From NCBI GenBank assembly GCA_004195515.1, contig PSPR01000011.1, positions 1 to 35,266 on the forward strand: DNA of 35,266 bases, written 5' to 3'. Position numbers and translations under genes: made by a program. Shown here in pieces: positions 1 to 35,266 of this stretch. The first letter of the stretch is position 1. The number at the start of each line of letters is the position of its first letter. The stretch is from Methanobacteriota archaeon (GTDB lineage Archaea > Thermoplasmatota > Poseidoniia > Poseidoniales > Poseidoniaceae). The notes under the pieces were generated by a model. That model saw only the letters and a list, made by a program, of their open reading frames with translations. It was not told the DNA's origin and searched no databases.

Positions 1-33
1 TCCTGCCAGAACCTCAATATGAAGATGACTGTA

Positions 34-360
34 TTAGTTGCGCCCAGCATCAAACATTTCGCGCAGAGAACCATCTTCGAGCATCTCCAACACGATGTCG
101 GAGCCACCGATCAATTCGCCATTGACGAAAATCTGCGGCATCGTCGGGAAATCGGACCAAGCACAAACACTTGGAATCGCCCTTGGATCCGAGAGGATAT
201 TAAGGCTAGCAAAAGGCTCGCCGAGGGTTTGAAGCACCTGTGCTGCACGGTTTGAGAAACCACATTGAGGGGCATTAGGGTCTCCTTTCATAAATAGGAC
301 GAGCGCGTGCTCGTCGACGATCGATTGCAATTCTTCTGGTGTCCAGTCCATATTTTTCAC
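34..360 (-). CDS. grxD: Monothiol CGFS-type glutaredoxin (Grx4/GrxD family)
   Basis: ORF with 'FMKGDPNAPQCGFSNRAAQVLQ...FPTMPQIFVNGELIGGSDIVLEM': CGFS active site, TMPQIF and GGSD motifs; GTG start, or ATG at codon 4. Confidence 0.93.
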   Translation of the reverse strand: MKNMDWTPEELQSIVDEHALVLFMKGDPNAPQCGFSNRAAQVLQTLGEPFASLNILSDPRAIPSVCAWSDFPTMPQIFVNGELIGGSDIVLEMLEDGSLREMFDAGRN

Positions 361-680
361 TCCTTATTTTGGTGTTTACGAATTCGCTTGATGTGAATCC
401 CTTGCCCCCCACCATGAGGGTCGAATGCGGTATCGCCTGAGCTTTCAGCCTGTTGAGGCGTCATGCACTTGAGGTCGATTGCGTGAATCGGCGAAGGAAT
501 ATGTGGTTTGAAGTGATTTAAGATAATCTTTTGGCGTTGTAATGGCCTCATTCCCTCGAAGGTATCCTCGATGATTCGGATATGAAAATGATCTCCGGTG
601 CCATGAAGGTCAATCGCTTCGACCGAACAATTTGGTAAGACGCTTCTAACCTCGTCCTCAAGCCAAGAAGTGCTCACCAT
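357..680 (-). CDS. bolA: BolA family protein
   Basis: From internal ATG (CAT at 678-680): 'MVSTSWLEDEVRSVLPNCSVEAIDLHGTGDHFHIRIIEDTFEGMRPLQRQKIILNHFKPHIPSPIHAIDLKCMTP'. Stop overlaps the glutaredoxin start by 4 nt. The longer ORF to 848 runs into the divergent flippase and is unlikely. Confidence 0.88.
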   Translation of the reverse strand: MVSTSWLEDEVRSVLPNCSVEAIDLHGTGDHFHIRIIEDTFEGMRPLQRQKIILNHFKPHIPSPIHAIDLKCMTPQQAESSGDTAFDPHGGGQGIHIKRIRKHQNKE

Positions 681-732
681 ATCAGGGCGTACAAGGGACT
701 GTGCTTTGAACCATTGTCCTGTAGCAGTTGAT

Positions 733-2118
733 ATGCGAAAGCCAGAATTAGGGCGCGATACGGTTTGGTTAGCCTCTTCGGACGGCTTAGCCATCGTGTT
801 CGGTCTGATAGGCCAAGTAATTTTGGCCAAGGCATTATTGCAATCCAATTATGGCATATTAGTGGTAATCCTCGATGCATTTGCAACCATGTATATTTTG
901 ATAGATGCAGGATTGCCAACGATATTAGCTCGAGATATTCCGCGCGCCCCTGGTTGTGCGAAGATAGCGGTGCGGCGAATTTATCGATTACAATTATTGA
1001 TTGCGATTCCTTTTGTTTTGGGAAGTTTGATTTTTTCACATTATATTTGGGCAGATGTGCCATCTGGTTTGATTGAATTATGCGCTATTATCGCTTTTGG
1101 CCATATCATGTCCTATCCTCATCGAAGTTTGTTGCGCGCTTTAGGTGAAGCGCGCATCGAATCGATGGTCAAACTCTCCGAGAGAGTGATTACGACCGCC
1201 CTATATGCTATTTTTTTCTTCCAGGGATATTCTCTTTCGACGATCTATGCTTTAGCATTCGCAATCGGGGTAGTAATCTCGTTGGCCATATCGATTTGGC
1301 AAGGCGAAAGAATTGCTAGAAAAATGAATACCGATGATGCCTTACCAAATGGTTGGTCGAGCAACAAATCTTTGATAATCGCGGCTTTACCATTTGCAAT
1401 TACCCTTGGAGTTCTCCCATATGTAACCAAATTGTCAAAATTTCTTTTGGCCTATTTTTCTTCATACGATGATGTTGCGATTTACCATGTTGCTCAACTG
1501 GCTTGGATCGCCGGCTTGATGTTACCTCAAGCGATGCGTGCCTCACTTTTACCATATTTAGGCGAGGTTAGAGATAAGCCAGCACAATTTTCAAAAAGGA
1601 TGCTTAAAGCTCACCACTATACTGTGATATTATTGCCGATCGGTTTGATTTTGGGAGTGGTGATCAGCCATTTTTCGATTCCATTTTTCTTTGGCTCTCA
1701 ATATTTGGCCGCAGTCGGAGTTTTCGATATATTATTGGCTGGGTGGGCTTGTGCTCTACTAAGCGTTCCTTGGTACGTCGCTTTACAAGCAGGAAAGAAT
1801 CCATGGCGATTTACTGGATTGATTGGATTAGTAGTTCTCGCTTCGGCAATATCAGGGTGGTTTATCATACCGGTTGCAGGGGTTGTCGGGGCTGCTTGGG
1901 CAAGTGTCATCGGTTGTAGTGTAATGTTGTCTGGAAGCAAATTATTGTGCCAAGACGAAGACAGGCTAACCGATGGTTTAGCAATACTAAGCGTGGTAAC
2001 GTGTTACCTGATTTCGATTGGTAGTTGGTTGGCGATAATCGGTTTTATCACAGTGATTCCAGCAATTGACGCCACGCGTCACCTACAGAATCCGGATCAA
2101 ATTTCTGAGGAAGAATAG
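733..2118 (+). CDS. Polysaccharide flippase / oligosaccharide transporter-like multi-TM protein (Wzx/MATE superfamily)
   Basis: Many hydrophobic segments; N-term 'GLAIVFGLIGQVILAKALLQSNYGILVVILDAFATMYILIDAGLPTILARDI' typical of Wzx-like flippases; start chosen at ATG 733. Confidence 0.75.
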   Translation: MRKPELGRDTVWLASSDGLAIVFGLIGQVILAKALLQSNYGILVVILDAFATMYILIDAGLPTILARDIPRAPGCAKIAVRRIYRLQLLIAIPFVLGSLIFSHYIWADVPSGLIELCAIIAFGHIMSYPHRSLLRALGEARIESMVKLSERVITTALYAIFFFQGYSLSTIYALAFAIGVVISLAISIWQGERIARKMNTDDALPNGWSSNKSLIIAALPFAITLGVLPYVTKLSKFLLAYFSSYDDVAIYHVAQLAWIAGLMLPQAMRASLLPYLGEVRDKPAQFSKRMLKAHHYTVILLPIGLILGVVISHFSIPFFFGSQYLAAVGVFDILLAGWACALLSVPWYVALQAGKNPWRFTGLIGLVVLASAISGWFIIPVAGVVGAAWASVIGCSVMLSGSKLLCQDEDRLTDGLAILSVVTCYLISIGSWLAIIGFITVIPAIDATRHLQNPDQISEEE

Positions 2119-3064
2119 TTTTACAATCCTCCATCAAAACCTGTTCTATTTTATCGGCTAATTCTTCAACATCATGGCTGCAAACATCCATCCAGGTCGA
2201 GAGATCTCCAATGTCGACAGCTACGACCGGACAGCCACAAACAATCGCTTCACGGGCTACGAGTGGACCGGATTCCCGAGTTGAAGTAATCAAGCAAATA
2301 TCGGCGACAAGCATGCGGTCCCATACTATTGGTCTCGGTTGTTTTTGTAGAATCGTAATGCCTATTTTCCAACCTCTTGACTCTAATTTTTCCCCGACTT
2401 TTAGGGCGAGCATGTGATTTTTTTCCGGGCGCCGTGGGTCGGCTGGGAATAAAATATCCAATTTTGATTTTCTAAATAATCCGTTAAATTTTTTCATCGG
2501 CTTATGCCATTCTTGGTCGACGTTTACATGACATGGGATGGTTATTGAATCGAATCTACTCAAACTATCGCTCACCACAACCAATTTATTAGCATCACGG
2601 GCTAATCGTTCAACCCATTTTGCCCTATGATCTTTCAAAGCCACATCAAAATCATGACCATGAACGATTCCGATCCAAGGTATTTTGTATTTTTTGGCTA
2701 GAGCTGAGGCAGTATTTGCAGCCGGCCAGAGAGTATGGCAAATTATCAAATCCGGTCGCCAATCATATTTTATTTTCATGGCACTTCGGGCGGTTATTGA
2801 TGGGAAATCGGGTACTTCCCAATGGCGTTTTACTTGAACTTCAAAATCGCCATGATTAAATTTTGATGGTGCTTTAGCAACCCCTGCCATGGTTGAGCGT
2901 CTAGATTCATTCATCCTCAACATTCTCGGTAGGACATTGAGAATTTTTACCTCGTGGCCTAAGGATTTGAGCAAACGAGCATGATCTGAAACAAAGGTTC
3001 CACGAGCACAATTATCCGGTAAAGGAAATAGCCGGGTAACCAGCAAAATTCGCATTTGCATCAC
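2048..3064 (-). CDS. Glycosyltransferase, GT4/GT-B fold
   Basis: 'MRILLVTRLFPLPDNCARGTFVSDHARLLKSLGHEVKILNVLP' N-term and 'DICLITSTRESGPLVAREAIVCGCPVVAVDIGD' C-term donor-binding motif. Confidence 0.88.
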   Translation of the reverse strand: MMQMRILLVTRLFPLPDNCARGTFVSDHARLLKSLGHEVKILNVLPRMLRMNESRRSTMAGVAKAPSKFNHGDFEVQVKRHWEVPDFPSITARSAMKIKYDWRPDLIICHTLWPAANTASALAKKYKIPWIGIVHGHDFDVALKDHRAKWVERLARDANKLVVVSDSLSRFDSITIPCHVNVDQEWHKPMKKFNGLFRKSKLDILFPADPRRPEKNHMLALKVGEKLESRGWKIGITILQKQPRPIVWDRMLVADICLITSTRESGPLVAREAIVCGCPVVAVDIGDLSTWMDVCSHDVEELADKIEQVLMEDCKTILPQKFDPDSVGDAWRQLLESL

Positions 3065-3732
3065 TCGAGGGCAGAATGGATTATTGCCAAATTATCAGCT
3101 ACACTAGCTGAATCATTGAATAGGCCCGAGCCGACTACACAATTGCTCACGCCCCATTCTCTCAACATTGCAATATTGTGGGATTTAACCCCGCCATCGA
3201 TTTGGATTTGAACCGGACGGCCCCCTGCTGCGACTTGGGCATCGATGGCATGTTTGAGGATTCGAATTTTTTTCTCAACTGTTGGGATGAAGGATTGGCC
3301 TCCGAAACCTGGATTTACACTCATTATCAAAACGAGGTCGACTTCTGGTAATACCTCTAATGCAATATCGGCAGGAGTACTTGGATTGAGGGTGACGCCT
3401 ACTGTCGCTCCCGCTTCCCTGATCGCAGTTAAGCAACGATGTAAATGGGTAACGGCTTCGGCGTGGACTGAAATATGGTCGCAACCTGCATCGATATATT
3501 GTTGAAAACAATCTTCAGCATTTGAGATCATCAAATGGGCATCGAAAGTAGGGCCTTTGCCGAGGGCTTTGCGCAATTTAGCGATAACCGGCGGACCAAA
3601 GGTCAAATTGGGAACAAAATTTCCATCCATTACATCGAGATGAAGCCAATTTAAACCGGCCGAAACCGCTTCTTTGCAAGCATGACCAAGATCGGCGAGA
3701 TCGGCGGTTAGGACAGATGGTGCGATAATCAT
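3061..3732 (-). CDS. rpe: Ribulose-phosphate 3-epimerase
   Basis: 'IAPSVLTADLADLG...WLHLDVMDGNFVPNLTFGPPVI...VDLVLIMSVNPGFGGQSFIPTVEKKI...IQIDGGV'. Confidence 0.95.
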   Translation of the reverse strand: MIIAPSVLTADLADLGHACKEAVSAGLNWLHLDVMDGNFVPNLTFGPPVIAKLRKALGKGPTFDAHLMISNAEDCFQQYIDAGCDHISVHAEAVTHLHRCLTAIREAGATVGVTLNPSTPADIALEVLPEVDLVLIMSVNPGFGGQSFIPTVEKKIRILKHAIDAQVAAGGRPVQIQIDGGVKSHNIAMLREWGVSNCVVGSGLFNDSASVADNLAIIHSALE

Positions 3733-3835
3733 CGGGAACCCCTCTATTTGTGGCCGAGGCGAAACGGTGACATGAGGCTTGGGGTCCTAGCAAAGCATCA
3801 TAGATGACCTCCCTAACCGCCCGATTGGTGAGAGC

Positions 3836-4165
3836 ATGGGTGAAGTCAAGGCGGTAACTGATGGAGATTTCGATTCGGCAATCAATGCTGATGAATGGGT
3901 GTTAGTGGATTTTTGGGCACCTTGGTGTGGCCCATGTAAAGCACTCGGACCTATTTTAGAGCAGGTTGCGGCTGATTCTCCGGTAACGATTGCAAAGGTC
4001 AATACCGATACTGATTCGATGAATGCTGCTCGAATGGGTGTGCGCGGAATTCCAGCACTCTTCCTTTTCCACAATGGCAAGATGGTAGCAAATCAAGCCG
4101 GCATGGTTCCAAAACCCGCGCTTATGGCTTGGTTGAATCAGCATATGAGTTCTGATAATTTCTGA
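3836..4165 (+). CDS. trxA: Thioredoxin
   Basis: 'WVLVDFWAPWCGPCKALGPILEQVAADSPVTIAKVNTDTDS...GIPALFLFHNGKMV': WCGPCK active site. Confidence 0.95.
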   Translation: MGEVKAVTDGDFDSAINADEWVLVDFWAPWCGPCKALGPILEQVAADSPVTIAKVNTDTDSMNAARMGVRGIPALFLFHNGKMVANQAGMVPKPALMAWLNQHMSSDNF

Positions 4166-5719
4166 TCAAGACAATTTAGCTTTTTTTGCTTGGGCATCCT
4201 TGCCGACCTCTCGTAAGAATCTCTCTCTGAGTGCTTCGTGTAACCACATTCCTTCCTCGAGTTCGAGTAGCAAGCCGTAGGAGAGAAGGTTTTGTGGGGG
4301 TTTTCCTTGCCAAGAAACCGCTTTTGCTAATTTTTTCCACGGAATCGGTTTTTCGCTCAATGCCAGCATCGCCAATAAATCATGTTCGTCGGGTGGCATC
4401 TGAGTGATGATTTCCTCGTCCAAAAATCTCAGCCAATCGCCATGGGTTGTCTGGCCATATAATTCCAATAACTCAAGCGCTAACGGGTGACCTCCGGTTA
4501 GACGGTGAACATCTTCAGGAGAAGGTGTATCACCAGTCATCTGGTCGACCCATGTTCCAATCTCGTCGAGTGAGAGTCCCTTGAGGGGTAATTCTTCGAC
4601 GATATTTCTGGTGTGAACATCTCGACGATCGTATACATCTAAGGTAGTTCTGGAAATCAATAATAATCGTAGTGGGGATTTTGTAGAAATATCAAGAAGC
4701 GCGCCGAGAAGGTTCCTTGCTTCACCGATGATATGGTGAACATCATCCAAGACTATCAGCCAATATGGGGGCGGTCCGCCGGGCTCACCTTTGAATCGCT
4801 CCCTGATAGCACCTGCGTCGGTCAGATATGCAAGCAATCTTCGCCGCCATGCATCAACATCAAACTCTGCCCCGGGCGTTAGAGGTAAAGTATCCATCAA
4901 TTGGTATGGGTCGTGTTTTTCATCGACCCCGAATCTATGAAGCAAAGATACCGCAAGTCCTACGGATTTATCCCATGGCTGGCAAGGATACCAACATACC
5001 GATAAATGAGGTTCTTTTTTCATAAAGCCATCAAGCCAATTAGCCACTAATGTAGATTTACCAATTCCAGCAATGCCATGGACAACCATACAGGGTTTTC
5101 TTTGAGTAAACCACTCTTCAATATTCGAGGTTTCGTCCTCTCGGCCGTGAACCGGCCGGGTTTTTGGCGGTTCGGTATGATAGGTTGCATGGGCACCAGC
5201 AAGTAGGGTTAAACGGCCAGGGGGTGGTAAGCCATCCTCATCGTCACGGTTTTTCTGAATTGGTCCAAAACGAATATCACCATAGGTCAAAACCCCTTCG
5301 TGTTGAGAATGCAATAGAATTTGCAATAGGGAAAGGTTGGCTTCCAAGCGCTTGGACGCCTCCCATCCTTCGATTTCAATCAATTTTCCATCGTGGTCCC
5401 GAATCAATACCTTGGTCGAAGATAAATCCGCTAAACGATTTCGAGCGGTGGTTCTGCCATCTTCGGTTAATTGCCAAGTTTTTTGCCGCCTATCATCACT
5501 TTTAATCGAGCGTGAGTGCTCGCTAACCAGCCGATTTCGCAATAATCCTCTCATCGCCCGCGAAACATTTGGAGGATGTTGGGCGCAAGCTTCTGCAATG
5601 CCTGGGCGGGTTAGAGCGATGGTGACCACGAAACGATCCGCTTGGTGATCTTGCTCAAGCAAATGCAGCAAAATTCGGTCTTTGACCGCGATATTTACGC
5701 GTGGGAGGTCGCCGGCCAT
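4166..5719 (-). CDS. N-terminal winged-helix + STAND-type NTPase (putative regulator)
   Basis: N-term MarR-like wHTH ('RFVVTIALTRPGIAEACAQHPPNVSRAMRGLLRNRLVSEHSRSIKSDDRRQKTWQLTEDG'); Walker A 'VVHGIAGIGKSTLVANWL', Walker B 'YWLIVLDDVHHI', arginine-containing sensor strand 'LRLLLISRTTLD', STAND 'TGGHPLALELL'. Confidence 0.82.
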   Translation of the reverse strand: MAGDLPRVNIAVKDRILLHLLEQDHQADRFVVTIALTRPGIAEACAQHPPNVSRAMRGLLRNRLVSEHSRSIKSDDRRQKTWQLTEDGRTTARNRLADLSSTKVLIRDHDGKLIEIEGWEASKRLEANLSLLQILLHSQHEGVLTYGDIRFGPIQKNRDDEDGLPPPGRLTLLAGAHATYHTEPPKTRPVHGREDETSNIEEWFTQRKPCMVVHGIAGIGKSTLVANWLDGFMKKEPHLSVCWYPCQPWDKSVGLAVSLLHRFGVDEKHDPYQLMDTLPLTPGAEFDVDAWRRRLLAYLTDAGAIRERFKGEPGGPPPYWLIVLDDVHHIIGEARNLLGALLDISTKSPLRLLLISRTTLDVYDRRDVHTRNIVEELPLKGLSLDEIGTWVDQMTGDTPSPEDVHRLTGGHPLALELLELYGQTTHGDWLRFLDEEIITQMPPDEHDLLAMLALSEKPIPWKKLAKAVSWQGKPPQNLLSYGLLLELEEGMWLHEALRERFLREVGKDAQAKKAKLS

Positions 5720-5825
5720 TGCCGGTGGCTGGGCCTCTTCCGCTTCAATAATTTCGCTAAGCCGAGTAGGGATGGCTCACACAAAACAACCACAAGACAT
5801 AATGTAGGAGTGATGTCGGCCTTTC

Positions 5826-8800
5826 ATGCAAGCGGTAAGAATTCATGCTATCGTCTTGGCCGGCTTGATGCTTGCGATGATTGGATTATCTTTTGCTTCT
5901 GCTGCTGACACCGATGGCGATGGAGTAGAGGACTCGAGCGATGATTGTCGATATTCAAGTGGAAATTCAACCGTCGATAGGACGGGGTGCCCCGATAGAG
6001 ATGGTGATGGCACGTCGGATTGGAATGATGGTTGGACCAGTTCCAACCCTAATTTCGCCAAAGAAGTTGCCATGACATCTTCATTTGATTATTGGGATGT
6101 AGACCATTCACCCGATGGCCTATATGTGGTCTCCTCTGATGAGAACGGCTATATCAGAGTTAGAGCGGCCGATACTGGAATTATTATTCGCTCCGCTCAA
6201 GCATTCACCGATGATGCAACCCAAGTTGCTTGGTCTGGAGATGGCCAATACATCGGGGTTGGAACCGATGGCCAAGATACTGCAAAAATTTACTGGGCAA
6301 GCAACTTAACCGAACTTCACTCGGCGATATCTACCGATGTTGGAAGTGGTGATGAAATAAAAGATCTAGCATTTTCAGATGATGGGACAATGTTTGCCAT
6401 CGCGATCGGCAGAAGCGGTAATGGTGGAACCAATGGCGTTGTTCGAGTAATCAATTCCTTAACTGGAGTGGTGCTGAATAATGCCAATCCTGGTGGCGAA
6501 GACCGTTTTTATAGCGTTGCTTTTTCCCCAAGCGGCACCCATTTGGTTGCTGGTGGAAACGGTGAGGCGTATGTCGTTGAAACCACTAATTGGACTACAA
6601 CTCGGACTATGAGTGAGTCTTCTGGAACCGTCAATGATGTCGCATGGTCGCCAGACGGCAAGAGAATCTCGGTTTGTGAAGGCTATGCCTCAGGTGGTTC
6701 AAAATTACGGATGTTTAACACCGATAATTGGGTCAATACTTGGACCAAAGACTTCTCTACTTCTTGTCTCTCTACCGACTTTTCCCCCGACAGTACTCAA
6801 GTTATCTTTGGTGGAAGTTATTACCAATCAGATGGCGCTTCTTCGAAGATTTTTGATGTCGATACCGGTAATGGTGTCGATGATATAATACAACCTCGGC
6901 CTAATAATTGCCAAGGAACCTCAGGTAATAATTGCGGTAGAACCTATGGTTTGAGCTGGTCCCCAAGCGGGGAAAGAATCGCCCAAGCATTTGGAACTAA
7001 TGACGAAGGTTTTTACCTATGGTTTGCGGATCTAGACCCCGATAACGACGGCTGGAATACCTCGGATCAAGGCGATGGTAGGTCTGACGAATTCCCTGAC
7101 GAAGGCACTCAGTGGAACGATACCGATTCGGATGGATATGGCGATAATCCACTCCCTGCATTCAAAGGTGATGCTTGTCCAACAACCTGGGGTAATTCCT
7201 GGCAAGACCGCTTTGGCTGTCCTGATGGTGATGGTGATGGATACTCTAACGAAGGAGACCTCTATCCAGAAGATTATCTCCAATGGGCCGATAGCGATGG
7301 CGATGGCTATGGCGATAATTACTATTACGATGTTCAACCATTTACCGAATTACATCTAAACCAAAGCGGGGATGCATTCCCGATGGATAGCAGCCAATGG
7401 AATGATAGCGATGGCGATGGCTGGGGCGATAATTTCGCCGATTCATCTTGGGTTGATTACCGCCCAGCCGATTGGCCGGGAGAACTCGACTCTAGTGCCG
7501 CAGCCGTCGACAAATTCCCACTTGACCGCTACCAATGGGCCGATACGGATGGAGATTGGATTGGCGATAATGAAAACACGCCACGTTCTGACGCTTGTGT
7601 GAACACATGGGGTAATTCTTCCAATGATAGACTAGGTTGTATCGATGGAGATGGTGATGGTTGGTCCGACCCAACCTCTGATTTCCTAGCTCATCCTCAA
7701 GGCGATGCTGATGCTTTTCCTCAAGATCCTACCCAATGGCGAGATTCTGATGGCGATGGTTTCGGCGATAATTCAACCGGTAACGACCCTGATGATTGCC
7801 CAGGTGAATATGGCTTGTCATCAATAGATAGGGTCGGATGTGCCGATACTGATGGCGATGGTTGGTCCAATTCTGGCGATCCATTTCCGCTAGACCCAAC
7901 TCAATGGAAAGACCGAGATAGTGACGGGTACGGTGATAATCCTGATGGAAACGAGCCTGATGTTTTCCCTGACGACTCCGGTCAATGGGCTGATACCGAT
8001 AGCGATGGTCACGGTGACCGAGCGGTTTTACCCGATGGCGACTTTTATCCTAACGACCCAACTCAATGGAGTGATTTCGATGGTGATGGTTATGGTGACA
8101 ATAAGGATGGAAGCAATGGCGACCAATGTCCTGAGGTATATGGCAAATCAACTATTCCTGAAGCTAGAGGTTGCCCTGATACCGATAATGATGGAGTGGT
8201 AGACCCATACGATGCTTTCCCTGAGGATTATTATCAACAAACCGATGCTGATGGTGATGGTTGGGGCGATAATCAAGCGGTTCCTAATGGTGATGAATGC
8301 CCGGATGTTCCAGGCAATAGCACCAATAATTCCCGCCAAGGCTGTCCTGATGCCGATGGTGATTCTTGGGCTGACGAAGATGATATGTTCCCCGATGATC
8401 CTATGCAATGGGAAGATACCGATCTCGATGGATGGGGTGATAATTATGGCTTCATCAACAAATCGATTGCCGACTTGGATAATGAAGGTGAGATGATTAC
8501 CATTCGCGAACAATGGGGAGATGCATTCATTTCTGACCCTTCACAATGGGCTGATAGCGATGGTGATGGATTAGGAGATAATGCAACTGGAAGACTACCT
8601 GATGCCTTCCCATTCAGAGCGACCCAGTGGGCCGATACCGATGGTGATAACTTTGGTGATAACCATATGATCGGTGCTTACCAGCCTGACGAATGTGAAT
8701 TCAAATATGGAACGTCGACTGTGGATTTCTTCGGTTGTCCTGATTATGACGAAGACGGGGTTTCTGACAAAAGCGATCCTTGTCCTTACGACCCGCTGAT

Positions 8801-9245
8801 TTCTGCCGGTCTCAAGAGTGTGGTTAAATGCGCAGCTATCGATGATCATGATAACGATGGAATTCCAAACGATATCGATGAAGATTATGCTCAAAATTCT
8901 GATGCAGGATTCAATGCAATCGGTAGTCAATTAATGATATTAATTGGCCTGAGTGTATTTTTATTAGTTGTTATTTTAATCGCAATGATCGCAAAACAAG
9001 CCGGACGAAGAAAGGCTGCATATTCTCGAGCAGAAGATATGAAAGTTTCAGCAATGTTTGCCGAAGAAGAGGGACGTAAGCAAGAGTGGATCGACTTTTA
9101 TGTCAGTCAAGGTGATACTGCAAAGGCCAAGGAATTAGGTTGGACTCCTCCTGCTGAATTGGCGCAATGGCAGCAGCTTCAGCAAGCAGATGAAGCCCAA
9201 GCAGAAGCGGCGATTCCTCAGATGTTAGAACTTGATGACCTTTGA
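5826..9245 (+). CDS. Secreted/membrane-anchored surface protein: WD40-like beta-propeller + about 12 TSP3-type Asp-rich repeats + C-terminal TM and cytosolic tail
   Basis: Signal-like N-term 'MQAVRIHAIVLAGLMLAMIGLSFASA'; propeller motifs ('VAWSPDGKRISV'); repeated 'QWxDxDGDGxGDN'; TM 'LMILIGLSVFLLVVILIAMIAKQAGRRK'. Confidence 0.88.
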   Translation: MQAVRIHAIVLAGLMLAMIGLSFASAADTDGDGVEDSSDDCRYSSGNSTVDRTGCPDRDGDGTSDWNDGWTSSNPNFAKEVAMTSSFDYWDVDHSPDGLYVVSSDENGYIRVRAADTGIIIRSAQAFTDDATQVAWSGDGQYIGVGTDGQDTAKIYWASNLTELHSAISTDVGSGDEIKDLAFSDDGTMFAIAIGRSGNGGTNGVVRVINSLTGVVLNNANPGGEDRFYSVAFSPSGTHLVAGGNGEAYVVETTNWTTTRTMSESSGTVNDVAWSPDGKRISVCEGYASGGSKLRMFNTDNWVNTWTKDFSTSCLSTDFSPDSTQVIFGGSYYQSDGASSKIFDVDTGNGVDDIIQPRPNNCQGTSGNNCGRTYGLSWSPSGERIAQAFGTNDEGFYLWFADLDPDNDGWNTSDQGDGRSDEFPDEGTQWNDTDSDGYGDNPLPAFKGDACPTTWGNSWQDRFGCPDGDGDGYSNEGDLYPEDYLQWADSDGDGYGDNYYYDVQPFTELHLNQSGDAFPMDSSQWNDSDGDGWGDNFADSSWVDYRPADWPGELDSSAAAVDKFPLDRYQWADTDGDWIGDNENTPRSDACVNTWGNSSNDRLGCIDGDGDGWSDPTSDFLAHPQGDADAFPQDPTQWRDSDGDGFGDNSTGNDPDDCPGEYGLSSIDRVGCADTDGDGWSNSGDPFPLDPTQWKDRDSDGYGDNPDGNEPDVFPDDSGQWADTDSDGHGDRAVLPDGDFYPNDPTQWSDFDGDGYGDNKDGSNGDQCPEVYGKSTIPEARGCPDTDNDGVVDPYDAFPEDYYQQTDADGDGWGDNQAVPNGDECPDVPGNSTNNSRQGCPDADGDSWADEDDMFPDDPMQWEDTDLDGWGDNYGFINKSIADLDNEGEMITIREQWGDAFISDPSQWADSDGDGLGDNATGRLPDAFPFRATQWADTDGDNFGDNHMIGAYQPDECEFKYGTSTVDFFGCPDYDEDGVSDKSDPCPYDPLISAGLKSVVKCAAIDDHDNDGIPNDIDEDYAQNSDAGFNAIGSQLMILIGLSVFLLVVILIAMIAKQAGRRKAAYSRAEDMKVSAMFAEEEGRKQEWIDFYVSQGDTAKAKELGWTPPAELAQWQQLQQADEAQAEAAIPQMLELDDL
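7020..8860 (+). repeat. In-frame tandem coding repeat (TSP3-like, QWxDxDGDGxGDN)
   Basis: Repeated DNA of the form caatgggccgatagcgatggcgatggctatggcgataat across the ORF; units vary in length and sequence. Confidence 0.85.
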
Positions 9246-9977
9246 ATTTATAGCACGTTCCCGGCGGGCTTTTTCGGCTAAACTATCATCGAATGCTAGA
9301 AATTCCAATTTTTTCCAAGCATTATCGTCGTCCAATGCAGCCAATGCTTCATTATTTTGTAATAATTCGCCCACTGAAATAAAGGTAGGACAAATTCCAT
9401 CACTCAAGGTATATTGATGGCCTGGCAGAACCAACCACTCTTTGGGCAATTCAACCATTATATTTCTTAGATAGAGCAATGAGTCCCTTTGGGCAACCTC
9501 GCTGCCGCCAAAGAGATCTGTTCGACCACAGCGGCCCAAAAACAGGCAATCGCCGCTGATGACCAAGCCGTTGCCAATGAATGTCACATGGCCTGGAGTA
9601 TGGCCGGGTGAGCAATGAACCTCGAATTCCAACTCACCTATCTGTTGAATTACATGGCTTAACGGCTGATGATTCCATTCACGATTTGATGGACCATCCC
9701 AGCCGCGTTCGGATTCTTTTTCGTGGACCCAAATCTCTTTGTGGGTTAGGCCACCAACTCCTTTTGAATGGTCCCAATGGCTATGGGTTAACCATGCTTG
9801 TTCGAGCTCCCAACCGTTATTTTGACAGATATTTAGCCAATAAGATGCTTCGAAGGGGTCAACAATTGCTGCTTTTGAGGTTTTTTTGCATACCAATAGG
9901 TGATTCAAATTATCCCAATCGCCCAACTGCGCCTGTAAAACGAGAATTTTTTCGGTTTCAAAAATCACTTCTGCCAT
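9225..9977 (-). CDS. Metallo-beta-lactamase fold hydrolase, glyoxalase II-like
   Basis: 'AWLTHSHWDHSKGVGGL' (HxHxDH-like), 'CSPGHTPGHVTFIGNGLVISGDCLFLGRCGRTDLFGG', 'WLVLPGHQYTL'. Confidence 0.88.
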   Translation of the reverse strand: MAEVIFETEKILVLQAQLGDWDNLNHLLVCKKTSKAAIVDPFEASYWLNICQNNGWELEQAWLTHSHWDHSKGVGGLTHKEIWVHEKESERGWDGPSNREWNHQPLSHVIQQIGELEFEVHCSPGHTPGHVTFIGNGLVISGDCLFLGRCGRTDLFGGSEVAQRDSLLYLRNIMVELPKEWLVLPGHQYTLSDGICPTFISVGELLQNNEALAALDDDNAWKKLEFLAFDDSLAEKARRERAINSKVIKF

Positions 9978-10037
9978 CTTCGCTCACCAATTGCACGCAC
10001 CGCATGACTTCTAAGTGATGAGGTCCAAGGGGGTAAT

Positions 10038-12548
10038 ATGGCCCGAGAGCGTATGCTGGCTGTTGTTTTGGTCGGCTTGATGCTAGTGGTAATTCCCACT
10101 AGTGCAACCGAAGGGGAAAACCTCTCATTGGATTTGACTTTTGATGAAGTTCCAACCAACGGTTGGTTCTCATCTTCAGATGTTGTGAAAGTGTCGGCTT
10201 CTTTGGTCAATAATGGCGATGCTACAACTATCGATACCGACCCATCTTGCGGTCAATTTTTACAGATATTTCAAAATGATGTCATGATTTTTGATGGTAG
10301 CATTGCTTGTAATGCTCAGTCACGTGGTATGAATATCGCATCTGGTTCAACTACTCAATTCCCACAATTGACTTGGGATTTATTTGATGACGATGGCCAA
10401 TTAGTCAGTCCTGGCACTTATATCGTCGAATATGTTATTGCGGGCGAAGAGATCACCAATCGAATGGAAATTAATATTCAAACACCATTGAGCGTACCTG
10501 AAGGGTTTGAATTGGAATCGACAATCAATTCCCGTGGTTCAGGCTCACCGGCTATTTTGACTCTAAGAGCTCTAAACACCCTTGGTGTAGAAATGGATTT
10601 CACCCTTGAAAAATGTTTGATTAATATCGACGGCATCCTCTATGGCGAGTGCTTCGATGGTGCGACTCTCGCTCCTCATGAAATTAGATTAATCAGACAT
10701 ATTCCGCTTAAATTAACCGCCGGCAGCCATCAACTCGAGGTTGCGTTGGGCGATGGCCTTCTGAGCAGAACCATCGAATATACGATGGAATCATCAACTC
10801 TTGGTGTGTCGAATGGTGACTTATCTCAAGCTATTATCGATATTGATATCGATGATGCTGACCTCAGTTTTGGTGAAGATCAAGTTATGTCATCGACGGT
10901 AAGGGTCAGCAATCTTGGAGCTTCCGATATCATATTGGATTTCAGCGATACATGTAGAGGTGAAATGTGGGTCATCGATGAGGCTGGACAAATCGTTATG
11001 GATTCTAGGCTTGTCAAAACTTGTGATGAAATGGATTTGCAATATTTGATCGCCCCTGAACAATCTCGAACATTTTCTCAACCCGATTGGGCCTTCACTA
11101 ATTTGGAGGGCTGTTTGGTATCGCCTGGAACTCTGACCCTGATCGCCGAAATTCCTGAGCATGGATTATTCGGTATGGAAGAGATTGAATTGGAGCGGGC
11201 TCAAGGAATTGCTTGTGGCCAATCAAGCCTAAGCCTTTCACAAATTCAAAGTTCAAACCAAGACCAACTTGAGGTTGATTTGGAATTAACAAGCCTTGAG
11301 GCCACCGATCTTACTTGGATGAGTGCTTGTGGAATAGAATATATTTTCTCTGGGCCTCAAGGTGAAATCACTCGAAGTCTTAGCGAATGTGGAAAATCTT
11401 CCTCTCTAAATCAAAGGGTTGGACCAAGCATCCAATTAGACCGGATCGACTTTGATATGACCGGCTTTGAAGATGGAGACTATACTATTGAAATCACCTC
11501 AAACTCCGAGCCTAAATTTTTCTCGGTTCAAACCTTTTCGTGGCCAATAGAACAAATTGAAGCCGAAGAAACCACTACTGAAGTGGAGGAAGAAGAAAAT
11601 ATTGTCGAATCGAGAATTATCGAAGGGGTTTGGAGTTCCATCACGACCGATGATGGATTGTGCTGGTTATTGACCAGCCCAGATGAAGGCTTGACCACAT
11701 TGTCTAATCCAAGCCAGTCTTGGAGCCCACAGGCTGGTTTCCAAGGAAAATATTTGGTTAAGTCAAGCGCTAAATCAACCGAATGTTCTGCTTTCGATGC
11801 CTCATCGTTTGAAGTTGAACAAGTGATTTCCGAATTAGCGCCCGCCCCGGTTGAAGAGGATGAAGAAATTATTCAAAATGAACCGATTGCCGAAGATTCA
11901 GCCGTTCTCAACCCAGTAGTAATCACGGTTGGAGCCGTGGTGGTAAGCACCGGAATTCTATCCTTATTGGTCGCGGTAATCGCTGGTAATGAAACTTGGA
12001 GAATTCCGATTACGAGTGCTGGATTATGGTTCTTAGGATTGATTGGTCGAACTAGCGAAACTAGTGATGGCCGCTACCAACGCGGCCGATTGATGGGGTA
12101 TTTGACCGCGAATCCGGGTTGTCATTTCCGTGGCTTGATGGCTGCGCTTGAAATGTCGAACGGACAGATAACCCACCATCTCAAAGTATTGGCTGAAGAA
12201 GAGATCATCTGGCGGCGTGCCGATGGGCGATTGGTCAGATTCTATCCATTTACTTCAAATATTCATCCCGGTATTGACGAGGAAGACCTGCCTTTACCGC
12301 CATTATCGCCTGACCCGAATAGCCTTCAGGGCAAAATTCTCCGTCTGCTCGATGATGATGGTCAATTGGAAGATTACCCAACCCAGGCTGAATTGGCAAA
12401 TAGATTGGAGCGTTCGCAACAATTGGTCAGCCATCACTTGCGTACCCTGCAAAAGTTTGGTTTGGTCGAAAAGAGAAAGATTGGATTGAAAAACCGATAC
12501 CTCTTGACCAAGGAAGCAACCTTCTTACTCGAATCTACTGAGTTATAA
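10038..12548 (+). CDS. Membrane-anchored protein: signal peptide, tandem Ig/BsuPI-like ectodomains, TM segment(s), two cytosolic winged-helix HTH domains
   Basis: N-term 'MLAVVLVGLMLVVIPTSA'; BsuPI-like 'LVNNGDATTIDTDPSCGQFLQIFQNDVMIFDGS..TTQFPQLTWDLFDDDGQLVSPGTYIVEY'; TM 'VVITVGAVVVSTGILSLLVAVIAG'; HTHs 'LMGYLTANPGCHFRGLMAALEMSNGQITHHLKVLAEEEIIWRRADGRLVRFYP' and 'TQAELANRLERSQQLVSHHLRTLQKFGLVEKRKIGLKNRYLLT'. Confidence 0.85.
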   Translation: MARERMLAVVLVGLMLVVIPTSATEGENLSLDLTFDEVPTNGWFSSSDVVKVSASLVNNGDATTIDTDPSCGQFLQIFQNDVMIFDGSIACNAQSRGMNIASGSTTQFPQLTWDLFDDDGQLVSPGTYIVEYVIAGEEITNRMEINIQTPLSVPEGFELESTINSRGSGSPAILTLRALNTLGVEMDFTLEKCLINIDGILYGECFDGATLAPHEIRLIRHIPLKLTAGSHQLEVALGDGLLSRTIEYTMESSTLGVSNGDLSQAIIDIDIDDADLSFGEDQVMSSTVRVSNLGASDIILDFSDTCRGEMWVIDEAGQIVMDSRLVKTCDEMDLQYLIAPEQSRTFSQPDWAFTNLEGCLVSPGTLTLIAEIPEHGLFGMEEIELERAQGIACGQSSLSLSQIQSSNQDQLEVDLELTSLEATDLTWMSACGIEYIFSGPQGEITRSLSECGKSSSLNQRVGPSIQLDRIDFDMTGFEDGDYTIEITSNSEPKFFSVQTFSWPIEQIEAEETTTEVEEEENIVESRIIEGVWSSITTDDGLCWLLTSPDEGLTTLSNPSQSWSPQAGFQGKYLVKSSAKSTECSAFDASSFEVEQVISELAPAPVEEDEEIIQNEPIAEDSAVLNPVVITVGAVVVSTGILSLLVAVIAGNETWRIPITSAGLWFLGLIGRTSETSDGRYQRGRLMGYLTANPGCHFRGLMAALEMSNGQITHHLKVLAEEEIIWRRADGRLVRFYPFTSNIHPGIDEEDLPLPPLSPDPNSLQGKILRLLDDDGQLEDYPTQAELANRLERSQQLVSHHLRTLQKFGLVEKRKIGLKNRYLLTKEATFLLESTEL

Positions 12549-12617
12549 TCCGCAGATGGATTGAAGGCAGAACCACTTGTCGCAAACATCGCCCAGTAGG
12601 GGCGGTTTGGTGATTCG

Positions 12618-15428
12618 ATGTCAGATTACATCCCACAGGCAACCGAGAAGGCTTGGCAACAAGCTTGGGAGGATGCTAAGATATTCCATGCCGAGGTCGA
12701 TGAGGGCCGGCCAAGTTTTTACTGCTTGGAGATGTATCCGTACCCATCAGGAAAAATGCATATGGGTCATGTTCGCAATTATTCGATCGGAGATTCTGTC
12801 GCCCGATTCAAGCGAATGATGGGATTCAATGTCATCTACCCGATCGGTTTCGATTCCTTTGGGATGCCGGCTGAAAATGCTGCAATCGCCGAAGGCGGAC
12901 ACCCCCACGATATTACCGAGAGAAATATGGTTTCTATTACCGACCAGATCAAACGAATGGGTTTCTCATATGATTGGCGTAGGGTCTTGAAAAGTCACGA
13001 TCCGCGATATTATCGTTGGAATCAATGGTTCTTTTTGCAATTTTTTGAAAGTGGTTTAGCTTATCAAAAATATGCTCCTGTCAATTGGTGTGATTCATGC
13101 AATACCGTATTGGCTAACGAACAGGTCAAGGCTGGTCGTTGTTGGAGATGTAATGGCCCGGTCGCACAAAAAGACATGAGTCAATGGTTTTTGGATATTA
13201 CAAAATATGCTCAGGAATTACTCGATGGCTTGGAGACCATCGATTTTCCCGAAAATGTGAAATCGCTTCAGCAGGATTGGATAGGCCGCTCCGAAGGAGT
13301 GGACATCGATTTTAGAATCGAAGATTCCACAGATAAAATCCGAGTTTTCACAACTCGGCCCGACACCCTTTTTGGGGTGACATTTGTTACTCTGGCTCCT
13401 GAACATCCACTTGCACAACAATTGGTCAAGGATGGTGAATTTGAGTCGGATTGGCAACAACTCCATGATGAAATTATCGTGATGAGCGAATTTGACCGTA
13501 TCAAAAATATGGGCGCGAAAAAGGGTTGCCCAACCGGTAAATTTGCAATTCATCCATTAACTGGTGATAAAATACCAATTTGGATCGGCAATTTCGTAAT
13601 CGCATCTTATGGAACCGGTGCAGTGATGGCGGTCCCAGGCCATGACCAGCGAGATTTTGAATTCGCTCAATCCTATGGCCTCCCGATAAAGCGAGTATTG
13701 GTAAATACCGCAGAAGGAGATGAAAACGCACCATTAGAGCAGGCCGAAACCGAATATGGTTGGATGGTCAATAGCGGCAAATTTGATAGATTATTTGGAT
13801 CTGAAGCAATAGCTGCTGTTATCGCTGAATTAGAATCAAAAGATAATGGCCTAGGTGTTGTAAATTGGAAGATTCGACCATGGCTTATCAGTCGTCAGCG
13901 TTATTGGGGAACTCCTATTCCAATCATTCATTGTACTGATTGCGGTGCTGTTCCTGTGCCGGTAGAGCAATTGCCGGTAGAATTACCGCGCGACGTGGTT
14001 TTTGATGGTAAAGGAAACCCATTGGAATCATCAGCTTCGTTCTGTGACGTAGATTGTCCTCGGTGTGGAAAGACCGCCTGCCGAGAAACCGATACGATGG
14101 ATACTTTCGTCGATTCTTCTTGGTACTTTTTACGTTATACCGATTCGATGCAAGACGAGCAATGTTTCGATGCTACAATCGCCGATTATTGGATGAATGT
14201 TGATTTTTATTGTGGTGGGATTGAACATGCACAGATGCATTTGATCTATGCTCGATTTTGGACCAAAGCCCTCAGGGACCTTGGTTTGCATAATCACGAT
14301 GAGCCATTTCAAGAATTATTATGCCAAGGCATGGTCAACAAATCAGCACCATGGTGTGATGATTGTGGAATTACTCTGAATGTCTCGTACCTTGGTCAAA
14401 ATTGCCCACATTGCAATTCACAATTGACTCAAAGAACTGCAAAAATGAGCAAGAGTTTGGACAATACTGTATCTCCGGAGGAAATGATCGAACGCTTCGG
14501 CGCAGATACCGTGCGTTTATTCATCCTCTTTGCAGCAAATCCAACCGCTGGAATGGACTGGTCGGATTCTGCATTGGAAGCAAATCACCGTCAAATGATC
14601 CAGCTTTACAATATTCCTGAAGCGATAATGGCATGGGATGGTGGCGAATCGGAAATCGATACTTGGATGATGGCACGTCTCAAGCAACGAAGTCAAGAAT
14701 GGCAAACCGCAATGGCTGAATATGATATTCGCGGTTCGGTTGAGGCGAGTCATTTTGATCTGATCAAAGATGTCAACTGGTACCGCCGTCGCGGTGGCAA
14801 CAATCCTGAAACCGGATTATTGGTTTTGGACGCTTGGGCTCATATGATCTCTATTGCAACCCCTCATTTGGCTGAGGATTGGTGGAAGGCGCTTGGAAAT
14901 GATGGATTGATTGCTGCGAGCACATATTGTTGCCCAGGAATTATGATTGCGCAAGAGAGGGAAGCCTTAGCATCAGAGACCTATTTGCGTATGTTCTTAG
15001 AACAAGCAAGGAAGGTTGCAAAGGTTGCAACCAAGCATATCGGTGGGCCACCAAGTTCTGCATTAGTTCACATATCAAGGGCTTGGAAGCGTGATTTGGC
15101 TAGTGCTGCAATAAGACACGTCGCGGAAGGGAAAAATGTCAAAACATTTGTTCAAACACTCGCTGACTTGGAGATTGCTCAAGGGGAGAAGCGTGGCGAA
15201 GTAATGGGATTCTGGGGCAAGAGAATGCTACCACAAATTTTCAAATGGTCGGATCTTGAAAAAAATATGATCTGTGGAAATATGAATGAATCCGACATCT
15301 TAAATTCTGCCAAAAAATTCATCTGTTCCGAACTTGGCCTTTCAAATGTTGAAATCGAATTTGGAACCGAAGATGTTGGCCGGTCTGGATCTGCGATGCC
15401 TCTAGCTCCGGTCATCGTCTACAGTTAA
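12618..15428 (+). CDS. leuS: Leucyl-tRNA synthetase, bacterial-type catalytic core
   Basis: 'YCLEMYPYPSGKMHMGHVRNYSIGD' (HIGH), 'GRSEGVDIDF...VFTTRPDTLFGVTFVTLAPEHPLA' editing domain, 'RETDTMDTFVDSSWYFLRY', 'KMSKSLDNTVSPEEMIERFGADTVRLF'. Confidence 0.97.
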   Translation: MSDYIPQATEKAWQQAWEDAKIFHAEVDEGRPSFYCLEMYPYPSGKMHMGHVRNYSIGDSVARFKRMMGFNVIYPIGFDSFGMPAENAAIAEGGHPHDITERNMVSITDQIKRMGFSYDWRRVLKSHDPRYYRWNQWFFLQFFESGLAYQKYAPVNWCDSCNTVLANEQVKAGRCWRCNGPVAQKDMSQWFLDITKYAQELLDGLETIDFPENVKSLQQDWIGRSEGVDIDFRIEDSTDKIRVFTTRPDTLFGVTFVTLAPEHPLAQQLVKDGEFESDWQQLHDEIIVMSEFDRIKNMGAKKGCPTGKFAIHPLTGDKIPIWIGNFVIASYGTGAVMAVPGHDQRDFEFAQSYGLPIKRVLVNTAEGDENAPLEQAETEYGWMVNSGKFDRLFGSEAIAAVIAELESKDNGLGVVNWKIRPWLISRQRYWGTPIPIIHCTDCGAVPVPVEQLPVELPRDVVFDGKGNPLESSASFCDVDCPRCGKTACRETDTMDTFVDSSWYFLRYTDSMQDEQCFDATIADYWMNVDFYCGGIEHAQMHLIYARFWTKALRDLGLHNHDEPFQELLCQGMVNKSAPWCDDCGITLNVSYLGQNCPHCNSQLTQRTAKMSKSLDNTVSPEEMIERFGADTVRLFILFAANPTAGMDWSDSALEANHRQMIQLYNIPEAIMAWDGGESEIDTWMMARLKQRSQEWQTAMAEYDIRGSVEASHFDLIKDVNWYRRRGGNNPETGLLVLDAWAHMISIATPHLAEDWWKALGNDGLIAASTYCCPGIMIAQEREALASETYLRMFLEQARKVAKVATKHIGGPPSSALVHISRAWKRDLASAAIRHVAEGKNVKTFVQTLADLEIAQGEKRGEVMGFWGKRMLPQIFKWSDLEKNMICGNMNESDILNSAKKFICSELGLSNVEIEFGTEDVGRSGSAMPLAPVIVYS

Positions 15429-18040
15429 TCCTCATCCAATTCGGGTGGGCGAATTGGTGCGACCAGTTTTGACTCTGGTTCAGGCTCAGGCTCAGGCTCA
15501 TCCTTGCCACCCCAAGTGAGGTAAGCCGCACCCGCAACCATGCCACCTGCGATTACAAATAACCAAACTGCGGCGTTTGATTCGGATTCTTTTTCGGTGA
15601 CCCCTTGGGTTGTATCTTCGTTTTCTTTGAAGTCACAACCAGTACTGGTCACCGCTTGGCCTGGTGCGGTCGCTGGACAAAGGTCGTACAGATTGTTAAC
15701 TCCATCACCATCGTTATCGATCTGAGTGCTCGAACAGCCGTTAGCATCTGCTGTTTGGCTTGAGGGAGTGAATTGACAATCGTCGTCGGTGTCGTTTACT
15801 CCATCATTATCATCATCATCATCTTCAGTAGTATCCAAGCAACCATCTTGGTCTAGATCCATTCCCGTTCCAGCGACACCGATGATACCTTGCGGGCAAT
15901 TGTCTTCTGAATCGGGATAGGAATCACCGTCCTCGTCGGTATCCTCGATTCCATCTCGACAACCATCGCCGTCGTAATCTTCGCTACCGTTCCAACCGAT
16001 CTCGCCTTGAGAGCAATCATCGAAAAGGTCGAGAACACCGTCATTATCATCGTCGCTATCACGATCTTCGTCTCGGCAGCCATCACCATCGTGGTCATTT
16101 GAGTTTTCGCTTATCCAAATTGGAGAATCGCGTAGGCAATTATCGAATTCATCCAAGATCGTATCGCCATCGGTATCGTCTTCACAAGCATCCCCAATAC
16201 CATCGCCGTCTAAATCGGCTTGATCGTCTTGCAAGTTTGGACACGTGTCCAATTGATCAACAATTCCATCGCCATCGCTATCTACATCTTCACACCCATC
16301 TTGGTTCTCATCGTTCTCCAGGGTAGAAAGCCAACCTAAAGAACCGGTTTGACAAAGGTCGTACGTATCGAGGATTCCATCTTCGTCGTCGTCGTAATCC
16401 TCTCCCGCATCTCGACAGCCATCGCTATCAAAATCGGTAGAGTTAGATGATTGCCATCCAAGTTCGCCCGGATTACAATCATCCCAATCATCTCCAACAC
16501 CATCGTCATCATCGTCGTCATCGCACGCGTCTCCAAACCCATCGCCGTCGGAATCGAGTTGGTCTGGGTTTGCTACTCGCTGACAATTATCTGCACCGTC
16601 GGTCAAACCATCATTGTCTTGGTCACGAGCATAAAGCCACAAGGAAATATCGCTTTGGCCGGCCGTAGTTAAACTGAAATTTCCAAAGGCTGCGGTTTCC
16701 TCGAATGTTGATGCGATCACCGGGGAATTATTTTCTCCTAATATAATTGCTAAACCTCTGTCATCACCGCTACCTCCGGCTGCAGTTGCCCACACCCATT
16801 CATCATCTGAGCTGAGTTGGGCCAATACTACATCGCGCTTATCTCCGTGAGAATCAATATTTGGTAATGTGTCTAAACCGAGGTCGAAAGCACCGGTATA
16901 GGATCCAACAACGTATGCGTTATCTTGATTATCGATCGTGATAGACTCCAAGGTTTCCCAACCACCACCGCCTGCGGTGATTACGTCTTCCCAAGCGCCA
17001 TTTGAAGAAGCGCGGGCATGGAATAAATCCCACCAGCCATTTGATGTGACATTTAGATGGCCAAAGGTCGCGGTCTGTGCAAATTGTCCAACCAGCCTGA
17101 TTTCACCTTCTGAATCGACCGCACAATCATTGACCCAATCGTCACCTTCGCCTCCAGCGGTCAGCGTCCATGTGAAATTTCCGTCACCATCAAATTGAGC
17201 GACGTAAAAATCTGAGCCGCCAACTGCGAATTTCATATCAACAAACATTATCGAAGCAATAAAAGTCCCCACCGAATGTAAATACCCTGAATCTGAATAA
17301 CATAATCCACCAAATTTTTCGATCCCATCTGGGCTTGCAATACCGTTGACCCAAAGAATTTGGCCGTTTTCATCATAGGTGATTATTCCGAGGCTCACGC
17401 CTCCTGCTCCAGGGATGATCAAACCGTCAAATTCCAACAATCCGCGATGAAGGATCGAAACCGAAATTGCTCCAGAAGGAGAAATTGCAATACTTTGAGC
17501 CGAAATATCATTTTGATTGGAAATCGATTTCAACCAGATGAATTCAAACCCATTATCGGTAAATGAAACCCGGCCGATAAATCCATCACCTTCTTCTGAA
17601 TCAGCATTCTTTGAAAGATTGAATCCACTGGTGAAATTGGCTTCGCAGGCTTCACCTGCAGTACCTAAACAAAAATGACCAGCAATGATGAAATCGCCAG
17701 ATGCGAGACGGGCGATAGCATCTATTCCATCGTCGCCTTGGCTCCCCCACCCGACGTAATCGGTCCAATTGCCGCTGCTATTCGCTCGTGCAAGGTACAT
17801 GTCAAAATCATTTTGAAATCCGGTCGCACCAATACCACCATCCTCAAATGAAATAGCGGTCATAAAGGTCCCTGCAATTATGGTACTTCCATCATCGAGT
17901 GTTATTATCCCTGCTATCTCTTCGTTTTCGAACCCACCGGCACTTGCTGCCCAGCCTAAAGCCCCGGTTCCTTCCCCTTCGGCCAAGGCCGTCGGTACAA
18001 GCATCGATATTACAATCAAGGCAACTATTGTTCTACGCAT
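15425..18040 (-). CDS. Secreted/membrane-anchored surface protein: SBBP-like beta-propeller + TSP3-type Asp-rich repeats + C-terminal TM
   Basis: Signal 'MRRTIVALIVISMLVPTALA' (ATG at 18040; ORF can extend to 18064); repeated '..WAASAGGxxxDxxxxI..' blocks; 'NCQRVANPDQLDSDGDGFGDACDDDDDDDGVGDDWDDC' TSP3 repeats; TM 'AAVWLFVIAGGMVAGAAYLTW'. Confidence 0.87.
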   Translation of the reverse strand: MRRTIVALIVISMLVPTALAEGEGTGALGWAASAGGFENEEIAGIITLDDGSTIIAGTFMTAISFEDGGIGATGFQNDFDMYLARANSSGNWTDYVGWGSQGDDGIDAIARLASGDFIIAGHFCLGTAGEACEANFTSGFNLSKNADSEEGDGFIGRVSFTDNGFEFIWLKSISNQNDISAQSIAISPSGAISVSILHRGLLEFDGLIIPGAGGVSLGIITYDENGQILWVNGIASPDGIEKFGGLCYSDSGYLHSVGTFIASIMFVDMKFAVGGSDFYVAQFDGDGNFTWTLTAGGEGDDWVNDCAVDSEGEIRLVGQFAQTATFGHLNVTSNGWWDLFHARASSNGAWEDVITAGGGGWETLESITIDNQDNAYVVGSYTGAFDLGLDTLPNIDSHGDKRDVVLAQLSSDDEWVWATAAGGSGDDRGLAIILGENNSPVIASTFEETAAFGNFSLTTAGQSDISLWLYARDQDNDGLTDGADNCQRVANPDQLDSDGDGFGDACDDDDDDDGVGDDWDDCNPGELGWQSSNSTDFDSDGCRDAGEDYDDDEDGILDTYDLCQTGSLGWLSTLENDENQDGCEDVDSDGDGIVDQLDTCPNLQDDQADLDGDGIGDACEDDTDGDTILDEFDNCLRDSPIWISENSNDHDGDGCRDEDRDSDDDNDGVLDLFDDCSQGEIGWNGSEDYDGDGCRDGIEDTDEDGDSYPDSEDNCPQGIIGVAGTGMDLDQDGCLDTTEDDDDDNDGVNDTDDDCQFTPSSQTADANGCSSTQIDNDGDGVNNLYDLCPATAPGQAVTSTGCDFKENEDTTQGVTEKESESNAAVWLFVIAGGMVAGAAYLTWGGKDEPEPEPEPESKLVAPIRPPELDED
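15640..16620 (-). repeat. TSP3-like coding repeat block
   Basis: Repeated 'DxDGDGxxDxxDxC' units in the 15425-18040 CDS. Confidence 0.8.
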
Positions 18041-18125
18041 ATTGTGGCCAAATCGTACTAACACTTGAATGAATGCACATCTGGTGCCACAATAATCATG
18101 CCATACTCACCACTGGCAATCAAAT

Positions 18126-18593
18126 ATGGAGCGGGCTCTTACAATCCGAAATCACCTCAATCCTCTTCATTGTTCGCGGATCAGTTCGGCCTTGCTAGAT
18201 AACCGACAATGGCCTAATTGGCACAGGGGCGCCAAAGCTTTGGTAACTCAAAAAGCCGGTTTGATCACCGCAGACAACATCATTACTTTACAACAAATAA
18301 TCAAAGGGGCTTTGGTCGAGACAACATGGTTGGTAGAATCGGTGGAGAATGGCGGTAATTTCGATGAAATCGTTTTCAAATTTATCGAGCAAAACCGCAA
18401 TGAACGCCCGACTGCAAAAGGAATTTCCAATTATCGAGTAAGTATCACCATCCTTACCAAAGACGGAGGTGGGGTCGAGATTCACTCGGTTTGGCAATCC
18501 AAAGGATTCGCGAAATTGATTTCTAGAAATAATGCTGCATTTGTTCGGGCCAATGCAGAAGCCTTGTTAGAGGACCTTAGTGCCATAAAATAA
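18126..18593 (+). CDS. Hypothetical protein, 155 aa
   Basis: Open frame with no longer competing ORF; shadows on the other strand are shorter; sits directly upstream of the TPD-motif nuclease gene. Confidence 0.6.
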   Translation: MERALTIRNHLNPLHCSRISSALLDNRQWPNWHRGAKALVTQKAGLITADNIITLQQIIKGALVETTWLVESVENGGNFDEIVFKFIEQNRNERPTAKGISNYRVSITILTKDGGGVEIHSVWQSKGFAKLISRNNAAFVRANAEALLEDLSAIK

Positions 18594-18633
18594 GCCGGTT
18601 TCTTCATGGCCTTGTTCGAACACCCCCCCGAAT

Positions 18634-19692
18634 ATGGCGGAGGATAGGTCCAATGATAATCGCCGCCGCCATTCGAATCGGCAAAAAAAATCTAAGCCAC
18701 GGCGCCATGGCGGCCCAAAGAAGGAATCCTTGCTCGAACGGCATGCTGAATTTGATTCAAAAGCCAGAGGAGATGCTCTAGAAAGATTCGATGTCAACCC
18801 CTTGCCGATGGGAATTCCTGAAGATCATGAACCCCCGAGAAATTTTTCTTTTACTTGGGAAAATAATCCTGTCGACTTATCAACCGAATCAATTCTTGCA
18901 AAAAAGGTTGTAAGAAAGGGTGAATTCGGCTGGTTGAGCGATGAGAGGGTTGACGAGATTCGTCAGATGGTTAAGGAATTGGATATGACTCTAGATCAGG
19001 CCCTCTCTCTTCGAAGCGCTCTCCTCCAACAAAAAACCGTCTATACTCACGGTAGATTACAATCCCGTGGAAAGGCAATCGTTCGTTTATACCGTGAAGG
19101 GGTCGGAATAGTAGACCTCTCGGTTCGATTTGATTCGCCGCCGATGAACGTTTTCAGACTGGTCCTCAAAGAGATGGGCTGGTCGAAATCTCGTATCAAG
19201 GAAACATTGAGGGCTCCTTCGAAATTCAAACAACGCGAACGAAATGAATTCGACGCAGCCGAATCTGCTGATAGAGTGAGCAATGTCGACCAATCTGAAA
19301 CCCATGAACGGGCTGATCTCTTTGAGGTAATTCTCGCCGATTGGTTCGAGGATCAGGGGGTGAGGGTGAGAAGGCAACCTGAGATGGTCAAAGAGCAAAC
19401 CATCGAGCACGGCCGACCGGTCAATACTCCAGACTTATTATTCCTCGACCACGTCGAAATCAATGGTGAAACGGTCGCTTGGATCGATGCGAAACATTTC
19501 TATGGCGCTGATGTTGATTTTCAACGCAAAAAAATCTCCAAACAATCCGCAAGATATGTCGATACTTGGGGCCAAGGTGCGCTTGTATTCAGGCATGGAT
19601 TTTGTAAAAACATCCATATTCCTGGAACGGTATTACTCGATTGTGGACCTCTGGATTTGAGTCCGTTAGCGAATTTTAAGCAAGTTGAGTGA
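18634..19692 (+). CDS. TPD-motif / CDIN1 (C15orf41)-like predicted PD-(D/E)XK nuclease with HTH region
   Basis: 'LRSALLQQKTVYTHGRLQSRGKAIVRLYREGVGIVDLSVRFDSPPMNVFRLVLKEMGWSKSRIKETL' HTH-like region; 'VNTPDLLFLDHVEINGETVAWIDAKHFYG...YVDTWGQGALVFRHGFCKNI' with TPD and DxK motifs. Confidence 0.78.
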   Translation: MAEDRSNDNRRRHSNRQKKSKPRRHGGPKKESLLERHAEFDSKARGDALERFDVNPLPMGIPEDHEPPRNFSFTWENNPVDLSTESILAKKVVRKGEFGWLSDERVDEIRQMVKELDMTLDQALSLRSALLQQKTVYTHGRLQSRGKAIVRLYREGVGIVDLSVRFDSPPMNVFRLVLKEMGWSKSRIKETLRAPSKFKQRERNEFDAAESADRVSNVDQSETHERADLFEVILADWFEDQGVRVRRQPEMVKEQTIEHGRPVNTPDLLFLDHVEINGETVAWIDAKHFYGADVDFQRKKISKQSARYVDTWGQGALVFRHGFCKNIHIPGTVLLDCGPLDLSPLANFKQVE

Positions 19693-20593
19693 AGCGGACT
19701 CCGAGGTCAAGTTTTCTTAAATTGGATGCGACTTCGTCGAAGTCTATTTCCTCATCGAGGGTCTTGGGTACTATGATTAACGATGTGCCTAGCATACAAA
19801 GATGACAACTCATCTTTGGTTCTAAATGATCCAAAACCGTCGATAATAACGATGACCGACCCGCTTCTTCCATCAATCCTGAAGCGAGTGAAAACAGGTC
19901 TGCTTCCTTAAGCAATGTTGACCAAATTCTTCTGTTCCATGATCTTTTCATCAAACGGTCGACCGATGCATCGCCAGCTTTCGTAATTGCAATTTTCCAA
20001 TCTGCATCGTCGATATATCCCGAAGTATGTTTGCTCGCTTCAGGAACCCATACCAACAAAGCGGGAACATTCGCTGAGAATCCTTTGGCAATACCTGGAC
20101 GTGGCGGGGCTCCTGGATTCGTTCTCAGCTCAACACCTCCGGCCCAGATCCCCAAAACATCGCCTAATCCACTTGAATTACCTCGTTCGATTCGGTGAGC
20201 AAGTCGGGCGATTTGACCGCTATCTCCTACGTCAAACACATTTGCTAAGGCATATGCTGCAGCCAATAATCCTGCAGCAGACATCCCGAAACCTTGAGAC
20301 AAAGGTAATTCGAGTGAAATTTCAAGGGAAACTGGTTGTTTTACTTTGAATAGTTCTTTGAAGTTATCGAGTAATTCTCGATATAATTCTTTACCTTGTT
20401 CAAATAATGACCCGTCCATCGCACTAACGACGATTCTATCTTGGCCATCGATTATTTTCGCCTTGGCTTCAACTCCATCCACCAAGCAAAATCCTGCCCC
20501 TCTCGATCCTTGGTTACGAGCTAGTAATGAATTGGAATGAATAGAAAATAAGAGGGTTATGTGCCCTCCGATTCGTACCCGTGACTCAGCCAT
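19676..20593 (-). CDS. GHMP kinase family, archaeal pantoate kinase
   Basis: 'VRIGGHITLLFSIHSNSLLARNQGSRGAGFCLVDGVEAK', 'LSLELPLSQGFGMSAAGLLAAAYALANVF' GHMP ATP-binding motif. Confidence 0.82.
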   Translation of the reverse strand: MAESRVRIGGHITLLFSIHSNSLLARNQGSRGAGFCLVDGVEAKAKIIDGQDRIVVSAMDGSLFEQGKELYRELLDNFKELFKVKQPVSLEISLELPLSQGFGMSAAGLLAAAYALANVFDVGDSGQIARLAHRIERGNSSGLGDVLGIWAGGVELRTNPGAPPRPGIAKGFSANVPALLVWVPEASKHTSGYIDDADWKIAITKAGDASVDRLMKRSWNRRIWSTLLKEADLFSLASGLMEEAGRSSLLSTVLDHLEPKMSCHLCMLGTSLIIVPKTLDEEIDFDEVASNLRKLDLGVRFTQLA

Positions 20594-20647
20594 CTAGCTC
20601 ACGCTAAACCAACTTAGACCATCAGGTTTCTCATCGACTGAATAAAT

Positions 20648-21574
20648 TCAAGCGAATGCGACATCAAGTTCTTCGGAGATTTTATCAAATCGTCCGACCA
20701 ATTCTTGACATGCTTGGTTGAATATTTCTTGAGGTGAAAGTGCGCCATCGGAATCGAAGGAGAAAATGTACTCTCCAGGGACTTCTTCGAAGGTGATAGC
20801 ATTTGCAAACGCTTCGTCACGACCGGTTCCATGACCGACTTGGTGCATTGCACGCTGAAGATCAAGAACTGAGTTGACATCGGTGCATTCTTTCTTGGTG
20901 AAGAGTTTTGTATCGATAGTTCGTCCTGCCTTGGAGGTCAGGTCGAGATCGAACAGAACCTTTGCATTCTTTGCATTAACGAGGACCGCTTTGGTTCGAG
21001 GTTCGAATGCGACCCCTGCTGCTGGAGCCCACTTTGCGTGGTCTCGACCACGGCCGAGGGTTGCGTACGCGTATAACTCAAGGAATTGCCCTTTTGAAAG
21101 AATGGTCAATGGAATTCGAGCATGCTCTTCCAAAATCTGTAATTTTGTCTCGCCTAGAACATTGAGATCTCCGGCGTAAACGGTTTTTGTATCCTCGCTA
21201 TCATCGGATGTTGGTCCGCGTGTTGAAAGGTGGTAAATTATCTGGGATAGTGGACTGCCCCATTGATCTTCAGGTAGATTTTCATTATTTGGATCATCCT
21301 CTGGGAATTTGAATTCCTCTAAGAATGTTGGAACTGGTACCATTGCTAAACGATGAGCAAGAACTTCGTCCGGTAGAACGTTTACAGATTCGAAAACCTC
21401 GCCTTTATTGTCTTGGCTCACACCTTGCTCAAAACGAACTTTGGTGATTGCCATCTTTGGGACGTCTGCCATAATCGCACGGCGTAAACTGTTTACTTGT
21501 GCGGTATTGGTTTCGCTCAATAGAATGCGAATTCTGTTGGCTTGGGGCCAACCTTCAACGATTTGTGCCTTCAT
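20648..21574 (-). CDS. rpo3: DNA-directed RNA polymerase subunit D (Rpo3)
   Basis: 'ANRIRILLSETNTAQVNSLRRAIMADVPKMAITKVRFEQ...VLPDEVLAHRLAMVPV'; ATG at 21574 with ggaag upstream; ORF can extend to 21604. Confidence 0.92.
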   Translation of the reverse strand: MKAQIVEGWPQANRIRILLSETNTAQVNSLRRAIMADVPKMAITKVRFEQGVSQDNKGEVFESVNVLPDEVLAHRLAMVPVPTFLEEFKFPEDDPNNENLPEDQWGSPLSQIIYHLSTRGPTSDDSEDTKTVYAGDLNVLGETKLQILEEHARIPLTILSKGQFLELYAYATLGRGRDHAKWAPAAGVAFEPRTKAVLVNAKNAKVLFDLDLTSKAGRTIDTKLFTKKECTDVNSVLDLQRAMHQVGHGTGRDEAFANAITFEEVPGEYIFSFDSDGALSPQEIFNQACQELVGRFDKISEELDVAFA

Positions 21575-21604
21575 TATTTTCACTTCCTTAATTTCTAGGT
21601 CCAA

Positions 21605-21988
21605 TCAGACACGGCGGCCACGGCGGCCACCTTTCTTCTTGGTTCCGTCGTGAGCGATTGGAGTTACGTCTTCGATTCGAGTAACTGTTACGCCTGCACG
21701 GGTTAGAGCGCGGATTGCTGCTTGAGCTCCCGGGCCAGTATTATTTGCTTTGTTGCCACCAGGTGCGCGATACTTGACGATAACTTGGGTGAATTCCTTC
21801 TCCTTTAGTTGGTCTGCCATACGCTCTGCAGCACGGGTTGCGGCGAATTGACCGCCAGAATCCTTTGAAGATTTTACGACCTGTCCACCTGAGCAGGTTG
21901 CGATGGTTTCAGCACCAGTAAGGTCGGTTGCTGTCATCAAGACATTGTTATAGCTCGAAAAGATATTGATAATTGCCTTACGCATCAT
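21605..21988 (-). CDS. rps11: 30S ribosomal protein S11 (uS11)
   Basis: 'INIFSSYNNVLMTATDLTGAETIATCSGGQVVKSSKDSGGQFAATRAAERMAD...TPIAHDGTKKKGGRRGRRV'. Confidence 0.96.
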   Translation of the reverse strand: MMRKAIINIFSSYNNVLMTATDLTGAETIATCSGGQVVKSSKDSGGQFAATRAAERMADQLKEKEFTQVIVKYRAPGGNKANNTGPGAQAAIRALTRAGVTVTRIEDVTPIAHDGTKKKGGRRGRRV

Positions 21989-22644
21989 TCATCGCCTCCA
22001 GTTACTGTGTCCTCTGCTTTTGGAGCATCGGTTGCTTTCTCGTTGACTTCAGAAGCCTCGGATTGGTTAAATTCTGGATCGACTTCTTCCTCTACATATT
22101 CTGCAGATTCACGGACACCAAGGATGGTTTGGCGGATAACGTGGTTTTCATCGTTTAGGTTTGAAGATGAGTGATAACAAATCAATTCTTCTTCATCTCG
22201 GCTAACCGGGTAAGATGGGATATTGATTTTTTGTTCACCGATACAGATTTGTCCATGTACGACTAATTGGCGGGCTTGCTTCATTGTGCTAGCCAGTCCC
22301 TTGTAATATACTTGGGCTTGAAGACGACGATTTAGGAAATCTTCAGGGTTTAGTGACAAGATGTCGTCGAGGACTGCATCTGAAGAGATTAGGCCCTTTC
22401 GGTGCATCGAGCGGATAAGGTCTTCCTTCTCTCGGAAATAGTGTCCTTCGGTTGTGTCGACACGACCGATCAACTTCATAGATTGGCGTCGAGCACGGCG
22501 AAGTTGAGATTTTGCTTTCCAAATCTCTGTCATGTTCTTCAGACCGTGGTTAGCACGAATTGCGTGCTCTTCCTCGATTCGGTCTGCTTTCCATGGATGA
22601 GGTGGAGTGTCGTATTTTTGGCGAGCGAATTTTGGGTCTCCCAT
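21985..22644 (-). CDS. rps4: 30S ribosomal protein S4 (uS4) with acidic C-terminal tail
   Basis: 'MGDPKFARQKYDTPPHPWKADRIEEEHAIRANHGLKNMTEIWKAKSQLRRARRQSMKLIG...QARQLVVHGQICIGEQKINIPSYPVSRDEE'. Confidence 0.95.
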   Translation of the reverse strand: MGDPKFARQKYDTPPHPWKADRIEEEHAIRANHGLKNMTEIWKAKSQLRRARRQSMKLIGRVDTTEGHYFREKEDLIRSMHRKGLISSDAVLDDILSLNPEDFLNRRLQAQVYYKGLASTMKQARQLVVHGQICIGEQKINIPSYPVSRDEEELICYHSSSNLNDENHVIRQTILGVRESAEYVEEEVDPEFNQSEASEVNEKATDAPKAEDTVTGGDE

Positions 22645-22661
22645 ATGTCATTCCTCCATTA

Positions 22662-23123
22662 TCACTTCTTGCGCTGAACTCCGAGAGTCAGCCCGAATCT
22701 TCCATTGGATCGGCCACGCTGTCCACGGACCTTTTGGCCGCTAGCGTGACGGATTCCACGGTAACACTTGATTCCACGAAGACGAGAAATATCATCGCCG
22801 TGTGTGAGTTTTAGATCTTGGCCGGATAGGTGGAGTTCGTCACCGGTTTCAAGGTCGCGTTGGCGGTTGAGCATCCACAATGGGACATTTTGAGCATAGC
22901 TCTCAATCGCTTCTTTGAGAACGCCTTGTTGGTCTAGGTCAAGATGCCCAGCTTTCATCCCAGAATCGAATCCTGTGATGTCGCAAATTTGTCTTGCTGT
23001 TCGGTCGCCAATTCCCCTAACCGAGGTTAGAGCTGTCTTTAATGGCTTGAGACCGTCAATATCGGTATCTGCCATGCGAAGCATGTAGGAGAAGTCGTCT
23101 CCCAAGTCCTGTTCATTTGCCAT
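22662..23123 (-). CDS. rps13: 30S ribosomal protein S13 (uS13)
   Basis: 'ALTSVRGIGDRTARQICDITGFD...CYRGIRHASGQKVRGQRGRSNGRFGLTLGVQRKK'; ATG at 23123; ORF extends to 23132. Confidence 0.95.
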   Translation of the reverse strand: MANEQDLGDDFSYMLRMADTDIDGLKPLKTALTSVRGIGDRTARQICDITGFDSGMKAGHLDLDQQGVLKEAIESYAQNVPLWMLNRQRDLETGDELHLSGQDLKLTHGDDISRLRGIKCYRGIRHASGQKVRGQRGRSNGRFGLTLGVQRKK

Positions 23124-23270
23124 GGTATCCACCTTTGAGCGCGTTCAACATGAAGTCGAGCGGCTGTCCGACTTGCCGCCCCTATATCAAGACCGCGATG
23201 GCTCATTCGCGAGACTGCTCTCCCAACTAGGAGAATATTGTGCCAATTAATGAAGCACACCGGGCCTACA

Positions 23271-24491
23271 TCAAGCGACGAGGCACAGGAGTAACATCGA
23301 ATCACCTGGTGTTTTTGCGACGAAACCAGACTTAGGGCCCCCACGCGCCGAAAGCATTCTGTCAAGTGTGCCTTGAAGCCGGGGTTGAAGGCTTGGGTTG
23401 AGTGAAACTCTCAAAGTCAATTTTCCAAAGCCATATTCCCTAGCTGCTTCAACCAATAGTGAAATCTTGTCTTCCGAGAGATCTGTATGGGCTAATTTTA
23501 CAATTTTACCAGTCGCTTGAACCAGTAAATTTTGGGCTTTCGAAGCGAATTCAAATTCTTCAGGATGGTGGATTTGAGGCCTTCGGCCTTCGGCCACGCT
23601 CCAAACAACCTCTTGGCCGGGTAAAACCTGTTCAAGCCATTCATCGGCCAAACCAGATTCGACCAAAGCAGCATCGAGAAGAGAAATCTGATCTCCTTTT
23701 CTAGGTGGGCGTCTTTTTGTCATAGGCAAAGACTTGCCCTGGCCTTCGACGATGATGGGTTTTGCCTTGATGTCAGGCGGGATTCTGATGAATCTTCGAG
23801 ATGCGGCGGGGTTTGATAATTGGCCGAGCCAAAGAGAAAGACGATCTATTCGGCCTCGGCCTCTACTCATCCAGACCCATGTTTTACCAATCTCTGGCCA
23901 AACATCTTCGACCATAGCCTCTACTCTATCTCTTTGCTCTTGATTTAATCGTGGCGATAAGTCCAATAAAATCGCTGGACCATGTTCACCTTCGGAAAGA
24001 TGAGGCGCCCATGCTTCAAATATTTCGGGTAGCTTTGGTGCCATTTCATCCAAGCCGTGGAGCCGGGAATTTCGGGGACGCGCCGGGTCAAGATGTAACA
24101 TTGCGATCGGTTTTGAACCGTCGCCAATTCTACCATCTCCTACCCTGATTATTGAATTTAGTAAACTGGAATCGAAGCCATGTCTAGAAACCCTGAGGAA
24201 ATTTGCTTGAGCCGCGCGCGCAGTTGGTTCGTCCAATTCTATGCCGAGGCCTTCTCGGCCCATCATGGCACAATAAGCAGCTAATTGAATCCCACTCCCA
24301 CAGGCTGGATCTAAAATCAAGCCCTTGGGCAATGAACATTTTCGCACCAATTTTGCTCGCTCAACCGCCACTTGCCAGGGTGTGGCCAAAGGCTTTGCAT
24401 CGGGAGCAAAGTGGAATTCCAATCCCTCTGGCGCGGTCGAATCTTTTTTGCTTGGAGCCGCTAAATCGGCATTACTAGGGTCTAAGTCCAT
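23271..24491 (-). CDS. Class I SAM-dependent methyltransferase with THUMP-like C-terminal region
   Basis: 'LILDPACGSGIQLAAYCAMMGREGLGIELDEPTARAAQANF' SAM-binding motif; C-term '..FVAKTPGDSMLLLCLVA'. Confidence 0.7.
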   Translation of the reverse strand: MDLDPSNADLAAPSKKDSTAPEGLEFHFAPDAKPLATPWQVAVERAKLVRKCSLPKGLILDPACGSGIQLAAYCAMMGREGLGIELDEPTARAAQANFLRVSRHGFDSSLLNSIIRVGDGRIGDGSKPIAMLHLDPARPRNSRLHGLDEMAPKLPEIFEAWAPHLSEGEHGPAILLDLSPRLNQEQRDRVEAMVEDVWPEIGKTWVWMSRGRGRIDRLSLWLGQLSNPAASRRFIRIPPDIKAKPIIVEGQGKSLPMTKRRPPRKGDQISLLDAALVESGLADEWLEQVLPGQEVVWSVAEGRRPQIHHPEEFEFASKAQNLLVQATGKIVKLAHTDLSEDKISLLVEAAREYGFGKLTLRVSLNPSLQPRLQGTLDRMLSARGGPKSGFVAKTPGDSMLLLCLVA

Positions 24492-24506
24492 CGAGTTCGC
24501 ACTCCT

Positions 24507-25100
24507 TCAACCTGTGATGTCAGAGCGAACGAGGAGACTTTCGAATCGGATACCTGCCGCTTCAAAGGCTTCTTTTCCACCCTCTTCTCGATCTAAAATA
24601 CTGATAACTGCAACCACCTTACATGGGGTTTCTTGCTCGATTCTTTTCACCGCTTGAATCGCAGATCCACCGGTTGTTGTCACGTCTTCAAGAATCACCA
24701 CGTCGCCACCTCCAGCGATCGATGTTCCCTCGACTCCAGGGGGGTTGTTGGTCTTGCGACCGCCTCGACCTTTTGCCGATTTCCGTACCATGAAGCCTCG
24801 GCGCACCGATTGGTAATCGGTCGCTACGACCAAGGCTGCGAGAGGGACCGCTCCCAATTCGAGTCCTCCAACGAAATCGCAACCGATTTCGTCGATTCTT
24901 AAATTCATTAATTCGCCGACAATCCTTCCAGCGCCAGGGTGCATCATCACCGTTTTCATGTCGAAGAACCAGCGGCTATTTCGGCCGCTCGCTAAGGTAA
25001 AAGCATCATCTGAACCGCCGTCGAGGAAAGCCAAATCTTTGACCAATTCAACCAAATTTGCCCAACGAGCCTCATCGCGTAAGCCGTCTGCTACCGTCAT
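24507..25100 (-). CDS. pyrE: Orotate phosphoribosyltransferase
   Basis: 'AFTLASGRNSRWFFDMKTVMMHPGAG...CDFVGGLELGAVPLAALVV...VVILEDVTTTGGSAIQAVKRI' PRPP motif; ATG at 25100 ('MTVADGLRDEARWANLVELVKDL'). Confidence 0.93.
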   Translation of the reverse strand: MTVADGLRDEARWANLVELVKDLAFLDGGSDDAFTLASGRNSRWFFDMKTVMMHPGAGRIVGELMNLRIDEIGCDFVGGLELGAVPLAALVVATDYQSVRRGFMVRKSAKGRGGRKTNNPPGVEGTSIAGGGDVVILEDVTTTGGSAIQAVKRIEQETPCKVVAVISILDREEGGKEAFEAAGIRFESLLVRSDITG

Positions 25101-25198
25101 AGACCAAGGGGGGTGCTGCTTACCGATGAACCTTTCACTTTCACCCGATGCTGTGAGAGTCCTTATGTGCCCCCGCCCAAAAGCATGGTAAGGTTGCC

Positions 25199-27196
25199 AT
25201 GACTGAAGCCGGGCCAAGAGATGTATTCGACCCATTGCTTGGGCTCGACATCCCCCGTCTAGAGGCTGAGATGGATGCTTATCATGACTGGTTGGACCAG
25301 CGTGCAGATGACGCATATCAAATCGCAACAAAAATGCGAAAACTAGGATTAGACCACACCAAAGAGGTTGAAATTCCTCGTGCATCGGATTTGGCTTCGA
25401 GGACTGAGAAATTACTAATTCACCATTTAGAAGGCGAGGAGGTCGCAGATGATATTCGCGCATTATTAGCCGAACACGACCGTGAAACCACTTCGATTCG
25501 GATGGGTCAATTGGTCGCAAAACGATTCAAGGACAAAGGACATGATTTGCAGAAGAGCATCGATGTCGGCCTTAGAGTTGGGTTAGCAATCCTTACCGAA
25601 GCGGTCCTTGTTGCCCCCTTAGAAGGCATCAGTGAAGTTCGGCTGCTCGCCAATGTCGACGGCTCACAATTTCTTTCGATTTATTTTGCCGGACCTATTC
25701 GCGCCGCCGGTGGAACCGCACAAGCCCTAGCGGTTCTCATCGCCGATATGATTCGGCGTGAACTCGGCGTCGATGCATATGTTCCAACCCAGCCAGAGGT
25801 TGAAAGGGTGAAAGAGGAATTCGGGCTATACCGGGGTAATTTGCAATATCGCCCCACTCCAGAGGAGATTGAATCCATCGTCAAGGCTTGCCCGATAATG
25901 ATCAACGGAGAGTCGACCGAAGCGATCGAATGTGCAGGTTATGGGCGGGTGCGAAATATAGACGAGCCCAGGATCAGGGGGGGGGTTCTCTTGGTCATCG
26001 GCGAAGGACTATGTCTCAAAGCTCCAAAGATCCAAAAACATACTGAGCGCCTTGAGGTCACAGGTTGGGAATTTATCTCAAAATTTGCAAATAAGGGCAA
26101 GGATGATGATTCTAAAAAGGGAACTGGGCCGATTTTCAAATCCAGGAAAGTTCCGCCAATTAAAAAATTCATGAAGGATATCATCGCCGGCAGACCGGTT
26201 TTTGGAGCGCCTTTGGAACCCGGTGGTTTCCGCCTCAGATACGGTCGTGCCCGCCCCTCCGGTCTGGCAGCAGGTTCGTGTAGTGCTGCGAGTATGGCAG
26301 CGATGGATGACTTCATCACAGTTGGCACCCAGATGAAGATTGAAAGACCAGGCAAGGCCTGTGCTATCACACCTTGCGATATCGCCGAAGGACCGTGGGT
26401 CTTGATGAGCGATGGCGAGTTTAAACGAATCGATGATGAAGCGCAGTTCCGAGCTGAAAAAGCGCGAATTTCAATGGTTTGGGATAATGGTGAATTGGTT
26501 TTGGGTTACGGGGAATTTATGGAGAATAACAAAAATCTCGTCCCGGCTGGATATGCTCAAGATTGGTGGGCTGCAGACTTGCTGGACGCACTCGATAGCG
26601 TGGGCGCGGTAAACGAGTTTTGTCAGTTGAGCGGTATTGCTCAAACAGAATTGCCCGAAGGGGTGCCTGGTGCTCCTGTTGGCCCATCGACAAACTTGGA
26701 TGAACGATTTCATATTCGAAGAAAGTGGCGAGATGTGCTTCATTTAACATATATCGATTGGACAGCAGCAAAAGGAATAGCTCTTCGATTTGGAACCTCA
26801 TTACCTTCGCCCCATAACCCATGGTGGTTGGATTTACCGATCGAGTGGGTTCCATCTCTGTTAAAGTTGATCGGTTCGGCTGAAATTAAAGACGGAAATT
26901 TGATTTTCAAAGATGCGGTTAAGGGCTGGAACGGTAAAAACATGGAAAACCTATTGCCCGAACAGGAAGATGATCTTGATATCGAAGCAATGCCTGGCCC
27001 AACCTTAGAACTCGAGCAGCCAATATTTGCAACTGAATTGGCTCATGTGTGGGTTTTGAGAATTCATGGAATCGCCAAAGGCTGTGCGTTGATGCTTGGT
27101 TTAGGCCATCATCATCAAGGAAATGATTTGTTCCTAACTCAAAGTTGGCAAGCCCTATTGGATGGGCTTGGTTTTTCGTACGATGGAGACCGATAG
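25199..27196 (+). CDS. polC: DNA polymerase D large subunit (DP2), N-terminal part; split gene
   Basis: 'FLSIYFAGPIRAAGGTAQALAVLIADMIRRELGVDAYVPTQPEVERVKEEFGLY' and 'GGFRLRYGRARPSGLAAGSCSAASMAAMDDFITVGTQMKIERPGKA' DP2 signatures; ends at CGA TAG. Confidence 0.93.
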   Translation: MTEAGPRDVFDPLLGLDIPRLEAEMDAYHDWLDQRADDAYQIATKMRKLGLDHTKEVEIPRASDLASRTEKLLIHHLEGEEVADDIRALLAEHDRETTSIRMGQLVAKRFKDKGHDLQKSIDVGLRVGLAILTEAVLVAPLEGISEVRLLANVDGSQFLSIYFAGPIRAAGGTAQALAVLIADMIRRELGVDAYVPTQPEVERVKEEFGLYRGNLQYRPTPEEIESIVKACPIMINGESTEAIECAGYGRVRNIDEPRIRGGVLLVIGEGLCLKAPKIQKHTERLEVTGWEFISKFANKGKDDDSKKGTGPIFKSRKVPPIKKFMKDIIAGRPVFGAPLEPGGFRLRYGRARPSGLAAGSCSAASMAAMDDFITVGTQMKIERPGKACAITPCDIAEGPWVLMSDGEFKRIDDEAQFRAEKARISMVWDNGELVLGYGEFMENNKNLVPAGYAQDWWAADLLDALDSVGAVNEFCQLSGIAQTELPEGVPGAPVGPSTNLDERFHIRRKWRDVLHLTYIDWTAAKGIALRFGTSLPSPHNPWWLDLPIEWVPSLLKLIGSAEIKDGNLIFKDAVKGWNGKNMENLLPEQEDDLDIEAMPGPTLELEQPIFATELAHVWVLRIHGIAKGCALMLGLGHHHQGNDLFLTQSWQALLDGLGFSYDGDR

Positions 27197-29207
27197 AATT
27201 AATTCTCTAAGGGTGGCTGCTGAAATAATAACTGAGGAAAATATTCGAAAAGACACACTAGAAAAAGAGCGGGCAACAGTAAGAATTGCTGCTGAAACCG
27301 CGGCCCGTCAGCGCGGCCTCGGTATTGCTGAAACCGATCAAATCGGCCGGGATGCTGCCGAGGAATTGCCAGACTCCGGGCCAAAAAACCCTCAAGAATA
27401 TCACCGAGTTTTGGTGCTCCAAGACGATCATTCAGTCGATGGAATCCTTTCGATTATCAGGCAATTATCCCGAATTAGGTGGGAACACAGCGCTCCGGTA
27501 AGAATCGGTTGCCGTATGGGGCGGCCGGAGAAATCAGCACCGCGTGAAAAACCAACCGTCCACTCCTTATTCCCAATCGCCTTAGAGGGTGGAAATCAAC
27601 GCCTGTTAGGCAATGCACTTCTCAAGAGTGATTTGAGAGTTCAGATGGGCGTCCGTTTCTGTATAAAATGCGAGCGTAAGTCTCCCATGCTCAGTTGCCA
27701 TCATCGAATCGTCGATGAGTTCGGAGAATCTAAAGCTGGAGTAAATTGCGGTGGAAGAACCGAATTACGAATTTCTTCGGGTAAAGAAAATTCGCGGAGG
27801 AGAGGCGAATTACAGACCATCAGATTGGACCACCTTCTCGAGGATGCTCTACTCAGAATTGGGGTTAATCGCTTGCCTAAGCAGGTGAAATGCGCCAAGA
27901 AGCTGCTCAGTAAAGACCAAACTCCAGAGCCGATAGAAAAGGGAATCCTTCGAGCGATGCGGGGATTACCGGTATTCAGGGATGGCACTATTAGATTCGA
28001 TATGAGCGATGTTCCAATCACTCATTTCACCCCAAAAGAAATCGATGTCGAATGGCAGAAACTGAAACATCTGGGCTATACTCATGATTGCTTTGGAAAT
28101 GAATTATCCAATAATGATCAAATGCTGGAAATTTTCCCTCAAGATTTCATCGTTGCTAGAAATGCCGGAGATTATTTCGTCAAAGCAGCGAAATTCATCG
28201 ATGATTTATTGGTGAAATTCTATGGCGGTGAACCCTATTACCTGGTGGAAAACCATGACGATTTGGTCGGCCACCTAATCTGCGCTCTTGCCCCACACAC
28301 CTCCGGGGGTGTGCTTTCGAGAATTATTGGTTGGTCCGATTCCTCCGGCGGTTATGCCCATCCTCTATTCCACGCCGCGAAACGGAGGAATTGTGATGGT
28401 GACGAAGATGCGATCATGTTATTGATGGATGGTCTGCTAAATTTTAGCCGGAAAATCCTCCCCGCCAACCGGGGAGGCCAGATGGATGCACCGCTGGTTT
28501 TGACCACTCGATTAAATCCGACCGAAGTCGATAAAGAAGCATTGAATGTCGACTCTGGCTGGCATTATGAAAGATGGTTTTACGAGGCTACACTCGACCA
28601 GCCACACCCAAAGGAATTGGCTGATAGAATGGATTTTGTCGAACGAAGACTCGGCTCGGTCGCCGCGGTGAGAGGACTTGGTTTCACCCATGCGACCACA
28701 AACCTGGCCGAAGGACCAGCCCTCTCGGCCTACAAGACCCTCGATACGATGATCGACAAAATGAACGGTCAATTATCACTCGGCCATCGCCTCAGAGCAG
28801 TAAATGTGAGAACCGTTGCTTCAAGTGTCATCAGATCTCACTTTTTACCTGATTTACGAGGAAATTTAGTTGCGTTCACCAGACAAAAAGTCCGGTGCTT
28901 AAAATGCACTCATTCGTACCGAAGAATGCCCTTAGCTGGCAGCTGCATCCAACCCAAAAAAGCAACCGGAAGCGGTATGTCTAGTTTTGGAGTCAAAAAA
29001 TCAGAAGGCGGATTGTGCGATGGCAATTTGGCATTGACGGTAACCGAAGGCGCGGTTAGAAAATACATCAAGGTTACAAAACACGTAATGGCAACCTATG
29101 GTGTTGATAATTATACTCGACAAAATGTAGAGTGGTTGGCCGGAAGCGTTGAAAGTTTATTCAATAATGACAAAGCAAAACAAATGTCTTTAGCTGACTT
29201 TTTATGA
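27162..29207 (+). CDS. polC: DNA polymerase D large subunit (DP2), C-terminal catalytic part; split gene (start may be ATG 27183)
   Basis: 'APVRIGCRMGRPEKSAPREKPTVHSLFPIA', 'HPLFHAAKRRNCDGDEDAIMLLMDGLLNFSRKILPANRGGQMDAPLVLTTRL' active site; frame +1 relative to the upstream ORF. Confidence 0.93.
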   Translation: MGLVFRTMETDRINSLRVAAEIITEENIRKDTLEKERATVRIAAETAARQRGLGIAETDQIGRDAAEELPDSGPKNPQEYHRVLVLQDDHSVDGILSIIRQLSRIRWEHSAPVRIGCRMGRPEKSAPREKPTVHSLFPIALEGGNQRLLGNALLKSDLRVQMGVRFCIKCERKSPMLSCHHRIVDEFGESKAGVNCGGRTELRISSGKENSRRRGELQTIRLDHLLEDALLRIGVNRLPKQVKCAKKLLSKDQTPEPIEKGILRAMRGLPVFRDGTIRFDMSDVPITHFTPKEIDVEWQKLKHLGYTHDCFGNELSNNDQMLEIFPQDFIVARNAGDYFVKAAKFIDDLLVKFYGGEPYYLVENHDDLVGHLICALAPHTSGGVLSRIIGWSDSSGGYAHPLFHAAKRRNCDGDEDAIMLLMDGLLNFSRKILPANRGGQMDAPLVLTTRLNPTEVDKEALNVDSGWHYERWFYEATLDQPHPKELADRMDFVERRLGSVAAVRGLGFTHATTNLAEGPALSAYKTLDTMIDKMNGQLSLGHRLRAVNVRTVASSVIRSHFLPDLRGNLVAFTRQKVRCLKCTHSYRRMPLAGSCIQPKKATGSGMSSFGVKKSEGGLCDGNLALTVTEGAVRKYIKVTKHVMATYGVDNYTRQNVEWLAGSVESLFNNDKAKQMSLADFL

Positions 29208-29825
29208 TTATTTAGGCCTGAGCGGCGTCTGCCAAATCCCTTCGTTTTGAACCGGTTCTAATTCTTGTGGAATCGATGATTTAGGTTGAGGGCGATTATC
29301 GACCTTTTCCTTGATTTTATGGCGTAAACCGGTTTCCAAATATGCGACTACCAATGTTCCTATCGAGAATAAAAATATCCCCTCCCACATAACATTGCCG
29401 AGTGGTTTTGTATAGAGGGTAACCTCGCTATCAATACCAGAATCAACCGTTGTTTGAAAATCCAAATCACCTGACTTTCCAGTTGAAGAGAATGTTTTAC
29501 ATCCATCATCTGTTGTACCCTGATCTTCAAACAGAACTGTACTACCTTGCTTGATCACCAAACTATAATTCAAAAGTACACCATTGGAAGATTTGAAACA
29601 ATATTCGATTTTATAATCGATTTCATCGCTAAAAAAGGGGTCTAATTCGGCGGCTCGATTTTCAGCAAAATCTGCACCGGGGCGATTGATCTCTTGGGGG
29701 ACCATTTTTCCACTAAGAAAAATCCACCCAGTATTTACGATTAGTAAAGCGATGACCCACATCAATTGGTTTTTTTTCAAAATCAGACCTCCAAACCAAG
29801 TATCGATAATACTCGCTCCATCCAC
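29208..29825 (-). CDS. Hypothetical membrane protein, about 2 TM segments (start uncertain, possibly 29762)
   Basis: 'LMWVIALLIVNTGWIFLSG' and 'MWEGIFLFSIGTLVVAYLETGL' hydrophobic segments. Confidence 0.6.
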   Translation of the reverse strand: MDGASIIDTWFGGLILKKNQLMWVIALLIVNTGWIFLSGKMVPQEINRPGADFAENRAAELDPFFSDEIDYKIEYCFKSSNGVLLNYSLVIKQGSTVLFEDQGTTDDGCKTFSSTGKSGDLDFQTTVDSGIDSEVTLYTKPLGNVMWEGIFLFSIGTLVVAYLETGLRHKIKEKVDNRPQPKSSIPQELEPVQNEGIWQTPLRPK

Positions 29826-30409
29826 TGCAATTTGATAATTTTGCCTTCAGGATTGGTATTGCCCGACCATTGTCCGACCTTTTTTGTATCGAAACCAACC
29901 AATTCAACCTCTTTTGCCCCCAAAGCAAACGCGATGCACACCGCCCTATCGCCATCGGTGAAGCCGCCTGGGTTGAACATGTTTTCAATTTCCAAAGGAG
30001 TTTGATGGGTCAAAATAATCGGGTGGTCGGATGGCCAGCGTCTCAAAGCAGCGCCCCAATTGGCTTGATTATCTCCATGGGCGTGGAGGCAAATCGGAAT
30101 CTTGGCCTCTATTGCACGATCTAAATATGGTTCACCATCGGCATCGCTGACCACCAATATGACACGAGATAAATCGGCGCACGCACCGAGTGCGCCGTCG
30201 GCTGCAATTATTGGATTTGAGCTGATAACGCCTGCATCAGCGGCCGCACCTACTACGGTTACCATGCCAGATAATTTCATTTCAAAACGCGGATTTTCAC
30301 AGGCTTGAGAAAGGTTGTGTGCACTTTCTAAATCATCCTCAAGCGGCCATGAAAATGCAGTCCTAATCTCATCTTGAATAGCGACCAGTGCCAAATTGAC
30401 TGGTTGCAT
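29783..30409 (-). CDS. mptE: 6-hydroxymethyl-7,8-dihydropterin pyrophosphokinase, MptE-like
   Basis: 'VVGAAADAGVISSNPIIAADGALGAC..VILVVSDADGEPYLDRAIEAKIPICLHAHGDNQANW...ILTHQTPLEIENMFNPGGFTDGDRAVCIAFALGAKEVELVGFD'. Confidence 0.85.
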   Translation of the reverse strand: MQPVNLALVAIQDEIRTAFSWPLEDDLESAHNLSQACENPRFEMKLSGMVTVVGAAADAGVISSNPIIAADGALGACADLSRVILVVSDADGEPYLDRAIEAKIPICLHAHGDNQANWGAALRRWPSDHPIILTHQTPLEIENMFNPGGFTDGDRAVCIAFALGAKEVELVGFDTKKVGQWSGNTNPEGKIIKLQWMERVLSILGLEV

Positions 30410-30479
30410 ATTGATGCGCGAGCCCTAACTCCCACATCAAACAGAGGGTTCAAGAGCCACCGCCCGAGGTTGAGCAAAA

Positions 30480-31652
30480 GTGCCAATACCTCTGACCATC
30501 CCCGATATCGCCGACGAGGTGACACTAGCTAGATATCCGTTCTTGCCCAATGCAAGTTCATGGATCGCTACGATGGCAGGAACTCACGGAATCGACCTCG
30601 ATGAATTATTGGAAGGTTCGATGATGGAACTGGCACGCATCCGTGCCCGTGGTAGGTTGGTCGATTCTGTCGATGTAAAAGGCGGGGTCGAAGTAGCGGC
30701 CGTAGGAGATATTCATACCCAAGAAGGTCGGTTGCTCGAGGCTTTTTCATTCTATTATGCACGTTTGGTCGTCACCGCGAGCGAAGATGAGCGATTGATT
30801 GCACGTTGGGCTCAAGCCGAGGCTGAACGGGCTCAAAAAATTCTAGTAAAAGATACTGCAAATCTTCCACTCATCGCTTCGACATATCTGAGTCAAATCG
30901 AAAAGGATTCAAACGGGGTTTGGAGGATGGGTTTAGCCGACTTTATCGAATTGTGCACAGGCATTACCGGCTCGCGTTGGCGCCTTCCAAATTGTGATGT
31001 TAAAGACGGATGGGTGATTTTACACCAAGAAGACGAGTATAGTTCCAATGGCAAGTTAGCTCGATTATTACGGGAACGACTCAAGGGTGAAATCATGGCT
31101 CAAGCGATGAGCAAAATCGAAAGTATGGATGAATCGCTTGCGATTCGTCTATCCGAGCCCGTGGGAATGATTCGAGGGTTGGTCGCTTCAAAAACCGCTC
31201 AAACAATCGCATTAATCGGAGCGGGTGAGGAGGATTGGCCCCCTTGTATGAAAAAAGCGATCGGTGAAATCGCACAAGGTGTAAACGTCAATCATTTCGG
31301 CAGGGTATTTCTCGCTTCGATGTCGAGAACCCTCGGTTTACCACAAGAAACGACTGTAGACTTTTTTAGAAGCGCTCCCGATTTTAACGAAGGGACGACA
31401 AAATACCAAGTGGGTCATCTCTATGATAGAGAATATACGCCATCAGGCTGTGCAAAATTAAAAATCAATCACAATTGTGCGGTTCAATCGGGCGATGATA
31501 GCCTTTGTGATCAACCTTGGATGGACCACCCACTCAAATATACCCGGGCAAAACAAAGGCGCCGGGGCCGCCAAAATCCTAGCACAATAATCGAAGAGAC
31601 TGACAAAACAGGCGATGATTCATCAAGTGGTAGTGTGTCAGATGAATCCTAA
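30480..31652 (+). CDS. priL: DNA primase large subunit PriL
   Basis: 'LARYPFLPNASSWI'; conserved Fe-S Cys set 'WPPCMKKAI...YTPSGCAKLKINHNCAVQSGDDSLCDQPWMDHPLKYT'; GTG start. Confidence 0.88.
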   Translation: MPIPLTIPDIADEVTLARYPFLPNASSWIATMAGTHGIDLDELLEGSMMELARIRARGRLVDSVDVKGGVEVAAVGDIHTQEGRLLEAFSFYYARLVVTASEDERLIARWAQAEAERAQKILVKDTANLPLIASTYLSQIEKDSNGVWRMGLADFIELCTGITGSRWRLPNCDVKDGWVILHQEDEYSSNGKLARLLRERLKGEIMAQAMSKIESMDESLAIRLSEPVGMIRGLVASKTAQTIALIGAGEEDWPPCMKKAIGEIAQGVNVNHFGRVFLASMSRTLGLPQETTVDFFRSAPDFNEGTTKYQVGHLYDREYTPSGCAKLKINHNCAVQSGDDSLCDQPWMDHPLKYTRAKQRRRGRQNPSTIIEETDKTGDDSSSGSVSDES

Positions 31653-31667
31653 CGGAGGGCTGTTGCA

Positions 31668-32786
31668 TTGACTCGAACACTTGTTTTAACTGTCGATAGA
31701 GATAATGACCTCGGTCAAAAAACCGCTATTCGTGGCCCGGTTGTCGGCAGAAAACAAGTGATTGCAGCCGCACTCAGGCTCGGCATTAGCGATCCAGAAG
31801 AAAGTGATACCAACGCCATTTTCGGGGCATTGCACCAACACGATGACCTCGCCGAATCAAAGGGTGAATCCGATGAAGTCGAAGTCGCAATCCTTACCGG
31901 AGACGAAAAGGTCGGAGTTCGATCTGATCGTGCTATCGCTGCTCAACTAGAAGAGGTAGTTGCGGATTTCCAACCGGATTTGGCAATCTTGGTCACCGAT
32001 GGCGCTGAGGATGAATCGGTAATGCCAATCATTCAAAGTCAGGTCAGAATAGATCATGTGCAAAAAATAATCGTCAAACAATCCAAAGGAATCGAGGGCA
32101 CTTACTATTACATTGTAAAAGCACTCGAAGACCCAAAATGGCGAGCAAAGATGTTGGTTCCACTTGGGACAGTAATGGCGATTTTCGGTTTGGGCGTTAT
32201 GCTGCCTGACCAATTGGGTGGTGTCGTTATCGGTGCACTTCCATTGCTTCTAGGCTTATTCATTCTCTCAAAGGGACTTGGTCTAGAGGCTACAATCAGC
32301 CGAATCGCCCAAGAAATGCGAGAAAATGCCGATGCTGCAATGGCCTCTTCATTGCTTTGGACAGCAACCGTATTTAGTGCAATATTTGCTGTTGCGACCG
32401 GTTATGAAAGTTATATTGAACATACAAAGGATGCATCAGTATCGGTCTTGTGGATTGCGGTGCTTCATTCTTCACTTGCTTGGATCGTTATCGTGTTCTT
32501 AACTTCAACCGCTGGATTTATGATTTTACGCCTGCAAAAAGGTTCTTTCTCTGGCCGTTTAATCGTCTTGACTGTATTTGGAATGGTTGTATATTCATTC
32601 TTGGACAAAGGCCTTGAAATTGCCCAAAATGTCCTTACCGGAGTTAATTACGAATTTAGCCCTAACGCAATTTTCAACGACCTATTGGAACCTATGATGT
32701 GGATAGCAGTACTCTGGGTAACGACCACAATCGTAAGAGCTGTTCAAACACGCCAAGCCCAATCAGAAAGGTATTGGGGAATTTAA
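31668..32786 (+). CDS. DUF373 family membrane protein
   Basis: 'TLVLTVDRDNDLGQKTAIRGPVVGRKQVIAAALRLGISDPEESDTNAIFGAL' plus several TM helices; TTG start with ggagg upstream. Confidence 0.85.
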   Translation: MTRTLVLTVDRDNDLGQKTAIRGPVVGRKQVIAAALRLGISDPEESDTNAIFGALHQHDDLAESKGESDEVEVAILTGDEKVGVRSDRAIAAQLEEVVADFQPDLAILVTDGAEDESVMPIIQSQVRIDHVQKIIVKQSKGIEGTYYYIVKALEDPKWRAKMLVPLGTVMAIFGLGVMLPDQLGGVVIGALPLLLGLFILSKGLGLEATISRIAQEMRENADAAMASSLLWTATVFSAIFAVATGYESYIEHTKDASVSVLWIAVLHSSLAWIVIVFLTSTAGFMILRLQKGSFSGRLIVLTVFGMVVYSFLDKGLEIAQNVLTGVNYEFSPNAIFNDLLEPMMWIAVLWVTTTIVRAVQTRQAQSERYWGI

Positions 32787-32791
32787 AATTC

Positions 32792-33232
32792 TCAAGAATT
32801 GAAGAACGCTTCGTGCAAACACTGCGGGCAAGTAACCCGGATAGGTCTAACATCTGGAATCCCTAATGGTGAAGAACAAGAAGGGCAAATAATCGCTTGC
32901 TTAACTTGAGATTGCTTGTCTCGGCCCTCTTGGCTAGGATTGTACTTCATTCGATACTGGTCTGGCTTATCGATAAATTGTGGGCCAGTATTGACCGGCT
33001 GGGCTTGTGATAAATCCACTAAATCTTTGTGCGCGCCTGGATTGAAATCTGCAAATGGATCAATTTCGGTTGGCTGAGTGGATACAACTGGTCCTGCTTG
33101 AAAGGCCGCCATTTCCTGCTGTATTTGGTCTGAAGAAATACCATGGTTTCTACTGACCGCATCTATTTCCAACATTTGTTCGTATCCTGATAGACCGCAA
33201 AGCCGGGCTAGGACGTCATTTGGTAGCGGCAT
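32792..33232 (-). CDS. Hypothetical protein with C-terminal zinc ribbon
   Basis: 'AIICPSCSSPLGIPDVRPIRVTCPQCLHEAFF' CxxC...CxxC. Confidence 0.7.
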   Translation of the reverse strand: MPLPNDVLARLCGLSGYEQMLEIDAVSRNHGISSDQIQQEMAAFQAGPVVSTQPTEIDPFADFNPGAHKDLVDLSQAQPVNTGPQFIDKPDQYRMKYNPSQEGRDKQSQVKQAIICPSCSSPLGIPDVRPIRVTCPQCLHEAFFNS

Positions 33233-33463
33233 TAATACGGCCTCGGCACATCTTTAGCAATGAAGGTTCACATTAGGTGTGTAGGTTTGGGACTTCCCGT
33301 GACAAAAAGGGGGTAGCCTTCCAGAATCCAACAGTAAATCAGCCAATTTGATGTAGTTTACCGGTAAGATTTTACCAATATTGATTGATTAGGGAGGGTT
33401 CATATTACTGTTGCATTGATATAGGTGAGGGATTGGGGCCGGGCCAATTAGAAGGGAAGTACC

Positions 33464-33922
33464 ATGGCCATCACCAAGTCAAGAAATCCGCCAAAAAACA
33501 GCCGCTCGGCGGCAGCTCGCTCACTTACATGTGGCCAGGTAATGACTCGGCCTCATGCCCTAAGGCGGGATGCATCGGTCGCAGATGCTCTTGAGAAAAT
33601 CACCAGCCATGACTGGGACCATATCTTCATCGTTAATTCTGAACGGGTTCCAATCGGTAGAATTCATGCGGTAGACATCCTAAAGTTGATCGCTCGAAAG
33701 ACCGTGAACCGTGATGTTGCTTGGATGCACGCAATTCCTGCACGACAACTCGTAACTCAGGAAATCCTAACTATGAAAGTCAATACCCCTTTGCTCAAAG
33801 CAGCAGCTTTGATGCTTGCTCACGATCTAAGTCAACTTGCTGTCGTTGATTCTGAAGGCGCTCTTATCGGTGTGGTCAGCCATTCTTGTGTTGCTCGCCA
33901 TCTACCTAAGTTCTTACTGTGA
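33464..33922 (+). CDS. CBS-domain pair protein
   Basis: 'TCGQVMTRPHALRRDASVADALEKITSHDWDHIFIVNSERVPIGRIHAVDIL...EILTMKVNTPLLKAAALMLAHDLSQLAVVDSEGALIGVVS'. Confidence 0.85.
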   Translation: MAITKSRNPPKNSRSAAARSLTCGQVMTRPHALRRDASVADALEKITSHDWDHIFIVNSERVPIGRIHAVDILKLIARKTVNRDVAWMHAIPARQLVTQEILTMKVNTPLLKAAALMLAHDLSQLAVVDSEGALIGVVSHSCVARHLPKFLL

Positions 33923-33959
33923 GCGGAGGATTCAACATAGAATTGCTAGTGCGGTCAAC

Positions 33960-34757
33960 ATGGCCTCACAATCTCCACGGCTTTGGCCATGTCCCCCGGG
34001 TAACTCGCCTAGGCCATTACCAACCGGGCCTATTTTATTCACGATGAGAGAGATAATTGATCTCAAACCTCACAACATGCCAGTAGCAGATTCATTAAAT
34101 CTAGATGATTTAAGAGAATATTTTTCACTATTTACTTTGCCTGATGGAAAAATTCTAGGCGATCTAATCGACTTCTCTAAACGCAGACCATTATTGGTCA
34201 TGGGTGAATTAGCCAACCCTTACCGATTGTGTGACATAATGGCTCCAGATATGCCAATCATCCAAGTGCGCATGGAAAATATTTGCAGAACCTGGGCCGA
34301 CAGTCTCGATAGCCGTGAGGTCCAGCCCGGCATTCATCATATCACGATGGCAAGATTGCCGGGTTGGTGGGAAATGACACATTTGACAATGGTTGAGCCG
34401 GCCGACCTCAAGCGAATCGTCCAATGGCTCGATGGACCTAATCCCAATAATTGGTTACCTAAACGAATTGCTGAAGGCACTATTCGCTTGGAAGAAAATT
34501 ACCAACTCTCACCACCTGACCAAGAAAAATTGGAATGGGATGGTGTGACTGAAAATGTGCTGCAAGAGATTCCCCCCGCTTCTGGGCCATCGTTGGATCT
34601 CAGTACAATAATTGTGCCAATTCATACCAGAATGGGCTGTTATAATTCGAGAGGGCGAATCGTCAAATGTGTACATACACCTCAAACCAAATTCCATGAG
34701 GATTTATTTCGGCGGGGATCTTCGTTCAAATGGTCCGATATCTTGAGTTTTCTCTGA
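33960..34757 (+). CDS. Hypothetical protein, about 265 aa (ORF can extend to 33837 but then overlaps the CBS gene)
   Basis: Long open frame with ATG at 33960; no recognised family. Confidence 0.6.
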   Translation: MASQSPRLWPCPPGNSPRPLPTGPILFTMREIIDLKPHNMPVADSLNLDDLREYFSLFTLPDGKILGDLIDFSKRRPLLVMGELANPYRLCDIMAPDMPIIQVRMENICRTWADSLDSREVQPGIHHITMARLPGWWEMTHLTMVEPADLKRIVQWLDGPNPNNWLPKRIAEGTIRLEENYQLSPPDQEKLEWDGVTENVLQEIPPASGPSLDLSTIIVPIHTRMGCYNSRGRIVKCVHTPQTKFHEDLFRRGSSFKWSDILSFL

Positions 34758-34763
34758 TTTCGC

Positions 34764-35262
34764 TTGGCTGCGGGCGTGGGCCTAGGGTGCAGAGTGAGCG
34801 GTAATTTTCTCAAGCACAAAATCAAGCAGATAACTGCTTACAGAATGGACCGATTATTTCGCAGCACCATTGATTGTCTTGCTACGGTGGAGGAATTAGA
34901 TGAATTCGGTATAGGAATTCAGTTCTGTGAATCAGGAGGGCAACCTCTTGATTTATCTTCAGCAGTTGGTAGAATGCTGATTACCATCTTGGCTGCCTTT
35001 GGCGAGATGGAACGTAACCTCATCAGTGAGCAAACTCGGATGGCTATACACCTTCGATAGATATGGTTGGGATGTTGATGAAGACAATAATTTCGTGGAA
35101 AATGAAAAAGAGCAGTATTGGATTGAAAACATTAAGGTTCGACACCATGAAAATGGCATTTCAATCTCTCAAATCGCAAGAGAACTGAACACGTGGGGCG
35201 TTCCAACCAAACGTGGAAAGAAGTGGTCGCACAAGCAAGTTTCAAGAATCTTGAGAAGATAA
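34764..35262 (+). pseudogene. Serine site-specific recombinase remnant: N-terminally truncated and frameshifted
   Basis: Frame 1: 'ITAYRMDRLFRSTIDCLATVEELDEFGIGIQFCESGGQPLDLSSAVGRMLITILAAFGEMERNLISEQTR'; frame 2: 'RYGWDVDEDNNFVENEKEQYWIENIKVRHHENGISISQIARELNTWGVPTKRGKKWSHKQVSRILRR'; no N-terminal catalytic-Ser segment present. Confidence 0.85.
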
Positions 35263-35266
35263 TTTT

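Follow-up and report, generated by a model that had tools for sequence, protein, structure and literature searches.

A predicted membrane-tethered tandem winged-helix regulator of marine group IIa archaea and the conserved block ahead of its gene

Transmembrane transcription regulators (TTRs), defined by a DNA-binding domain and a transmembrane (TM) region without a kinase, are mostly single-pass, and the census of Demey et al. 2023 gives an average of 4 TTRs per archaeal genome (PMC10269533). In Sulfolobus, ArnR and ArnR1 are membrane-bound, bind promoter DNA and form multimers (PMC6396743). The one paper found to name HVO_0163, a lysine acetylome study, does so a single time.

Here we analyse the open reading frame (ORF) at 10038-12548 (+) of a 35,266-nucleotide stretch of DNA, termed the window, from Ca. 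Poseidoniaceae (marine group IIa; genome 1.92 Mb, 85% complete). The 836-aa product is arranged as a signal peptide, an ectodomain of ~580 aa, one membrane helix and two C-terminal winged helices, and both helix-turn-helix (HTH) motifs, like the ORF itself, the signal peptide, the ectodomain and the membrane segment, lie where the original prediction had placed them. Judged from its sequence, the protein is a TTR by the definition above: the predicted DNA-binding families PF24266, HTH_5 and HTH_24 all score above their cut-offs, at least one TM region is predicted (residues 628-650), and the Pfam scan returned no HATPase_c, HisKA or Response_reg, as expected of a one-component, non-hybrid regulator. 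The kind of regulator is already known; it is the conserved block upstream of the gene, and the breadth of the family sharing its tail, that go beyond the original prediction.

Architecture and topology of the protein

The predicted features of the protein, with AlphaFold2 abbreviated to AF2, are as follows.

10038..10109 (+): signal peptide, residues 1-24, MARERMLAVVLVGLMLVVIPTSA; family-mean hydropathy peak at residue 15
10122..10478 (+): ectodomain D1, residues 29-147, beta-sandwich with Cys71/Cys91; AF2 pLDDT ~90
10506..10787 (+): ectodomain D2, residues 157-250, beta-sandwich with Cys193/Cys205; AF2
10830..11192 (+): ectodomain D3, residues 265-385, BsuPI-like, with Cys306/Cys329/Cys359; AF2
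11229..11543 (+): ectodomain D4, residues 398-502, beta-sandwich with Cys431/Cys451 and Cys393 just ahead; AF2
11610..11837 (+): membrane-proximal domain D5, residues 525-600, with Cys542/Cys583; AF2
11838..11918 (+): acidic variable stalk, residues 601-627; highest entropy of all regions, pLDDT < 50 at 606-625
11919..11987 (+): transmembrane helix, residues 628-650; family-mean KD19 up to 2.4
11988..12053 (+): juxtamembrane element, residues 651-672, NExxRIPxTxxGLWxLGLxGRT; invariant E652, R655 and W664
12078..12248 (+): winged helix 1 (wH1), residues 681-737, HTH_HVO_0163_N, PF24266; invariant Cys695
12324..12506 (+): winged helix 2 (wH2), residues 763-823, ArsR/MarR-like, HTH_5/HTH_24; AF2 pLDDT ~72-93

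Using 60 orthologs, AF2 models the ectodomain as five beta-sandwich domains with pLDDT near 90, the TM helix and tail being poorly modelled in the same run. Profile comparison with hhalign relates D1 to D3 (probability 98.7%), D1 to D4 (96.5%) and D3 to D4 (90.8%); by this measure at least three of the five domains are related copies. D2 bears a weak likeness to D1 (62%), and the same method finds no relation of D5 to D1-D4. A homology of D5 to short Thalassarchaeaceae ectodomains, which we had suspected by eye, proved unsupported (0.65%). Every one of the 13 cysteines of the window protein (the ectodomain holds 12 and wH1 the last, Cys695) is invariant in 60 of 60 aligned orthologs, evidence for about six external disulfides of putative pairing.

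The ectodomain had originally been described as BsuPI-like, and as perhaps binding proteins, given the inhibitor for which that family is named. The likeness survives in part. The BsuPI profile (PF12690) matches D3 in 16 of the 19 scanned orthologs at E <= 0.01 (best 2.5e-7), but the window protein itself, at 18.0 bits, does not reach the gathering cut-off of 22.9, and the name was over-read. We regard the match as real but weak, and D3 as a probable distant relative at family level rather than a filed member. Both are beta-sandwiches, but BsuPI is a single cytosolic domain, whereas here at least three copies, which would carry disulfides, are predicted to lie outside. Protein binding on the strength of the name was not upheld, given that the profile covers only one domain, below cut-off in this protein, and that BsuPI is cytosolic. 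A full-length Foldseek search brought up nothing beyond generic arrays of tandem beta-sandwiches, such as complement C5 and alpha-2-macroglobulin (TM-scores near 0.13), and was uninformative, and the D3 profile found no match among PDB sequences.

The membrane helix is free of any charged residue in all 60 orthologs. On average across these, the outside flank (598-627) holds 0.4 K/R against 7.8 D/E, and the inside flank (651-690) 5.0 K/R and 3.0 D/E; an acidic outer and a basic inner flank are what an N-outside, C-inside orientation would give. Flank charge and hydropathy thus point strongly to HTHs on the cytosolic side, in support of the proposal of a membrane-tethered one-component regulator and against its HTH region lying outside, the outcome named in advance as its refutation. 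Where the original prediction left room for more than one TM segment at 11906-12050, one good helix stands, but residues 656-670 fall below the 19-residue TM threshold. We rejected this stretch as a second TM segment: it is only 15 residues long, has a KD19 near 0.8 and is flanked by the invariant E652 and R655 and a basic residue 671, and a second span here would place the HTHs outside. Nor does it show clear amphipathicity (moment 0.06). In distant family members the juxtamembrane element has a counterpart of the form TExGxYxxxxxxxPLYS[KR]I.

Turning to the tail, residues 681-737 score 47.3 bits against HTH_HVO_0163_N (curated Pfam cut-off 31), and residues from about 763 to 812 score 44.9 bits against HTH_5 (cut-off 22) and 36.9 against HTH_24 (cut-off 21.9), with PF24266, HTH_24 and HTH_5 all matched by 19 of 19 scanned orthologs. 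The NCBIfam ArsR/SmtB model NF033788 is reached only just (55.9 bits vs 55); as to the metal-binding Cys/His site of such regulators, a Cys-rich version is absent, since wH2 has no Cys and wH1 has Cys695 alone. In a tail-only AF2 run with 27 orthologs, pLDDT was about 72-93 for wH2 and below 55 for wH1; AF2 probably scored wH1 and the TM region low because the alignment is nearly invariant there. The best solved Foldseek matches of the wH2 model are HlyU, SmtB and CzrA, with E values of about 3e-4 to 1e-3. As to whether the HTH segments fold as proposed, sequence and model together support an ArsR/SmtB-like fold for wH2, while the assignment of wH1, poorly modelled (pLDDT < 60), is supported by Pfam; neither result goes against the prediction. 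Both HTH motifs, SNGQITHHLKVL and SQQLVSHHLRTL, sit in near-invariant sequence, and the domain families suggest that the tail binds DNA. Cys695 (12120-12122), the sole cytosolic cysteine, is kept throughout the 60 Poseidoniaceae orthologs and is Val in one Thalassarchaeaceae relative (L165); a redox or metal contact is possible.

The tail family and its gene neighbourhood

Scanning genome contigs with a single sequence returned no relatives; a profile scan of contigs returned 80 loci. A match was present in 59 of 61 relatives, with full-length orthologs in only some of these, and the conservation alignment comprises 60 full-length orthologs, across which architecture and gene neighbourhood are kept. 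Identity to the window protein in the ectodomain is 32-42% within the genus and 23-31% beyond it; for residues 652-836 the corresponding values are 82-86% and 68-80%. A conserved tail joined to a diverged ectodomain is, at the level of sequence, what a receptor would leave that drifts while its output stays fixed.

Matches to the tail profile occur in 76 of 147 Thermoplasmatota genomes, at up to 15 per genome. The majority of 18 examined regions combine a signal peptide, a large ectodomain, a TM helix, the motif E-x-G-x-Y...PLYS[KR]I and two winged helices, and the ectodomains of nine scanned members contain PKD, right-handed beta-helix, CARDB or carboxypeptidase-regulatory domains, or no known domain. 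The predicted picture is of a Thermoplasmatota-wide family with a constant output and an exchanged input. The search for the architecture that had been suggested, run on Thermoplasmatota genomes, therefore finds it widespread and not unique to the window protein. No description of this family appeared in the literature searched, whose coverage stops short of subscription papers, and its novelty is thus not proven.

The window's own genome holds two further relatives, one of 330 aa, which has an acidic linker, and one of 219 aa, which lacks a long ectodomain. In some Thermoplasmatota (L149, L151, L152, L166 and others; G073, G080, G098) there are 13-15 tail matches per genome; in these high-copy genomes the tail sits for the most part on long proteins whose ectodomains differ, as in a lineage expansion.

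As far as the contigs reach, gene order is largely kept across the 80 loci: AAA-HTH (-), WD40-TSP3 (+), a metallo-beta-lactamase fold gene (-), the TTR gene (+), the leucyl-tRNA synthetase gene LeuRS (+) and often a TSP3 protein gene (-). The beta-lactamase-fold gene is missing from about half of them, and WD40-TSP3 then ends 49-83 nt ahead of the TTR start. Three Thalassarchaeaceae loci (L176-L178) keep the order in part. In the window, 5826-9245 encodes a large surface protein with a WD40 propeller and calcium-type repeats, and 15425-18064 one with TSP3 repeats; both have a hydrophobic segment at the C-terminus. Given the conserved order, these two flanking surface proteins may be functionally linked to the regulator. 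The LeuRS at 12618-15428 looks bacterial in sequence (PF13603 editing domain), in an archaeon, and the gene at 4166-5719, which adjoins WD40-TSP3 across the family, combines an HTH-like N-terminus with an AAA_16 ATPase and has the look of a STAND-like regulator.

The upstream block and a proposed mechanism

Immediately ahead of the TTR gene lie two features.

9984..10021 (+): conserved block of ~38 bp, YACnCAYng..TGnACCGctgnCTTtcAagtgatgA; candidate operator overlapping the core promoter
10003..10020 (no strand assigned): inverted repeat in the block, CATGACTT-CT-AAGTGATG; general form within the genus CATnnCTT-CT-AAGnnATG

When 79 upstream regions are anchored on ACCG, the block is sharply bounded, with columns of 2.0 bits inside and ~0.2 bit outside. 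In 69 of the 79, ACC and ATG lie 37-40 nt apart, the remainder reflecting start-codon choice or small shifts. The repeat is perfect in six relatives within the genus (CATCCCTT-CT-AAGGGATG) and reduced to CTTnnAAG outside it; at the Thalassarchaeaceae orthologs the block is not recognisable. An RNA leader or riboswitch was considered and rejected, with no consensus structure from RNAalifold (energy 0.0) and no Rfam match.

In its own genome the window's form of the block has one exact match (0 mismatches), and a search of that genome for a regulon found no second block beyond chance, further matches needing 2 mismatches and being about as frequent as in a reversed control. With a pattern designed on the block of the other genera, which leaves the window's genus unmatched at 2 mismatches, 20 of 58 family genomes were positive with one match each, 19 of the 20 at the TTR start and 1 unrelated, against 0 matches for its control. 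Of the upstream regions compared, that of the TTR gene is the richest in columns conserved at >= 80%, with 26 against 13, 15, 14 and 8 for four neighbouring genes. Boxes similar to CTTTCAAG are conserved ahead of LeuRS and WD40-TSP3 too, and some of the block is therefore probably core promoter. From these alignments we consider the block a new element and a candidate autoregulatory operator overlapping the promoter. The earlier idea of a composite operator fares accordingly by halves: a long conserved upstream block exists, as a putative binding site for the protein. In the short-ectodomain Thalassarchaeaceae relatives (L167-L172) a different upstream block, about GACAAACRCGACAMCCCAMGMSYCTTAWMCC, is conserved ~33-60 nt ahead of the ATG, which suggests a separate control sequence for each type of regulator.

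We think it likely that the protein is a single-chain membrane transcription regulator in which a surface signal modulates the winged helices, and for which the gene's own promoter is the best candidate target. The exported chain would fold outside into its five beta-sandwich domains, with about six disulfides and the acidic stalk; one helix would span the membrane, and the conserved juxtamembrane element would run straight into the two tandem cytosolic winged helices. A surface signal, either a ligand or the state of the envelope, would most likely alter the pairing or membrane placement of two chains, and with it the grip of the winged helices on operator DNA near the membrane. The regulator would then be a tethered dimer or multimer holding DNA at the membrane, and with 9984-10021 as best candidate target it would be autoregulatory. 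Dimer switching, autoregulation and sensing are each things that we infer.

The explanation that competes most seriously overlaps with this one. The protein may be a real membrane regulator whose targets lie elsewhere, such as the neighbouring surface-protein genes, the block then being only a core promoter of unusual conservation or a site used by some other regulator. The partial resemblance of the block to the boxes ahead of LeuRS and WD40-TSP3 fits this, as does the keeping together of WD40-TSP3, TTR and LeuRS across the family; but most of the block (YACnCAY...TGnACCG) is restricted to the TTR gene, where 26 columns are conserved at >= 80% against 8-15 for the four neighbours. We hold this to be a real possibility, though not the one we favour.

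Two other readings concern the tail. Regulated intramembrane proteolysis, in which an outside cut is followed by a site-2 protease freeing the winged-helix tail as a soluble regulator, seems to us improbable. The window's own genome has three matches to the site-2 protease family M50, but such proteins were matched in 14 of 14 control genomes, so that their presence says little; the variable stalk beside a single TM helix could serve as a cut site, yet this most variable region holds no conserved cut motif, and the near-invariant juxtamembrane element suggests that the membrane link carries functional weight. Winged helices can also function as protein interaction modules, and the tail might make protein-protein contacts that anchor a surface protein to a cytosolic partner, as would suit the large ectodomain and the other surface proteins encoded by conserved neighbours. 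We consider this very unlikely, given that both winged helices match DNA-binding families with near-invariant motifs and that the same tail occurs phylum-wide under many ectodomains.

Returning to the tethered regulator acting at its own promoter, a wider and more tentative reading, which we would put forward as conjecture, is that Thermoplasmatota, including the abundant marine group II, possess a large undescribed family of receptor-like regulators with a fixed membrane and tandem-winged-helix output and exchanged ectodomains, of which the Poseidoniaceae version would sense through five disulfide-locked domains and act on its own gene, both winged helices reading a dedicated ~38-bp composite operator there.

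Comparison with known regulators

In the sampled Poseidoniales genomes, response-regulator matches number only about 1-3 and those to HATPase_c about 2-3. In this dominant ocean archaeal group, single-chain membrane regulators may therefore be a main route from surface to gene. The conserved block is a ready DNA probe, which makes a membrane HTH protein open to a direct binding experiment.

Like the TTRs of PMC10269533, the window protein is predicted to carry on one chain a DNA-binding domain and at least one TM region, without kinase or receiver, and it too is single-pass; that paper has 0 occurrences of 'tandem', and no account of the present ectodomain or juxtamembrane motif. With the PF24266 proteins of Euryarchaeota, matches to which are also found in Haloferax, Methanosarcina and Methanocaldococcus, it shares wH1, a member above the curated cut-off. 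ArnR and ArnR1 (PMC6396743) are likewise archaeal membrane-bound one-component regulators with an HTH, but have that HTH at the N-terminus, a HAMP-like and sensing region, two C-terminal TM helices and no large ectodomain. The window protein, whose HTHs lie C-terminal to a single TM helix, is not of the ArnR type (N-terminal HTH, C-terminal TM pair); its domain order is the opposite, with signal peptide and ectodomain first and the HTHs last.
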